From NCBI GenBank assembly GCA_938085105.1, contig CALKGK010000008.1, forward strand, positions 1-55,221: a DNA stretch of 55,221 bases, in the 5' to 3' direction. The stretch is from an uncultured Flavobacteriales bacterium (GTDB taxonomy: Bacteria; Bacteroidota; Bacteroidia; Flavobacteriales_D; Sanyastnellaceae). Made by a program: the position numbers and the translations under genes. Shown here piece after piece: positions 1 to 55,221 of this stretch. The notes beneath the pieces are model-generated. The model ran no database searches, had not been told where the DNA came from, and worked only from the letters and a program-made list of their open reading frames with translations. How positions within the stretch are numbered: position 1 is the first letter of the stretch; each line of letters starts with the position of its first letter.

Positions 1-356
1 ACCGTTGGCTCAACATGCGATCCAAATTGGTTCCCTTGGTGAACATTTCTTCCAAAGTGGTGCAATGGGTACTTCTTGGAGGGATTCTTTTGATCAATAC
101 CTTTCCGCAATTGCTGTTCATTGGTATTCTCCTTTTTAGCATCACTACCCTGTTCACTTTTGTAACTTTACCCGTGGAGTATGACGCCAGCAAGCGAGCA
201 TTGGCATGGATCGAGCGAAAAGGCATTGTGAATCAAACGGAACATGCCGCGAGTAAAGATGCCTTGAAATGGGCTGCACGTACCTATTTGGTAGCGGCTT
301 TGGGCTCTTTAGCAACCTTGATTTACTATATTATGCGATATTCCAACAGACGATAA
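1..356 (+). CDS. Zinc metallopeptidase (YugP-like), C-terminal part
   Basis: The reading frame is open from base 3, so the gene begins left of the window and only about 117 C-terminal residues are present. Two hydrophobic segments (around bases 75-170 and 280-340) flank a stretch with the sequence LPVEYDASKRALAWI. That motif is characteristic of the C-terminal part of membrane-bound YugP-type neutral zinc metallopeptidases, where the HExxH site lies further upstream and so outside this window. The protein would sit in the inner membrane; its substrate is unknown. The following small lipoprotein gene starts 17 bp after the stop codon, so the two are probably co-transcribed. The family assignment rests on the C-terminal motif only. 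Confidence 0.7.
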   Translation, partial: RWLNMRSKLVPLVNISSKVVQWVLLGGILLINTFPQLLFIGILLFSITTLFTFVTLPVEYDASKRALAWIERKGIVNQTEHAASKDALKWAARTYLVAALGSLATLIYYIMRYSNRR

Positions 357-373
357 ACCCAAAACCAAGTAAA

Positions 374-580
374 ATGAAACAAACCCTATTTGCTTTCGCC
401 CTCCTTGCCGGATTGGCTTCTTGTGGCGATACCAGCACAGATCAAGCTCAAGAGATGAGCAATGAAACTCAGGAGCAAGCTGCACCAGCTGTTCAAGAGG
501 AGATCAACCAAATTGATAACTCCGTAAAAGAGATGGAAGAGGCTTCAAGCCAATTGGACAATGCTCTAGAAGGACTATAA
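374..580 (+). CDS. Small lipoprotein, 68 aa
   Basis: The start chosen is the ATG at 374, which gives MKQTLFAFALLAGLASCGD: a short positively charged start, a hydrophobic core and the lipobox LASC. An earlier in-frame start at 269 would overlap the previous gene and hide this signal. The mature part of about 50 residues is acidic and rich in Glu and Gln and ends with a short amphipathic helix (VKEMEEASSQLDNALEGL). I recognise no family. It lies 11 bp before the coiled-coil protein and shares its helical, charged character, so the two may act together in the envelope; that is inference. Confidence 0.75.
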   Translation: MKQTLFAFALLAGLASCGDTSTDQAQEMSNETQEQAAPAVQEEINQIDNSVKEMEEASSQLDNALEGL

Positions 581-591
581 AACGAAAGAAA

Positions 592-1221
592 ATGAAAAGA
601 ATACTACTAACAGCAGCCCTTTTTGTGTGCATCACTGCGGTGCAGGCGCAAGTGCAGGGGAAACTAGACAAAGCTAAAGCCAACACCGAAGAAGGTCTTC
701 AAAAAGCAGAAGATACCAAAGAAAAGGTAGAAACCGGACTGAAGAAAGCGGATGAGAAGATGAAAGAGGGGGAGGCCGAAATCAAAGAGGTTTCTGAAAA
801 AATTGAGGCGCAAAAAGAAAAGCTCGACCCTAACGGAGACAAAGAAGCCAAAATGCGTGAGATGATTCGCAAAGAGTCGGCCAGTGAAGACATTGCCAAA
901 AACATGGGCAAGAGCAAGGATGAGGTCATAGAAATGCAAAACATGAGCGAAGAGGAGCTGAAGAAAAAGAGTCCGGAAGAATTGGTGGAGATCAAAAAAG
1001 TGAAAGCCCAAACAGAGATTGCCGAAGAAAATGAGAAGGTGGCTGGAGCAAAGATGAAAATCAAAGCGGCTCAAGACAAACTGAAGGCAGACCTCGAGTC
1101 AGGGAAAATCAGCAAAGAAGAGGCTGCTGCCAAGAAGGAGCAAATTGAAAAGGCGGTTGAAGCGGTAAAGGCCCTCAACGATAAAATTCGCCAAACTTCA
1201 GCGCTGGTAAAGAAGAAATAA
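592..1221 (+). CDS. Secreted coiled-coil protein, 209 aa
   Basis: A cleavable signal peptide (MKRILLTAALFVCITAVQAQ) is followed by about 185 residues that are almost entirely Lys, Glu, Ala, Gln and Met in heptad-like order, so the mature protein should be a long periplasmic coiled coil. There are no cysteines after the signal peptide and no recognisable catalytic motif. Such composition is seen in structural or scaffolding envelope proteins, but similarity searches with it are unreliable because of low complexity. It sits in a tight run of small genes (gaps of 11 and 31 bp), which suggests one operon with the lipoprotein before it and the DUF937-like protein after it. Confidence 0.75.
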   Translation: MKRILLTAALFVCITAVQAQVQGKLDKAKANTEEGLQKAEDTKEKVETGLKKADEKMKEGEAEIKEVSEKIEAQKEKLDPNGDKEAKMREMIRKESASEDIAKNMGKSKDEVIEMQNMSEEELKKKSPEELVEIKKVKAQTEIAEENEKVAGAKMKIKAAQDKLKADLESGKISKEEAAAKKEQIEKAVEAVKALNDKIRQTSALVKKK

Positions 1222-1252
1222 GCATTCCTTAAACGACTTAAAAACGAAAAAC

Positions 1253-1735
1253 ATGTTAGATCAACTACTGAACGCGGCGAAAAGCCAAATTGGAGATGTG
1301 CTCTCTAAAAACGATGTTTCTTTAGACAAGGCAGATGATATTGCGAGCCTTTCTGGGGAAGCGGTGAAAGAAGAAGTACTTTCTCAAGCAACTTCTGGAA
1401 ATTTGGACGGTATCATGAACCTTTTCTCTGGAAAAGCAAGTGCAGATCAATCCAATCCCATTGTTGCTGGAATTACTTCTACGCTAACCGATAAAGTGGT
1501 CTCTGGCCTCGGTTTGGAGAGTGGAACTGCCAAAAGCATCGCCACAACGGTGATTCCAATGGTGGTGAATATGATCAGCTCGAAATTCCAGTCTGGAGAT
1601 GCACCAAACACCCAAGAAGGATTGATGGACAGTCTTGGAATGGATAGCGGGAGCATCATGGATCAAGCCAAAGGCATGCTTGGTGATAAGGCCAAAGATA
1701 TGCTTGGTGGCGGACTCGGAAAATTATTTGGATAA
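1253..1735 (+). CDS. DUF937-like protein, 160 aa
   Basis: The protein has no signal peptide. It is rich in Gly, Ser, Ala and Met and contains a central Gly/Ser/Leu-rich helix region followed by VIPMVVNMISSKF, which resembles the repeats of DUF937/YidB-like bacterial proteins. The end (residues 130-160) is a low-complexity tail built from MLGDKAKDMLGGG. The function of this family is not established. Its ATG is 31 bp after the coiled-coil gene and its stop is 20 bp before the next small gene, consistent with one transcript. The family call is based on composition and one motif, so it is moderate at best. Confidence 0.6.
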   Translation: MLDQLLNAAKSQIGDVLSKNDVSLDKADDIASLSGEAVKEEVLSQATSGNLDGIMNLFSGKASADQSNPIVAGITSTLTDKVVSGLGLESGTAKSIATTVIPMVVNMISSKFQSGDAPNTQEGLMDSLGMDSGSIMDQAKGMLGDKAKDMLGGGLGKLFG

Positions 1736-1755
1736 CTTAAAACAAAATAAATATC

Positions 1756-2016
1756 ATGGGATATTACAAAACAATTGACGGAAAGAAATACGATGGTGAA
1801 CTCATCGAATTGGCAGAAAAACTTACCTCAGGAGGTGGAGATGGTCGAATCTCAAAAGAAGATGCATCTCAACTTTTAGAGGCGGTGAAAGATGGCGCAA
1901 GCTATACCGATATCGAAAAAGACACCATGTCTTACATTCGTGAAAACTTCAAGTGGACGGATGCTGCAGATGATTGGTTCAGATCTGAAATTAGAAAATG
2001 GGCAGCTACTAAGTAA
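1756..2016 (+). CDS. Small EF-loop-like protein, 86 aa
   Basis: An intact 86-residue soluble protein with no signal peptide. Residues 28-42 (GGDGRISKEDASQLL) look like a calcium-binding loop followed by a helix, as in one half of an EF hand. The C-terminal part is rich in Trp and acidic residues (FKWTDAADDWFRSEIRKWA). From memory, small proteins of this layout occur in diverse bacteria and some eukaryotes, but I know of no assigned function. It is the last gene before the terminator at 2036-2069, so it closes the operon. Confidence 0.7.
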   Translation: MGYYKTIDGKKYDGELIELAEKLTSGGGDGRISKEDASQLLEAVKDGASYTDIEKDTMSYIRENFKWTDAADDWFRSEIRKWAATK

Positions 2017-2035
2017 GTACCCATTCAAAGCAATA

Positions 2036-2069
2036 AAAAGCCCCATTCCCTTCTCGGTTTGGGGCTTTT
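2036..2069. terminator. Bidirectional intrinsic terminator
   Basis: A perfect 10-bp inverted repeat (AAAAGCCCCA at 2036-2045 and TGGGGCTTTT at 2060-2069) encloses a 14-nt loop. The arms begin and end in A and T runs, so it can end transcripts on both strands. It separates the plus-strand small-gene operon from the convergent minus-strand gene ending at 2104. Confidence 0.9.
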
Positions 2070-2103
2070 GTATGTTCGTTTTGATCTTCGTTTTTGCGAT
2101 GCT

Positions 2104-3054
2104 TTAGTTCGATTCCCTCAAGCGAAAAAACACGGGGAGGTGATCGGAGTACCCGCCTTTGTAAGATGTTCCAACGTACGTTCTGTTGGGCTTTGTTGTG
2201 CCGCGGGAACGAAAGAGCAGGGCTTCATTTTGTTCCAAATACATCTTCTTTACCTTCCATCTTTTGGCCTCACCTTTAAAGAGGTTTTGAGTAATCATGA
2301 TTTGATCAAAAAGGTACCAATCGCCTTCGTGCTCAATGCTCCCCTTACCGTGATGCTCATACCGCCAAGAGAGATTGATGAGCTCATCGGCTTCCTGAGG
2401 TGTTTCCACAGCGCGTAAATACTTCACAATGCTCATATCACCGGGCTCGTCGTTAAAATCCCCCATGATGATATTCGCGTCCCCGGGCTGGGTGAAATGA
2501 TCAATCGCATGCCGAAGCATCTTGCCTGCTGCAATGCGTTTGTGTGCTGTTTCTTCTTTGCCTTTTCTTCTGCTCGACCAGTGGTTGACGAAGAAATGGA
2601 ACTTTTGCTTGCCCAGAAAGCCACTCACTTGAAGAATCTTTCGAGCGTTGATAGGAACATCTGAAAAGAGGTTGATATCGTGCCACAAAGCATCTGTGTG
2701 AGAAAAAAGATCTGTGCGATAAACAAAAGCAATGTCAATCCCTCGCGTGTCCACGCTTTCCTGATGAACAATGGAGTAGGAGTGCTCTTTGAATCCTTCT
2801 TCTAGCAATAAATCTTCGATGACTCTTCGGTTCTCAACTTCTGCAAAAGCCATGAATGCAGGCGCCTCACCACGATCAATTCCCATAATGGCTTTTGCAA
2901 TTTGCTCCAGCTTATATTGGTATCGCTTTTCGTCCCATTGCATGATTCCTTCAGGGGTGAAGGCTTCATCGCTCGTTTTTGGGTCGTCGATGGTATCAAA
3001 CAGATTTTCCACATTGTAGAATACGCCCACGAGCTCTCTCCTGAGCTTACTCAT
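2104..3054 (-). CDS. Endonuclease/exonuclease/phosphatase family protein
   Basis: 316 residues covering a full EEP (DNase I-like) fold with no signal peptide. The active-site landmarks are in order: FYNVENLFDT near the N-terminus, FAEVEN (metal-binding Glu), NHWSSRRKG (catalytic His), GDFNDEP (the Asp/Asn pair) and SDHLPVFF (the terminal Asp/His pair). Members hydrolyse phosphodiester or phosphomonoester bonds in DNA, lipids or other substrates, and the sequence does not tell which. Its ATG overlaps the stop codon of the upstream HerA-like ATPase gene by 4 bp (ATGA), so the two are translationally coupled. A nucleic-acid role together with the ATPase is possible but is inference. Confidence 0.85.
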   Translation of the reverse strand: MSKLRRELVGVFYNVENLFDTIDDPKTSDEAFTPEGIMQWDEKRYQYKLEQIAKAIMGIDRGEAPAFMAFAEVENRRVIEDLLLEEGFKEHSYSIVHQESVDTRGIDIAFVYRTDLFSHTDALWHDINLFSDVPINARKILQVSGFLGKQKFHFFVNHWSSRRKGKEETAHKRIAAGKMLRHAIDHFTQPGDANIIMGDFNDEPGDMSIVKYLRAVETPQEADELINLSWRYEHHGKGSIEHEGDWYLFDQIMITQNLFKGEAKRWKVKKMYLEQNEALLFRSRGTTKPNRTYVGTSYKGGYSDHLPVFFRLRESN

Positions 3055-4595
3055 CGTTTCTTCACGCCTAAAGCACCAAGAATTCCTCGGGTCAATTCTC
3101 TAAAAATGGTTCTTCCGATTTGTCGCACCATGGTATTTTTAGAAGCTTTTTCGAAAAGGGAAGGCTCCTCTTTTTTACTGCGAGATGCTTTCTTTACTTC
3201 CTCTTTCTGTTCTTCCATGGCCGCTTTGTGCTCTTCACTTTTGGCCTTTTCCAGTTTCCCTCTCAAGATTTCATAAGCGCTCTCTTTATCAATTTCCTCG
3301 TTGTATTTCTCAGTAAGTTCACTTCCTTTCACGAGTTCATCAATTTCCTTTTTGCTCAGGATGTCCATTCGTGTTTTTGGTGCATTGAGAAGCGTTGCAG
3401 CCAAAGGAGTAGGGATCCCTTTTTCATTAAGCGCACTCACCAAGGCTTCCCCAATTCCAATCTGAGTGAGCATTTCAGCCGTGTCATAATATTCGCTGCT
3501 AGGATAGTTTTCTGCGGTCTTTTTGATGGCCTTTCGGTCTTTCGCTGTGAATGCGCGCAAGGCGTGTTGAACTTTGAGTCCGAGCTGACCAAGCACTGCA
3601 TCAGGAACATCCGTAGGGTTTTGAGTACAGAAAAAGAGTCCAACCCCTTTTGAACGAATGAGCTTCACAATGGCTTCAATTTGATCCATCAATGCGTCAG
3701 ATGCTTCTTTGAACACCAAGTGGGCCTCATCAATGAAGATGCAAAGTTTGGGTTGATCGTCATCTCCTTGTTCGGGAAAGGTGGAATAGATTTCAGCCAA
3801 TAGGCACAACATGAAGGTGGAAAAGAGTTTAGGTCGGTCTTGAATGTCGGTTAATCGAAGAATACTGATCATCCCTTTCCCGTCTTTCTGTCTCAATAGG
3901 TCTTGCGGGTCGAAGGAGCGCTCTCCAAAAAAGGCGTCGGCTCCTTGTTGTTCGATTTGAAGAACTTTTCGGGTGATGGCCCCAATGGAAGCGGGAGAAA
4001 CATAGCCGTAGTTATCCACGATGCTTTGTTTTCCTTCTCCACCAACAAACTTCAGCACTTCGCGAACGTCTTTCAGATCCACCAAGGGCATGCTGTTATC
4101 ATCACAATACTTGAAAACAATGGCCATTACACCTTCTTGTGTTTCATTGAGATCGAGAATTTTGGAAAAGAGAACCGGTCCAAATTCGCTCACCGTAGCC
4201 CGCAGCTTCAATCCTTTTTCATTACTCAAACTGAGCAATTCCACAGGCATTGCTTCGGGAATGTATTCGGATCCAATTTCACCGTGTCTCCAACGGATGT
4301 GATCGTTCGTGCTTCCGGGCTGAGCCAATCCGCTCAAATCTCCTTTTAAATCCATCAACACGGAAGGAATTCCTTTCATGGACAGTTGTTCGGCAATGAC
4401 CTGAAGCGTTTTGGTTTTTCCAGTTCCCGTAGCCCCTGCAATCAATCCATGTCGGTTCAATGTTTTGAGTGGGATTTTTACTTGCGCACCTGGAACAACC
4501 TTGCCGTCAAGCATGGCTCCTCCAAGAATGAAACTGTCTTTTTTGAAGGTATTTCCCTTCTGGATTTCGTCTAGAAATTGTGTGGTCTTACTCAT
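3051..4595 (-). CDS. HerA/YjgR-type ATPase (DUF853)
   Basis: 514 residues. The Walker A motif is GATGTGKTKT at about residues 53-62 and the Walker B is LCIFIDEAHLVF near residue 285. They are followed by the FFCTQNPTDVPDAVLGQLG segment typical of the DUF853/YjgR branch of HerA-FtsK ATPases. The C-terminal 90 residues are charged and helical, including a Lys/Glu-rich linker, as is usual in this family. It is probably a cytoplasmic hexameric ATPase; its physiological role is unknown in YjgR-type members. It is coupled by a 4-bp overlap to the EEP nuclease/phosphatase gene downstream. HerA relatives often pair with nucleases, but the EEP partner here is not the canonical NurA. Confidence 0.9.
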   Translation of the reverse strand: MSKTTQFLDEIQKGNTFKKDSFILGGAMLDGKVVPGAQVKIPLKTLNRHGLIAGATGTGKTKTLQVIAEQLSMKGIPSVLMDLKGDLSGLAQPGSTNDHIRWRHGEIGSEYIPEAMPVELLSLSNEKGLKLRATVSEFGPVLFSKILDLNETQEGVMAIVFKYCDDNSMPLVDLKDVREVLKFVGGEGKQSIVDNYGYVSPASIGAITRKVLQIEQQGADAFFGERSFDPQDLLRQKDGKGMISILRLTDIQDRPKLFSTFMLCLLAEIYSTFPEQGDDDQPKLCIFIDEAHLVFKEASDALMDQIEAIVKLIRSKGVGLFFCTQNPTDVPDAVLGQLGLKVQHALRAFTAKDRKAIKKTAENYPSSEYYDTAEMLTQIGIGEALVSALNEKGIPTPLAATLLNAPKTRMDILSKKEIDELVKGSELTEKYNEEIDKESAYEILRGKLEKAKSEEHKAAMEEQKEEVKKASRSKKEEPSLFEKASKNTMVRQIGRTIFRELTRGILGALGVKKR

Positions 4596-4690
4596 GTTTG
4601 GCTTGTTAGCGCTAATATCTTAATTTCTGAGGAAGGGGAGGAGTACCTCGGCTTGAATAATTCTTTTCTCCCTTTCAATGGAACTTTCTT

Positions 4691-5596
4691 TCAAAAGAAG
4701 AGCGGATAGAATCGGAGGTTTCCGTTTTGGAGAAGAAGGGTTGGGGCAGGTATTTTGATGAAGCCAAAAGTGTTGAGGAATCCGCGAAGTACTCTTCTGT
4801 TGGAGGCGAAGGAGGAGAGGTCGAGATCCAAAGACAAGTAGAATTGCCGCTGTCTTTCAAAAGAGGGAAGCAGGGTGTTGTTGTCAGAAAAAGGTGGATT
4901 GCTCTCTGCCCCAAGCATACCATCCGCTCCGTAGCCAATGGAGACGCAAAGGAAATCGGGCCAAGGATGATCTTCCCGAAGGAAATCAGCAACGCGTATG
5001 CTCGCCCAATAGGTTTGTCCATTGTAATCTTTTAGCCAGCGTTCTGAAGCACTGCTGCCCAGTACTTCTGGTCGGTATTTTGCATAAGGACTTTTCTGAT
5101 AGCTGTACTTGAACTGAATGCGTTGCTCATTCCAAATGGCATCTTGTGCAATGAATGCAGCACTTCCCAGAGCGTTTGCGCCAAGATCAGACCAAGAGAA
5201 GCCCCACTCGCTGGATTTTCCATCCAAAAGCTCCACTCCTCCGAGGTACAAAAAACCAAAGCTTCCTCCTAAAATGCGCGCACTTTGGTCTGAGACACCC
5301 GCCCACCGAAGTGCCGCATGTCCCGCTTTGCCTAATTGATAGCTGGTGGTAAGGTGGCCCACTTTGTCCATTTGCAGCCATTGAGAGGCATCATCAAAAC
5401 TGTGCAGCGGGGTTTGTTCAAAATCGCTATACCACAATTGGTCGAGTGCAATCATGGATCCCAAATATGCGCTACTTGCTCCCGTGGCCAAAATGATTTT
5501 GCGATGGCGAAGATGGTCGCTTTCTACTTGAGAAAAGAGGCTCGTAGCAGCAAAAAGTGCAATAAATGGTAGAAGGCTTGTAGGAATTTTCCTCAA
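4691..5596 (-). CDS. DUF2279 exported protein, 301 aa
   Basis: An N-terminal signal peptide (RKIPTSLLPFIALFAATSLFS) is followed by a region typical of DUF2279: the motif MDKVGHLTTSYQLGKAGH, then two small-residue membrane-like segments around SFGFLYLGGVELLDG and DLGANALGSAAFIAQD. The protein is predicted to lie at the cell envelope; its function is unknown. The only plausible start is a TTG at 5596, because a stop codon lies in frame upstream and no ATG occurs before the signal peptide. A -7 promoter box (TAAATTTG on the minus strand, 5616-5623) sits just upstream. The gene is divergent from the hybrid kinase at 5672. Confidence 0.8.
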   Translation of the reverse strand: MRKIPTSLLPFIALFAATSLFSQVESDHLRHRKIILATGASSAYLGSMIALDQLWYSDFEQTPLHSFDDASQWLQMDKVGHLTTSYQLGKAGHAALRWAGVSDQSARILGGSFGFLYLGGVELLDGKSSEWGFSWSDLGANALGSAAFIAQDAIWNEQRIQFKYSYQKSPYAKYRPEVLGSSASERWLKDYNGQTYWASIRVADFLREDHPWPDFLCVSIGYGADGMLGAESNPPFSDNNTLLPSFERQRQFYLSLDLDLSSFASNRRVLRGFLNTFGFIKIPAPTLLLQNGNLRFYPLFF

Positions 5597-5615
5597 TTTG
5601 CTCGTTTTGGTCTTG

Positions 5616-5623
5616 CAAATTTA
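5616..5623 (-). promoter_or_regulatory. Bacteroidota -7 box (TAAATTTG) for the DUF2279 gene
   Basis: On the minus strand this reads TAAATTTG, an exact match to the Bacteroidota -7 consensus TAnnTTTG. It lies 19 bp before the TTG start at 5596. No clear TTG -33 element is visible at 17-23 bp upstream, so the call rests on the -7 box and its location. Confidence 0.5.
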
Positions 5624-5671
5624 CAACATCTCACTTTCTGACTATCTTCATCCTCCGAATGCAATTATAAG

Positions 5672-7756
5672 ATGTCACAAGCACAACAAGACAAGGACAC
5701 AATTGGCCTTATTTCCGAAAAAGATGGGGGTTTAAAAGGCGTTTTGTTTTACCGAATGATGATTTCTCTTGCCTTAGCAAGCACCGTTTTTATGTCGGTC
5801 TTATTTTGGAATTTATTGGAGGACAACGTGGAATACGTTTACGACCGTGTGCTCATCGCTGGACTCGCTCTCATTACCATGTGCGTCACTTTTCTGGTTC
5901 GTTCAAACAAAGCCATTTATAAGGTTTCCAATGCCATGTTTTATGTCTATTCAGCACACATCATCTTTACGTGCTATCTGAATGAATTCTCCCAATATTA
6001 CCTGTTAGCACTCTTGATTTCGACTCAGGCTGTAGCGGCTGTTTTTAGGGACAAAGAACAAGTGCTCCGATATTGCATCTTCACCATTTTGCTCACGGGT
6101 ATGGCTTTGTTAGGAAGCGATAACGTCAGTTTTTCAGACGGAGTGCTATCCTTTATTGCAATGACCTTGTCTGGCATTCTATCCTATCTTAATACCCGAT
6201 TGAAAGCGAAATACCAAGCATCGATGAAGGTGAGGGAAGAGATCCTTCGAGCAGTGGTTGGAAAAGATGAGACGGCTATCTTACTGACCGATTTCGATGG
6301 CTTCATTCAAGAAGTGAACCCAAGAGCAGAAGAGCTCTTTGGGCAATCCTTTTCAGAGATGAAGGGACAAGACTTTGGTGATTTTCGAATGAACCACTTG
6401 AGCAAGGAGGAAGATCATGAAGGTGTCGTGAAATTGAGGCAAGATCGTTTTTGGAACGACGAATTGCAGCTCAAAAAGGCAGATGGGAGTACCTTTTTTG
6501 CTTTTGTTTCCATTGCCCTCATCCAGAAATACGACAAGGAACAGCTGGTATATCGGGTGCGGGACATGACTCAAGAATACGAGCAAACACGTCAGCTGAT
6601 TTTGGCCAAGGAAGCTGCAGAAGAAGCTGCTGTTGCAAAATCGGAGTTTTTAGCTACGATGAGTCATGAGATTCGAACACCCATGAACGGGGTAATTGGG
6701 ATGACTCAACTTCTCGCGCAAACACCGTTGCAAGGAGATCAAAAGATGTACGTAGAAACCATCGAACGAAGTGGGGAAAACCTACTCGTGATCATCAATG
6801 ATATCTTGGACTTCAGTAAAATTGAGTCGGGAAAAATTCAATTGGAGTCGCACACCTTCTCTGTACAAGATCAAATGAAAGAAGTCATGCTTCTTCTGAA
6901 TCCGAAGGTGAATAAAGATCGCGTACAACTCGTTCAAGAAATGGATCCGTCGCTGCCCGCTCACTTCAAAGGTGATTCTACTCGAGTAAAACAGATCATG
7001 ACCAACTTGATTGGGAATGCCATTAAATTCACATACAAAGGATTTATCAAAGTTTCGTTGAACTTGGCACAATTGAACGGTTCAAAAGCAAAGATTGAAT
7101 TCAAAGTAGAAGATACAGGCATTGGGATTGAACCTTCCAAAATAAATTCCTTGTTCAACAGCTTTTCTCAACTGGACTCTTCAACCACTCGAAAATATGG
7201 TGGAACAGGACTCGGTTTGGCAATTAGTAAGCAACTGGCAAATTTGATGAATGGACAAATTTTAGTTGATTCTGAGAAAGATGTAGGAAGTGTTTTTACT
7301 CTTGAGCTGGAGCTAGAGGTTTGTACAGACGCGGAGGTTTTGAATGGCTTGGAACACAAACCAATAAAAAAGGAAGTACTGGTCGAAGGTATGCGCGTGC
7401 TCCTGGCGGAAGATAATCTGATCAACCAGAAAGTAGCCTCCCTTATTCTACAAAACTTTGGATTTGAAGTAGACATCGCAAACAATGGTTTGGAAGCGGT
7501 AGAAATGTTTGATGCTAGACACTATCCATTGATTTTTATGGATGTTCAAATGCCTGTAATGGATGGAATAAGCGCTACAAAAAGCATTTTGAAACGAAAA
7601 GGCGTTCAAGCTGTGGAGATCATCGCCATGACCGCAAACGCCCAAGTTTCTGATCGCCAATCCTGTTTGGAAGCAGGAATGGTCGATTTCATATCTAAGC
7701 CCATTCAAATCGATCTACTCAAAGAAGCAGTTCGTTCCTTTCTTCAAAGACAGTAG
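5672..7756 (+). CDS. Hybrid sensor histidine kinase (TM-PAS-HisKA-HATPase-REC)
   Basis: 694 residues. About six hydrophobic segments (residues 22-180) form the sensor membrane part. A PAS-like domain follows (190-300: ETAILLTDFDGFIQEVNPRA), then HisKA with the phospho-acceptor in SHEIRTP (His332), an HATPase domain with NAIKF, DTGIGI and GGTGLGLAI boxes, and a C-terminal receiver with acidic pocket AEDN, phospho-acceptor Asp624 in FMDVQMPVMDG and Lys in FISKPI. All residues needed for autophosphorylation and phosphorelay are present. No HPt or DNA-binding partner lies next to it, so it is an orphan. It is followed 76 bp later by a second hybrid kinase in the same direction. Confidence 0.93.
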   Translation: MSQAQQDKDTIGLISEKDGGLKGVLFYRMMISLALASTVFMSVLFWNLLEDNVEYVYDRVLIAGLALITMCVTFLVRSNKAIYKVSNAMFYVYSAHIIFTCYLNEFSQYYLLALLISTQAVAAVFRDKEQVLRYCIFTILLTGMALLGSDNVSFSDGVLSFIAMTLSGILSYLNTRLKAKYQASMKVREEILRAVVGKDETAILLTDFDGFIQEVNPRAEELFGQSFSEMKGQDFGDFRMNHLSKEEDHEGVVKLRQDRFWNDELQLKKADGSTFFAFVSIALIQKYDKEQLVYRVRDMTQEYEQTRQLILAKEAAEEAAVAKSEFLATMSHEIRTPMNGVIGMTQLLAQTPLQGDQKMYVETIERSGENLLVIINDILDFSKIESGKIQLESHTFSVQDQMKEVMLLLNPKVNKDRVQLVQEMDPSLPAHFKGDSTRVKQIMTNLIGNAIKFTYKGFIKVSLNLAQLNGSKAKIEFKVEDTGIGIEPSKINSLFNSFSQLDSSTTRKYGGTGLGLAISKQLANLMNGQILVDSEKDVGSVFTLELELEVCTDAEVLNGLEHKPIKKEVLVEGMRVLLAEDNLINQKVASLILQNFGFEVDIANNGLEAVEMFDARHYPLIFMDVQMPVMDGISATKSILKRKGVQAVEIIAMTANAQVSDRQSCLEAGMVDFISKPIQIDLLKEAVRSFLQRQ

Positions 7757-7832
7757 CTTCGTTTTCCAGACAATGCCACGAACCGTTTTTTTCGGTAACT
7801 TAGCTCGCTAACAGAAACTGTAGAACTTTAAC

Positions 7833-10022
7833 ATGAGTAGCGGAATCTCTAAACGCATTGTTTTGTTTTTGTTGACCATGGTGGTCATTGTGCTCAGTGC
7901 GCAGCTCTTTCTGAGTTTACAGCTCGCAGAACAGCACAAATCAGATATCGAAGCAAAGGTTGTCTCTCGTCAAAGAATGCTCACAGAACAGATTGAAAGT
8001 TTGGTTTTTGAGTTTCACTACAGGCAATCGAAAGACGAGAATTGCAAGGAGGTATTAACCGATCTCAAATTGGCGCGTCAAAAATGGATTGACAGCCATA
8101 AGGCCATCACCCAAGGAAGTGAACTCTACCAAACCAGTGCAAAGAATGGTGAAGAGGAGAAAAAAATTATTGCCCAACTCAACCCCGTTTTCATCAAGAT
8201 AAAAAAAGAGTTAGATGCGATTCTTGCTGAACCTAAAACAGAGCTCGAACCAAGGATGGGGAACATCGCTCTGCTGAACTCAAAATACGAAGAACAGATT
8301 TTAGAACTGCTCTATTTTTTCAATAATAAAACCAATAAGCAGTACCAACAGATTAAAATGTTCTCCTGGGGATTATCAGCTCTGGGAGTGGTGGTTATGT
8401 TCCTTTTGTTTTACGTGATCATCAAACCCTCGCTTAAAAAAGTAGCCAGACAAAACGAGGAATTGAAAGAACTCAACCAAAATCTGCAACGCGCGAGTGA
8501 AGTGAAATCTGACTTCTTGGCAAATGTGAGTCATGAAATCAGAACACCCATGAATGGGATCATTGGGATGTCTGGAATTTTGAAAAAAACCAAGCTCGAT
8601 GCAGATCAAAGCAGCTATGTAAATACCATTAAGAACAGTGCTGAAAATCTGATGGTCATCATCAATGATATTCTTGATTACAGTAAACTCGACTCTGAAA
8701 AGCTAGAATTAGAAAGAAGTACCTTCAACCTGCAACAAGCCGTTGAAGAAGTCATTGATTTATTGAAACCAAGCGTCCAAGATAAAAACCTTGAATTGAT
8801 TTTTTACCTCGAGCCAGAATTAACAGGGGAGTTCTGTGGTGACGTTATTCGCTTAAAACAAGTACTCATCAACCTGCTGAATAACGCCATTAAGTTTACA
8901 GATAAAGGGGAAGTGCTACTTACTGTTGAGAAGATTGCCGATGAAGGGGGATTTTCTCAAGTTAGGTTCCACATAAAAGATACGGGAATCGGGATGAGTA
9001 AGGAAACACAAGCACAACTCTTCGAAAGTTTTATGCAGGCTGATACCTCTACTACTCGTAAATATGGCGGCACTGGTTTGGGCTTGAGCATTTGTAAAAA
9101 ATTGGTGGCGCTGATGGGAGGACGTATTTGGTGTGAAAGTGAGCTGGGAGAAGGAAGTAGCTTCCTTTTTACGACCATCTTAGAATCTGAGGAAGCCCTT
9201 GAACAAAGCAAAAAAGAAGAGCGTTTGGCAGGACTCAGAGCGCTCGTGGTTGACGATAATACCACCAACCTCCGCATTCTCGTGAAACAACTTTCGAATT
9301 GGGGGGTGAGATCAACACCGTTCAATAGTCCGGAATTGGTGGTAGAAATCATCAAAGACCTTTCGAAATTCGACCTCTGTATTCTGGACATGCAAATGCC
9401 CATGATGGACGGAGAGCAGTTAGCAGTTGAAATTAGAAAACACTTCACCGAAAAAGAGCTTCCTATCGTTGTGCTCTCTTCCACGGGAACAGGAGTGATG
9501 AATGATCAACAGGAACTCTTTTCAAGTTACCTCACTAAACCCGTAGCTCCAAGCCGCTTGATGAGCACTTTGGTGAGCGTGATGGATCAAAAGGGAGAAG
9601 ATAGACCAACCAAAGGCTTGAGTCCGATAAACAAGCAAAGCAGCTTCAATACGCTTCGCATTTTGATAGCCGATGACAACGAGCTCAACCTCATGGTGAC
9701 CTCCAAAATGTTAGAACAAATGGGGTATGCTTCTGATCGAGTTTATAGCGGTGAAGAGGCTTTGAGGAAATTGTCGATGAAAAGCTACGACTTGGTGCTG
9801 ATGGACATCGAAATGCCAGGCATGAGCGGAGTAGAGACAAGCAAGAAAATTCACGGGATGTATGAAGAAAACGATCGCCCTGTGATTATCGCACTTACAG
9901 GAAACATTGAGCAAAAAGACGTTCAGCAATGCTTGAATTCAGGAATGGATGACTTTATTCCTAAGCCACTGAATGAAGAATTGCTCCAGAAGAAGCTGGG
10001 TGACTGGTTCGATAACGATTAG
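7833..10022 (+). CDS. Hybrid histidine kinase with two receiver domains
   Basis: 729 residues. Two transmembrane helices (about residues 7-28 and 172-195) bracket a periplasmic helical sensor of about 140 residues, similar in layout to four-helix-bundle or PilJ-type sensors. A short coiled coil leads to HisKA (SHEIRTP, His234) and HATPase (NNAIKF, DTGIGM, GGTGLGLSI). Two receivers follow, with phospho-acceptors Asp519 (ILDMQMPMMDG) and Asp658 (LMDIEMPGMSG). Both receivers keep the Asp pair, Ser/Thr and Lys, so both could be phosphorylated. No output domain is attached, so it must signal through a distant HPt or regulator. The kinase core resembles that of the preceding gene, which suggests an old duplication with different sensor parts. 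Confidence 0.93.
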   Translation: MSSGISKRIVLFLLTMVVIVLSAQLFLSLQLAEQHKSDIEAKVVSRQRMLTEQIESLVFEFHYRQSKDENCKEVLTDLKLARQKWIDSHKAITQGSELYQTSAKNGEEEKKIIAQLNPVFIKIKKELDAILAEPKTELEPRMGNIALLNSKYEEQILELLYFFNNKTNKQYQQIKMFSWGLSALGVVVMFLLFYVIIKPSLKKVARQNEELKELNQNLQRASEVKSDFLANVSHEIRTPMNGIIGMSGILKKTKLDADQSSYVNTIKNSAENLMVIINDILDYSKLDSEKLELERSTFNLQQAVEEVIDLLKPSVQDKNLELIFYLEPELTGEFCGDVIRLKQVLINLLNNAIKFTDKGEVLLTVEKIADEGGFSQVRFHIKDTGIGMSKETQAQLFESFMQADTSTTRKYGGTGLGLSICKKLVALMGGRIWCESELGEGSSFLFTTILESEEALEQSKKEERLAGLRALVVDDNTTNLRILVKQLSNWGVRSTPFNSPELVVEIIKDLSKFDLCILDMQMPMMDGEQLAVEIRKHFTEKELPIVVLSSTGTGVMNDQQELFSSYLTKPVAPSRLMSTLVSVMDQKGEDRPTKGLSPINKQSSFNTLRILIADDNELNLMVTSKMLEQMGYASDRVYSGEEALRKLSMKSYDLVLMDIEMPGMSGVETSKKIHGMYEENDRPVIIALTGNIEQKDVQQCLNSGMDDFIPKPLNEELLQKKLGDWFDND

Positions 10023-10059
10023 CAAAACAATTTCCCCGATTCCAAAAGGCATTCAGAAT

Positions 10060-11085
10060 TTACCGGTAGACCCGCTGCTTGTTCAAGGCTTGGTGGTACT
10101 TCTTAGCGTTTTGTAAATGCTGGTTGTACGTTCGAGAGAAGTTGTGGTAACCCGAGAAATCCGGTTTCGCACACATGTACAAGTAATTGTGATCCACCGC
10201 CTTCAAAACGGCATCCAAATAGTTTGTTTCAGGAAGGTTAATGGGGCCTGGCGGTAAACCTCTATTCAAATAGGTGTTGTAAGGAGATGGTATGGTTTTG
10301 TGTTCATCCAGAACTCGCTTGATACTAAAGTCGCCCACAGCGTAAATCAAGGTAGGGTCTGCTTGCAAAGCGATGCCTTTTTTCAAACGGTTCAAGTACA
10401 ATCCGGCAACAATGGGAGCTTCATCTCTTTTTGCAGTTTCGGCTTTTACAATGCTCGCCAAAGTGCTCACTTCGCTCTGTGAAAGTCCTATTGCACGAGC
10501 CTGAGCCATACGTTCTTCATTCCAAAAAGACTTGTATTCTTTGGCCATACGTTGGATGAAGTCTTCTTCCGAAACAGACCAATTGATTTTGTAAGTATTG
10601 GGCAGAAACATTGTTTTGAAGGTCTCTGAAGCGAAGCCATACTTACTCGCCATCTCGGAATCAAGCATTTTTTCAGCCAGAGAAGCACTGTCCAACTCCA
10701 ATTGACTGGCAATGTTGCCCGCCATTTCCTCGGGCAATCGGGTTGATTTGATCAGTAGCTTGACCTCCTCTTGATCTCCAATGCGCAGTTTGTTGACGAT
10801 GTCGTTGTTACTGCTACCTCTTTGAATACGGTATTTTCCAGGAATGACCTTGCCGAACTTTTTCAATTCAGCCGTTTGTTCAAAAGCGCCACGATCGGTA
10901 ATGATTTCTTCTGCTTCCAGAAGGTTGAGCAGGTCATTAAAACCAGTGTTGGTTTTGATGAAAATGACTTTATTGTCTTCATAAAACCCAGTAGCACCTC
11001 CCCAAATGCTTTGATACATTGAAAATCCCTTCCAAGCGCCGAAAGCCAAAACCGCAAGAACAACGATCCAAACTACTTTTTTCAT
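10060..11085 (-). CDS. mltG: Endolytic murein transglycosylase MltG
   Basis: 341 residues with one N-terminal transmembrane helix (residues 3-20), which would anchor the protein in the inner membrane facing the periplasm. The YceG/MltG domain follows, with catalytic Glu216 in LASIVKAETAKRDE and the signatures ADPTLIYA, SPYNTYLNRGLPPGPI and the final YHNFSRTYNQH. MltG cleaves nascent glycan strands and so helps set peptidoglycan strand length. The start overlaps the stop codon of the GNAT gene by 4 bp, so it is the last gene of a three-gene minus-strand operon. It is convergent with the hybrid kinase, leaving 37 bp between stops and no clear terminator. Confidence 0.95.
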   Translation of the reverse strand: MKKVVWIVVLAVLAFGAWKGFSMYQSIWGGATGFYEDNKVIFIKTNTGFNDLLNLLEAEEIITDRGAFEQTAELKKFGKVIPGKYRIQRGSSNNDIVNKLRIGDQEEVKLLIKSTRLPEEMAGNIASQLELDSASLAEKMLDSEMASKYGFASETFKTMFLPNTYKINWSVSEEDFIQRMAKEYKSFWNEERMAQARAIGLSQSEVSTLASIVKAETAKRDEAPIVAGLYLNRLKKGIALQADPTLIYAVGDFSIKRVLDEHKTIPSPYNTYLNRGLPPGPINLPETNYLDAVLKAVDHNYLYMCAKPDFSGYHNFSRTYNQHLQNAKKYHQALNKQRVYR

Positions 11086-11600
11086 GAACGATCAATCAAT
11101 TGGTACATCCATTCATCTCTCCAGGTTTTTCCATCGAGTAGCCACTCTTTTCGCGTTCCCACATGTTCGAAATTCAAACTTTGGAAGAGTTTATGGCTGG
11201 CCGTGTTGTTGGCAGGAACGTTGGCGTAAACCTGATGCAGAGAAAGCACATCGAAAGCATATTCAATCAAAAGCTTCAGTGCTGATTTAGCAATTCCTTT
11301 CCCGCGCTCTTGATCCTCACCAATCAAGATACCAATACCGGCTCTTCGGTGTTCTGGTTCGAAGTCGAACAAGTCAATGCATCCCACAGGCTGTTCTTCA
11401 GTACAAATCATCAAACGGAGTTGACGATCGGCATAGATGTCTCGGGTGTTTTTCATGTACTGTTGGAGCTGGTGCTTGCTAAAAGGCGCCTTTGTGCCAG
11501 AAACGAGCCAATGCTCTGTTTTGTTCTCCCACTGGAAGAGGTGTTCCACATCATGCGGCTCTAGAGCCCTTAAAAAGCAATCTTTTCCGTGTAGTTTCAT
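11082..11600 (-). CDS. GNAT-family N-acetyltransferase (RimJ/SpeG-like)
   Basis: 172 residues forming one GNAT domain. The acetyl-CoA pyrophosphate-binding loop is visible as EDQERGKGIAKSALKLLI, and the C-terminal beta-bulge pattern VPANNTASHKLFQSLNFEHVG is typical of the RimJ/RimL and SpeG/BltD branch. The substrate could be a protein N-terminus, a polyamine or a small amine; the sequence does not decide. It lies 3 bp after the CoA-binding protein gene and overlaps mltG by 4 bp, so it is translated from the same message. A role in wall synthesis is not implied by this proximity alone. Confidence 0.88.
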   Translation of the reverse strand: MKLHGKDCFLRALEPHDVEHLFQWENKTEHWLVSGTKAPFSKHQLQQYMKNTRDIYADRQLRLMICTEEQPVGCIDLFDFEPEHRRAGIGILIGEDQERGKGIAKSALKLLIEYAFDVLSLHQVYANVPANNTASHKLFQSLNFEHVGTRKEWLLDGKTWRDEWMYQLIDRS

Positions 11601-11603
11601 GGT

Positions 11604-11963
11604 TCAGTAAGTGTCTGCAGATAACATCACTAAAGTACAAGCAATTTCTGCCTGAATTCCGGCTTCTCGAACTGCCGAAATGCTCTCGCGATCTTCCGTT
11701 CCTGGGTTGAAGATGATTCGCTTGGGAGACAGCGAAATCATATAGTCTAGCCAAGATGCTTGGTTTTTCGGACCAACATAAAGGGTGATGGTATCGATGT
11801 TTTTCAGTTCTGGTCGATCAGTGATAATGCTCGTGCCTTGGATTTTCCCCTCCCGAATGCCCAAAGGAAATACCTCGTGTCCGAGTCCTTCTAATCTTAC
11901 GCAAGCTAAGTAACTGTATCGGTTTGGGTTGTCGCTAGCACCTATGATCACTGTTCGTTTCAT
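11604..11963 (-). CDS. CoA-binding domain protein (YccU-like), 119 aa
   Basis: The start is the ATG at 11963 giving MKRTVIIGASDNPNRYSY. A longer frame extends upstream, but it would run through the divergent promoter region. The N-terminal GASDNPNRYSYLA loop and FNPGTEDRE near the C-terminus are typical of small stand-alone CoA_binding Rossmann proteins of the YccU type, about 120-140 residues long. Their function is unresolved; they bind CoA or an acyl-CoA rather than catalyse a known reaction. It is the first gene of the operon with the GNAT protein and mltG. A -7 box lies 4 bp before the start codon. Confidence 0.88.
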   Translation of the reverse strand: MKRTVIIGASDNPNRYSYLACVRLEGLGHEVFPLGIREGKIQGTSIITDRPELKNIDTITLYVGPKNQASWLDYMISLSPKRIIFNPGTEDRESISAVREAGIQAEIACTLVMLSADTY

Positions 11964-11967
11964 GAAA

Positions 11968-11975
11968 CAAAAGTA
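11968..11975 (-). promoter_or_regulatory. -7 box TACTTTTG for the CoA-binding/GNAT/mltG operon
   Basis: The minus strand reads TACTTTTG, an exact TAnnTTTG match, ending only 4 nt before the ATG at 11963. Transcription would begin at or next to the start codon. It forms a divergent pair with the plus-strand box at 12017-12024. Confidence 0.55.
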
Positions 11976-12016
11976 AGGAATGCCTCCCGATCCCAAGAAT
12001 TCCACTCTCGAATTGT

Positions 12017-12024
12017 TATTTTTG
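12017..12024 (+). promoter_or_regulatory. -7 box TATTTTTG for the polysaccharide cassette
   Basis: An exact TAnnTTTG match located 21 bp before the ATG of the Wza-like gene and back to back with the divergent -7 box at 11968-11975. No TTG element is seen at the expected -33 distance, so other factors may help at this promoter. Confidence 0.5.
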
Positions 12025-12045
12025 TTTCCTACGAAACCAATTTTG

Positions 12046-12807
12046 ATGAAATACGGACTCTTTTTTATCCTCTTTTGCGTACTTATTTCGAGTTGTACGA
12101 TCAATAAAAACGTCATGTTCAAAACCGATACTGACTACGAGTTCGATACCTTGGACGACACCACGACCACCAACTTTCTGATTTCTCCCAACGACGAAAT
12201 TCTCTTTCGTCTTTTTTCAAACGAAGGAGCCCGACTCATTGAAATGACGGCAGGGATTACAGAAGGGGTTCAGAACAGAGCCATCTTACCCAGCTTTACT
12301 TACACCGTTCAGCCCGATGGAATGCTCGAATTGCCCGAAGTTGGATTCGTGATGCTGGCTGGAATGACCATCCAAGAAGCCCAATTGCATCTCGAAGAAC
12401 TCTATGCCGAATTCTATAAAAGGCCTTTTGCGCAACTTCAAATCGTTAACAACCGGGCGATTGTGTTTAGTGGTGAAGGAGGAAACGCTCGGGTGGTGCC
12501 ACTTCAAAACCAAAACATGACCCTCATTGAAGTACTTGCGATGGCCGGGGGAGTGGCGCAACGAGGGAATGCAAGCAAGGTGAAACTCATTCGCCGCTAC
12601 GATGATAAACCCTACGACGTTTTCATGATGGACCTCTCCACCATTGAGGGGATTCAACATGCCAACATGATTGTCCAAGCCAACGATGTGATTTACGTTG
12701 AACCGGTACCGGAAATTGCTCGAGAGATTCTTCAGGATATTAGTCCGATTGTCACCATCATCTCCAACCTTGCTTTGATTTACGCCATCTTTAGAAGTAA
12801 CCTCTAA
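12046..12807 (+). CDS. Polysaccharide export lipoprotein (Wza-like)
   Basis: 253 residues from the ATG at 12046, which gives MKYGLFFILFCVLISSC with a lipobox at Cys17. The in-frame start at 11980 lies upstream of the promoter box and would spoil the signal. The Poly_export domain (ISPNDEILFRLF, then TVQPDGMLELPEVGFVMLAGMTIQEA) is followed by SLBB-like segments (MTLIEVLAMAGGVAQRGNASKVKLIRR). A C-terminal hydrophobic helix (VTIISNLALIYAIF) is the kind that forms the outer-membrane pore in Wza. It would export polysaccharide across the outer membrane. Its stop overlaps the start of the Wzc-like kinase gene by one base (TAATG). Confidence 0.93.
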   Translation: MKYGLFFILFCVLISSCTINKNVMFKTDTDYEFDTLDDTTTTNFLISPNDEILFRLFSNEGARLIEMTAGITEGVQNRAILPSFTYTVQPDGMLELPEVGFVMLAGMTIQEAQLHLEELYAEFYKRPFAQLQIVNNRAIVFSGEGGNARVVPLQNQNMTLIEVLAMAGGVAQRGNASKVKLIRRYDDKPYDVFMMDLSTIEGIQHANMIVQANDVIYVEPVPEIAREILQDISPIVTIISNLALIYAIFRSNL

Positions 12808-15221
12808 TGGTTCAAGAAAACCCCAATTTTGAAGAATACAAAGAACGCTTAACGAGTTTCTCTCAGGAATTCGACTTGGGCCTCTTTCTTCATTTGACCA
12901 AGAAATCCTTGGTTTGGGTTTTTGGGGTGATGCTCATTACCATCATTTCAGCAAAGATTTATCTCAACTACACGCCACAGGTGTATCAGGCAAGATCCAT
13001 TTTGCAATTGGAAGCCAATGATGCTGCAAATAAGGTGCTCAATGTGAATCCTTTACTGAGTGAGGAAAGCAGCTTGGAGGCGAAAGTCGAACTCATTCGT
13101 TCCAAACTCCTCATCAAACAGAGTCTCAACAGCATTCCGCTGGAAATTGGATATTACGCTATTGGTGAGATTTTGACCAATGAGCATTACCTGCTTTCGC
13201 CTTATCGCGTTGAAATCATTGAGCGCAAAACAGGAAGCATTGAAGAAACTCCAGTGGCCGTTGTTTATAAGCAAGGAAAATTCCAATTGACCCTCGGAGG
13301 AGAGGTCTACGAAAATATTCGTCCAAATGAAACGGTGGACCTTCCTTGGTTGAGTTTTAAAATCGTGGTGATTGATGAGGCTGAACTGATCAAATTGAGT
13401 GATGAATACGAGCTCTTTTTCAAACTCAACAATACCAATAACCTGGTAGCCCGCTTTTCCAATAGCATGGATGTGCGCATTCTCAACAATACAGCAAAAA
13501 CGATCCAGATTTCGGTAAAAGACAACAATCCCTACATCGCTCGGGATGTCGTTTCAGCAATGGCCAATGAATTCATCCGTTTTGACCTTGAAAAAAGACA
13601 ACGCTCAGACGATAAAATTCTCTCTTTCATCGATAATCAAATTGATACTGTTTTTGACCGACTGAAAAGCTCTGAAATCATCCTCAATAACTACAAGCAA
13701 GAGAATAAAATTAGCGATCTGACCAAGATTTCTGGGGTGTATTTGGACCGACTCAATGATCTCGAAAATCGCCTCATCGCCTTGGAAGTAGAAAGCCGAT
13801 TGTTGAATGAAGTAGAATCCCTCACCAACAAGCCCTTGGAAGATGTTTCGGTCTACAACATTGTGCCCTTGATTGCGGGGAGCAAATATGAAAAAAGTCT
13901 TACGCGCTTGCTCGATAACCTCAATGCCCTGGCTATTCGAAGAGAAGAAGCCCTGTTCACCGTTACAGAAGACAACAACATTGTGGCTTCTTTGGAGTAC
14001 CAAATAGGCATTCAAAAGGATGTCATTCTTCAAACCATCTTGTCGATTCGCGAAAAAATCAGCGCTGAGGCGGAAGATGTGAACTCAAAATTGAAAGAAA
14101 TTGAAGATGTCTATTTCGATTTGCCTTCGAAAGAACTGGAGTACGCCCGACTCAATCGTCTTTTCACCATCAACGAAAAGTATTACACCATGCTTCTCGA
14201 AAAGCGCATTGAATATCAGATTTCAAAAGAAGGATTCGTTACCCAAAATCAAATCCTCGAAGAAGCAAGGGTGCCGTTTCAAGCGATCTATCCGAAAAAG
14301 AACACGGTGGCCTTTGGTTTTGTGCTGGCCGGACTCATCATTGGTTTCCTGATCATCACAGTGAAGTACCTCCTTCACAATAAAATCTCGTCGCTCAACG
14401 AAATCAACAGCCTTTCCAACGCCACCATTTCCACCTTGGGCGTTGTACCCATGTACAAGGAGTCCATTCCAGTAAGTATGTTGCTAGTGAATGGACAACC
14501 TCGCTCACTCTTCGCGGAAGCGTTCAGAAACATCCGAACCAACTTACAATTTATCAGCGCGAAAGAAGGTCCGAAAGTAGCCGCAGTTACCTCAACCATT
14601 TCTGGGGAAGGAAAAACCTTGATTGCCATCAACCTCGCAGGAATTGTTGCTTTTTCGGGGAAGAAAGTGATTTTGTTGGATTTGGACATGCGCAGACCCA
14701 AGATCAACAAAGGCTTTGGGGTAGATAATTCCTACGGCATGAGCACAGTCTTGATTGGGAAATCCAGTGTGAAAGATGCCATTCGTAAGAGTGAACAAGC
14801 AGGTCTGGACTTCATTACTGCCGGACCCATACCACCGAACCCAAGTGAGCTCATCATTAGTGAGCGAATGAAAGAAATTATTGAAGAGTTGAAAGGGGAG
14901 TACGACATGGTGGTGATTGATACACCGCCAGTAGGTTTGGTGACGGACGGAGTTACCCTCATCAAAAATGCCGATTACCCGCTGTACATCTTCCGAGCAG
15001 ATTATTCAAAGAAACACTTTGTCCAAAACGTCGATCGTTTGATCAACGAAAATGGAATCAAATCCTTGTCAGTTGTGCTCAACGGAATCGACCTCGATCG
15101 TTCTCGTTACGGCTACAACTACGGTTATGGCTACTCTTACGGCTATGGTTATGGCAGTGGATATTACGATGAGCAGAGCAAAGAAAAACGTTCATGGTTC
15201 AAAAAATGGCTTAAAAAATGA
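12807..15221 (+). CDS. Wzc-like polysaccharide co-polymerase / tyrosine autokinase
   Basis: 804 residues. An N-terminal transmembrane helix (about 31-50) and a second one (about 498-515) enclose a Wzz-type periplasmic domain with long coiled coils. The cytoplasmic BY-kinase domain follows: RSLFAEAFRNIRTNLQF, Walker A SGEGKT with Lys603, A' box VILLDLDMRRP and Walker B VVIDTPP. The C-terminus has a dense Tyr/Gly cluster (bases 15106-15165, about ten tyrosines in a Gly/Ser background) followed by a basic end. This is the expected autophosphorylation tail that controls polymer length and export with the Wza-like partner. Fusion of Wzz and kinase in one chain is the Gram-negative arrangement. Confidence 0.95.
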   Translation: MVQENPNFEEYKERLTSFSQEFDLGLFLHLTKKSLVWVFGVMLITIISAKIYLNYTPQVYQARSILQLEANDAANKVLNVNPLLSEESSLEAKVELIRSKLLIKQSLNSIPLEIGYYAIGEILTNEHYLLSPYRVEIIERKTGSIEETPVAVVYKQGKFQLTLGGEVYENIRPNETVDLPWLSFKIVVIDEAELIKLSDEYELFFKLNNTNNLVARFSNSMDVRILNNTAKTIQISVKDNNPYIARDVVSAMANEFIRFDLEKRQRSDDKILSFIDNQIDTVFDRLKSSEIILNNYKQENKISDLTKISGVYLDRLNDLENRLIALEVESRLLNEVESLTNKPLEDVSVYNIVPLIAGSKYEKSLTRLLDNLNALAIRREEALFTVTEDNNIVASLEYQIGIQKDVILQTILSIREKISAEAEDVNSKLKEIEDVYFDLPSKELEYARLNRLFTINEKYYTMLLEKRIEYQISKEGFVTQNQILEEARVPFQAIYPKKNTVAFGFVLAGLIIGFLIITVKYLLHNKISSLNEINSLSNATISTLGVVPMYKESIPVSMLLVNGQPRSLFAEAFRNIRTNLQFISAKEGPKVAAVTSTISGEGKTLIAINLAGIVAFSGKKVILLDLDMRRPKINKGFGVDNSYGMSTVLIGKSSVKDAIRKSEQAGLDFITAGPIPPNPSELIISERMKEIIEELKGEYDMVVIDTPPVGLVTDGVTLIKNADYPLYIFRADYSKKHFVQNVDRLINENGIKSLSVVLNGIDLDRSRYGYNYGYGYSYGYGYGSGYYDEQSKEKRSWFKKWLKK

Positions 15222-15772
15222 AGATTACCAGCTTAGCAATTGAAGGACTTCTCCTTTTCGAACCTCGTGTTTTCGAAGATGATCGAGGTAGCTTCATGGA
15301 GTCCTTTAGAGAAGATAAGTTTCAAGAGCTGAGCGGTTTGAATACCCGTTTTGTTCAAGATAATGAGTCGGTATCCAAAGCCCATGTTTTAAGAGGACTT
15401 CATTTTCAAATTCCGACCAAAGCCCAGGCTAAATTGGTGCGGGTGAGCCAAGGATCCGTGCTGGATGTTGCTGTAGACCTTAGAAAAGGGAGTCCTACCT
15501 TCGGACAGCATTGTTCTGTTTTATTAAGCGCAGAGAATAGACGTCAATTTTACATTCCAGAAGGATTTGCACATGGCTTTTTGAGTTTGGAAGACGATAC
15601 CATATTCAGCTACAAATGTTCAGATTATTACAGTCAAGAACACGAGCGTTCATTGCTTTGGAACGACGAACATTTGGGCATCGATTGGAACGTCAAATCA
15701 GACCTCGTGCTGCTTTCAGAAAAAGACAAAACCGCCCCCTCTTTCGCCGATTTTGAAAGTCCTTTCGAATGA
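15218..15772 (+). CDS. rfbC: dTDP-4-dehydrorhamnose 3,5-epimerase
   Basis: 184 residues, the usual length for RmlC. Conserved segments include FEDDRGSFMESFR, the catalytic His in LRGLHFQ, the substrate-binding IPEGFAHGFLSL and the Tyr/Asp region YKCSDYYSQEHERS. The enzyme converts dTDP-4-keto-6-deoxyglucose to dTDP-4-keto-L-rhamnose for surface polysaccharide. The gene overlaps the kinase gene by 4 bp (ATGA) and the next gene by 4 bp, so translation is coupled. The rfbA, rfbB and rfbD partners are not in this window and must lie elsewhere, unless the product is a different 3,5-epimerase. Confidence 0.92.
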   Translation: MKITSLAIEGLLLFEPRVFEDDRGSFMESFREDKFQELSGLNTRFVQDNESVSKAHVLRGLHFQIPTKAQAKLVRVSQGSVLDVAVDLRKGSPTFGQHCSVLLSAENRRQFYIPEGFAHGFLSLEDDTIFSYKCSDYYSQEHERSLLWNDEHLGIDWNVKSDLVLLSEKDKTAPSFADFESPFE

Positions 15773-16815
15773 GTCAATTGCTCGTCATAGGAACCGTGCT
15801 TTTGATGGTGATGGGAGCCTCGTTCGGATTGAACCTCATTCTTCTTCGTTTTTTAAGGACCCTCGGCACCAAAGATCAAAAGGCAAAAATTGAGGTTCGT
15901 TGGAGTTCACAATCCAAACCCACGATTGGTGGAATGAGCTTCTTCTTCAGTTTTCTAATTGCGGTGATCTTTGGCTTGTTTATCAATTCAAGCATTGGCC
16001 TTCCATTGCTATTCCTGTGCGCTGCTGCGATGATGGCCTTTTTTATGGGCTTGGCGGATGACGCCTTCAATACCCGACCCTATTTTAAGTTGTTTGTTCA
16101 AATCGGCTGTGCAGTTTTACTCATTGGTGGTGGATTCTATGCTCACTTGTTTGCAACCGAATGGATGAATTACCTCTTTAGTCTCTTTTGGATTGTTGGG
16201 ATGATGAACTCCATCAACATGCTCGACAACATGGACGGTGTTTCTGGAGGGGTGAGCTTCAGTATCTTTCTCGGTTTAGGAGTTATTTTTCTTCATTTGA
16301 ACATGGTGTTTTTAGCGCTCGTTGCTCTTTGCATGGCTGCGGGATTATTGGGCTTTCTCTTCTTGAACTGGAAACCCGCAAAACTGTACATGGGGGATTC
16401 TGGGAGTCAGCTTTTAGGTCTTCTTCTCGCTGCTTTGGCTTGTGCCGGACCTTTAAACGTAAATGTCTTGGGCATCACCTTCTTTCAAAGTCTGTCCCTA
16501 CTTGTGCTTTTGTTTTTACTTCCAATATCAGATACTACATTGGTGACGATTAACCGACTGCGTGCAGGGAGGTCGCCAATGGTAGGAGGAAGGGATCACA
16601 GCACCCACAATCTTTCCTACTTGGGGGTTAAAGACGGACAAATCGCACTCATTTATAGCTTATTAACACTGCTGCACGCGATAATAATCTTCTTCGTTAT
16701 TCGGTCTCACGAAAACTATTTTTACCTTTCCATCGTTGTATACGAAGTACTCGTGTTCGCATTTCTGTATGTCATTTCACGAAAGAACTTAAAACAACAA
16801 CGCTACACCTATTAA
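15769..16815 (+). CDS. WecA/MraY-family polyprenyl-phosphate sugar-1-phosphate transferase
   Basis: 348 residues and about ten transmembrane helices. Family motifs are in order: KPTIGGMSFF near residue 50, GLADDAFNTRPY (the Asp-rich loop), NMLDNMDGVSGG and LNWKPAKLYMGDSGS, with a His-containing loop GGRDHSTHNLSYLG. These enzymes start glycan synthesis by moving a sugar-1-phosphate from a UDP-sugar to undecaprenyl phosphate in the inner membrane. It is probably the initiating transferase for the polymer handled by the Wza/Wzc pair upstream. The exact sugar (GlcNAc is common) cannot be read from the sequence. The ATG overlaps rfbC by 4 bp. Confidence 0.92.
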   Translation: MSQLLVIGTVLLMVMGASFGLNLILLRFLRTLGTKDQKAKIEVRWSSQSKPTIGGMSFFFSFLIAVIFGLFINSSIGLPLLFLCAAAMMAFFMGLADDAFNTRPYFKLFVQIGCAVLLIGGGFYAHLFATEWMNYLFSLFWIVGMMNSINMLDNMDGVSGGVSFSIFLGLGVIFLHLNMVFLALVALCMAAGLLGFLFLNWKPAKLYMGDSGSQLLGLLLAALACAGPLNVNVLGITFFQSLSLLVLLFLLPISDTTLVTINRLRAGRSPMVGGRDHSTHNLSYLGVKDGQIALIYSLLTLLHAIIIFFVIRSHENYFYLSIVVYEVLVFAFLYVISRKNLKQQRYTY

Positions 16816-16829
16816 ACACCCCTCAGACC

Positions 16830-17771
16830 ATGTCCAAAAAGTTCACCATCATTTCTTCAGTTTCCCTCTTATTCATCGTCTTACTGTCTTTTCAATTTTT
16901 CAGCTTCACAGCAGGGGATGAAAAGGATAAGAGTGCGATCATGGATGAAAGCTACAAGGATCACGTGACGGAGAATTACAAGGTTTTCTCATTGCCAACG
17001 CCAGGAGAAGTTAGCTTTTGCGGAGAAGATGTTCCTTTGGACCGTTTTGGAGTAAGGGAAAAATTGGACCGAGAGCTTTTGGTGAATACGTACTGGCACA
17101 GCAATACCTTTTTGTCGTTTAAAAGAGCCAATCGCTGGTTTCCTACCATTGAGCGTATTTTGAAAGAAGAAGGAGTGCCGGATGACTTCAAATACTTGGC
17201 CTTGGTTGAAAGCGGATTGAGCAATGCCGTTTCACCAGCCGGAGCAAGAGGTTTTTGGCAATTCATGCCCAAGACGGCTGAGAGTTATGGTTTGGAAGTG
17301 AATGATGAGGTGGATGAACGCTACCACTTGGAAAAAGCTACACGGGCAGCGTGTGATTATTTGAAGGAAGGTTACGAAAAATTTAATGATTGGGCGCTCG
17401 TTGCTGCTTCTTATAACATGGGAATGGGAGGAGTGAACAAACAACTCTCTCGTCAACAAGTAGAAGAATATTGGGACTTGTTGCTCAATGAAGAAACTGG
17501 AAGATATGTTTACCGCATTCTTGCCGTGAAGGAAATCTTGAATAACAGCGAAGAGTACGGTTTTGTAGTTCGTCCAAAAGACCTCTATGCTCCTTACCAA
17601 ACAAGAAGTGTGGCTGTAGATTCAACAGTGAATGACTGGGCGGAATGGGCAAAAAGCAACGGAACCAATTACAACGTTCTCAAGTCGCTGAACCCTTGGT
17701 TGAGAGATCGTTCACTCAGAAATTCTTCGTCCAAGAACTACGAAATCCTCTTGCCACTCGAAGGAGAGTAA
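16830..17771 (+). CDS. Lytic murein transglycosylase (MltD-like)
   Basis: 313 residues with an N-terminal signal or anchor (KKFTIISSVSLLFIVLLSFQFF). The SLT goose-lysozyme-like domain shows catalytic Glu127 in LALVESGLSN, then SPAGARGFWQFMPKTAESYGL and the SYNMGMGGV signature. After the SLT domain a region of about 50 residues (DWAEWAKSNGTNYNVLKSLNPWLRD) resembles a single LysM, a peptidoglycan-binding module. It cleaves glycan strands with anhydro-muramic ends, in the periplasm. It follows the polysaccharide genes by 14 bp and is probably co-transcribed. Its last 34 bases overlap the 3' end of the convergent CaiB-type gene. Confidence 0.93.
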   Translation: MSKKFTIISSVSLLFIVLLSFQFFSFTAGDEKDKSAIMDESYKDHVTENYKVFSLPTPGEVSFCGEDVPLDRFGVREKLDRELLVNTYWHSNTFLSFKRANRWFPTIERILKEEGVPDDFKYLALVESGLSNAVSPAGARGFWQFMPKTAESYGLEVNDEVDERYHLEKATRAACDYLKEGYEKFNDWALVAASYNMGMGGVNKQLSRQQVEEYWDLLLNEETGRYVYRILAVKEILNNSEEYGFVVRPKDLYAPYQTRSVAVDSTVNDWAEWAKSNGTNYNVLKSLNPWLRDRSLRNSSSKNYEILLPLEGE

Positions 17772-18826
17772 CGAAAGGCAACACTTTTCATGCGTTTTAA
17801 AAGTTGTCCATCTTCTGTGTCTTTCAAAATGCTGGATTGCGCGTAGTTGAGCGACATAACTTCGTCAATGCTTCTCACCGCTCCGGCGGGAACATGGGCT
17901 TCATGACACGCTTTCAAAAAAGCAGAAGCATCCAAAAATTGGATGTTTTTCGCTAGCAGGTCTGCAAGGGCTGATCGGTGAAGTAGTCGATCTGAATTTT
18001 CCTTAAATCGAGAATCTTCGGCCAGCGCGTCGTCCTGAATGATCTTGCACAAAGCATTGAATTGATCGTTCGACCCTATTGCTAAAACCACCTCTTTGCC
18101 ATCTTTACAAGCGAAGGTTTCGCCATAAGGAGCTATGTTGGGGTGCAAGGAACCCATGCGTTGGGCAACTTTTCCGTGGTTGAGGTAATTGGCCGATTGA
18201 TTAAAAAGAGAAACCATTCCTGACATCTCCAAACTGCAAGAAACATACGCTCCTTTTCCTGTGGACGCTCGCTCGTACAGTGCGGCCAAAATTCCTTCTT
18301 TCATTTGATGAGCGGCCAACACATCCATCAGTGCAACCGGCATTTTTAATGGTCCGCCGTCTCGCTCACCGTTCATGGACATGAACCCCGTTTCTGCTTG
18401 CACGACCAAATCGTAGGCTACACGTTTTTCATCCTCCTCAAATCCGCCCAAGTGAGCATGAATCAAGCTCGGGTTGATTTTGGATATCGTTTCAGGGTCC
18501 AAGCCCAAACGTTTTCTGCTGTTAGATCGAAAATTCTCAATCAAGATATCTGCACCCGCAATCAACGGATCAAGTTGAGCACGATCTTTTGGGTTTTTGA
18601 GGTCCAAGACCACAACCTTCTTGTCGTAATTGATGGATGCGTAGTAAGCTGAAACCGATTTTCCGGGCCATTCGTCCGCGGATTTCCAGGTGCGAGTAAC
18701 ATCACCCTTCGGAGATTCTATTTTGGTTACTTCAGCTCCGAGTTCACGAAGAAACATACCAACTGACGGACCGGCAAGTACGCTTGCTAGCTCCAGTACT
18801 TTAAGTTTTTTGAAGGACGAAATCAT
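17738..18826 (-). CDS. CaiB/BaiF CoA-transferase family protein
   Basis: 362 residues from the ATG at 18826; an upstream TTG adds only two residues. The N-terminal KVLELASVLAGPSVGMFLRELGAEVTKIE and LIENFRSNSRKRLGLD motifs are typical of class III CoA transferases, and the expected catalytic Asp lies in YDLVVQAETGFM. Such enzymes move CoA between acyl-CoAs and carboxylic acids. The closest role by family is AMACR-like racemase or formyl/succinyl-type transferase, which the sequence cannot separate. Length is somewhat short of the usual 380-410 residues because the C-terminus is trimmed. It lies 24 bp downstream of the photolyase gene on the same strand, but has its own -7 box. Confidence 0.88.
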   Translation of the reverse strand: MISSFKKLKVLELASVLAGPSVGMFLRELGAEVTKIESPKGDVTRTWKSADEWPGKSVSAYYASINYDKKVVVLDLKNPKDRAQLDPLIAGADILIENFRSNSRKRLGLDPETISKINPSLIHAHLGGFEEDEKRVAYDLVVQAETGFMSMNGERDGGPLKMPVALMDVLAAHQMKEGILAALYERASTGKGAYVSCSLEMSGMVSLFNQSANYLNHGKVAQRMGSLHPNIAPYGETFACKDGKEVVLAIGSNDQFNALCKIIQDDALAEDSRFKENSDRLLHRSALADLLAKNIQFLDASAFLKACHEAHVPAGAVRSIDEVMSLNYAQSSILKDTEDGQLLKRMKSVAFRYSPSSGKRIS

Positions 18827-18829
18827 ACC

Positions 18830-18837
18830 CAAAGGTA
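18830..18837 (-). promoter_or_regulatory. -7 box TACCTTTG for the CaiB-type gene
   Basis: The minus strand reads TACCTTTG, an exact TAnnTTTG match, ending 3 nt before the ATG at 18826. It falls in the short gap after the photolyase stop codon, so the transferase gene could be transcribed independently with almost no leader. Confidence 0.5.
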
Positions 18838-18850
18838 GGAAAAGCCGCGC

Positions 18851-20149
18851 TTAGGAGAGGTGCGATTTGTAAGTGTCCAAAGCTCTTTGTCGGGCCATTT
18901 TATGCTCAACAATTGGAGCCGGGTAGGAGGGACTACCATACTCGGGTACCCATTTTTTCACGTAGCGGAGATCAGCATCGAATTTTTTCAATTGAGACTC
19001 AGGGTTGAAAACACGAAAGTAAGGTGCAGCATCGCATCCAGTACCTGCAGCCCATTGCCATCCGCCCACGTTGCTCGCCAATTCGAAGTCGAGCAGCTTT
19101 TCAGCAAAATAGGCCTCTCCCCAACGCCAGTCGATGAGCAAGTGCTTCGTTAGAAAGCTCGCTACAACCATACGCACACGGTTGTGCATGAATCCTGTCC
19201 GATTCAATTCCCGCATTCCCGCATCAACCATAGGGTAGCCCGTCTTGCCTTCACACCACGCTTTAAACTCGTCCTCATTATTTCTCCATGGAATGCCGGC
19301 ATATTTGCTTTTGAATTCATGATTTGCACTTTCAGGGAAATGGTGGATAATCATTTGGTAGAAGTCGCGCCAGATGAGCTCATTGAGCCAAGACTCACTA
19401 TGTTCCATTCCCTTCAAAGCCAAAGAACGAATACTACGAGTTCCAAAACGCAAATGAACGCTCAAACGACTGGTACCTCGAACTGAAGGAATATCTCGAC
19501 GATCACCATATTTTTCCAAAAGTTCTGTACTCACGGTTTTTTCTGGAAATTCCACATCCACCTGTTCGAAGTTCATTTCACTTAGAGAGGGAAGAGGCAA
19601 TTCGTCACATTTCAAATAATGCTCTTGAAGATCTTCGCTGGGATAAGCTTCAAGAGGATGCTCTTTCAAACGTGCTTTCCACTTCTTACTGTAAGGAGTG
19701 AATACGGTATAAGGATTTCCGTCGTCTTTGAGCACTTCTCCTTTTTCAAAGATGACATGATCTTTCGCTCCAAGAAATTCGATGTTTTTGGACTTGAAGA
19801 AATCGTTCATTTCAGCATCACGCTTCTTTGCATATGGCTCGTAATCCCTGTTGGTGAATACTTTTTCGATGTCATATTTTTCCAAGAGTTCTTCAAATGC
19901 GCTTTGCGGAGTACCGTAATGTACCCACATGTCGCTCCCCACTTCTCGCAACGATTGCTTCAGTTTCTTAATCTCTTGATGAATAAATATCACCCGTCGA
20001 TCGTGACGCTGTTCAAGTTTGTCTAATATATTTCGATCAAAAATAAACAAGGGTAGGACCTTGTTGCCGGAGGACAGCGCTTTGTGTAAACCAGCATTGT
20101 CGTTCAACCTTAAATCTCTCCTGTGCCAAAAAATAGAAACCTTCTCCAT
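18851..20149 (-). CDS. phrB: Deoxyribodipyrimidine (CPD) photolyase, class I type
   Basis: 432 residues from the ATG at 20149; a TTG two codons upstream is less likely. The N-terminal photolyase domain starts IFWHRRDLRLNDNAGLHKAL. The FAD-binding half shows RFGTRSIRS, WLNELIWRDFYQMI, TGYPMVDAGMREL, MHNRVRMVVASFL and NVGGWQWAAGTGCDAAPYFR, the last being the most diagnostic stretch of CPD photolyases. The enzyme uses blue light to split UV-induced cyclobutane dimers. No C-terminal extension of the cryptochrome type is present. A terminator-like hairpin followed by a T run lies immediately upstream in the same direction (see 20164-20198), which could affect expression. Confidence 0.95.
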   Translation of the reverse strand: MEKVSIFWHRRDLRLNDNAGLHKALSSGNKVLPLFIFDRNILDKLEQRHDRRVIFIHQEIKKLKQSLREVGSDMWVHYGTPQSAFEELLEKYDIEKVFTNRDYEPYAKKRDAEMNDFFKSKNIEFLGAKDHVIFEKGEVLKDDGNPYTVFTPYSKKWKARLKEHPLEAYPSEDLQEHYLKCDELPLPSLSEMNFEQVDVEFPEKTVSTELLEKYGDRRDIPSVRGTSRLSVHLRFGTRSIRSLALKGMEHSESWLNELIWRDFYQMIIHHFPESANHEFKSKYAGIPWRNNEDEFKAWCEGKTGYPMVDAGMRELNRTGFMHNRVRMVVASFLTKHLLIDWRWGEAYFAEKLLDFELASNVGGWQWAAGTGCDAAPYFRVFNPESQLKKFDADLRYVKKWVPEYGSPSYPAPIVEHKMARQRALDTYKSHLS

Positions 20150-20163
20150 GCTCAAAATGTACT

Positions 20164-20198
20164 AAAAAAGAACGGCCTGATTCCCCCGAATCAGGCCG
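20164..20198 (-). terminator. Terminator-like hairpin upstream of the photolyase gene
   Basis: Arms CGGCCTGATTC (20173-20183) and GAATCAGGCCG (20188-20198) form a perfect 11-bp stem with a 4-nt loop. On the minus strand the stem is followed by TTCTTTTTT, so it is a proper intrinsic terminator for leftward transcription. It ends 14 bp before the photolyase start codon. It could close a small leftward RNA or act as an attenuator. On the plus strand no T run follows, so it is not a terminator for the rightward direction. Confidence 0.75.
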
Positions 20199-20552
20199 CT
20201 TGTCCAAAATCAAATTAATGATTAAAACACCTTACGATCATGCAGTGTTTGCACACTGCGCCAATGATAACCTAAAATAAGAGTGTTTGTTCAATTCGGT
20301 TTAAATTAATTTTTCTCACCGTTGTATTTTGCTCTGCCGAATTGTTAAGAGATGTAAAAAAATAATACTTGAAAAACAAGATTTGCAGCATTTGTGAATC
20401 ACGCTGTAAGTTTCGCTGTCCTGTGTTTTCCTCATTTCTTACTACGTTTTCACACTGCTTGGAATCCAACTTTTGTTTAGTAAATATGGAATAAGTTTAA
20501 ACAAAGAGGGTGTGAGCGTGTTCTCTTCAGTATTAAACCAAAAATTTCGCAC
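20199..20552. other. Long intergenic region with divergent regulatory signals
   Basis: About 350 bp without a credible gene. A 7-bp hairpin (GCAGTGT/ACACTGC with a TTGC loop, 20242-20259) lies just outside the terminator stem. For the fasciclin gene two weak promoter candidates are visible: TTTG at 20382-20385, 21 bp, then TAAGTTTC at 20407-20414; and TTTG at 20472-20475, 16 bp, then TAAGTTTA at 20492-20499. The rest is AT-rich with no further structure that I can support. Confidence 0.4.
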
Positions 20553-23500
20553 ATGAAAAAATTCATTTACACTCTTGCTTTCGCGATATTGTCGCTGGGA
20601 GTTTCGGCACAAACAGTTGTCGACATCGTCGTAAATAGCGACGATCACACCACTTTAGAGACGGCCGTCATTGAAGCCGGCTTAGCACCAACCCTGTCGG
20701 GAGCTGGTCCTTTTACCGTTTTCGCACCTACTGATGCTGCCTTTGATGCATTGCCTCCGGGAACTTTGGACGCGCTCCTTGCTGATCCTACCGGTGATCT
20801 AACTGATATTCTTCTTTACCATGTTGTTTCTGGAAACATCTTGTCTACAGATTTGAACGATGGTGATACTGCACCTACTTTATTAGGGCCAAACATCAAT
20901 GTGGGAGTAGACATGATGATGGTGACCATTAATGGTGTAGACGTTACAGTGGCTAACTTGACTGCTTCTAATGGAGTTGTTCACGTTATTGATGCTGTAC
21001 TCACCCCTCCAACAGTTGTGGATATTGTTGTAGATAGTCCAGTTCATGAAACCTTGGAAAGTGCAGTTGTTGCTGCTGACCTCGCAGGTGCTTTGAGTGG
21101 AGACGGTCCTTTTACGGTATTCGCGCCAACCGATGATGCTTTTGCTGCATTGCCAGCTGGATTATTGGATGCTTTGCTTGCTGATCCTACAGGAGCTTTG
21201 GCTGACATTTTGTTGTACCATGTCGTAGGCGCTAATGCTTTGGCAGGTGATTTGAATGACGGAGATGCATTGGCAACTTTGCTCGGACCAAATGTAAACG
21301 TCTCTATCATGGATGGAACGGTAATGATCAACGGTGCGACTGTTGTTGTTGCTGATATCATTGCTGCTAACGGAACGGTTCACGTAATTGACGCCGTACT
21401 TACGCCTCCTACAATTGTAGATATCGTAGTTGATAGCCCAGTTCACGAGACCTTGGAAACAGCGGTAATTGCAGCTGAGCTTGCAGGTACTTTGAGCGGT
21501 GACGGTCCGTTTACCCTTTTCGCACCAACTGACGACGCTTTTGCTGCATTGCCAGCAGGTGTTTTGGATGCATTGATTGCAGACCCAACAGGAGATTTGG
21601 CTGACATTTTGTTGTACCACGCGGTTGCTGGTCAAGCACTTTCAACTGATTTGAGTGATGGTGATATGATCGAAACCATTCTTGGTGACGATGTAGAAGT
21701 AAGTATCACAGACGGAAACGTATTCATCAACGGCGCACAAGTTGTCGTTGCTGACATCCTTGCTGGAAACGGAGTTGTACACGTCATTGATGCGGTATTG
21801 TTGCCACCAACCACGGTTGTAGATATCATCGTTGATAGCCCAGACCACGAGACTTTGGAAACTGCAGTAATCGCAGCTGACCTCGTCGGTGCTTTGAGCG
21901 GAGACGGTCCTTTCACAGTATTTGCACCAACCGATGATGCTTTTGCTGCATTGCCAGCAGGTGTTTTGGATGCATTGCTTGCAGACCCAACAGGAGACTT
22001 GGCTAACGTATTGTTGTACCACGTAGTAGGTGCCAACGCTTTGGCAGGTGATTTGAATGACGGAGATGCATTGGCAACTTTGCTCGGACCAAATGTGAAC
22101 GTTTCAATCATGGACGGTACAGTAATGATCAACGGTGCTACTGTTGTAGTTACTGACTTGGTTGCTGATAACGGTGTTGTTCACGTAATTGATGCTGTAC
22201 TTACTCCTCCAACAATTGTAGATATCGTAGTTGATAGCCCAGTTCACGAGACCTTGGAAACTGCAGTTGTTGCAGCAGAACTTGCAGGTACTTTGAGCGG
22301 CGACGGTCCGTTTACCCTTTTCGCACCAACTGACGACGCTTTTGCTGCATTGCCAGCAGGTGCTTTGGATGCATTGCTTGCAGACCCAACAGGAGAATTG
22401 GCTGATGTGTTGTTGTACCACGCTGTTGCTGGTCAAGCACTTTCAACTGATTTGAATGATGGCGACATGATCGAAACCATTCTTGGTGACGATGTAGAGG
22501 TAAGCATTACTGACGGAAACGTATTCATCAACGGTGCACAAGTGATCATTGCTGATATCCTTGCATCAAATGGTGTTGTGCACGTAATTGATGCAGTATT
22601 GTTGCCACCAACAACTGTTGTAGATATTATCGTTGATAGCCCAGATCACGAGACTTTGGAAACAGCAGTAATCGCAGCTGACCTCGTTGGTGCTTTGAGT
22701 GGAGACGGTCCTTTCACAGTATTCGCGCCAACTGATGATGCATTTGATGCATTGCCAGCAGGAGTATTGGATGCTTTGCTTGCTGATCCTACAGGAGCTT
22801 TGGCTGATGTATTGTTGTACCACGTGGTAAGTGGAAATGCTTTGTCTGGAGATTTGAACGACGGAGATGCTTTGGCAACTTTGCTCGGTCCAAACGTAAA
22901 CGTTTCTATCATGGGTGGAACAGTAATGATCAATGATGCTACTGTTGTAGTTGCGGACTTGGTTGCCGATAACGGTGTTGTTCACGTCATTGATGTGGTA
23001 TTGACTGCACCAACCGTTTACGATATCATCGCGAACAGCGACGTACATAATACCCTTGAAACAGCAATTGACCTTGCTGGATTGGACGGAACATTGTCAG
23101 CAGACGGTACCTTCACGGTATTTGCTCCTACTGATGCTGCCTTCGCAGCTTTGGATACGGAAGTATTGGACGATCTTCTTGCGGATCCAACAGGATCATT
23201 GACTGATGTATTGCTTTACCACGTGATTGGAAGTGTTGCTCTTGCAGCTGACTTGAACGATGGTGATGCTATTGAAACACTATTTGTTCCAGAAGAAGTA
23301 GTGATTAGCATTTCAGGTGGAGTAGTAAGCATTAACGGTGTTGCAACTGTTGTGATTGCTGACATCCTCGCTTCAAATGGTGTTGTTCACGTAATTGATG
23401 GTGTATTGACACCTCCAACCAACGTAGAAGTAACTGAGTTCGGGGCTAACTTGAATGTTTATCCAAACCCTGCGGTCAATCAAATTACTGTAGAAGGAGA

Positions 23501-23672
23501 ACTTCCTGTGAACGCGAGAATGAACATTACTGATGCAAGTGGAAGAATCATCATGAGCGATAACTTCTTCGGAAGCCGCACCATTGATGTGAGCACGCTT
23601 GAATCAGGAATGTACTTCCTCTCTTTCAGAACTGAAAACGCTGTTGCGGTAAGAACGTTTATCGTTAAGTAA
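20553..23672 (+). CDS. Secreted protein with seven fasciclin domains and a T9SS type A tail
   Basis: 1039 residues. Signal peptide MKKFIYTLAFAILSLGVSAQ is followed by seven FAS1 domains of 133-134 residues, each with the H1 box (GPFTVFAPTDDAF or similar) and the H2-like end NGVVHVIDAVL. Domain starts in DNA are 20613, 21012, 21411, 21813, 22212, 22614 and 23013. The last 75 residues (NLNVYPNPAVNQITVEG to VRTFIVK) are a Por-type C-terminal sorting domain, so the protein should be exported by the type IX system and anchored at the cell surface. FAS1 domains mediate adhesion, so it is probably an adhesin or matrix protein. A terminator follows at 23691. Domains 3-6 arose by recent duplication. 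Confidence 0.95.
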   Translation: MKKFIYTLAFAILSLGVSAQTVVDIVVNSDDHTTLETAVIEAGLAPTLSGAGPFTVFAPTDAAFDALPPGTLDALLADPTGDLTDILLYHVVSGNILSTDLNDGDTAPTLLGPNINVGVDMMMVTINGVDVTVANLTASNGVVHVIDAVLTPPTVVDIVVDSPVHETLESAVVAADLAGALSGDGPFTVFAPTDDAFAALPAGLLDALLADPTGALADILLYHVVGANALAGDLNDGDALATLLGPNVNVSIMDGTVMINGATVVVADIIAANGTVHVIDAVLTPPTIVDIVVDSPVHETLETAVIAAELAGTLSGDGPFTLFAPTDDAFAALPAGVLDALIADPTGDLADILLYHAVAGQALSTDLSDGDMIETILGDDVEVSITDGNVFINGAQVVVADILAGNGVVHVIDAVLLPPTTVVDIIVDSPDHETLETAVIAADLVGALSGDGPFTVFAPTDDAFAALPAGVLDALLADPTGDLANVLLYHVVGANALAGDLNDGDALATLLGPNVNVSIMDGTVMINGATVVVTDLVADNGVVHVIDAVLTPPTIVDIVVDSPVHETLETAVVAAELAGTLSGDGPFTLFAPTDDAFAALPAGALDALLADPTGELADVLLYHAVAGQALSTDLNDGDMIETILGDDVEVSITDGNVFINGAQVIIADILASNGVVHVIDAVLLPPTTVVDIIVDSPDHETLETAVIAADLVGALSGDGPFTVFAPTDDAFDALPAGVLDALLADPTGALADVLLYHVVSGNALSGDLNDGDALATLLGPNVNVSIMGGTVMINDATVVVADLVADNGVVHVIDVVLTAPTVYDIIANSDVHNTLETAIDLAGLDGTLSADGTFTVFAPTDAAFAALDTEVLDDLLADPTGSLTDVLLYHVIGSVALAADLNDGDAIETLFVPEEVVISISGGVVSINGVATVVIADILASNGVVHVIDGVLTPPTNVEVTEFGANLNVYPNPAVNQITVEGELPVNARMNITDASGRIIMSDNFFGSRTIDVSTLESGMYFLSFRTENAVAVRTFIVK
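21411..23012 (+). repeat. 801-bp tandem duplication of a fasciclin-domain pair
   Basis: Bases 21411-22211 (domains 3+4) and 22212-23012 (domains 5+6) are both exactly 801 bp and match closely at the DNA level, with long identical runs such as the shared start ACAATTGTAGATATCGTAG. Domains 3 and 5 are one subtype (DGDMIETILGDDVEVSITDG) and domains 2, 4 and 6 another (DGDALATLLGPNVNVSIM), so the unit is a two-domain block. Confidence 0.9.
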
Positions 23673-23690
23673 TAGCAGAGTGTAAATGCG

Positions 23691-23725
23691 AAAAGCCCTT
23701 CCTGTTCATTCAGGAGGGGTTTTTT
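23691..23725 (+). terminator. Intrinsic terminator after the fasciclin gene
   Basis: CCCTTCCTG (23696-23704) pairs with CAGGAGGGG (23711-23719), including one G-U wobble, around a 6-nt loop, followed by six T (23720-23725). It lies 19 bp after the fasciclin stop codon and directly before the next gene. Confidence 0.85.
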
Positions 23726-23743
23726 CATCTCAATACAATTTGA

Positions 23744-24283
23744 ATGAACCTTATTTTGATCCTTTTTGCTTTGTGGAACTTTTCTAACCCTGCCGACCTT
23801 AAACTCAATTTTGGCGAAAACAAAACCCAGTCTTGGTCAGTCATTAACGATGGAGTGATGGGAGGGATGTCTCAAGGAGTGGCGAAATACCAAGAGAATT
23901 CAGTCACCTTTTTAGGGACCATTCGATTGGACAACAACGGAGGTTTTTCTTCACTCAAAAGTCCTTTTTCAGCCAAAGACCTCTCCTCTTTTAAGCATGT
24001 AGAGATCCGATATCGCTCTAAAGGAATTCCAATGGCCTTCACCTTAGAAAATTCAAGAGCTTGGTACAACACGTATTACCGCATGGGACTTCCAAGCACA
24101 GATGGAAAATGGGAAATTGCTGCTTTGACCTTGAAGAAATTTGAAGGTCAGCGCGTTGGACAATCAACAGGAACGAGGATGAATACGGATTTTGCTTCTG
24201 AGGTGATCAGAATGGGCTTTATCAATGATGCGAAAGGTCCTGGAGATTTTGAGTTTGAAATCGACTACATCCAATTCAAATAA
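23744..24283 (+). CDS. CIA30-domain protein, 179 aa
   Basis: The domain is recognised by WSVINDGVMGGMSQG and the pattern GTIRLDNNGGFSSLKSP, which are the signature of complex I intermediate-associated protein 30 (CIA30) and its galactose-binding-like fold. In bacteria these are small, often exported proteins of unknown function; a direct role in complex I assembly should not be assumed. A weak hydrophobic N-terminus (MNLILILFALWNFSNPAD) could be a signal peptide. The gene starts 18 bp after the terminator of the fasciclin gene and is convergent with the epimerase gene. Confidence 0.85.
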   Translation: MNLILILFALWNFSNPADLKLNFGENKTQSWSVINDGVMGGMSQGVAKYQENSVTFLGTIRLDNNGGFSSLKSPFSAKDLSSFKHVEIRYRSKGIPMAFTLENSRAWYNTYYRMGLPSTDGKWEIAALTLKKFEGQRVGQSTGTRMNTDFASEVIRMGFINDAKGPGDFEFEIDYIQFK

Positions 24284-24360
24284 AACGCACGCATTCCGTC
24301 CTGAAACTTAGCACTACTTTACTGCAAGATAAATACTCACAGAAATATACCGCTTGAACT

Positions 24361-25257
24361 TTACTTCTTGAAAAGATCGTTCATGGCAGGACCAATTTCT
24401 CTAAACTTGAATTGGTAGCCTGAATTTTCTGCAGATTTTGCAGATACTTTTTGCGAGTTGAGCGCAATTTCAGCCATATCTCCCATCACCAACTTCAGCA
24501 CAAAAGAAGGTACCGCAGGAGCCCAAAACGGTTTTCCCATGGCTCGAGCTAATTGTTCGGACATTTCTTTCTGCTTCACCGGCTTCGGAGCTACCCCGTT
24601 CATCACAGGGAGGGTCTTATTTTCCAAAGCGTGCACGAAAAGCGCAGCAACATCTTCAATGTGGATCCAACTTTGCCATTGTTGTCCGGAACCCAAAGCA
24701 CTTCCTAAGCCCATTTTGAAAACGGGCAGCATTTTTTCCAAAGCACCACCGTCTTTGCTCAACACAATGCCAATACGGATAATTGCTCCATCCAATTTTT
24801 CTACGGCGGGCATGGCGGCTTTCTCCCATTCCACAACAACATCACTCAGGAAACCTTCACCAGGCTCAGAGCTCACGGAGCTGGTGTCTTTGCTGTTGGG
24901 ATAAATTCCAATAGCACTGGCCGAAACAAATTTTTGAACCCGATTAGCTTGATTCAGAATATAGTCCACAAGAGTTGCGGTGCTATCAATTCGGCTATCG
25001 AGAATGGCTTTTTTATTGGCCGCTGTCCAACGTTGGGCCACAGGGGCTCCTGCCAGATTGATGATGGCATCTACCGTAGAAAGGTCATCTTCATTCAATT
25101 TACGCTCCGCCGGCTGCCAAGCAGAATAACGCAAACCCTCAACATCGCTTTTTTTAGGGGAACGACTAAGGATCAATACTTCATGTCCTTTCGCTAAGAG
25201 CATTTTACAAATCTCTTTTCCCAATAATCCCGTTCCTCCGCTGATGGCTACCTTCAT
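24361..25257 (-). CDS. TIGR01777-type NAD(P)-dependent epimerase (YfcH-like)
   Basis: 298 residues of the extended SDR type. The Rossmann motif is GGTGLLGKEI near residue 8, followed by IINLAGAPVAQRWTAANKKAILDSRI, the diagnostic stretch of this family, then WQSWIHIEDVAALFVHAL and PVMNGVAPKPVKQKEM. The C-terminal DUF1731 region contains PSFVLKLVMGDMAEIALNSQKVSAK, also typical. The substrate is unknown. The gene is monocistronic, convergent with the CIA30 gene and divergent from the choice-of-anchor-B gene. Confidence 0.93.
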   Translation of the reverse strand: MKVAISGGTGLLGKEICKMLLAKGHEVLILSRSPKKSDVEGLRYSAWQPAERKLNEDDLSTVDAIINLAGAPVAQRWTAANKKAILDSRIDSTATLVDYILNQANRVQKFVSASAIGIYPNSKDTSSVSSEPGEGFLSDVVVEWEKAAMPAVEKLDGAIIRIGIVLSKDGGALEKMLPVFKMGLGSALGSGQQWQSWIHIEDVAALFVHALENKTLPVMNGVAPKPVKQKEMSEQLARAMGKPFWAPAVPSFVLKLVMGDMAEIALNSQKVSAKSAENSGYQFKFREIGPAMNDLFKK

Positions 25258-25367
25258 GCTTTTGATTTTAAGTATTGAAAGTAGAACAAAGAAAACAGCA
25301 AAGGGTTTAAACTAATTCACAATCGCTAGCTTTTTCGTAAATTATGCCTTCGTTAACCATTAGCATC

Positions 25368-27779
25368 ATGACCAAACACGGACTATTACTACTCACCCTC
25401 TTTCTCGCTACTTTCATAAATGCTCAAAACCTCTGTGAAGACGGGTTAGCTGCAGGATTATACCCTTGCAATAATGTTGATCTCCTCGCTCACATGGATG
25501 TGGCTGCCTTGGGTGGCGGTAACGAGATGAACGATATCTGGGGTTGGGTAGATGAAACCTCGGGAAGAGAGTTTGCCATCATCGGGAAGCTCAATGGTAC
25601 AGCTTTCGTCGAAATAACCGATCCGCTCAATCCCGTTTTGCTCGGTAACCTTCCCACGCATACCATCAATTCCATTTGGAGAGATATAAAGGTGTATCAA
25701 GACCATGCCTACGTCGTTAGCGAGGCGGGCGGACACGGTATGCAGGTTTTCGATTTGAATCAATTGCTCGGCGTCGTCAACCCTCCTTTGAACTTTACCG
25801 AAACAGCACACTATGCCGGTTTTGGAAATGCACACAACATTGTTATCAACCCAGAACAAGCCATTGCCTATGCCGTAGGTACGAATACCTTTAGCGGCGG
25901 ACTCCATATCATCGATATCAGCAATCCAAGCAATCCTGTAATTATTGGGGACTATGCTACGGACGGTTACACCCACGATGCTCAGGTAGTAACTTACAAC
26001 GGTCCGGATGCCACCTATCAAGGACGCCAAATTGCTTTTAACTGCAATGAAGATGCAGTAACGATTGTTGACGTAGAAGACCCCACAGATACACAAACCA
26101 TTAGCGTTTCTGGATATCCTGGTTCTGCATATGCTCACCAAGGATGGCTGACTGATGACCACCGTTATTTCCTACAGAATGACGAGCTGGATGAAACCAA
26201 CAACGGAACCAATACCAGAACATTCATTTGGGATGTACAAGATTTGGACAACCCTATCTTTTTGGGATTCTATGAAAGTGCTCTTGCTGCGATTGATCAC
26301 AACCTATACAACGACAAAAACTTGTGTTACCAAACGAATTACAGAGGTGGCCTTCGAATTTTAGATTTGCAGGATGTTTCCAACGGAAATTTGAGTGAGG
26401 TGGCCTTTTTCGACATGTATCCTTCAAGCAATTCATCTCAGTTCAACGGTGCTTGGAGTAACTATCCATACTTTCCTTCAGGCGTGGTTGCCGTGAGCCA
26501 CATTGAAGAAGGACTCTTTCTTTTGCAGCCGCAATTTTTACACGCGAGCGCCACAGATAATTTGGTGTGTTTTGAGGACGATTATGTGATCGATGTTGAG
26601 GTAGCACCTGGTTTTGAAGGACCAGTCAACCTCAGCGTCACAGGGCTTCCACCAGGGGCAAACGCAGTTTTTTCTGCAAACAATGTTGGTCCTGGTACAT
26701 ACACGCTCACTTTGAGTAATCTCCCTCAGAGTGGAGGAAATTTCAACCTTGAAGTTACAGGGGTTGGAGCGAATTTCACCTACCGTGCTCCAATTGCTTT
26801 CACCGTTTTTGATTGTGTGAACGATGTTCTGGGATGTACTGATCCCGCAGCAGATAACTTCAACCCGAATGCCACTATTGACGATGGGTCTTGTGTCTTC
26901 CCTTGCTTTGATTTCACTTTAGAGTTATTGACAGATAATTACCCAGGAGAAACCACTTGGTCGGTGAGCAATGCTTCTGGAGAAGTACTCGTTTCAGGAG
27001 GGCCCTATGCCCAAGCTCAAACAGCATATACAGAGAACTTTTGTTTAGAGGTCGGATGCTACACTTTTGAGATTTTTGATAGCTACGGCGACGGAATGCA
27101 ATTCAATGGAGTAGTAGGAAACTATGAGTTATTGAATGATCAAAACGAAACCTTGGCCCTGATTGTGGCAGGTGGAAATTTTGGAGCGAGTGCAAGCCAT
27201 GATTTCTGTGCAGAAGCAAGCACGATTGATGGTTGTACTGATGCAACAGCGTGTAACTTTAACCCGCAAGCAAACAACGATGACGGCTCATGTATTCTTC
27301 CTGATGGATGTACCGATAACACGGCTTGTAATTTTGATGTGAACGCATTGTGTGACGATGGCTCTTGCATTCTTCCCGATGGGTGTACGGATGCCACAGC
27401 GTGCAATTACGATCCCAACGCCAGCTGTGACGATGGATCTTGTATTCTACCGGATGGTTGTACTGATGCTAGCGCTTGTAATTTTGATGCGAACGCGATT
27501 TGTGATGATGGCTCTTGTGTGCTTCCTGATGGTTGTACCGATGACACCGCCTGCAACTACGATGCAACAGCGAGTTGTGACGATGGATCTTGCGTGTTTG
27601 GCGTTTGCTGTCCAGGAGACTACAACAACGATGGTTTAAGAAATGCAGGTGACCTCCTTGTTATTCTTGGAGATTACGGCTGTCAGAACGCTTGTAATGG
27701 AGATGTGAATGAAGACGGACCAGTGAATGCAGCGGACGTGCTCTTCTTCCTCACCATCTTCGGGGTACCTTGCGATTAA
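25368..27779 (+). CDS. Choice-of-anchor-B protein with Cys-rich repeats and a dockerin-like end
   Basis: 803 residues. The ATG at 25368 is chosen because MTKHGLLLLTLFLATFINAQ is a clean signal peptide; an in-frame ATG at 25344 would add eight residues. Residues 21-400 have the pattern of choice-of-anchor-B/LVIVD beta-propeller proteins (IWGWVDETSGREFAIIG, GLHIIDISNPSNPVIIGDY, YTHDAQVV). A domain with CYTFEIFDSYGDGMQFNG follows, also found in the protein at 44308. Next come one isolated and five tandem GCTD...DDGSC repeats. The last 55 residues contain two dockerin-like calcium loops (GDYNNDGLRNAGDLL and GDVNEDGPVNAADVL). No T9SS tail is visible. It is probably a surface or secreted calcium-binding protein. 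Confidence 0.88.
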   Translation: MTKHGLLLLTLFLATFINAQNLCEDGLAAGLYPCNNVDLLAHMDVAALGGGNEMNDIWGWVDETSGREFAIIGKLNGTAFVEITDPLNPVLLGNLPTHTINSIWRDIKVYQDHAYVVSEAGGHGMQVFDLNQLLGVVNPPLNFTETAHYAGFGNAHNIVINPEQAIAYAVGTNTFSGGLHIIDISNPSNPVIIGDYATDGYTHDAQVVTYNGPDATYQGRQIAFNCNEDAVTIVDVEDPTDTQTISVSGYPGSAYAHQGWLTDDHRYFLQNDELDETNNGTNTRTFIWDVQDLDNPIFLGFYESALAAIDHNLYNDKNLCYQTNYRGGLRILDLQDVSNGNLSEVAFFDMYPSSNSSQFNGAWSNYPYFPSGVVAVSHIEEGLFLLQPQFLHASATDNLVCFEDDYVIDVEVAPGFEGPVNLSVTGLPPGANAVFSANNVGPGTYTLTLSNLPQSGGNFNLEVTGVGANFTYRAPIAFTVFDCVNDVLGCTDPAADNFNPNATIDDGSCVFPCFDFTLELLTDNYPGETTWSVSNASGEVLVSGGPYAQAQTAYTENFCLEVGCYTFEIFDSYGDGMQFNGVVGNYELLNDQNETLALIVAGGNFGASASHDFCAEASTIDGCTDATACNFNPQANNDDGSCILPDGCTDNTACNFDVNALCDDGSCILPDGCTDATACNYDPNASCDDGSCILPDGCTDASACNFDANAICDDGSCVLPDGCTDDTACNYDATASCDDGSCVFGVCCPGDYNNDGLRNAGDLLVILGDYGCQNACNGDVNEDGPVNAADVLFFLTIFGVPCD
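27231..27599 (+). repeat. Five tandem 75-bp GCTD/DDGSC coding repeats
   Basis: Starts at 27231, 27306, 27381, 27456 and 27531, each coding for 25 residues of the form GCTDxxACNxxxxAxxDDGSC followed by a short LPD linker. Four Cys per unit and the Asp-rich DDGSC element suggest a disulfide-held calcium-binding module. The last copy is slightly shorter. Confidence 0.9.
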
Positions 27780-27792
27780 TAGGTGCTACCGC

Positions 27793-29721
27793 TTAAACGC
27801 TTTCTTTTTCTTCTTCTAGTAATTGCTTTTGGTAAAGTTCGAAGTAGGCTCCTTTCGAATCGAGGAGATCTTCGTGTTTGCCTGATTCAACCACTTGACC
27901 TTGATCGAGGACGATGATCTTGTCCGCATGTTTGATGGAAGAAATCCGGTGCGAAATGATCACAGAGGTTTTCCCTTTCATGATGACTTTAAGATTGTTC
28001 AAAATCACCTCTTCTGTGGCCGTATCTACCGCGCTCAAACAGTCATCAAAGATCAAAATGTTTGGGTTTTTGATGATGGCTCGTGCTATGGAAATACGCT
28101 GTTTTTGTCCACCACTCAAATTGATGCCTCGCTCGCCAAGAAGCGTGTCGTAGCCTTGCGGGAAATCGATGATATTCGCATGTACATCGGCCATTTTAGC
28201 CGCGGTTTCGATGCGCTCTTGATCAATTTCATCCAAACCAAAGGCAATGTTGTTCTTGATGCTTTCACTGAACAAGAATACTTCTTGCGGAACAGCACCA
28301 ATGGCTGCTCGGAGATCGTATAAATTCACTGATTTCAGAGGTCTTCCATCTACCCGAATCTCCCCAGAACTGGCTTCAAATTGACGAGAGATGAGGTTGG
28401 CTAGTGTGGTTTTTCCACTTCCAGTTCTACCAATAACCGCCAGCGTCTCTCCGGGTTGAATTTTGAAGCTCACATCTTTCAAAGCAGCAATTTCTGAGTC
28501 CGGATAAGTAAATCCTACGCGGTCAAAAACAATTTCTCCTTTGATTTCAGACGGACCTTCATGCTCGTTGCGAATGTCCGGTTCTTCATCCAAAAATTCA
28601 TTGATCCTCGCCTGCGAAGCCTCTGCTTTTTGAACCAAGCTCGTTACCCATCCCACCGAAGCAAAAGGCCATGTAAGCATGTTCACATAAAACACAAACT
28701 GAAATATCGCCCCCAAATCAAGAGCGCCGCCGATCACCTTCAAACCACCGATGTAAATAGTAAGAATGGTGCTTAGCCCTACCAAAAGAACGATGATGGG
28801 CATGAAAAGGGCTTCGATCTTCACGAGGTCCAAGGCTCTTACTTTGTAGGCATCGGATTCTGATTGAAAGTTGTTTCTACTGTATTCCTCCCGGTGATAG
28901 GCTTTCAAGACCCGAATTCCTGACATCGTTTCTTGAACAATGGTGCTGAGTTTACTTTGTTGAAACTGAACTGCATCGGAGCGCTTGTTGATGATAGAAC
29001 TAACGTAATATACTCCCAATGACATGAAGGGCAAGGGAAGAAGAGAATAGAGCGTCAACTCCAAATCAATGCTCACCATCTCATAAACCACAAGAATGAT
29101 CAAGACCGACAAGTTGAGGGTGTACATTACCGCCGGACCAAGGTACATCCTCACTTTACTCACATCTTCACTGATTCTATTCATCAAATCCCCCGTGTTG
29201 TTCCTTTTATAGAATCCCAAGTTGAGTCGTTGATATTGATCGTAAATGGCATTCTTCAAGTCGAATTCAATCAAGCGGGACATCACAATGATGGTCTGCC
29301 TCGTGAAAAAGAGAAATACCCCTTTGATGAAATAAATGCAGATGTAAATCATGGCCAAAAGGAAGGCCAGAAGGATGAGTGCCTGACTCAAATCATCTCC
29401 ATTTGCAATATTTTGGGTAATGCCCACATCAATTCCGAGAAGCTCCGAAAACCACGCTACACTCTCGGGAATAGAGATGGTTTTGTCTTGAAGGAAGGAA
29501 TCAAGATCAAAAGCCTGTCCTTCGTTTTCTGCCAATTGCTTGGCTTCTTCCATTGGAACGTAGATCTTATCTCTGGCTTCCTTAAGCATGTTCACCCCAT
29601 CGCGAATGAGCACCGGCGTGTACACTGCGAGAAGATTGGTGAGCACGATGAAAAATAAACCGAGGAATATTCTCCATTTGTACTTCCAGAGATAGATGTT
29701 AAGACTTTTGAGTGCTTTCAA
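27793..29721 (-). CDS. ABC exporter, fused permease and ATPase (MsbA-like)
   Basis: 642 residues: an ABC transmembrane domain of about six helices (residues 1-360), then a nucleotide-binding domain with Walker A GRTGSGKTTLA, Q-loop PQEVFLFSES, signature NLSGGQKQRIS, Walker B ILIFDDCLSAVD and H-loop ISHRISSI. A 50-residue extra segment rich in charged residues sits between helices 1 and 2. The start is the TTG at 29721, because an in-frame stop lies four codons upstream and the N-terminus LKSLNIYLWKYKWRIF matches the usual start of the family. It begins 2 bp after the TonB receptor stop codon, so it is in the same operon. The substrate is unknown. Confidence 0.93.
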   Translation of the reverse strand: MKALKSLNIYLWKYKWRIFLGLFFIVLTNLLAVYTPVLIRDGVNMLKEARDKIYVPMEEAKQLAENEGQAFDLDSFLQDKTISIPESVAWFSELLGIDVGITQNIANGDDLSQALILLAFLLAMIYICIYFIKGVFLFFTRQTIIVMSRLIEFDLKNAIYDQYQRLNLGFYKRNNTGDLMNRISEDVSKVRMYLGPAVMYTLNLSVLIILVVYEMVSIDLELTLYSLLPLPFMSLGVYYVSSIINKRSDAVQFQQSKLSTIVQETMSGIRVLKAYHREEYSRNNFQSESDAYKVRALDLVKIEALFMPIIVLLVGLSTILTIYIGGLKVIGGALDLGAIFQFVFYVNMLTWPFASVGWVTSLVQKAEASQARINEFLDEEPDIRNEHEGPSEIKGEIVFDRVGFTYPDSEIAALKDVSFKIQPGETLAVIGRTGSGKTTLANLISRQFEASSGEIRVDGRPLKSVNLYDLRAAIGAVPQEVFLFSESIKNNIAFGLDEIDQERIETAAKMADVHANIIDFPQGYDTLLGERGINLSGGQKQRISIARAIIKNPNILIFDDCLSAVDTATEEVILNNLKVIMKGKTSVIISHRISSIKHADKIIVLDQGQVVESGKHEDLLDSKGAYFELYQKQLLEEEKESV

Positions 29722-29723
29722 TG

Positions 29724-32150
29724 CTAAAAATTAAAGTTCCAAGTTACCGACGGCAAAATGGGGAACAAACTTACTTGATATGCTTGAAGTGACAAATCTC
29801 CAGAGGCCAATCCTCCATCAGTACCGAAGTAAATGAAATAAGGATTCATTCGGTTGTACAAATTGTAGATGGAAAAGCTCCAACTCGATTGCACTTTTCG
29901 CAACTTATTGATCGTTTCTCCCGTGCGTTCATCGATGACTTCCTTGTACGGACTGGGTACATAAGTCGCCGAGATGTCTGCTCGGTGATAAGGTGCCATG
30001 CGGTAAGAATTTCGATCGCCGTAATTGAAAAGTACATTGTTTTCAACGAAATAGATGCTTTCAGGTAGGGTGATGGCATTTCCCGTAGCGTAAACAAATG
30101 CGGCTCCAAGGGTCCACTTCTCGGTTAAGTCATAACTCATCACGATGCTCAAATCATGCCGACGATCAAATTTAGCAGGAAAAGGATTGCCTTGGTTGAT
30201 GTCTTCAAATACACGGTCGGTTTTGCTCCAAGTGTAGCCCACCCATCCGTTCAAGCGTCCGGTTTTCTTTTTGAGGAAGAATTCGAGACCATAAGAGGTT
30301 CCGTCCCCAAAGGTCAAATTGTTATCTACATTCGTCCCTACATTGTCTTCCGGAGCGATGCCGTCTTTGTACTCCACGAGGTTCTCCATGGTTTTGTAAT
30401 AGGCTTCAACGGATGCTTCGTACTGTGCCTCCTTCAAATCGGTGAAATAGCCTAAAGATCCTTGTCGGCCAAATTGCGGACGAATGAGTTCTGAACTGGG
30501 GAGCCAAATGTCTGTTGGCAAGGAAGTCGGAGAGAGGCTTGCAAGGTGAATGAACTGATAGTTGTGCGTGTACCCTCCTTTGATGGATGAACGAGAATTG
30601 ATGCTGTAACGAAAGTTGATTCGAGGTTCCCAACCGTCATACATCTGAACTAGATCTCCACGGGTGTATTGCACAATTTCATCGGGCTGAGGCGCTGTAA
30701 TGCTGTTGTCTTCAGCGGGGATGTAACGGGTAAACGGACCAACTTGCGCGAAGTAGGAGTAGCGGAGTCCGGCATTGAACTTCCAGCGTTCGCCCACTTC
30801 AAACTCGTCTTGAATAAAGATGCCACCCTCATGGCTGTAGTTGATTTCCTCGTCGCCCAAATCAAAATTGGTGTCTCCACTGTTAGCGGTTAAAGTTCCT
30901 GGCGTGAAGGTGTGAAATACATAATCCACTCCTCCGGTCATTTGGTGGTTGATGGAAGGGTAGTAGTTGAACATTACTTTTCCTCCATAATCGCGAATAC
31001 CGCTTTGTAGACTGAAGCTGAAGTCCTCCTGCTTCGCTTCAAAGGCAAAATTGTAGTCGGAAAATGAGGCCATCGTGCTCATGAAAAGTTTGTCTGAAAA
31101 GAGGTGATTCCACTTCAAAGACGCAATGGCATTACCCCAAGGAATGGCGGTTTCAAATCCTGCGGTTTGGCTTCGAAAACCGAATACATCTTGTCCGAAA
31201 TAACCGCTAAGATACACTTGGTCTTTGTCTGAAAATCGATGACTCAACTTCATGTTCAAGTCGTAGAAATAATATCCAGAACCATTGAAATTGCTCTCTT
31301 CAGAAATGAAAGGTTGAACCAAAAGATCGATGTAGGTTCTTCTCCCCGAAACGATAAAGGAAGACTTGTCTTTAGCAATCGGACCTTCAGCCGTAAATCG
31401 AGAACTAATCAAGCCAATACCACCCTCAAATTTGTATTCCTTTCTGTTGCCTTCTTTTAAAGTAATGTCCAAAACAGAAGCCACCCGTCCGCCATACTGA
31501 GCTGGCATACCTCCTTTAATCACTTCAATGTTCTTGATGGCATCAGCGTTAAACACAGAGAAAAATCCAAAGAGGTGGGAAGCATTGTAAACCGTTGCAT
31601 TATCGAGAAGAATCAGATTTTGATCGGGTCCACCTCCACGAACGTAAAACCCAGAGTTCCCTTCCGTAGCGCTCTGAATTCCTGGTAAAAATTGAATGGT
31701 TTTCAGGATGTCTACTTCCCCCATAAATGCGGGCAATTTTTTGATGGCATCCACTTCCAATTCAACCCTTCCAATGTCAGTCGACTCGGTATGGTCGCTT
31801 CGTTCTCCCACAACTTCCACTTCCGGACCTAAAATAACGCTGGTTTTCAATTCGATGTTGATTTTTTGGTTGGACTGAAGGTCGACTGTTTTTCGCACTT
31901 TCTCGTATCCAATGAAGCTGTATTCGAGGGTGTAAGTTCCCGCTTCTAGGGTCATGGAGTAAAAGCCGAAAGCGTTGCTGCTAACTCCTTTCTGCAACTC
32001 AACCACGTAGATGTTCGCTCCAATAATGTGCTCTCCGTCTTTGGCATCTCGAATGTCCCCGCTGATGGTAAATTTTGCATTGTCACTCCCCAAACCGAAC
32101 ATTGGCAATAGGAGGGAAAACACGAGGAAGAAAGATAGCCTGCGAATCAT
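29724..32150 (-). CDS. TonB-dependent outer-membrane receptor
   Basis: 808 residues from the ATG at 32150, which gives the signal peptide MIRRLSFFLVFSLLLPMFGLG; longer frames lack a signal and pass through the promoter. A carboxypeptidase-regulatory-like domain (FTISGDIRDAKDGEHIIGANIYV) precedes the plug (PAFMGEVDILKTIQFLPGIQSATEGNSGFYVRGG) and a 22-strand-type barrel ending in an aromatic residue. It imports an unknown ligand across the outer membrane using TonB energy. No SusD-like gene lies beside it, so it is not a standard polysaccharide locus. A -7 box lies 4 bp before the start. The ABC exporter gene follows 2 bp after the stop. Confidence 0.93.
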   Translation of the reverse strand: MIRRLSFFLVFSLLLPMFGLGSDNAKFTISGDIRDAKDGEHIIGANIYVVELQKGVSSNAFGFYSMTLEAGTYTLEYSFIGYEKVRKTVDLQSNQKINIELKTSVILGPEVEVVGERSDHTESTDIGRVELEVDAIKKLPAFMGEVDILKTIQFLPGIQSATEGNSGFYVRGGGPDQNLILLDNATVYNASHLFGFFSVFNADAIKNIEVIKGGMPAQYGGRVASVLDITLKEGNRKEYKFEGGIGLISSRFTAEGPIAKDKSSFIVSGRRTYIDLLVQPFISEESNFNGSGYYFYDLNMKLSHRFSDKDQVYLSGYFGQDVFGFRSQTAGFETAIPWGNAIASLKWNHLFSDKLFMSTMASFSDYNFAFEAKQEDFSFSLQSGIRDYGGKVMFNYYPSINHQMTGGVDYVFHTFTPGTLTANSGDTNFDLGDEEINYSHEGGIFIQDEFEVGERWKFNAGLRYSYFAQVGPFTRYIPAEDNSITAPQPDEIVQYTRGDLVQMYDGWEPRINFRYSINSRSSIKGGYTHNYQFIHLASLSPTSLPTDIWLPSSELIRPQFGRQGSLGYFTDLKEAQYEASVEAYYKTMENLVEYKDGIAPEDNVGTNVDNNLTFGDGTSYGLEFFLKKKTGRLNGWVGYTWSKTDRVFEDINQGNPFPAKFDRRHDLSIVMSYDLTEKWTLGAAFVYATGNAITLPESIYFVENNVLFNYGDRNSYRMAPYHRADISATYVPSPYKEVIDERTGETINKLRKVQSSWSFSIYNLYNRMNPYFIYFGTDGGLASGDLSLQAYQVSLFPILPSVTWNFNF

Positions 32151-32154
32151 GCTG

Positions 32155-32162
32155 CAAAGGTA
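32155..32162 (-). promoter_or_regulatory. -7 box TACCTTTG for the receptor/exporter operon
   Basis: The minus strand reads TACCTTTG, an exact TAnnTTTG match, ending 4 nt before the ATG of the TonB-dependent receptor. The first transcribed base would fall on or beside the start codon. Confidence 0.55.
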
Positions 32163-32247
32163 TAAATAGCCGAGCCCATGTGCTGTTCTTTTAACAAAAA
32201 GAAACCTTCTCAGGGGATGCTCGTAAGGGTTGATATATTGACTTAAC

Positions 32248-32664
32248 ATGAAAAACCAGATGCGTACCATATTTGTTTTCACTCTTCTCCTTTTCTTTAT
32301 TGGCACTTCAGTGTCTGCTCAAGACTGTCTTGATGCGAAACTTGAAAAAACCAGTCCAGAAAATGCCCGTTATCACAGAAGGCTCGTTCGTGTCAACGAT
32401 ACCTTGTTTTTTGCAGAAGTTTTCGACTTGCAAAAGCGTTTGCGCTTTACAGGGAACTATATTTTCACAGAAGGGAAACTGAAGGAACAAGGTGAATTTG
32501 TGTTTTATTTCCCCAACGGCGAGGTAGAATCTCGAGGGATGTATAAAGACGGATTCAAGGTGGGAACTTGGGAACGTTTCGCTGAAAATGGAGCACAGCG
32601 TCCAGATAAATACTATCAGCCCACGAGAAGCAAAGAACTCAATGCTATTCTGAACAAAGAGTAA
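32248..32664 (+). CDS. Exported MORN-repeat-like protein, 138 aa
   Basis: A signal peptide (MKNQMRTIFVFTLLLFFIGTSVSAQ) precedes two or three MORN-variant or YwqK-like units, seen as LRFTGNYIFTEGKLKEQGEFVFYFPNGEVESRGMYKDGFKVGTW when read in sections. Such short repeats form beta-hairpins and are common in Bacteroidota envelope proteins. No enzymatic residues are seen and the function is unknown. It is divergent from the receptor gene, with 97 bp between starts, and lies 69 bp before the solute-binding protein gene. Confidence 0.75.
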   Translation: MKNQMRTIFVFTLLLFFIGTSVSAQDCLDAKLEKTSPENARYHRRLVRVNDTLFFAEVFDLQKRLRFTGNYIFTEGKLKEQGEFVFYFPNGEVESRGMYKDGFKVGTWERFAENGAQRPDKYYQPTRSKELNAILNKE

Positions 32665-32733
32665 AGCCTCAATTTAAAGTGCTTTTTTTCTTTCATTGGC
32701 GGGAATACTCATTAGCTTGATTATTTTTAGCAA

Positions 32734-34410
32734 ATGAAATTGCACGAGAAGGACTGTACTCACAGCCTTGAGAATCCCATCTTCCAGAAAGTATTTTTTA
32801 TGGCAATCATTTTGATCGCCTTTTCTGCTTGTTCGAAGAAAGAGGAGCAACAGGGAAAAACTGTTTTCACTTACAATGAGAGCAATGGAATTACCAGCTT
32901 AGACCCCGCTTATGCTCGAAATTTGGAGAACATGTGGGCGGTCAATCAACTCTTTGATGGACTCATTGAATTGAACAATGACCTGGAACTGGAACCCTTA
33001 ATTGCGCATTCATGGGACATTGACAGTACAGGGAAACACTATACTTTTCATTTGCGAGATGATGTCTTTTTTCATCCGTCATCCCACTTCAATACCTCTG
33101 ATTCCACCAGAGCGGTAGTTGCGCAAGACTTCAAATACAGTTTTTCAAGAATTGTGGACGAACGCACAGCTTCTCCTGGTAAATGGATTTTCAATCACGT
33201 TGATTTTGATCACAAGGAAGGTTTTGAAGTCGTGAATGACAGTACGCTTTCCATCCACCTAAAAAAACCCTTTTCGCCCTTCCTGTCAATGCTGAGCATG
33301 CAATATTGTAACGTGGTTCCACGAGAAGTGGTTGAAGCAAGTGGAGCTGATTTTCGATCCTCAGCCATTGGTACCGGACCGTTTCAACTGGCTTTTTGGT
33401 TGGAAAATGTAGCGCTGGTCTTCCATAAAAATGAATCTTTTTGGCAGAAGGATGATGAGCAACGAGCATTGCCTTATCTCGACGCTGTTAAAATTGAATT
33501 CGTGCGCGACATGAGTGCGGAGTTCATGGGCTTGGTGAAAGGTGAATATGATTTTATGTCGGGAATCCATCCGGCTTACAAGGACGAATTGCTCACCGCT
33601 CAAGGCGACCTCAATAAAGAATTCCAAGAAAACATCAATTTCCAACGTACCCCTTTTCTCAAAACCGATTACATCGGCATTTTGGTGGATGAAGAGGCCG
33701 AATTGATGAACGGACACCCCTTGCTCAACCCAAAAGTACGCCGTGCTATGAACATGGCCTTTGACCGACAGCAAATGGTGAGGTATCTAAGGAACAATGC
33801 AGTGGTGGAAGCCGGGCACGGTTTCATACCAAAAGGTCTGCCCGGTTATGATGAAGACGCCAAATACGGTGTCCACTACGATTTGAAACGAGCAAAAGAA
33901 CTGCTTGCTGAAGCGAATTTTCCCATGGGAAACGGCATTCCCGAAATCAGTATTTCGACAACATCCGACTATGTTGATCTTTGCGAATACCTTCAACACG
34001 CTTGGAAAGAAATCGGTTTGAACGTTCAAATTGATGTTTTGGCGGGATCGGCGCACCGAGAGAAAGTAGCCAAATCTCAACTCATGCTCTTTCGAAAGTC
34101 CTGGCTCGCAGATTACCCCGATGCAGAGAATTTTTTAGGATTGTTTTATAGCGAGAATTTTTGTCCCGACGGACCCAACTACACCCATTTCAAAAACGCC
34201 GAATTCGACTCCCTCTTTGAAGCCTCTGCGCTCTTGGAAGGGGAGGAGCGGTATTCAGCCTATCGTCAAATGGACAGTCTTGTGATGGGGTCGTCGCCAA
34301 TCATCCCCTTGTTTTACGATCAGGTATCACATTTTTTGTCAAAGGATGTGGTTGATTTTCCGACCAATGCAGTCAACATGTTGGACTTGAAACGGGTTCA
34401 GAAAAAATAG
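32734..34410 (+). CDS. Family-5 solute-binding lipoprotein (DppA/OppA-like)
   Basis: 558 residues. A lipobox (AFSAC) follows a hydrophobic segment at residues 19-33; the ATG at 32734 is used, but an internal ATG at 32800 would give a shorter signal sequence. The SBP_bac_5 domain is complete: SLDPAYARNLENMWAVNQLFDGL, YTFHLRDDVFFHPS, SSAIGTGPFQL and PKVRRAMNMAFDRQQMVRYL. These proteins bind oligopeptides or similar ligands for an ABC importer. No permease or ATPase genes of that importer lie nearby. A -7-like box (TATTTTTA) lies just before the start. The ACMSD homologue follows 42 bp after the stop. Confidence 0.9.
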   Translation: MKLHEKDCTHSLENPIFQKVFFMAIILIAFSACSKKEEQQGKTVFTYNESNGITSLDPAYARNLENMWAVNQLFDGLIELNNDLELEPLIAHSWDIDSTGKHYTFHLRDDVFFHPSSHFNTSDSTRAVVAQDFKYSFSRIVDERTASPGKWIFNHVDFDHKEGFEVVNDSTLSIHLKKPFSPFLSMLSMQYCNVVPREVVEASGADFRSSAIGTGPFQLAFWLENVALVFHKNESFWQKDDEQRALPYLDAVKIEFVRDMSAEFMGLVKGEYDFMSGIHPAYKDELLTAQGDLNKEFQENINFQRTPFLKTDYIGILVDEEAELMNGHPLLNPKVRRAMNMAFDRQQMVRYLRNNAVVEAGHGFIPKGLPGYDEDAKYGVHYDLKRAKELLAEANFPMGNGIPEISISTTSDYVDLCEYLQHAWKEIGLNVQIDVLAGSAHREKVAKSQLMLFRKSWLADYPDAENFLGLFYSENFCPDGPNYTHFKNAEFDSLFEASALLEGEERYSAYRQMDSLVMGSSPIIPLFYDQVSHFLSKDVVDFPTNAVNMLDLKRVQKK

Positions 34411-34452
34411 CTCGCTCACATTTCTTATTTTCGCCACAAAGCCATTATACTC

Positions 34453-35460
34453 ATGCTGAAAATTGACATGCACACCCACATCATTCCAGAGAAGCTTCCT
34501 CGTTGGACAGAGCAATTTGGTTATGGAAACTTTATTCATTTGGAGCACCATCGTGCAGGGTTTGCTCGAATGATGCAGGGCGGACGGTTTTTTCGAGAAA
34601 TTGAGGAGAATTGCTGGGATCCGGAAGTGCGCATCAAGGACTATGAGCGTTTTGACACGCAAGTACAAGTGATTTGTACCATTCCTGTCATGTTTTCATA
34701 CGAAGCTAAACCCTTGGATGGGCTAGAAGTGTCGCGTTTTTTAAACGATCATATTGCAGAAATTTGCCATAAGTATCCCAAGAATTACGTCGGTTTGGGA
34801 ACCATTCCTATGCAGGATTCGGAACTCGCCGTTCAAGAGTTGGAGCGTTTGAAAACACTTGGGTTGAAAGGAATTCAGATTGGATCAAACATCAACGACA
34901 AGAACCTGAATGAAGAGCAGTTCTTTCCCATTTGGGAAGCTTGTGAACGCTTGGACCTCTGTGTTATGATTCACCCCTGGAACATGATGGGGAAAGCACA
35001 AATGGAGAAATACTGGCTCCCGTGGCTTGTTGGAATGCCAGCTGAAACATCTCGCGCCATTTGTTCTTTGATCTTCGGTGGGATACTGGAGAAATTTCCA
35101 AAAGTGCGTTTTAATTTTTCCCATGCAAGTGGATCTTTTCTAGCTACGATTGGTAGAGTGGAGCACGGCTTCAATTGCAGACCCGATTTGGTGGCCATTG
35201 ATAACCCCATAAATCCACGAACGTATTTGGGGAAATTCTGGACCGATTGCATCACCCACGATCCGCGAATGATGGAGTATGTGCTCGAAATGCAAGGGTC
35301 GAAACGCGTTTGTCTTGGAAGCGATTACCCCTTTCCTTTGGGAGATTTAGAAATCGGACACTTCATCACAGAAATGGGACTCTCAGAAGAAACCATCGAA
35401 GACATCTTCTGCAATTCAACCCTGGAATGGTTGAACATGAGCAAAGACGAATTCCTCTAA
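34453..35460 (+). CDS. ACMSD: 2-amino-3-carboxymuconate-6-semialdehyde decarboxylase (ACMSD)
   Basis: 335 residues, the usual size. As I remember the human enzyme, its zinc ligands correspond here to His7 and His9 (DMHTHI), His174 (VMIHPW) and Asp291 (GSDYPFPLGDLE), with the catalytic His224 (NFSHASG). Long stretches are typical of true ACMSDs: RENCWDPEVRI-like at residues 49-61, VQVICTIPVMFSY, VGLGTIPMQ, and KYWLPWLVGMPAETS. The enzyme decarboxylates the 3-hydroxyanthranilate oxidation product in the kynurenine route of tryptophan breakdown, or similar intermediates of nitroaromatic or anthranilate breakdown. No other genes of that pathway are in the window. It may share a transcript with the solute-binding protein. 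Confidence 0.95.
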   Translation: MLKIDMHTHIIPEKLPRWTEQFGYGNFIHLEHHRAGFARMMQGGRFFREIEENCWDPEVRIKDYERFDTQVQVICTIPVMFSYEAKPLDGLEVSRFLNDHIAEICHKYPKNYVGLGTIPMQDSELAVQELERLKTLGLKGIQIGSNINDKNLNEEQFFPIWEACERLDLCVMIHPWNMMGKAQMEKYWLPWLVGMPAETSRAICSLIFGGILEKFPKVRFNFSHASGSFLATIGRVEHGFNCRPDLVAIDNPINPRTYLGKFWTDCITHDPRMMEYVLEMQGSKRVCLGSDYPFPLGDLEIGHFITEMGLSEETIEDIFCNSTLEWLNMSKDEFL

Positions 35461-35820
35461 TTACTCAGCCGCCTCGGGGCAAATGCATCCAACAGAATAG
35501 TATCTGCTCTACGCACAATCGATTCAAAATCAATATGGTAAGTTGGTGTGTTGTATTTGCCGCTAAACCTAAAACAACTCGCGCAAGCGTCTAAACAGTT
35601 GTGTAAGTAATTTCAAACGGCGAAGCCATTCAACCAAATTCCGTTCTCAGGAATTCAATGTGAATTTCACCTCAAAGCTGACAAGAGGGTTGAAGGAATC
35701 CGGACAATCTTTTTATTTGAAATGAGAACTCCTGGCAATACCCAAGCTGATTTTTACAAAAGAAGTTGGCGACCCTGCAACCTTTTTTGAAATAACAATG
35801 TCTTATCTTCGACTGAACCA
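35461..35820 (+). promoter_or_regulatory. Intergenic region with ECF-type promoter for the sigma gene
   Basis: Most of these 360 bp show no gene, hairpin terminator or repeat that I can support. Near the end a -35-like GCAACC (35777-35782) is followed after 17 bp by GTCTTATC (35800-35807), 13 bp before the ATG. The same arrangement precedes the second sigma gene (49876-49903). GCAACC and GTCTA-type boxes fit the general form of ECF-dependent promoters, so autoregulation is likely but is inferred. Confidence 0.6.
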
Positions 35821-36366
35821 ATGTATACTTTAGAGGAACTCATAGAAGGCTGTAAAAAGCAGAGTAGAAAGCATCAGGATGCGCTATTCAAAAAGTACGC
35901 AAACATGCTGTACGGAGTTGCTTTGAGGTACACGAAAAATGGATTTGATGCAGAGGATGTTCTGCAAGAAGGTTGGGTGAAGATTTACAAGCACATCGAC
36001 ACGTATACCATCAACAATTCCTTTGAAGGTTGGATCAGAAGGATAATGGTGAATACGGCCATTACCCACTATAGAAAGAACTTAAAGCACGCTTATCACC
36101 ACGATATTGAGGATGTTCCTCAAGCAAGAACCTCAGACGCTCCTTTTGGAGTTGATGAATACACAAAAGAAGAACTGATGACCACCATCAATAATTTACC
36201 CGATGGTTACCGAATTGTCTTCAACATGTATGTGATTGAGGGGTATAAGCACAAAGAAATTGCCGAGGAATTGAACATCGACATCAACACTTCGAAGTCG
36301 CAATTGTCGAGAGCAAAAAAATATTTACAACGAGAGTTGAACGAACTGAGTAAGATAAACTTGTGA
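35821..36366 (+). CDS. ECF-type RNA polymerase sigma factor
   Basis: 181 residues. Region 2 is seen at residues 10-75 (ALFKKYANMLYGVALRYT, DAEDVLQEGWVKIYK, SFEGWIRRIMVNTAITHYRK) and region 4 at 118-175 with its helix-turn-helix (YKHKEIAEELNIDINTSKSQ). No region 1.1 or 3, as expected for an ECF factor. It directs RNA polymerase to a small regulon. The next gene follows immediately and codes for a single-pass membrane protein, the usual position and topology of an anti-sigma factor. The promoter in front suggests it drives its own expression. Confidence 0.95.
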   Translation: MYTLEELIEGCKKQSRKHQDALFKKYANMLYGVALRYTKNGFDAEDVLQEGWVKIYKHIDTYTINNSFEGWIRRIMVNTAITHYRKNLKHAYHHDIEDVPQARTSDAPFGVDEYTKEELMTTINNLPDGYRIVFNMYVIEGYKHKEIAEELNIDINTSKSQLSRAKKYLQRELNELSKINL

Positions 36367-36368
36367 GC

Positions 36369-37031
36369 ATGAAACGTCACGAAGACCCATTTTTTAACCA
36401 CTATAAGGATGCCTTTGCAAACCACGAGGTTCAGGCACCAGCAGGTACTTTAGCAGCTGTCCATCGGAAGATGAAAAAAGGCGGATTTTGGTACTTTTCT
36501 TGGACAAGCCTGAATGTGTATACCGTTGTTGCATTGTTGAGCGCAGGATTGGCTCTAAGCATCATCCCACAAGGAGGAGAGTCGGCAGGAAAATCTTTTG
36601 CCAAGAAGAACAATGATCTTTCATTGGTGGCTTTGGAAAAGACCCAAATCACCTTAAGTCAAGCCAACTTGATGGAGGAGTCGGATGCAGACAATGCGCT
36701 CTTGGATGAACTACCGAGTGCAACACAAGCCAAGACCGTTCGTCAATCGAAGGCCACAACAAAACGTCCAAGCACAGCCCGTGAGTCTCGTGCTTTGATG
36801 GCCAATGTGCAGCGCTTGAAAGTACGTCATGAACGCATATTGGACAAAGACTTAAAACACGATTACGAAGCGAGGTTGCTCGAAGAAACTGAGAGTCAGG
36901 CACAAAATGAAACTACGGAAGCAGCAACGCCCGTGGAAAATGTACTGAGCGCTGAAGACATCTTGAAGCAAGCGAAATCAGGAGCTCAGGAAACTGGAAT
37001 CACTTTAAAATCGAAAACAAAAACCAAGTAA
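36369..37031 (+). CDS. Putative membrane-anchored anti-sigma factor, 220 aa
   Basis: The ATG at 36369 is used; a GTG at 36363 overlapping the sigma stop codon would add two residues. An N-terminal cytoplasmic part of about 38 residues (HEDPFFNHYKDAFANHEVQAP) is followed by one transmembrane helix (residues 45-64) and a charged periplasmic region of about 155 residues that is Ala/Lys/Glu rich with no recognised domain. I see no zinc-binding anti-sigma motif (HxxxCxxC). The anti-sigma call is based on gene order, topology and the similar N-terminal pattern in the protein at 50479. The outer-membrane protein gene follows 46 bp later. Confidence 0.6.
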   Translation: MKRHEDPFFNHYKDAFANHEVQAPAGTLAAVHRKMKKGGFWYFSWTSLNVYTVVALLSAGLALSIIPQGGESAGKSFAKKNNDLSLVALEKTQITLSQANLMEESDADNALLDELPSATQAKTVRQSKATTKRPSTARESRALMANVQRLKVRHERILDKDLKHDYEARLLEETESQAQNETTEAATPVENVLSAEDILKQAKSGAQETGITLKSKTKTK

Positions 37032-37077
37032 GCCCAAGATTTCTTAGAGATTGACCTATTTTTATGGTCCAACAAGA

Positions 37078-38019
37078 ATGACAATAAGCGATACAAAATA
37101 TGTTTGGAGCAAAGCATTTCTAAGTGCTTTGCTCCTTTGCTTTTGTACCTCGGCAAGCGCGAGGGCATTGTCGGACACCATCATTATTGACCAAACTACA
37201 CTCATTGTGCAACGACTGGTGGAAGTGGATAGCTTGGACTTTGAACCAGAACCCGAGCCCTCTGCTTGGGAAAAGTTGAATAAAAGTCTTGGCGTGCTCA
37301 CTGAGGTGGGCTTGACACGATCGAGTTTGTTTTCAAGTCAAGAAGAAAGCATCCACGGACTTACAGGAAATGCGGTGCGCTCTGGAATGATGGTGGGAAT
37401 TGGGCTCAGAACAGCGTTCGAGTTAAAGAAAGATTGGTGGTTTTTCTCTGGAATTCACTTCAATCGTTCCACCTATCGAAATACCCATTTTGATCAAAAT
37501 ACCTTGGCGGATAGTTTGGCCTTTTTTGAAAGTTTTGAATCAGACCAGCTGAGTCAAATCTTGCAGCTGCGCTACGAAATTGGAGGAATGACCGTAGTGG
37601 AAAACGATACCTTGAATTTGGATCTGAAACGGGATGATTTCATCATGCAATCCTTACACATTCCGATCGGTGTGCGCTATCAACGACCTTATTTCAATCG
37701 AAAAACAAAGTGGACTTGGGACATCGGATTGGCCTTGGTCTATGGGCATCAACTCTCCTTTCAGAAATCGAACGTTCAGTTCATCGAAGAACCCAAAGCA
37801 GTTCGAGAGATTGAAGCAACAGACTATAGTGCAAAGAAGCACTGGCTCAATGGTCAAATCCAGTTCGGTGCAATGAAACGAACTTCGAACGATCAACTCG
37901 CACTCAGTTTCCGATACATCGGCGAAACTCCCACCGTGTTGATTGATGACGAGCAAAAAGATTTCTCCCTCAACGCTTGGTCTTCACGCCTCCAGTTTGC
38001 TCTTAACATATTTTTGTAA
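37078..38019 (+). CDS. Outer-membrane beta-barrel-like protein, 313 aa
   Basis: The ATG at 37078 gives MTISDTKYVWSKAFLSALLLCFCTSASARA, a plausible signal peptide; a TTG start at 37051 adds nine residues. The mature protein has alternating hydrophobic strands and turns (LGVLTEVGLTRSSLF, MMVGIGLRTAFEL, WWFFSGIHFNRSTY, WTWDIGLALVYGHQ, LALSFRYIGETPTV) and ends in a phenylalanine-leucine strand, as in small Bacteroidota outer-membrane barrels. The function is unknown. It follows the sigma/anti-sigma pair closely and is probably part of that regulon. Confidence 0.7.
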   Translation: MTISDTKYVWSKAFLSALLLCFCTSASARALSDTIIIDQTTLIVQRLVEVDSLDFEPEPEPSAWEKLNKSLGVLTEVGLTRSSLFSSQEESIHGLTGNAVRSGMMVGIGLRTAFELKKDWWFFSGIHFNRSTYRNTHFDQNTLADSLAFFESFESDQLSQILQLRYEIGGMTVVENDTLNLDLKRDDFIMQSLHIPIGVRYQRPYFNRKTKWTWDIGLALVYGHQLSFQKSNVQFIEEPKAVREIEATDYSAKKHWLNGQIQFGAMKRTSNDQLALSFRYIGETPTVLIDDEQKDFSLNAWSSRLQFALNIFL

Positions 38020-38055
38020 GCGCCTTACACAACAATTGCCCCCACTCAGCCGTCT

Positions 38056-38175
38056 TATATATGAGAGTTTAGTTAGATTCTTTCAGTAGGAACCCTGCAA
38101 GGAACCGAATTAAGAATTTTAATTAGTTGTTTTGGTTAAGGTAGAAAGGGACGCAACGGCGTCCCTTTCTTATTT
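38056..38175 (+). ncRNA. Candidate small RNA with its own promoter and terminator
   Basis: A -33-like TTG (38036-38038) lies 17 bp before TATATATG (38056-38063, one mismatch to TAnnTTTG), so transcription could begin near 38070. A strong terminator ends the unit: arms AAAGGGACGC (38145-38154) and GCGTCCCTTT (38159-38168) with a 4-nt loop, then a T-rich stretch. No reading frame fits inside. The expected product is about 100 nt. The alternative is a long 3' untranslated region of the preceding gene. Flavo-1 is one Bacteroidota family worth testing; I cannot confirm it by eye. Confidence 0.5.
38145..38175 (+). terminator. Intrinsic terminator
   Basis: A perfect 10-bp stem (AAAGGGACGC/GCGTCCCTTT) with loop AACG, followed by CTTATTTCTC. 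It ends either the candidate small RNA or the transcript of the sigma/anti-sigma/outer-membrane-protein operon. Confidence 0.88.
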
Positions 38176-38276
38176 CTCATAAATCAGCAGCTTTTTGGCC
38201 CGAAAAAGCAGTTCTTTTTGTCGAATTATCTCTTGTACATACTTGTGAATCAGCCTGAAATTGTTATTTTTACTTT

Positions 38277-39323
38277 ATGAGTTTCAAGACACTAACAAGT
38301 CTGACTTTGATTGCATTTTTCTGGGTGGCGGAAGCCAACGCCCAGGTGAGTAATGGAGGTTTTGAAAGCAGTTCAGCACTGCCGAATACAACAGGCCAGT
38401 GGAGTCTCGTAGATAGCTGGTCCAATGCAGGTTCGCTCGAAGCCAGCCCAGATTATTACCACCATCAAGGAACTTTAGGAGGAGACCTTCCAGAAACCCC
38501 TTTGGCAATTGTGGAAGCAAAGGCTGGGAATGGAATTATGGGCTTTGTTGCAACAGGTGTCAAAGGAAGCAACTACCGAGAATACATCGTTAATGAACTC
38601 TCTACTCCGCTCATCCCTGGAGAAAAATATCAATTGAGTTTTTTCATTACCAATGGTGAGCGCACCGCTGCTTCAGCTGCCGGACTCGCTTGCAGTGATC
38701 TTGGTGTAAGTTTTTCCACTTCAGCACCACAACAAAATGGGACTGCACCATTGAACCTCACACCTGATTTTGTCAAACAAAACGTGGTCTACGATCGCAA
38801 TTGGACCTCGATCTCTTTTGCCTTCATAGCCAATGAGGCATACACGCATTTTACTTTTGGAGTGTTTGGCGATGATTCAGACAAGTCCATCCAGAGCATG
38901 GAAGGTTCGTCTCCTTCTCTGGCTTATTACTTTGTGGATGAGTTTGAAATTACAGAACTGGATGATGGTTTTGTTTCGGATAGCGACCCCAAGAACGATC
39001 CCAAACAAGAAGAAACAGAAGAATTTACAGAAATTATCGACTTTTTTATTCCCAATGCCTTCACACCGAATGGTGATGGAGATAACGATGTTTTCCTTCC
39101 CATCAGTTCTGTGATTGACGAGTTTACGCTCAAGATTTTTAACAAATGGGGACAATTGATCTATGAAACCACTGATGTGAAAAGTGGATGGGACGGTCAT
39201 TGTATGGCAGGTAAATATGCCAATGTTGATACCTACGTTTGGGAAATTACCTACCTCGATCCCGATGGAAAACAAGAGGATCAAGTGAACACCTTCACCG
39301 GAACCGTTAATCTTATCAAATAG
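38277..39323 (+). CDS. Secreted protein with gliding-motility-type (CHU_C) T9SS domain
   Basis: 348 residues. Signal peptide MSFKTLTSLTLIAFFWVAEANAQ, then a beta-sandwich-like domain of about 190 residues (VSNGGFESSSALPNTTGQWSL, YREYIVNELSTPLIPGEKYQLSFF, YYFVDEFEITEL) similar to carbohydrate-binding or jelly-roll modules. An acidic linker (DPKNDPKQEETEEF) leads to the C-terminal type-B sorting domain with the full signature FIPNAFTPNGDGDNDVF, LKIFNKWGQLIYET, GWDGHCMAGKYANVDTYVWEI and the end GTVNLIK. The protein should cross the outer membrane by the type IX system. It may belong to the regulon of the sigma factor at 35821. Confidence 0.93.
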   Translation: MSFKTLTSLTLIAFFWVAEANAQVSNGGFESSSALPNTTGQWSLVDSWSNAGSLEASPDYYHHQGTLGGDLPETPLAIVEAKAGNGIMGFVATGVKGSNYREYIVNELSTPLIPGEKYQLSFFITNGERTAASAAGLACSDLGVSFSTSAPQQNGTAPLNLTPDFVKQNVVYDRNWTSISFAFIANEAYTHFTFGVFGDDSDKSIQSMEGSSPSLAYYFVDEFEITELDDGFVSDSDPKNDPKQEETEEFTEIIDFFIPNAFTPNGDGDNDVFLPISSVIDEFTLKIFNKWGQLIYETTDVKSGWDGHCMAGKYANVDTYVWEITYLDPDGKQEDQVNTFTGTVNLIK

Positions 39324-39359
39324 GCTTTCAGTTTGCCTTTAAGTGGCTAATTTCGCTTC

Positions 39360-40943
39360 ATGGAAATTTCGCAGCTACAGCACCGAGAAATCGGAATTCT
39401 ACCTCAAATTATTCTGGATTATTTGGACGCCAAAAAGGAATTAAGCCCCTTCGTAGATGGCTTTCCTCAAGAGGCTAATTGGCAATCAAAGTCAGAGCTT
39501 AGGAGTTTTCCAAAGAAGCACCGCGAAGTTTTGCATCAAGCACTGATAGCACAATACGAGGCACACTCCAGGCTTAGTTCTTATCGAAAAAAGAACATCG
39601 ACCTCCTTCTCGAAGAAGATGTGTTCACGGTTTGTACCGGACATCAATTGAACCTGTTCACAGGGCCTGCTTTCTTCTTTTATAAAGTCATTGCTACCAT
39701 TAAACTGGCACAACAACTCGAGACTGAACACGGGGTAAAAGTGCTTCCCGTTTTTTGGATGGCGAGTGAAGACCACGATTGGGAAGAAATTAACCATACG
39801 CACGTTTTTCGTCAAAAAATCCAATGGGAAAAAGAAGCCCAAGGAGCTGTCGGGATGCTCAGTATTGATGGAATTGATCCGCTTTTTGAGGAAATGTGTG
39901 AAATCTTGAAATGGGAAGAAGGACACCTCATGCGAGAACAATATGCCAGTTGGAAAGCGGGGAGCTCAAGTCTTGCTGACTTTCATTTTAAGATGGTGGA
40001 CGATCTCTTTGGGTCTGATGAATTGATCGTAATAGAACCCAACAACAGTGTCTTAAAGCAGCTTTTTGTTCCAGCAATGTTGAAGGAAATCCGTGAGCAA
40101 GCGGCCTTCGACTTGGTCCAGAAAAGTAGCTCTGAACTGGAAAAATTAGACTTTACCGTTCAAGTCAATCCGAGGAAGATTAACCTTTTTTATTTGTCGG
40201 AATCGAGCAGAAAGAGAATTGATGTGGATGGTGAAGGAGGTTTTTTCGAAACGGGAGGCGAAAAAAGGTGGACTTTAAGTGAAATTGAAAAGGAGATTCA
40301 AGCTTATCCAGAACGGTTCAGCCCAAACGTCGTGCTCCGTCCTTTGTACCAAGAAATCATTTTACCCAATTTGGCCTACATCGGTGGTCCAGGAGAATTG
40401 GCCTATTGGATGCAGCTCAAAGGAGTTTTCCAAGATCACGAAACGCCCTTCCCCCAATTGATTTTGCGAAACAATGTTTTGGTTCTGAGCGCTTCTTCCA
40501 AGTCAAAATTAGAAAAGCTCGAGCTCGAACTTCAGGACCTTTTCAAGAATAGAGAAGCATTCATTGCGGATTGGTCGGATAGAAAAGGCGGTGTGAGCTT
40601 GGGCGATGCAGAAAAGGACCTCGAACGTTTGTTTGAAGGAATCCTTCAGAAAGCACTGAGCATTGATCCAAATTTGGAAGGGACCGTTGCGGCAGCCTTA
40701 CAGCGTCAGAAAAAGGAACTGGACGGTTTGGAGAAACGTTTTCGAAAGGCCATCAAACAACAAGAAAGTGTGAGTATTCGTCAAATTGAAGCTTTATTCG
40801 ACGCTGTTTACCCAAAGGGAAGCTTCCAAGAACGTCAGCAAAATTTCTTTGCACTCAATGAAATGGCAGGTGGTGAACTGAAATCAAAACTCATGAATTC
40901 CCTCCCGGTATTAACTCCGGAATTGAGTGTGATTTTTGTTTGA
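39360..40943 (+). CDS. bshC: Bacillithiol biosynthesis cysteine-adding enzyme BshC
   Basis: 527 residues, the normal length. Diagnostic stretches are VFTVCTGHQLNLFTGPAFFFYKVIATIKLA, VLPVFWMASEDHDWEEINHTHVF, VVLRPLYQEIILPNLAYIGGPGELAYWMQLKGVF (each read in parts), and a C-terminal coiled coil with KRFRKAIKQQE. BshC joins cysteine to glucosaminyl-malate in the last step of bacillithiol synthesis, so this organism probably uses bacillithiol as a low-molecular-weight thiol. The bshA and bshB partners are not in the window. It is followed by a HAD-type protein 87 bp later. Confidence 0.95.
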   Translation: MEISQLQHREIGILPQIILDYLDAKKELSPFVDGFPQEANWQSKSELRSFPKKHREVLHQALIAQYEAHSRLSSYRKKNIDLLLEEDVFTVCTGHQLNLFTGPAFFFYKVIATIKLAQQLETEHGVKVLPVFWMASEDHDWEEINHTHVFRQKIQWEKEAQGAVGMLSIDGIDPLFEEMCEILKWEEGHLMREQYASWKAGSSSLADFHFKMVDDLFGSDELIVIEPNNSVLKQLFVPAMLKEIREQAAFDLVQKSSSELEKLDFTVQVNPRKINLFYLSESSRKRIDVDGEGGFFETGGEKRWTLSEIEKEIQAYPERFSPNVVLRPLYQEIILPNLAYIGGPGELAYWMQLKGVFQDHETPFPQLILRNNVLVLSASSKSKLEKLELELQDLFKNREAFIADWSDRKGGVSLGDAEKDLERLFEGILQKALSIDPNLEGTVAAALQRQKKELDGLEKRFRKAIKQQESVSIRQIEALFDAVYPKGSFQERQQNFFALNEMAGGELKSKLMNSLPVLTPELSVIFV

Positions 40944-41030
40944 GTTGATTTTACATGATATTAAAGTGTTATTTATACACTAAGTCTGTTCTGATTGGTT
41001 TATCTTCTTATCTTTACTCAAAACACGCTC

Positions 41031-41450
41031 ATGAAAGAACTCAAATCCATCAAAGATGAAAATGGTTTAGAAGCATCTCCCATTTTGCCTAAGGATATGA
41101 AAAATTACCTCATTGATATTGATGGCACGATTACAGAAGATGTTCCGAACGAGCAGCCTGAAAGAATGGCCACTTGCATGCCCTTTGAAGACGCATTGGA
41201 TACACTGAACAAGTGGTATAATGAAGGACACATCATTACTTTTTTCACAAGCAGAACTGAAGAACACAGAGCGATTACCGAGTCTTGGTTGAAAAAGCAC
41301 GGTTTTCTCTATCACGGACTGTTGATGGGGAAGCCCAGAGGTGGGAATTATCACTGGATCGATAACCACCTCGTCAAAGCAACGCGCTACAATGGGAAAT
41401 TTACCGACTTGGTTAAGGTGAAAAAAGAGATTGAGGTCTTCAAAAGATAG
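41031..41450 (+). CDS. HAD-superfamily phosphatase-like protein, 139 aa
   Basis: The ATG at 41031 gives MKELKSIKDENGLEASP; a TTG at 40995 would add 12 residues without support. The nucleophile motif YLIDIDGTITEDVP is at about residues 24-37, motif II TFFTSRTEEHRAIT near 80, and a Lys followed by the metal-binding HWIDNHLVK region near 110. It is a short HAD protein with no cap domain, of a type found widely in Bacteroidota; similar proteins are often loosely named phosphoheptose isomerase or LNS2-like in databases. The substrate is unknown. A -7-like box TATCTTTA (41009-41016) lies upstream. Confidence 0.82.
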   Translation: MKELKSIKDENGLEASPILPKDMKNYLIDIDGTITEDVPNEQPERMATCMPFEDALDTLNKWYNEGHIITFFTSRTEEHRAITESWLKKHGFLYHGLLMGKPRGGNYHWIDNHLVKATRYNGKFTDLVKVKKEIEVFKR

Positions 41451-41542
41451 CTCTCTAAGCTGATCTTTTACAGCTATTCTGGGCGACTTGAATATTTGAT
41501 GAGCTACAACTTTATGCTTGGGCTTTTGTTTATCATTGCATA

Positions 41543-43927
41543 ATGATGATCAATCAAAACATGCAACGAATTTTTCTTACAATAGCTTTGATTCTCTTAT
41601 GCGGTCTTGGGTTTGCTCAAGCCAGTGAAGTCGTTTTTCGTGGGGTGGTCAAAGACAAGTCCAGCGAGGCACCAATTCCTTACGCTACTGTGGTGTTAAA
41701 ATCGCTGAGTACAGGCCTAACATTGGAAGGAACAACCACAAATGATGAGGGGAAATTTCAATTGATCTCGGATTCCCTTAACACCTCCCTTCATATCATG
41801 TTCATTGGTTATCAAGAGCAAGTTTTTAAATCGTTTTTGGTGGAAGAGGGGATGGTTCGATTGGGGCAAGTCTTCCTTCAGCCAGCAACCGAAATGCTCG
41901 AAGCGGCAGAGGTTGAAGGCGAGAAATCGGTGTTGGAGTTCAAGTTAGACAAGCGGGTATTCAATGTTGGAAAAGACATCAGTAGTTCGGGGTCGAGTGC
42001 ACTTGAAGTCTTGAACAACGTCCCCTCCGTAAATGTCGACATCGAAGGAGGAGTTACCCTTAGAGGGAATTCAGGAGTTCAAATTCTGATCAATGGAAAA
42101 CCCTCTGTGCTCACAGATGAAGGCTCGAACGCCCTGGGAAGCATTAGTGCTGATCAAATAGAAAGTGTCGAAGTCATCACCAACCCAGGTTCGAATTACC
42201 AGGCTGAAGGTACCGGCGGAATCATCAATATCGTGATGAAAAAAGACGTGAAAAAAGGGACCAACGGTTCGATTTCGGTGAATACAGGAATTCCCGCGAA
42301 TCACAGTGTGGGCATCAGTCTCAATCAACGAACAGAGAAATTCAACTTTTTCACCCAGCTCGGTGCAGGGTGCCGTTCGTTGCCGCGCTTCAACGAGAGT
42401 GTCAACCTCAATCGAGTAGATAGAACGGAAATTCGAAGCGAAGGAACCGAATTCAGAAATGAAATGTTCTATAATGCGACCTTGGGTGCGGATTACTATT
42501 TGAACGATCTCAACGTCATTACCCTCAGCGGAAGTTTTGCCTTTGAGCAAGAAGATCAACCTTCAGAAACAGATTTCTCGACCTTTACCGACGGCGTTCT
42601 TCAAGAAAGTTGGAGAAGGGAAGAAGATACCGAAGCGAGCAATCCAAAGTATCAATACGACTTGCAGTACAAAAGGGAGTTTAAGGACAATGAGGACCAT
42701 ACCTTGCTCTTCAGCACCTTGGGTCGGTTTTTTGGAAAGGATTTGTCTTCTGTTTTCACAGAAACCGATGTTTTGGGGGAGGATGACCGACCAAAACAGC
42801 TCACCGAAACAAATTTCTATCAAAGAGATTATACCTTCAAGTTGGACTACGCAAAGCCCTTCGGAAAGCGTTTGAGCGCTGAAACAGGAGCCTTATACGA
42901 GTACAATGACGTAGGGAACGAGTTTGCAGTTTTCAACGAAAGCCAAGATGGAACGTTTGTGCCTGATCTCGATTTTACCAACACCTTTCAATTCGATCAA
43001 AAAGTGCTGGGGGTTTATGCAACACTTGCCTATGAATTAGAAAAGTGGGGTGTGAAAGCAGGCTTACGAAGTGAGACCACTGACTTGGTGACCCTTCTCG
43101 AAACAACAGGGGAAGAGAACAATCAGAATTACACGAATTTTTTCCCATCTTTCCATACCTCCTACAAGTTTTCCAAGCTATTTTCAATGCAAGCGGGATA
43201 TTCTCGCAGGATTTACAGACCACGATTGTGGGATCTGAATCCATTCTTCAACATTCGAAATAACTTCAACATCCGACAAGGAAACCCTGCACTTCAACCA
43301 GAGTTTGCAGATTCTTACGAGATCACCGCCATTGCCGTTTTTGAGAAGGTGTCCATCAACACGAGCATCTACCACCTGTACACCACCAATGTTAGTGAGC
43401 GTGTTTCGCAATTTGTTGATAATGTCAACATCACCATGCCCATGAACATCGGTAGCAATCGTAAGACCGGCTTTGAATTGAATGGAAAGTACACCCCGAT
43501 GAAGAAACTAGTGTTTAATGGAGATTTGAATATTGGCGTTTTCAGCCGAAAAGGTGAATTCGAGAATCAAGATTTTTCTTTTCAAGGAGATCAATGGTCG
43601 AGCAGAATCACGGCCAAATGGAAAATGAAGAAGCAAATTGATTTGGAGGTCAGCGGAGATTATAATTCCCGAGTGAGGAATGTGCAAGGAGTGCGAAGCG
43701 GTTTTGCATCGATGGATATTGGTTTGAGAAAAAAGTTTTGGAAAGGAAAATTGATCGTGAACCTTTCAGCCAGAGATATTTTCGCGAGCAGAATTCGCGA
43801 GAATGTGATTGATCAGAGCGACTTCTACTTGTACAGCTATAGCAGAAGAGGTCGTTTCATTACATTCAGTGCGAGTTATAGCATCGGTAAAGGGGAGGCC
43901 ATGCAGTATTCTGGCAGACGCAGATAG
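41543..43927 (+). CDS. TonB-dependent-receptor-like outer-membrane barrel protein
   Basis: 794 residues with signal peptide MQRIFLTIALILLCGLGFAQA (an upstream ATG at 41543 adds six residues). A carboxypeptidase-regulatory-like domain (FRGVVKDKSSEAPIPYATVVL) is followed by a plug (SSSGSSALEVLNNVPSVNVDIEGGVTLRG, VQILINGKPSVLTD, ESVEVITNPGSNYQAEGTGGIINIV in parts) and a barrel of the OMP_b-brl_3 type (YSRRIYRPRLWDLNPFFN, NPALQPEFADSYEI). It is probably a receptor for an unidentified ligand. No SusD or transporter partner is adjacent. The HAD gene lies 92 bp upstream. Confidence 0.92.
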   Translation: MMINQNMQRIFLTIALILLCGLGFAQASEVVFRGVVKDKSSEAPIPYATVVLKSLSTGLTLEGTTTNDEGKFQLISDSLNTSLHIMFIGYQEQVFKSFLVEEGMVRLGQVFLQPATEMLEAAEVEGEKSVLEFKLDKRVFNVGKDISSSGSSALEVLNNVPSVNVDIEGGVTLRGNSGVQILINGKPSVLTDEGSNALGSISADQIESVEVITNPGSNYQAEGTGGIINIVMKKDVKKGTNGSISVNTGIPANHSVGISLNQRTEKFNFFTQLGAGCRSLPRFNESVNLNRVDRTEIRSEGTEFRNEMFYNATLGADYYLNDLNVITLSGSFAFEQEDQPSETDFSTFTDGVLQESWRREEDTEASNPKYQYDLQYKREFKDNEDHTLLFSTLGRFFGKDLSSVFTETDVLGEDDRPKQLTETNFYQRDYTFKLDYAKPFGKRLSAETGALYEYNDVGNEFAVFNESQDGTFVPDLDFTNTFQFDQKVLGVYATLAYELEKWGVKAGLRSETTDLVTLLETTGEENNQNYTNFFPSFHTSYKFSKLFSMQAGYSRRIYRPRLWDLNPFFNIRNNFNIRQGNPALQPEFADSYEITAIAVFEKVSINTSIYHLYTTNVSERVSQFVDNVNITMPMNIGSNRKTGFELNGKYTPMKKLVFNGDLNIGVFSRKGEFENQDFSFQGDQWSSRITAKWKMKKQIDLEVSGDYNSRVRNVQGVRSGFASMDIGLRKKFWKGKLIVNLSARDIFASRIRENVIDQSDFYLYSYSRRGRFITFSASYSIGKGEAMQYSGRRR

Positions 43928-44247
43928 GGTGTTTTATTCGCTTTTTTTTCGGGCTGAAGCCTAAGTAATGCCACCGAAAGAATGGAGCTCTTTCCGCAAG
44001 CGCCAGTTGAATAGGGCATACTTGTCTAATCATTGAGGAATAGATCCGTTCTTGGATGAAATCCGTTTCGCATCACGCCCATTTTACTTTCATTTATCGA
44101 ATTGTTCAAAATGGCCTATGGTCTTCAGTTGTGAAGAATCCAAAAGCTAGGGCTATTGATTTAGCCGAGGTCAAACTCTTGATTGTTCTCTCTGAGCAGC
44201 GCTTTCTTGTGTTCGTAGGTTTTTGAATCTTCGGGGCATTAGGACAT
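43928..44247. other. Intergenic region without a recognised gene
   Basis: About 320 bp between two convergent genes. A T-rich run (TTCGCTTTTTTTTCGGG, near 43940) lies shortly after the receptor stop codon without a convincing stem before it. One minus-strand frame of 71 codons (44106-44321) overlaps the terminator and has no family similarity that I can see. I see no RNA gene, repeat or mobile-element end. Confidence 0.5.
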
Positions 44248-44285
44248 AAAAAAAACAGGTGCTCCGAAGAACACCTGTTTTTTTT
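44248..44285. terminator. Strong bidirectional intrinsic terminator
   Basis: A perfect 14-bp stem (44248-44261 and 44272-44285, core ACAGGTG/CACCTGT flanked by eight A and eight T) with a 10-nt loop. The minus-strand gene ends at 44308 and the structure lies 22 bp beyond; the T runs make it work in both directions. Confidence 0.93.
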
Positions 44286-44307
44286 CAGTCGAGTTGCTGT
44301 TGCTCGT

Positions 44308-47300
44308 TTATTGCTTGACAATCATTTTTGAAACCTGTTGGTCTCCTTGTGAGATGGAGATGAAGTAGTTTCCGGCGCTCCAATCACTTGCTTCCATTGA
44401 GAAGTTCATGTGCTCAGTGTTTGGGGTGAATTGTTCACGTTGGATCATTTGTCCCATCATGTTCATCACTCTCATTTCCGCTACTTGATCCACTTCCAAG
44501 TTTCCAACGCTGATTTGAAGTTGCGAAACGAATGGGTTTGGTGCAGCGTTCAAATCGATTTCGAGGCCGAAGAGGTCTTCCAAATCCACATCACTGATTG
44601 GGTTTCCGTAAACACAGTTTCCATCATCCACGTCCGCCATTGGGTTGAAGTTGATTGCTTCAGGATCCATACAACCAGCAATTGCGCAATCGCTATTGAT
44701 TCCAATCACGTCCATTCCACTTTGTCCATAGAGCAAAGTTCCTTCGGCATACAGCCCATTATCGTCATAGATCATGTAATATGCTCCATTCCATCCATCA
44801 CCCCATTCATCATTCATTGTGAGGGTATAGCAACCATCCATCAAACAAACGTTCTGGAGGTAGGTGTTGTAGCTGTCGTAGTTTCCTCCAACAGCAACCG
44901 TGTTGCTATCGGCATCCATCAAGTTCCAAGAGATTTCTTGACCCCATTGCTGGGTAGCGATGAAGATGCTCACTGTATTTGCTCCGATAGAATCACAAGC
45001 AGAAGTGATGTCGTATTGGCAAGAACCATCATCAATGGTTGCCATTGGGTTGTAATTCAGTGCACTAACGTCAGTACAACCATAAGTGATGTCTTCATAG
45101 ATGCATGATCCATCATCCAACTGTGCTTGAGGATTGTAGTTCAGTGCTGTTGGGTCGGTACACCCTTCCGTCATCTCTTCATAAACACAAGAACCGTCTT
45201 CCGCACTTGCCAACGGGTCGTAGTTGGATGCAGTTGGGTCGGTACATCCGTAAGAGCTTCCGCAGGATAGAATGACAACAATTTCTTCGATGTTGTTTGA
45301 GCTTTCACAAGAGACTGATCCATCAGTGACGATTTCCATTGTGAGTGGACCACCAGAGCTGAGAACTTGCACTCCTGTCATGTTTCCATCGGAGCTTAGT
45401 AGAAGTGGACTACCGTTATCTGAACCATCATAAAAGTTAACGTAGTCAAAGTTGTTTTCCAGCATACCAGCAAGGAAAGTAAGACTAACAACGCCACCTT
45501 CTTCATTTGGGTAGAAGGTTTCACTGATGGCTTGATTGTTTCCGTAACAGTAGCTTAGGAGGGTCCCATCGTCACAACCATAATTGCACGAATTGTTGTC
45601 CACCGTCGCGTCAGGATTGTAGTTCAGTGCTTCTTCATCCGTACATCCTGGGAGAACAACTTCTCCACAAGGTTCTCCTGTGAGCGAATTGAAGTTAACC
45701 ACTTGAGTAGAGGCTTCAGGGTCCAAAGATCCAGTGAAAGTGGTGTTACCAACTTCTACCCAGAAATAACCGTTGTACCATCCGTTACCACCGCCAACAT
45801 TGAACATGTGCGCACTGATGCATTCATCATCAGGCAGACAAATATCGAAATACATGATCGCGCCATTTCCTAAAGCTGGAGAAACAAAAATGCTTGTGTC
45901 TGAATCAGAGTAGAGATTCAGTGCAACGTTGTTTCCGTTCGAGAAGGTGCAGATGTAGAGTGTTGCTGGAATTCCATCACATTCTTCATAAACACAAGAA
46001 CCATCATCTTCGGTAGCTAGCTCATTATAATTGAGGGCAAGGCTATCTGTACATCCACTAATGTCATATAGACAATCTTCAGTGTTGGTTCCACCAGGAA
46101 CATAATTGTTTGCTTCAGGATCTCCACAACCGTTGAGGTTTCCGCAAAGCACAGCCATCGTAATGGGTTCGTAGTTTGAGTTTTGACAATCAATCACGCC
46201 ATCTACAACAAAAGCAACGGTTAAACTTGAGCCTGTGCTCTCGTATGCCAAACCGCTGATGTCACCATCAATGATGTCAATCAAAGGCGCATTGGTGTCT
46301 GGTCCATCATGGATGTGCAGCCAATCCCAACCTTCTTCGATGTAGCCATTCAAGAATGCGATACTCGCTCCCTCGCCATCAACAGTTTCATTGATGGTCC
46401 ACTCATAATTGAGGTTATTTTCATAGCAGTAAGTCACCACTTGTGGGTTGTCAGTGCAAGCGTACACGCAGCTCCCATCATCCTCAGCGGCAGTTTCGTC
46501 ATAATTAAATGCTTCGGGATCCATGCAACCAACCATGGTCATTGTATCTCCGCAAGAGCCGTCCAAAGAGAAGATTTGCTCTTCGTAAATGTAATCGTCG
46601 TTCAAGGTTTCATTGATGATTTCAACGCCGTCAACATTGATCCAGAAGTAGCCTCCATACCAACCGCCTTCTTGCGCGTTGTTGGCCATTTCTACGTAAA
46701 TACACCCTTCATTGGGAATGCATACATCAATGGTGCTAATGTATCCGCTTGGATGAGAGTCTCCAGAGTAAATAATGGTAGAATCAGAAGCATAAATGTT
46801 CAAGCTCACGTTTTGTCCATTCGAGAAGGTACAAACGTAAAGTTGAGCAATGGTACCATCGCACTCTTCAGTTTCATATTCACAAGAACCGTCGTTGAAT
46901 GTAGCTTCTGGGTTGTAGTTGATTGCGTTTGGATCCATACAGCCTCCAATTTGAATGTAGAAACAACTGCCGTCATCAAAAGTGGCTTCAGGGTTGTAAT
47001 TCTCAGCATTTGGGTCGGTGCAGCCTACCACTACAGCTGGAGCACAATCAGCATTGTTCACACCAAAGGCAAGCGTTCCAGCAGAAGTGCTTCCTTCCAA
47101 AGTGGCGATCAATAGAACTTCATCATTATTCACAATGGTAGCAACCGCACCATTCCATCCGTCTCCAAACGAGTCAAACATGTTGAAGTTGTAACAACCA
47201 TCGGCAAGACATAATTCTTGCGAATAACCGGTGTTACTTTCATATCCATTTCCCGTGGCTAGGATATCACCTTCTTGGTTGGTGATGTTCCAGGAAATTT

Positions 47301-47931
47301 CATTCCCCCAAGACTCTGTCCCTAATGCGAACAAAAGAGCATTTTCGTCACAAGGTTCTACTTCAATCGGATATTCACAACTACCATCATCTTCAGTGGC
47401 ATCAGGATTGAAGTTGAGCGCTTCATCATCCATACATCCTAAAATGGTAGGGTAGAAGCATGATCCGTCGTCATCTGTTGCATTTGGATTGAAGTTTTGA
47501 GCAAGTGGATCAGTACAACCGCTGATGGGTGCGGGAGCGCAGTCTTCGGAATTCACTCCGAAAGTGTAGGCTTGTCCGTCACCAGTGGGAACATCAGCAA
47601 CGACAAAAACGCCGTCCAGATCATTCAAAACAGTCACCACAGCACCATTCCATCCATCACCGAAGTAATCCACCCCATTTAGCGTGTAGCACCCGTCTTC
47701 CAAACAAAGGTTGAAAGTATAAGCGGTGTAATCATCAAAGGCAGCACCAACAAATAGCGTGTCTCCTTGATCGCTTACGATGTCAAAATAGATTTCTGAA
47801 GCCCACTGTTCCGTAGCTACAACGAGGAGAACCTCGGTGCCGTCACATTCAATTTCTTGAGAAAAAGCGCGGCTGTTAAAAGTGAATGAGCAAAGAAGTA
47901 ATAGTGCCCATAGAAGTATTGATTTTTTCAT
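44308..47931 (-). CDS. Large secreted Cys-rich repeat protein with T9SS type A tail
   Basis: 1207 residues. After the signal peptide (KKSILLWALLLLCSFTFNSRAFSQ) come twelve copies of a Cys/Asp repeat (GCTDPxAxNYNPxATxDDGSC and variants). They are mixed with four domains of the type ECDG..., GCYTLNGVDYFGDGWNGAV, two domains with FSNGQNVSLNIY and WYNGYFWVEV, and two CUB-like domains (YCYGNNQAISETFYPNEEG, FDYVNFYDGSDNGSPLL). The end (AAPNPFVSQLQISVG to VSKMIVKQ) is a Por-type sorting domain, so the protein is exported by the type IX system. The Asp-rich repeats probably bind calcium. It may act in adhesion or matrix formation; no catalytic site is seen. Confidence 0.92.
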   Translation of the reverse strand: MKKSILLWALLLLCSFTFNSRAFSQEIECDGTEVLLVVATEQWASEIYFDIVSDQGDTLFVGAAFDDYTAYTFNLCLEDGCYTLNGVDYFGDGWNGAVVTVLNDLDGVFVVADVPTGDGQAYTFGVNSEDCAPAPISGCTDPLAQNFNPNATDDDGSCFYPTILGCMDDEALNFNPDATEDDGSCEYPIEVEPCDENALLFALGTESWGNEISWNITNQEGDILATGNGYESNTGYSQELCLADGCYNFNMFDSFGDGWNGAVATIVNNDEVLLIATLEGSTSAGTLAFGVNNADCAPAVVVGCTDPNAENYNPEATFDDGSCFYIQIGGCMDPNAINYNPEATFNDGSCEYETEECDGTIAQLYVCTFSNGQNVSLNIYASDSTIIYSGDSHPSGYISTIDVCIPNEGCIYVEMANNAQEGGWYGGYFWINVDGVEIINETLNDDYIYEEQIFSLDGSCGDTMTMVGCMDPEAFNYDETAAEDDGSCVYACTDNPQVVTYCYENNLNYEWTINETVDGEGASIAFLNGYIEEGWDWLHIHDGPDTNAPLIDIIDGDISGLAYESTGSSLTVAFVVDGVIDCQNSNYEPITMAVLCGNLNGCGDPEANNYVPGGTNTEDCLYDISGCTDSLALNYNELATEDDGSCVYEECDGIPATLYICTFSNGNNVALNLYSDSDTSIFVSPALGNGAIMYFDICLPDDECISAHMFNVGGGNGWYNGYFWVEVGNTTFTGSLDPEASTQVVNFNSLTGEPCGEVVLPGCTDEEALNYNPDATVDNNSCNYGCDDGTLLSYCYGNNQAISETFYPNEEGGVVSLTFLAGMLENNFDYVNFYDGSDNGSPLLLSSDGNMTGVQVLSSGGPLTMEIVTDGSVSCESSNNIEEIVVILSCGSSYGCTDPTASNYDPLASAEDGSCVYEEMTEGCTDPTALNYNPQAQLDDGSCIYEDITYGCTDVSALNYNPMATIDDGSCQYDITSACDSIGANTVSIFIATQQWGQEISWNLMDADSNTVAVGGNYDSYNTYLQNVCLMDGCYTLTMNDEWGDGWNGAYYMIYDDNGLYAEGTLLYGQSGMDVIGINSDCAIAGCMDPEAINFNPMADVDDGNCVYGNPISDVDLEDLFGLEIDLNAAPNPFVSQLQISVGNLEVDQVAEMRVMNMMGQMIQREQFTPNTEHMNFSMEASDWSAGNYFISISQGDQQVSKMIVKQ

Positions 47932-47953
47932 GCGAGGGATGGTTTAGTTGTTA

Positions 47954-47984
47954 TTCTGAAGTAAGACACGCTTGACCTTCAGAA
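47954..47984. repeat. Inverted repeat TTCTGAAG/CTTCAGAA
   Basis: Perfect 8-bp arms (47954-47961 and 47977-47984) around 15 nt, between mnmA and the large secreted-protein gene, both on the minus strand. No T run follows on the minus strand, so it is a weak terminator at best; it could be a protein-binding site 22-53 bp before the ATG at 47931. Confidence 0.45.
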
Positions 47985-48010
47985 AGTTGCATGAAGCTAC
48001 AATATTTTTC

Positions 48011-49171
48011 TCAACTAGCAATTACCCCGCTGCCAATCAAGGATTCACCTTCATACCAAACGACAAATTGCCCAGCTGCAACACCTTTTTGCTCATCCTC
48101 AAAATCAAAATGAAGTCCGTCTTTTTCCATTTTCAAACGTGCAGGAGATAGTTGCTGACGGTAACGAATGCGAACATCGTAGCTCCTTTCTTCTCCAATG
48201 TTCATCTTATTGATAGGGTCAACCCAATGGGTTTCGTGCGGCGTGACCATCAGTTTATTTCGGTTCAGCGCCCAGTGATGCTCTCCTTCACCAACGTAAA
48301 TAATGTTGTTGTTCACATCGGTTCCAAGTACGAAAAGGGGTTCTTTTCTTCCACCAACGTTGAGTCCGCGTCGTTGCCCCACTGTAAAATAGTGCGCACC
48401 GGGGTGTTCACCAAGTTTTTCTGATTCGATCAATGAGAAGTCAGCCCCGCGATAAGGGTCGGCTTGCACCAACTCCGACTGATCCTTTTGGGAAATCAGT
48501 CGAATCTCACCGGTTTTAGGCTTCAATTGTTGTTGTAGGAAGGTGGGGAGTTTCACTTTTCCAATAAAGCAGAGTCCTTGGCTATCCTTTTTATCTGCGG
48601 TAACAAATCCTGCCTCAGCTGCGATTTTTCGAACCTCTGGCTTGCTCAATTCACCAATGGGAAATATTGCTCGAGACAGTTGGTCTTGGTTTAGCTGACA
48701 CAAAAAATAGCTTTGGTCCTTATTGTTGTCTACACCTGCAAGAAGTTCATAATGAGATTTACCTTCAGCGTCTTGGGTTTCTCTTTTTCTGCAGTAGTGT
48801 CCGGTAGCAACAAAATCGGCATTCAGTTCTAAAGCTGCTTTCAGAAAAAGGTCGAACTTGATTTCCCGATTGCACAAAACATCGGGGTTGGGGGTTCTTC
48901 CTTCTTGATATTCTTTAAACATGTAATCAACGATGCGCTTTTTGTAGTCGATGCTGAGGTCCATCACCTGAAATGGAATACCAAGGTGTTCAGCAACCAA
49001 CATGGCGTCATTGGAATCGTCAATCCAAGGACACTCATCATCAATAATCACAGAGTCGTCATGCCAATTCCTCATGAAAATAGCAATCACCTCATAACCC
49101 TGCTCCTTTAATAGGTAGGCTGCTACGGAAGAATCCACTCCTCCAGACAATCCAACTACAACTCGTTTCAT
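48011..49171 (-). CDS. mnmA: tRNA-specific 2-thiouridylase MnmA
   Basis: 386 residues. The ATP-pyrophosphatase loop is [18 protein letters not shown] at residues 5-22. The first catalytic Cys is in [13 protein letters not shown] and the second in [40 protein letters not shown] and the C-terminal PGQ-like barrel ([13 protein letters not shown]) complete the family pattern. It thiolates U34 of Lys, Glu and Gln tRNAs using sulfur relayed from a desulfurase. A -7 box (TATCTTTG, 49176-49183) lies 4 bp before the ATG. It precedes the large secreted-protein gene by 79 bp, but a functional link is unlikely. Confidence 0.97.
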
Positions 49172-49175
49172 GGCG

Positions 49176-49183
49176 CAAAGATA
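49176..49183 (-). promoter_or_regulatory. -7 box TATCTTTG for mnmA
   Basis: The minus strand reads TATCTTTG, an exact TAnnTTTG match, ending 4 nt before the mnmA start codon. This implies a leaderless or nearly leaderless message. Confidence 0.55.
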
Positions 49184-49408
49184 CGCTTTTCGCCCTGCTT
49201 GAATCCTTTCATTTTTGCAGAATCCTCAGGCCAGCATGTACGAGGTTGTAAAGTTGAAGCGTTTGGGTTTGTTTGATCGAAAGCAAGTTCTCTTGTTGTG
49301 ATGTAATGCGTTAACCTTGTCAGTATATTCCTACAAGCTCTTAAGTTTTTAAACTGACACTAATTGGCGAATTTCCTAACTACTTTGCTATACCTATTTG
49401 CTAAAACC

Positions 49409-49801
49409 ATGGAGTATGTGAGAAGTGTATTGTTGATTGATGACAATCCAAGTTGCAATTTTATCATGAGCGAGTTCATCAAATTGGCCGATCCCAACAT
49501 TGAGGTGTTTGAGGCGGACAGTGTCGAGGACGCCATGGAAATTTTGGCAAACCTTCCCGTTTGTCCCGAAGTCATTTACGTGGACGTAAACATGCCTGTT
49601 TTGAATGGCTTCGATTTTATCGAACGCTATGAGCAAGGGTATTTGATCAACAATCCGCACTCAAAAATTTTCATGCTGAGTTCTTCTTTAAGAGAAGAAG
49701 ACAAATTAAGGGCGATGGGGCATTCTTGCGTGAAGGATTTTGTATCGAAAAACGACATCGACAGCTTTTTGCAGAGCACTTTATTGAAGGGTGTGGCTTA
49801 G
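49409..49801 (+). CDS. Single-domain response regulator
   Basis: 130 residues from the ATG at 49409; a TTG start at 49364 adds 15 residues with no conserved character. The receiver is complete: LLIDDNPSCNF (acidic pocket), VIYVDVNMPVLNGFDF (phospho-acceptor Asp), MLSSSLREED (Ser/Thr) and DFVSKNDID (Lys). No output domain follows, as in CheY-like or Spo0F-like proteins, so it passes phosphate or docks to a partner. It lies 118 bp before the second ECF sigma gene; whether it belongs to that system or to the orphan hybrid kinases at 5.7-10 kb is not shown by the sequence. Confidence 0.92.
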   Translation: MEYVRSVLLIDDNPSCNFIMSEFIKLADPNIEVFEADSVEDAMEILANLPVCPEVIYVDVNMPVLNGFDFIERYEQGYLINNPHSKIFMLSSSLREEDKLRAMGHSCVKDFVSKNDIDSFLQSTLLKGVA

Positions 49802-49821
49802 TGTTGATTATCAGCTTCTTA

Positions 49822-49842
49822 AATGAAGGAGTTCCCTTCATT
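49822..49842. repeat. Hairpin AATGAAGG/CCTTCATT after the receiver gene
   Basis: Perfect 8-bp arms (49822-49829, 49835-49842) with a 5-nt loop, 20 bp past the receiver stop codon. An A run rather than a T run follows on the plus strand, so it does not fit a standard terminator; it could stabilise the 3' end of the receiver message. Confidence 0.45.
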
Positions 49843-49875
49843 CAAAAAAAATCACTTAATTCGTCAGAATAACGG

Positions 49876-49903
49876 GCAACCCTTCAAAAGAAGGATCGTC
49901 TAT
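49876..49903 (+). promoter_or_regulatory. ECF-type promoter of the second sigma gene
   Basis: GCAACC (49876-49881) and GTCTAT (49898-49903) separated by 16 bp, ending 16 bp before the ATG. It matches the element in front of the sigma gene at 35821 (GCAACC, 17 bp, GTCTTAT), which suggests that each factor recognises its own or the other's promoter. Confidence 0.6.
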
Positions 49904-49919
49904 TTAAACAAGTGTTCGC

Positions 49920-50474
49920 ATGCCAGAGTCAGATTTGAGAAATCTAATCAATGGATGCGTTCGTGGAAAAAGGAAATCTCAAGAGGAACTCTTCAAACGC
50001 TATTACAGCAAGATGATGATCGTTTCGATGAGATATACTAAGAACGCGGACGAGGCAGCGGATATTTTGCAAGATGGGTTTTTGAAAGTGTTTGCCAAAT
50101 TGGAGGCATACAATTACGAAGGCTCCTTTGAAGGTTGGATCAGAAGAATCATTGCAAACACGGCAATCGATCAACTGAGAAAACGAAAAAATGACTTTAT
50201 ACTGCTTCAGGAAGAACAATCTTTAGAAGACTTTGCCGATAGGGCAGAGGAGGAAGAGGAAGAACCAGAAGTGGAATTTAAACCAAACCAAGTGCTTGCA
50301 GCAATGCATGAGCTTTCACCAGCGTACAGGACCATCTTTAACCTTTATGTGTTTGAGAACCTAACGCACAAAGAAATTGCAGACCAACTGAATATTAGTG
50401 TTGGGACTTCGAAATCGAATTTGGCCAAAGCTAAAAGGAACTTGGCGAAGATGTTAAGAAACGGAACATACTGA
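49920..50474 (+). CDS. ECF-type RNA polymerase sigma factor
   Basis: 184 residues. Region 2 (ELFKRYYSKMMIVSMRYT, EAADILQDGFLKVFAKL, SFEGWIRRIIANTAIDQLRKR) and region 4 (LSPAYRTIFNLYVFENLTHKEIADQLNIS in two parts, then VGTSKSNLAKAKRNL) are complete. Between them is an unusual acidic linker (residues 100-122, a run of Glu). It shares SFEGWIRRI and overall spacing with the factor at 35821, so the two are paralogues. The anti-sigma-like gene begins 4 bp after its stop codon. Confidence 0.95.
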   Translation: MPESDLRNLINGCVRGKRKSQEELFKRYYSKMMIVSMRYTKNADEAADILQDGFLKVFAKLEAYNYEGSFEGWIRRIIANTAIDQLRKRKNDFILLQEEQSLEDFADRAEEEEEEPEVEFKPNQVLAAMHELSPAYRTIFNLYVFENLTHKEIADQLNISVGTSKSNLAKAKRNLAKMLRNGTY

Positions 50475-50478
50475 CTTA

Positions 50479-51771
50479 ATGGCGAAGCATTTAAGTACAT
50501 TCGAAAATAAGGTGAAGGAAAGTGTTAACCAACTTTCTGCCGAATATGACGCACATGCTTGGAAAAAACTTGAAAAGCAACTTCCGAGCAGCGCAAGCAG
50601 TAACCTAGCAAATCTTGTTGCCGCGGCGGCTTTCGTAGCTGTGATGTTAGGTGGTGCCTCCGTTTGGTATTATACCAGCGATGCCTCGGCAAGTTCAGGT
50701 GCCTTGTCTGGCGATTCACGCAAAGAAATCGATGCCAACTATTTCCAAGTGGTAGAAGCCAAAAAGGAATTGGTTGCCTTGCATGTTGCTCAATCTGACC
50801 TCGCTAAAGAAAGTGCTGAAGAGAACACTGATGTTTTACAATCAAAAGCCGATTCTGACCTCATAGCTCAATTGAACACGGAAGCCTCTTCAGCGTCTAA
50901 CTCCATCGAGAAAAATAATTCAGTCGATAATCAAGTTACACCTGAACTTGAAATTGTAGACCCTATCGAAGAAAAATTGCTTTCCCGAAAAGAAGATGGC
51001 TTGGCGTTTAAACCAAACGTACGATCAGCTTGTGAAGGTGCTGCGGTTGAATTCAACCTCTTCACCGAAGGAAATGATGGAAATTACCTTTGGAATTTTG
51101 GTGATGGTAACTTCTCAAATGAAGTGAATCCTGTGCATACTTACATGAAGCAAGGAGTTTATGATATTACGCTTTCTGTAACTGGAAAAGAAGATGGTCA
51201 GATTCGTACAAAGACCATTGAAAACCTTATTGTTATCAACCCCACACCGGAAGCTTCTTTCGACTGGGAATTTTTAGAAAATCCGAACGATAAGCCAACC
51301 ATTAAAGTGCTTAACCAGAGTGAGTTTGCCGATCAATGTGAATGGTTGGTTGATGATTCTATTGCTAGCGAAGAAATTAACCCGAGCATCGCTTTCAAGA
51401 ACAAAGGAGAGCACTCAGTAAGATTGACCGTTTCGAATAAATTTGGTTGTTCAGACACGAAGTACAGCTATGTCAATGTCGATAAAGACTACAAACTGCT
51501 CGCTCGTGAACAAATCTCTCCGAATGGTGATGGAAAGTACGATAGCTTTATGCCGGAAGCATTGAAAGACGGCAGCAGATCATTCAAATTGTCAGTCTAT
51601 GACGGACAAGAGGTTATTTACGAAACCAGAGACGCGGCTAAACCATGGGACGGTACTGTTCCAGGTAATCTTACGGCGCAAGTGGGTGATAAATTCCCTT
51701 GGATTGTCATCCTCTACAACAAAAAAGGAGAAGAAGAATATTACAGTGGAACCATTACGATAATACCTTAA
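50479..51771 (+). CDS. Anti-sigma-like membrane protein with PKD and CHU_C domains
   Basis: 430 residues. The N-terminal cytoplasmic part of about 38 residues (STFENKVKESVNQLSAEYDAHAWKKLEKQL in parts) is followed by one transmembrane helix (about 40-60: LVAAAAFVAVMLGGASVWYY). The outside part has a low-complexity stalk (residues 65-175), a PKD domain (VEFNLFTEGNDGNYLWNFGDG, HTYMKQGVYDITLSV), a second PKD-like domain and, at residues 345-430, a domain with the type-B sorting signature ISPNGDGKYDSF, FKLSVYDGQEVIYET, PWDGT and the end YYSGTITIIP. There is no cleavable signal peptide. Position and topology suggest an anti-sigma factor; the CHU_C-like end is unusual for that role. Confidence 0.8.
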   Translation: MAKHLSTFENKVKESVNQLSAEYDAHAWKKLEKQLPSSASSNLANLVAAAAFVAVMLGGASVWYYTSDASASSGALSGDSRKEIDANYFQVVEAKKELVALHVAQSDLAKESAEENTDVLQSKADSDLIAQLNTEASSASNSIEKNNSVDNQVTPELEIVDPIEEKLLSRKEDGLAFKPNVRSACEGAAVEFNLFTEGNDGNYLWNFGDGNFSNEVNPVHTYMKQGVYDITLSVTGKEDGQIRTKTIENLIVINPTPEASFDWEFLENPNDKPTIKVLNQSEFADQCEWLVDDSIASEEINPSIAFKNKGEHSVRLTVSNKFGCSDTKYSYVNVDKDYKLLAREQISPNGDGKYDSFMPEALKDGSRSFKLSVYDGQEVIYETRDAAKPWDGTVPGNLTAQVGDKFPWIVILYNKKGEEEYYSGTITIIP

Positions 51772-51796
51772 CCAAAACTTCCTAATAACCACTGTG

Positions 51797-51828
51797 AAAG
51801 GCCTGAGATTTGTTCTTGGGCCTTTTTT
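51797..51828 (+). terminator. Intrinsic terminator after the anti-sigma-like gene
   Basis: AAAGGCC (51797-51803) pairs with GGCCTTT (51819-51825), with one G-U extension, followed by a T run to 51828. It closes the sigma/anti-sigma transcript. The promoter of the next gene overlaps its loop and tail. Confidence 0.82.
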
Positions 51829-51837
51829 GTATTTTTG
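51809..51837 (+). promoter_or_regulatory. Promoter of the giant secreted-protein gene
   Basis: TTTG at 51809-51812, 17 bp, then TATTTTTG at 51830-51837, an exact -7 box. The -33 element lies in the loop of the terminator stem and the -7 box directly behind its T run. Transcription would start near 51844, about 33 nt before the ATG. Confidence 0.65.
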
Positions 51838-51876
51838 CAGTACTGAATGCCACCTCCTTGTGGCCAAGCTTAGACT

Positions 51877-54800
51877 ATGAATAAGGTGAAGTTGTTTTCA
51901 AACGTCCCACCATTAGCGATTACTCTGCTGTGCTCTTTGCTAGGTTTCTTGGCGAACGCCACAACCATCACCAATCCTACTCTTGATTGTGCATCTTGTT
52001 CAGGAGAAGCCATTTTTACAAGTGATTTGCTCGGAGATGTACTTTATGAATGGTACGACAGCAATGGGGCTTTGATTTCCGCTGAAAACAATGACCTAGG
52101 AAGCAGCACCATCAACAACCTTTGTGTTGGAAGCTATCAAGTTCAGGCAACCAACGGAGAAACAACGGCTTTCGAGTGGTTCAGCATTACTACCATCAAC
52201 TCAGTTCTTCCCGAAGTTATTCATCACAACAACTGCAATAGTGGTCCGGCCATTAACCTCAGCGGACTCTTTGGAGGAACCTTGCCTCCCGGCGGACAAT
52301 GGTTTTCACCCCTTGGAGTGTCCATTCCTTCAGGGGCTGTTTCTCCTGTAACGGGCCAAAGCGGATTTTATACTTATGAGTTCGATGCTGACGGCTGCAC
52401 TCAAATCACTGGGGTCGGTCTCAATATCGTTCAGAACGCCAACCCAGGATTATCGGAGACCTATCTCATTTGTGAAACCTATGAGCCTTTCGAGTTAAAT
52501 GATCAATTGGATGGCGCGGATTTCGGTGGTGAATGGTTCGACCCAAATCAAAACCCCTTTCCCGGCTTGTACTCCCCAACGATTGATGAACCGGGTACCT
52601 ATGTCTATAGAATCGGTACTGTGGAATTCTGTCCGGCAGTCTTCAGCACACTCACCATTCTCGAGAATACTTTGCCGAACATTGGTACAGACAACTCCCT
52701 CTTTGTTTGTCCGGGAGCGGTGCAGGTTGACTTGTTCGATTATTTAGGCGGAACTCCGGATGCTGGAGGACAGTGGTACAATACAAACAATCAGGCTTTT
52801 AACGGTCTTTTCGATCCCTCAGCAATGCCGGAAGGGGAGTATCGGTATCGAATTCTTGGAGCTGTTCCTTGTCCTAATCAAGAATCCTCAGTCTTTGTAG
52901 AGTTTACCAATGGGATCAGTGCCGGCGTCGGAGAGGATTATAGCGCTTGTCTCAATGCTCCTTTGGATTTAGATCTTGGAACGCTCTTGAACGATAATCC
53001 AACACTTGGTGGGCAGTGGTTGGCACCGGACGGTTCGCCTGTACCCTCTGTTATTTCGGCTTCTACCGATGTGAATGGTAGCTACACTTATGTAGTTTCC
53101 GCCTTGGGTTGCGACGACGAAAGCACCAATTCTGAAGTGTTTTTTGAGATGCCCACAAGTGCCGGTCCTGATCAGAACCTGAGCTTCTGTGAAAGTCAAA
53201 ATACGCTGAATGAATCCGAGGTGATGGACTTGACGCTCATGGATGCTGGTGGAACTTGGACAACCAACGAAGTATTGGTCAATTTCCCCTTGGATTTAAG
53301 CAGCTTTTCAGCACCCTTCGAATTGAATTATCAATTAACTCCAGTGGTTTGTCCGCAAGATGAGTCTTCCATCTTCATCACTCTGGACGAAGAACTTCCC
53401 ACCTTTCCAGATCTTGATTTTCAGTTGTGCTCCAGCGATGAGAATATTCTTCTTACCGATCTTGCTCCAGCAGGCTATAACGACCTTCTTTTCTCAAGTC
53501 CAAATCCTGTATTTGACGATGGCATTTTTGAACCCAGTGCTTTGGAAAGTGGTGTTTTGACAATCGATGTGCTTTCCAATTCAGCTTGTCCAAACGTGAG
53601 TTTTCAAAGCACCTACTCGGTTGCAGAAGAACTTCTCAGTAGTGAGGAAATCAGTAGTTTGAATTGTGCTAATGGGGAGAACATCCTTCTGAACGACTTC
53701 TTCCCGGATCAAGAGGATTGGACCATCAGTACTTGGACTTTGAATGGGCTTCCTGTTGATGAAAATGTGATTGCTGAAAGCGCTTCGAACGGACAATACA
53801 TTTATTCTTATGACCATGGAAATGCCTGTGGAGTTCAGTCGCTCGAGTTGAATTTAAGCATCGAATTGTCTCCTTTTGCCGGTCCAGATCAAAGCTATTC
53901 CTACTGCATCAATGATGATCCTGTGAATTTGTCCGAAGTTCTGACCTTTGTAGCTCCTTCCGTCATTTGGAATGAAGACTTTACCGCGGAAACCACCACC
54001 TTCGACCCAGGTTTAGGAAGTCAGAACATTGCTTTAGTGGTGAATGAAGTTGGTCCGTGCATCAGTGATACCGCTTGGGTGAGTTTTGATGTTGATCTTG
54101 GCGTTGTGCTCGATGCTGGTGATGACCAAGTTCTTTGCGATGGTGAATCTCTTGAGCTTCAAGCTTCGGAACATGATGGCTATGAGTATTTGTGGACCCC
54201 CAACCAACATCTTGACGTAGAGAATTCCAGTTCCCCCAATTTTAGCATTGATACTGGAAGTGAATTCACGCAAAATTTCATCTATATTCTAAGCATTACG
54301 AACGGTATTTGCAGTTTTGAAGACGAGTTAGAAATTGTAGTTAACCCATTGCCACAACTGTCTTTTATTGGAGATTTGGAGCTGTGCGAAGGAGAGCTCC
54401 TGGATATTGGTCTATCGGGTGCACCAACGATTTCTTGGGAGATCAGCAGTGGTGAGCAAGGAGTTGGAAACGCTATTCTTGAGACACCCCTTACCAGTGG
54501 AGAAATTAATCTGGATTTGGAAAGCGAAGATGGCTGTATGAATGCATTTGTGTTGCCGTACATCGTTCATGAAAATCCGGATGCGAACTTTGACGCATCT
54601 CCCTTAACAGGGTGCATTCCTCATGAAGTGTTTGTCCAAAACCTCAGCGAAAACGAAGGTGATGTGGACTACTTTTGGCAAATTGGCGATGACCTACAGA
54701 ACACGCAAAACCCATTACCGTTCATTCTTGAAGAACCGGGCTTTTTTGATGTTACTCTGCTGGCAGTGAATGAATGGGGGTGTCAATCAAGTCAGAGCAT

Positions 54801-55221
54801 TGAAGACTACATTCAAGCGTACCCTTTACCCAATGCTAGTTTTGAACTATTGAGTGAATCCATCTCGTCTGACAATCCTATCCTTTCGGTGATGAATGAA
54901 AGTACAGGTGCGACTTCTTGGGTTTGGTCCTTGAATGGGAATACAAGTTTCTCCAATGCTTGGGAACCCGAAGTTCAACTCGAATATCCCGAAAGCAGCG
55001 AGGAATTTTCACTGTGCTTGTACCTTGAAAATGACTTTGGATGTTCAGACAGTACCTGCAGAGATCTGCTCTTATTTACAACCTTGAACGTCTTCGTTCC
55101 GAACGCTTTTAGTCCTGATTTTGACGGAGTGAATGATGGCTTTAAGCCTGTCGTATCAGGATATGCGCCAGACACTTATCGCTTTCTAATCTTCAACCGA
55201 TGGGGAGAACTCATCTTTGAG
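51877..55221 (+). CDS. Giant secreted protein with repeated Ig-like/PKD domains and a CHU_C end (partial)
   Basis: The frame from the ATG at 51877 is open to the right edge (1115 codons with no stop), so the end is missing by about 40 residues. The N-terminus (NKVKLFSNVPPLAITLLCSLLGFLANA) is a signal peptide. The body contains repeated domains with a GGxW element (GGTLPPGGQWFSP, GGEWFDPN, GGTPDAGGQWYN, GGQWLAPDG, DAGGTWTTNE) and regular single cysteines. PKD-like domains follow near 54570-54830 (ANFDASPLTGCIPHEV, YFWQIGDD). The window ends inside a type-B sorting domain (VFVPNAFSPDFDGVNDGF, FLIFNRWGELIFE). It should be exported by the type IX system as a surface adhesin or structural protein. 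Confidence 0.92.
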   Translation, partial: MNKVKLFSNVPPLAITLLCSLLGFLANATTITNPTLDCASCSGEAIFTSDLLGDVLYEWYDSNGALISAENNDLGSSTINNLCVGSYQVQATNGETTAFEWFSITTINSVLPEVIHHNNCNSGPAINLSGLFGGTLPPGGQWFSPLGVSIPSGAVSPVTGQSGFYTYEFDADGCTQITGVGLNIVQNANPGLSETYLICETYEPFELNDQLDGADFGGEWFDPNQNPFPGLYSPTIDEPGTYVYRIGTVEFCPAVFSTLTILENTLPNIGTDNSLFVCPGAVQVDLFDYLGGTPDAGGQWYNTNNQAFNGLFDPSAMPEGEYRYRILGAVPCPNQESSVFVEFTNGISAGVGEDYSACLNAPLDLDLGTLLNDNPTLGGQWLAPDGSPVPSVISASTDVNGSYTYVVSALGCDDESTNSEVFFEMPTSAGPDQNLSFCESQNTLNESEVMDLTLMDAGGTWTTNEVLVNFPLDLSSFSAPFELNYQLTPVVCPQDESSIFITLDEELPTFPDLDFQLCSSDENILLTDLAPAGYNDLLFSSPNPVFDDGIFEPSALESGVLTIDVLSNSACPNVSFQSTYSVAEELLSSEEISSLNCANGENILLNDFFPDQEDWTISTWTLNGLPVDENVIAESASNGQYIYSYDHGNACGVQSLELNLSIELSPFAGPDQSYSYCINDDPVNLSEVLTFVAPSVIWNEDFTAETTTFDPGLGSQNIALVVNEVGPCISDTAWVSFDVDLGVVLDAGDDQVLCDGESLELQASEHDGYEYLWTPNQHLDVENSSSPNFSIDTGSEFTQNFIYILSITNGICSFEDELEIVVNPLPQLSFIGDLELCEGELLDIGLSGAPTISWEISSGEQGVGNAILETPLTSGEINLDLESEDGCMNAFVLPYIVHENPDANFDASPLTGCIPHEVFVQNLSENEGDVDYFWQIGDDLQNTQNPLPFILEEPGFFDVTLLAVNEWGCQSSQSIEDYIQAYPLPNASFELLSESISSDNPILSVMNESTGATSWVWSLNGNTSFSNAWEPEVQLEYPESSEEFSLCLYLENDFGCSDSTCRDLLLFTTLNVFVPNAFSPDFDGVNDGFKPVVSGYAPDTYRFLIFNRWGELIFE

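Follow-up and report, generated by a model that had tools for sequence, protein, structure and literature searches.

A putative anti-sigma factor with an outer tail related to type IX secretion cargo, paired with an ECF sigma factor in one bacterial order

A gene pair encoding an ECF sigma factor and a putative membrane-anchored anti-sigma factor (ASF) is widespread in one bacterial order, and the outer end of the ASF is related to the tails of type B cargo of the type IX secretion system (T9SS). The pair was found in a window of 55,221 nucleotides, the whole stretch of DNA analysed here, from an uncultured Flavobacteriales bacterium. The ASF probably holds the sigma factor inactive at the membrane, and the pair may serve to detect stress in protein export or in the cell envelope. 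Our general reading, in which we have about as much confidence as doubt, is of an autoregulated ECF sigma/anti-sigma switch whose cargo-tail-like outer end docks at an export site and which drives an envelope or secretion stress response. Beyond its own operon, the recurrent output of the sigma factor seems, as far as promoter sequences indicate, to comprise a DUF5684 membrane protein and a small RNA of ~90 nt.

The locus and the layout of the anchored protein

The sigma factor (184 aa; 49920..50474, + strand, as are the other features unless stated) was recognised by Pfam (Sigma70_r2, 1.1e-14; Sigma70_r4_2, 4.2e-16) and by NCBIfam (sigma70-ECF, 1.2e-31). The start codon of the ASF gene (430 aa; 50479..51771), assigned from the open reading frame, Pfam and orthologues, lies 4 bp past the sigma stop codon. 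Conservation and an AF2 model delimit a cytoplasmic two-helix module at residues 1-40 (50479..50598), the presumed anti-sigma domain, which is followed by a single membrane helix at residues 44-69 (50608..50685), a presumably disordered tether of ~100 residues (70-173; 50686..50997), two PKD domains (174-336; 50998..51486) and a CHU_C-like type B CTD that appears domesticated (343-430; 51505..51768). The AF2 model, built with 25 orthologues (mean pLDDT 71.8), placed helices at residues 7-18, 25-34 and 44-69 and three better-predicted beta domains after about residue 172, while residues 65-172 mostly had pLDDT <50, including a low-confidence helix at 86-111. Solved PKD structures matched the model on residues 171-255 (2y72, Z 10.8) and 255-336 (4l9d, Z 11.9), and PDB and fold searches with the full-length ASF recovered GhpA of Aureispira and PKD domains. 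Together with the Pfam match of PKD_4 in two stretches (E 2.3e-20), this confirmed the PKD domains proposed for the outer part in the original prediction, which had been made from the sequence of the window.

The same prediction had described an internal helix without a signal peptide, and hydropathy agreed with this description. The best hydrophobic 19-mer of the window ASF, its hydropathy maximum, is 44-62. Among 154 orthologues the hydrophobic core started between residue 40 and residue 99 (median 48), with a mean of 1.6 reached in 134/154, and a second hydrophobic segment was present in only 2/154. A signal-peptide core near the N-terminus, as in T9SS cargo, was absent by hydropathy, with the core at residue 40 or later in 154/154; a cleaved signal peptide was dropped as an interpretation, since by hydropathy so late a core is ill-suited to an ordinary one.

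The anti-sigma position and topology first noticed in the window, i.e., one helix and a start 4 bp after an ECF sigma gene, were confirmed in relatives. Of 95 loci examined closely, which encode 93 distinct proteins, 93 have a sigma gene adjoining the ASF gene; the exceptions are L121 and L031, the latter of which begins at a contig end. This adjacency, the conservation of the cytoplasmic module and its duplication in some relatives, and a hydrophobic core that in no orthologue starts before residue 40 all speak against a quite different reading, which we regard as very improbable, namely that the protein is not an anti-sigma factor but belongs to the surface or the periplasm, has an exceptionally long signal sequence and simply happens to be encoded behind a sigma gene. 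In favour of the latter, PKD and CTD domains are typical of cargo, and no Pfam anti-sigma family matched the ASF N-terminus. Within the module W28 is invariant in 25 aligned ASF proteins. In L082, L089 and L110 the two-helix module was seen by eye to occur twice in tandem.

Binding of the sigma factor by the ASF N-terminus is supported indirectly by a fusion model. In relatives whose sigma and ASF genes share one reading frame the stop codon was read as a residue, and an alignment of 12 of these pairs was modelled as a single chain. In the resulting AF2 model (274 residues, pTM 0.64, 12 alignment rows) the ASF helices mostly reached pLDDT 80-85 vs 61-67 in the window protein alone. The sigma part best matched SigW bound to RsiW (5wuq, Z 15.0, 158 aligned, rmsd 5.1), and several RNA-polymerase-bound ECF sigmas aligned at rmsd near 26; 7qh5, a sigma factor solved without an anti-sigma factor, was nearly as good a match (Z 12.9, rmsd 4.2). 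The model would fit an inhibited sigma factor.

Downstream of the ASF gene, a terminator-like hairpin (51796..51826; 13-pair stem and T tract) is weak evidence alone because shuffles average 1.8 such sites in the region. It is followed by a T9SS type B cargo-like adhesin gene (51877..55221) that is cut by the contig end; at least 1115 aa are encoded, with a CHU_C match of 30 bits from residue 1073, and relatives have complete type B tails. Membership of this gene in the sigma operon was rejected, given the hairpin between them and a gap with no promoter match. On the other side, a stand-alone response-regulator receiver domain (49409..49801; Response_reg, 2.6e-13) adjoins the sigma gene, is found in the same place in 8/13 loci of the home family (f1), and could be a further input. 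A 1207-aa protein rich in GCTDPEALNYNPDATxDDGSC-like repeats is encoded on the opposite strand (44308-47931, -), beyond an mnmA-like gene. The names mutL, gyrB, rsmG, alaS, SPFH/Band-7, mnmA, SprB-like and NtrC-/PhoP-like were assigned by eye, without family search.

The tail compared with type B cargo tails

The type B domain of the window ASF is recognisable, though it scores under both curated cut-offs. CHU_C (PF13585) matched residues 343-428 with E 2.4e-5 and 24.8 bits (Pfam cut-off 27), and TIGR04131 reached 20.4 bits (NCBIfam cut-off 35); the ASF was not among the matches of a genome-wide TIGR04131 search. At E <= 0.01, CHU_C was found in 15 and TIGR04131 in 12 of 25 ASF orthologues. 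The original assignment of a CHU_C domain to the C-terminus therefore stands as far as homology is concerned and falls short of the curated cut-offs.

For the comparison, 154 unique ASF tails were set against the tails of 77 type B cargo proteins encoded at these loci. A type B cargo HMM built here scored 146/154 ASF tails at >20 bits, and the domains are therefore homologous. The tails differ in the residues that they keep. The motif [RK]WG was present in 0/154 ASF tails vs 75/76 cargo tails picked by an ASF-derived HMM; it was also present in 76/77 cargo tails of the comparison set, although the 20 seeds of the cargo HMM had been chosen by RWG. The last residue is R or K in 73/77 cargo tails and in 61/154 ASF tails, the window ASF ending in P. 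The NGDG loop is lost in part among ASF tails, and N after the GDG loop drops from 100% in cargo to 44% in ASF. The W-x-G loop was kept in 90/93 ASF proteins, and the ASF tails have a signature of their own, FxPxAL, with P in 97% (cargo 30%), A in 63% and L in 86%. In an unrooted FastTree tree of the domain, 154/154 ASF tails fell apart from the 77 cargo tails with support of 0.976, a pattern that we read as a single domestication of a cargo tail.

Thus the outer domain did not bear out the idea of an intact T9SS signal; judged by these residues it looks domesticated. In F. johnsoniae, according to the accessible text of PMC12618676, each of five motifs in the SprB type B CTD is required for secretion, and RWG is assumed here to be part of one of them. 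The role of 'decoy' or 'sensor' first suggested for the tail would fit such a mimic.

The state of these residues also bears on a further explanation. In FlgM, export is coupled to sigma release. By the same logic a working T9SS might take up the ASF tail and pull the ASF out, so that sigma activity would report an active, not a jammed, machine. The homology of the tail to cargo tails and the flexible tether of the AF2 model agree with this explanation, but the internal helix anchors the ASF, RWG is absent from every ASF tail and a final R or K is found in the minority given above. Mutating any of the five SprB CTD motifs blocks secretion, as the accessible text of PMC12618676 has it. We consider uptake of the tail unlikely.

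Recurrence, promoter and output of the sigma factor

With residues 1-201 as query, a match was obtained in 28/114 genomes of the family, at one place each, and the matched frames were open frames of 413-484 aa, apart from one of 246 aa in G031. The profile built from 25 proteins found an ASF covering the N-terminus in 117/299 genomes of the order at E <= 1e-50, and partial matches in ORFs of 321-500 aa in a further 21 genomes; the profile match stops before the ASF end in G008, G021, G031 and G140. In a phylum-wide draw of 395 genomes 2 matched at E <= 1e-50, both within the same family. A plasmid search gave 7 records with PKD-type matches, none of which covered 80% of the ASF query. One ASF copy (G003:C4:117111-118058) has four in-frame stops and is possibly a decayed gene.

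Starting from the sigma factor, the best 80 relatives in named genomes were followed in 69 cases by a protein of 330-600 aa matching the ASF profile, and 66 of these 69 also match the tail profile. Among the other 11/80, 2 were contig-cut, 2 were without a gene in reach and 2 were followed by something else. In L174, L190 and L197 a related sigma gene precedes an anti-sigma-like protein of 226-244 aa with a similar N-terminus and no CTD or PKD, while L195 and L203 (MAGs labelled Chlorobiota) have a minimal form of 217-222 aa, with the N-terminal module, a helix and a CTD-like domain and no PKD. Many of the named genomes are labelled Flavobacteriales/Crocinitomicaceae, and they include Cryomorpha, Lishizhenia, Brumimicrobium and Fluviicola; many of the named loci are from MAGs, and the taxon labels are partly doubtful. 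Among cultured bacteria the pair is present in Cryomorpha ignava (L138) and Lishizhenia tianjinensis (L212). The sigma/anti-sigma-CHU_C pairs whose recurrence the original prediction had raised were thus found. The identical domain order behind the same sigma factor recurs across the order and is therefore not a matter of chance.

A two-box element precedes the sigma gene in 137/150 orthologous regions at a score of at least 9 of 11, compared with 4/150 for shuffles. Its spacing is 15 in 114 regions, 14 in 20 and 16 in 3, with a median of 19 nt to the start codon. The window contains 7 promoter matches, of which only the one at 49875..49900 (GGCAACC-N15-CGTC) has 0 mismatches; it lies 19 nt upstream of the start codon of the sigma gene. 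By its sequence, this layout before the sigma gene is that of an autoregulated ECF promoter, and use of the GGCAACC-N15-CGTC element by the ECF sigma factor is supported indirectly. Strict sites were read in 20 genomes, G000 and G014 with GGCAAC-N15/16-CGTC and 18 others with GGCAACC-N15-CGTC. The 18 genomes had 58 strict sites vs 37 in the reversed control, and the looser form in G000 and G014 gave 13 vs 18. With so high a background, sites count as evidence only where they recur in front of the same genes. CTCCGTC sites in G014, G044, G047 and G015 were dropped as lying inside response-regulator coding ends, and likewise one in G038.

Two kinds of target recur. The first is a membrane protein of 124-160 aa encoded behind the promoter in 14/20 genomes; all 14 proteins are homologous and match DUF5684, for which no naming paper was found in the literature searched (most subscription journals were outside the search). 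In G000 (C47:6940, L226) and 13 other genomes the loci read have the DUF5684 gene between an NtrC-like regulator gene and a presumed alaS.

The second is an ORF-less transcript of ~90 nt with a 5' hairpin, a conserved single-stranded core (TTGGTTTCAAAATTTTCCTTGCAGGTTT) and a terminator. It was found at G000:C70:22113-22206 (L228/L300) and in 105 further genomes, often after a PhoP-like response-regulator gene. In the predicted structure 9/17 pairs have a change on both sides, and the copy in the window genome folds at z -3.65. A covariance model without the promoter found the RNA in 106/239 genomes of the order; of these 106, the ASF list includes 89 and lacks 17. In 30/30 best RNA loci the promoter immediately precedes the RNA, with a score of 10-11 out of 11 where shuffles reached no more than 8; the genomes of 22 of these loci had contributed nothing to the covariance model. 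Another 20 matches, mostly weak, had a promoter score of at least 8.5 in 18/20 (shuffles at most 7). Family f9 has the variant [GC][CA]CAACC-N16-CGTC before the RNA; in L340 the promoter was not found in the 72 nt searched upstream, and L343 was discarded as a false match. A search of 8 loci against Rfam at E <= 1 found no described family near threshold; BSR0709 in L236 overlaps the RNA, but at 24.4 bits vs a gathering threshold of 382 and with only the 3' part of the model, and it was taken as chance. A second ORF-less transcript, with a common ATGATTTCCTAAACAAA and a terminator, was seen behind the promoter in L250 (G009) and L266 (G018).

Predicted pairing of the RNA with the starts of type B cargo genes, 29 in number, stayed at the level of shuffles (7.69 vs 7.80), and with 112 other genes it was 8.11 vs 7.89 shuffled. 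Complements of the RNA core with <=3 mismatches in 11 genomes were the 11 RNA loci themselves and 7 scattered weaker sites, with 2 in the reversed control. A duplex-energy ranking that often put the first cargo gene high was set aside, being blind to folding and base composition.

T9SS-type genes were recognised behind the strict promoter at two G122 sites and, by a type A tail that scored below threshold (19.4 bits, NCBIfam cut-off 23), in an ORF of G107, and at no other strict site. At one G122 site (L278) the promoter stands 199 nt ahead of a PorP/SprF-family gene (TIGR03519, 46.9 bits against a cut-off of 90.55), with the RNA and its terminator in between, and at the other (L348) it stands 185 nt ahead of an SprB-like ORF recognised by eye. 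In G018 a SpoIID-type protein is encoded behind the RNA (NCBIfam). Ten unclassified ORFs behind other promoter sites were run through NCBIfam; no family was assigned to the ORFs cut by the locus end in L233, L251 and L252.

The host genome itself has 38 TIGR04131 matches (34 over the cut-off), 12 PorP/SprF-like proteins and SprA. The gene next to the ASF gene encodes a giant type B cargo in 29/29 complete loci of the home family, often with one or two more behind it. Across all families 50/80 complete same-strand next genes have type B tails and 30/80 do not. Up to three giant (~1080-1310 aa) type B cargo genes stand in a row 3' of the ASF gene in the home-family loci L037-L049, and in 7/13 of these a protein of 136-159 aa is encoded before the third. 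SprA is present in 292/299 genomes of the order, and because of this co-occurrence or co-loss of the ASF and the T9SS is uninformative. What connects the pair with the T9SS is therefore the ancestry of the tail, the cargo genes beside the ASF gene in home-family loci, both G122 sites and the precedent of F. psychrophilum discussed below.

The same observations can be set against an alternative that we hold to be possible, though doubtful, in which the tail was taken over from cargo simply as a handy Ig-like fold and now responds to a ligand or to envelope stress in general, with no present link to the T9SS and with the same output. Such an origin agrees with the loss of RWG in 154/154, the partial loss of the NGDG loop and the final R/K, and the conservation of a new signature; also, the recurrent promoter targets are DUF5684 and the RNA, and 30/80 of the complete neighbours on the same strand encode something other than type B cargo. 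On the other hand, a type B cargo neighbour in every complete home-family locus and T9SS-type genes behind both G122 sites would not be expected of it, and the whole PKD-PKD-CTD tail is usually kept rather than one Ig domain. Moreover, in F. psychrophilum an ECF promoter class shared by an sRNA and a sigma/anti-sigma pair has GldN and PorU as further targets, according to the accessible text of PMC9723704.

A possible export-site sensor and its nearest relatives

In the reading of a switch that docks at an export site, the cytoplasmic two-helix module of the ASF would keep the sigma factor at the inner membrane, and the flexible tether would carry the PKD-PKD-CTD module through the periplasm towards the outer membrane; estimated from chain length, its ~100 residues could span the periplasm. 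The CTD-like tail would most likely dock where cargo tails do, at a PorP/SprF-like barrel or at the translocon. The simplest use of a disarmed tail would be to occupy the docking site of cargo without being exported and to report whether it is free. Failure of docking or its loss to competition, with a jammed or missing export site or with piled-up cargo, would then be the signal on which the ASF might release the sigma factor or be cut. The freed sigma factor would transcribe its own operon, the DUF5684 membrane protein and the ~90-nt RNA, an output whose layout would be that of an envelope or secretion stress response. The RNA targets, docking partner, signal and release step of this scheme are all inferred. 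A more specific version, to which we lean somewhat less than to the general one, is a secretion-stress response dedicated to the T9SS, in which the disarmed export tag gauges free docking sites and the sigma factor answers via the RNA and DUF5684, as a T9SS counterpart of the enterobacterial sigma-E/RseA.

The anti-sigma factor RsgI of the SigI/RsgI systems of cellulosome clostridia carries a module of the system that it serves. The ASF resembles SigI/RsgI and FlgM in that it likewise bears a module of the system or would couple export to a sigma factor, although the machines differ. The nearest described kind seems to be Dma (dual membrane-spanning anti-sigma) of Bacteroides thetaiotaomicron, the partner of ECF21 sigmas (PMC13088901). 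Compared by description, and as far as the accessible text of that source goes, the two share the occurrence in Bacteroidota, the adjacent sigma gene and the order of anti-sigma domain, helix, long disordered tether and an end aimed at the outer membrane; however, Dma has its own C-terminal outer-membrane beta-barrel, and the ASF has PKD-PKD-CTD beta domains instead. With the T9SS type B sorting domain (TIGR04131/CHU_C) the ASF shares a homologous tail after PKD modules and the W-x-G loop, and it differs in its scores below both cut-offs, the lack of RWG, the terminal P of the window ASF, the lack of an ordinary signal peptide and the anchor in the inner membrane.

Two systems known from Bacteroidota are related in function. 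In PorXY-SigP/PorA of P. gingivalis a CTD protein feeds a T9SS-linked ECF sigma factor; in the accessible text of PMC7712824, PorA carries a CTD, is exported and presumably acts via the PorXY two-component system, whereas in the ASF the CTD-like domain and the presumed anti-sigma factor form a single protein. The SM6 promoter class of Flavobacterium psychrophilum likewise has an ECF-type -10 CGT, and its targets include a sigma/anti-sigma pair and the putative regulatory RNA Rfp11; it differs in that GldN and PorU are also among the SM6 targets given in the accessible text of PMC9723704. No description of an anti-sigma factor with a cargo-like tail was found in the literature searched, most subscription journals being outside the search. 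Anti-sigma factors that reach towards the outer membrane are already known, and the present one stands apart by its unusual sensor and small-RNA output.

In the literature searched, only the PorXY-SigP work on P. gingivalis addresses how Bacteroidota sense the state of the type IX system, as judged from the accessible text of PMC7712824. If the T9SS link should fail, an order-wide envelope-stress sigma factor and a small RNA absent from Rfam would remain. The conserved switch bears a mimic of an export tag, and its promoter points to a small and testable output of one RNA, one membrane protein and its own operon.
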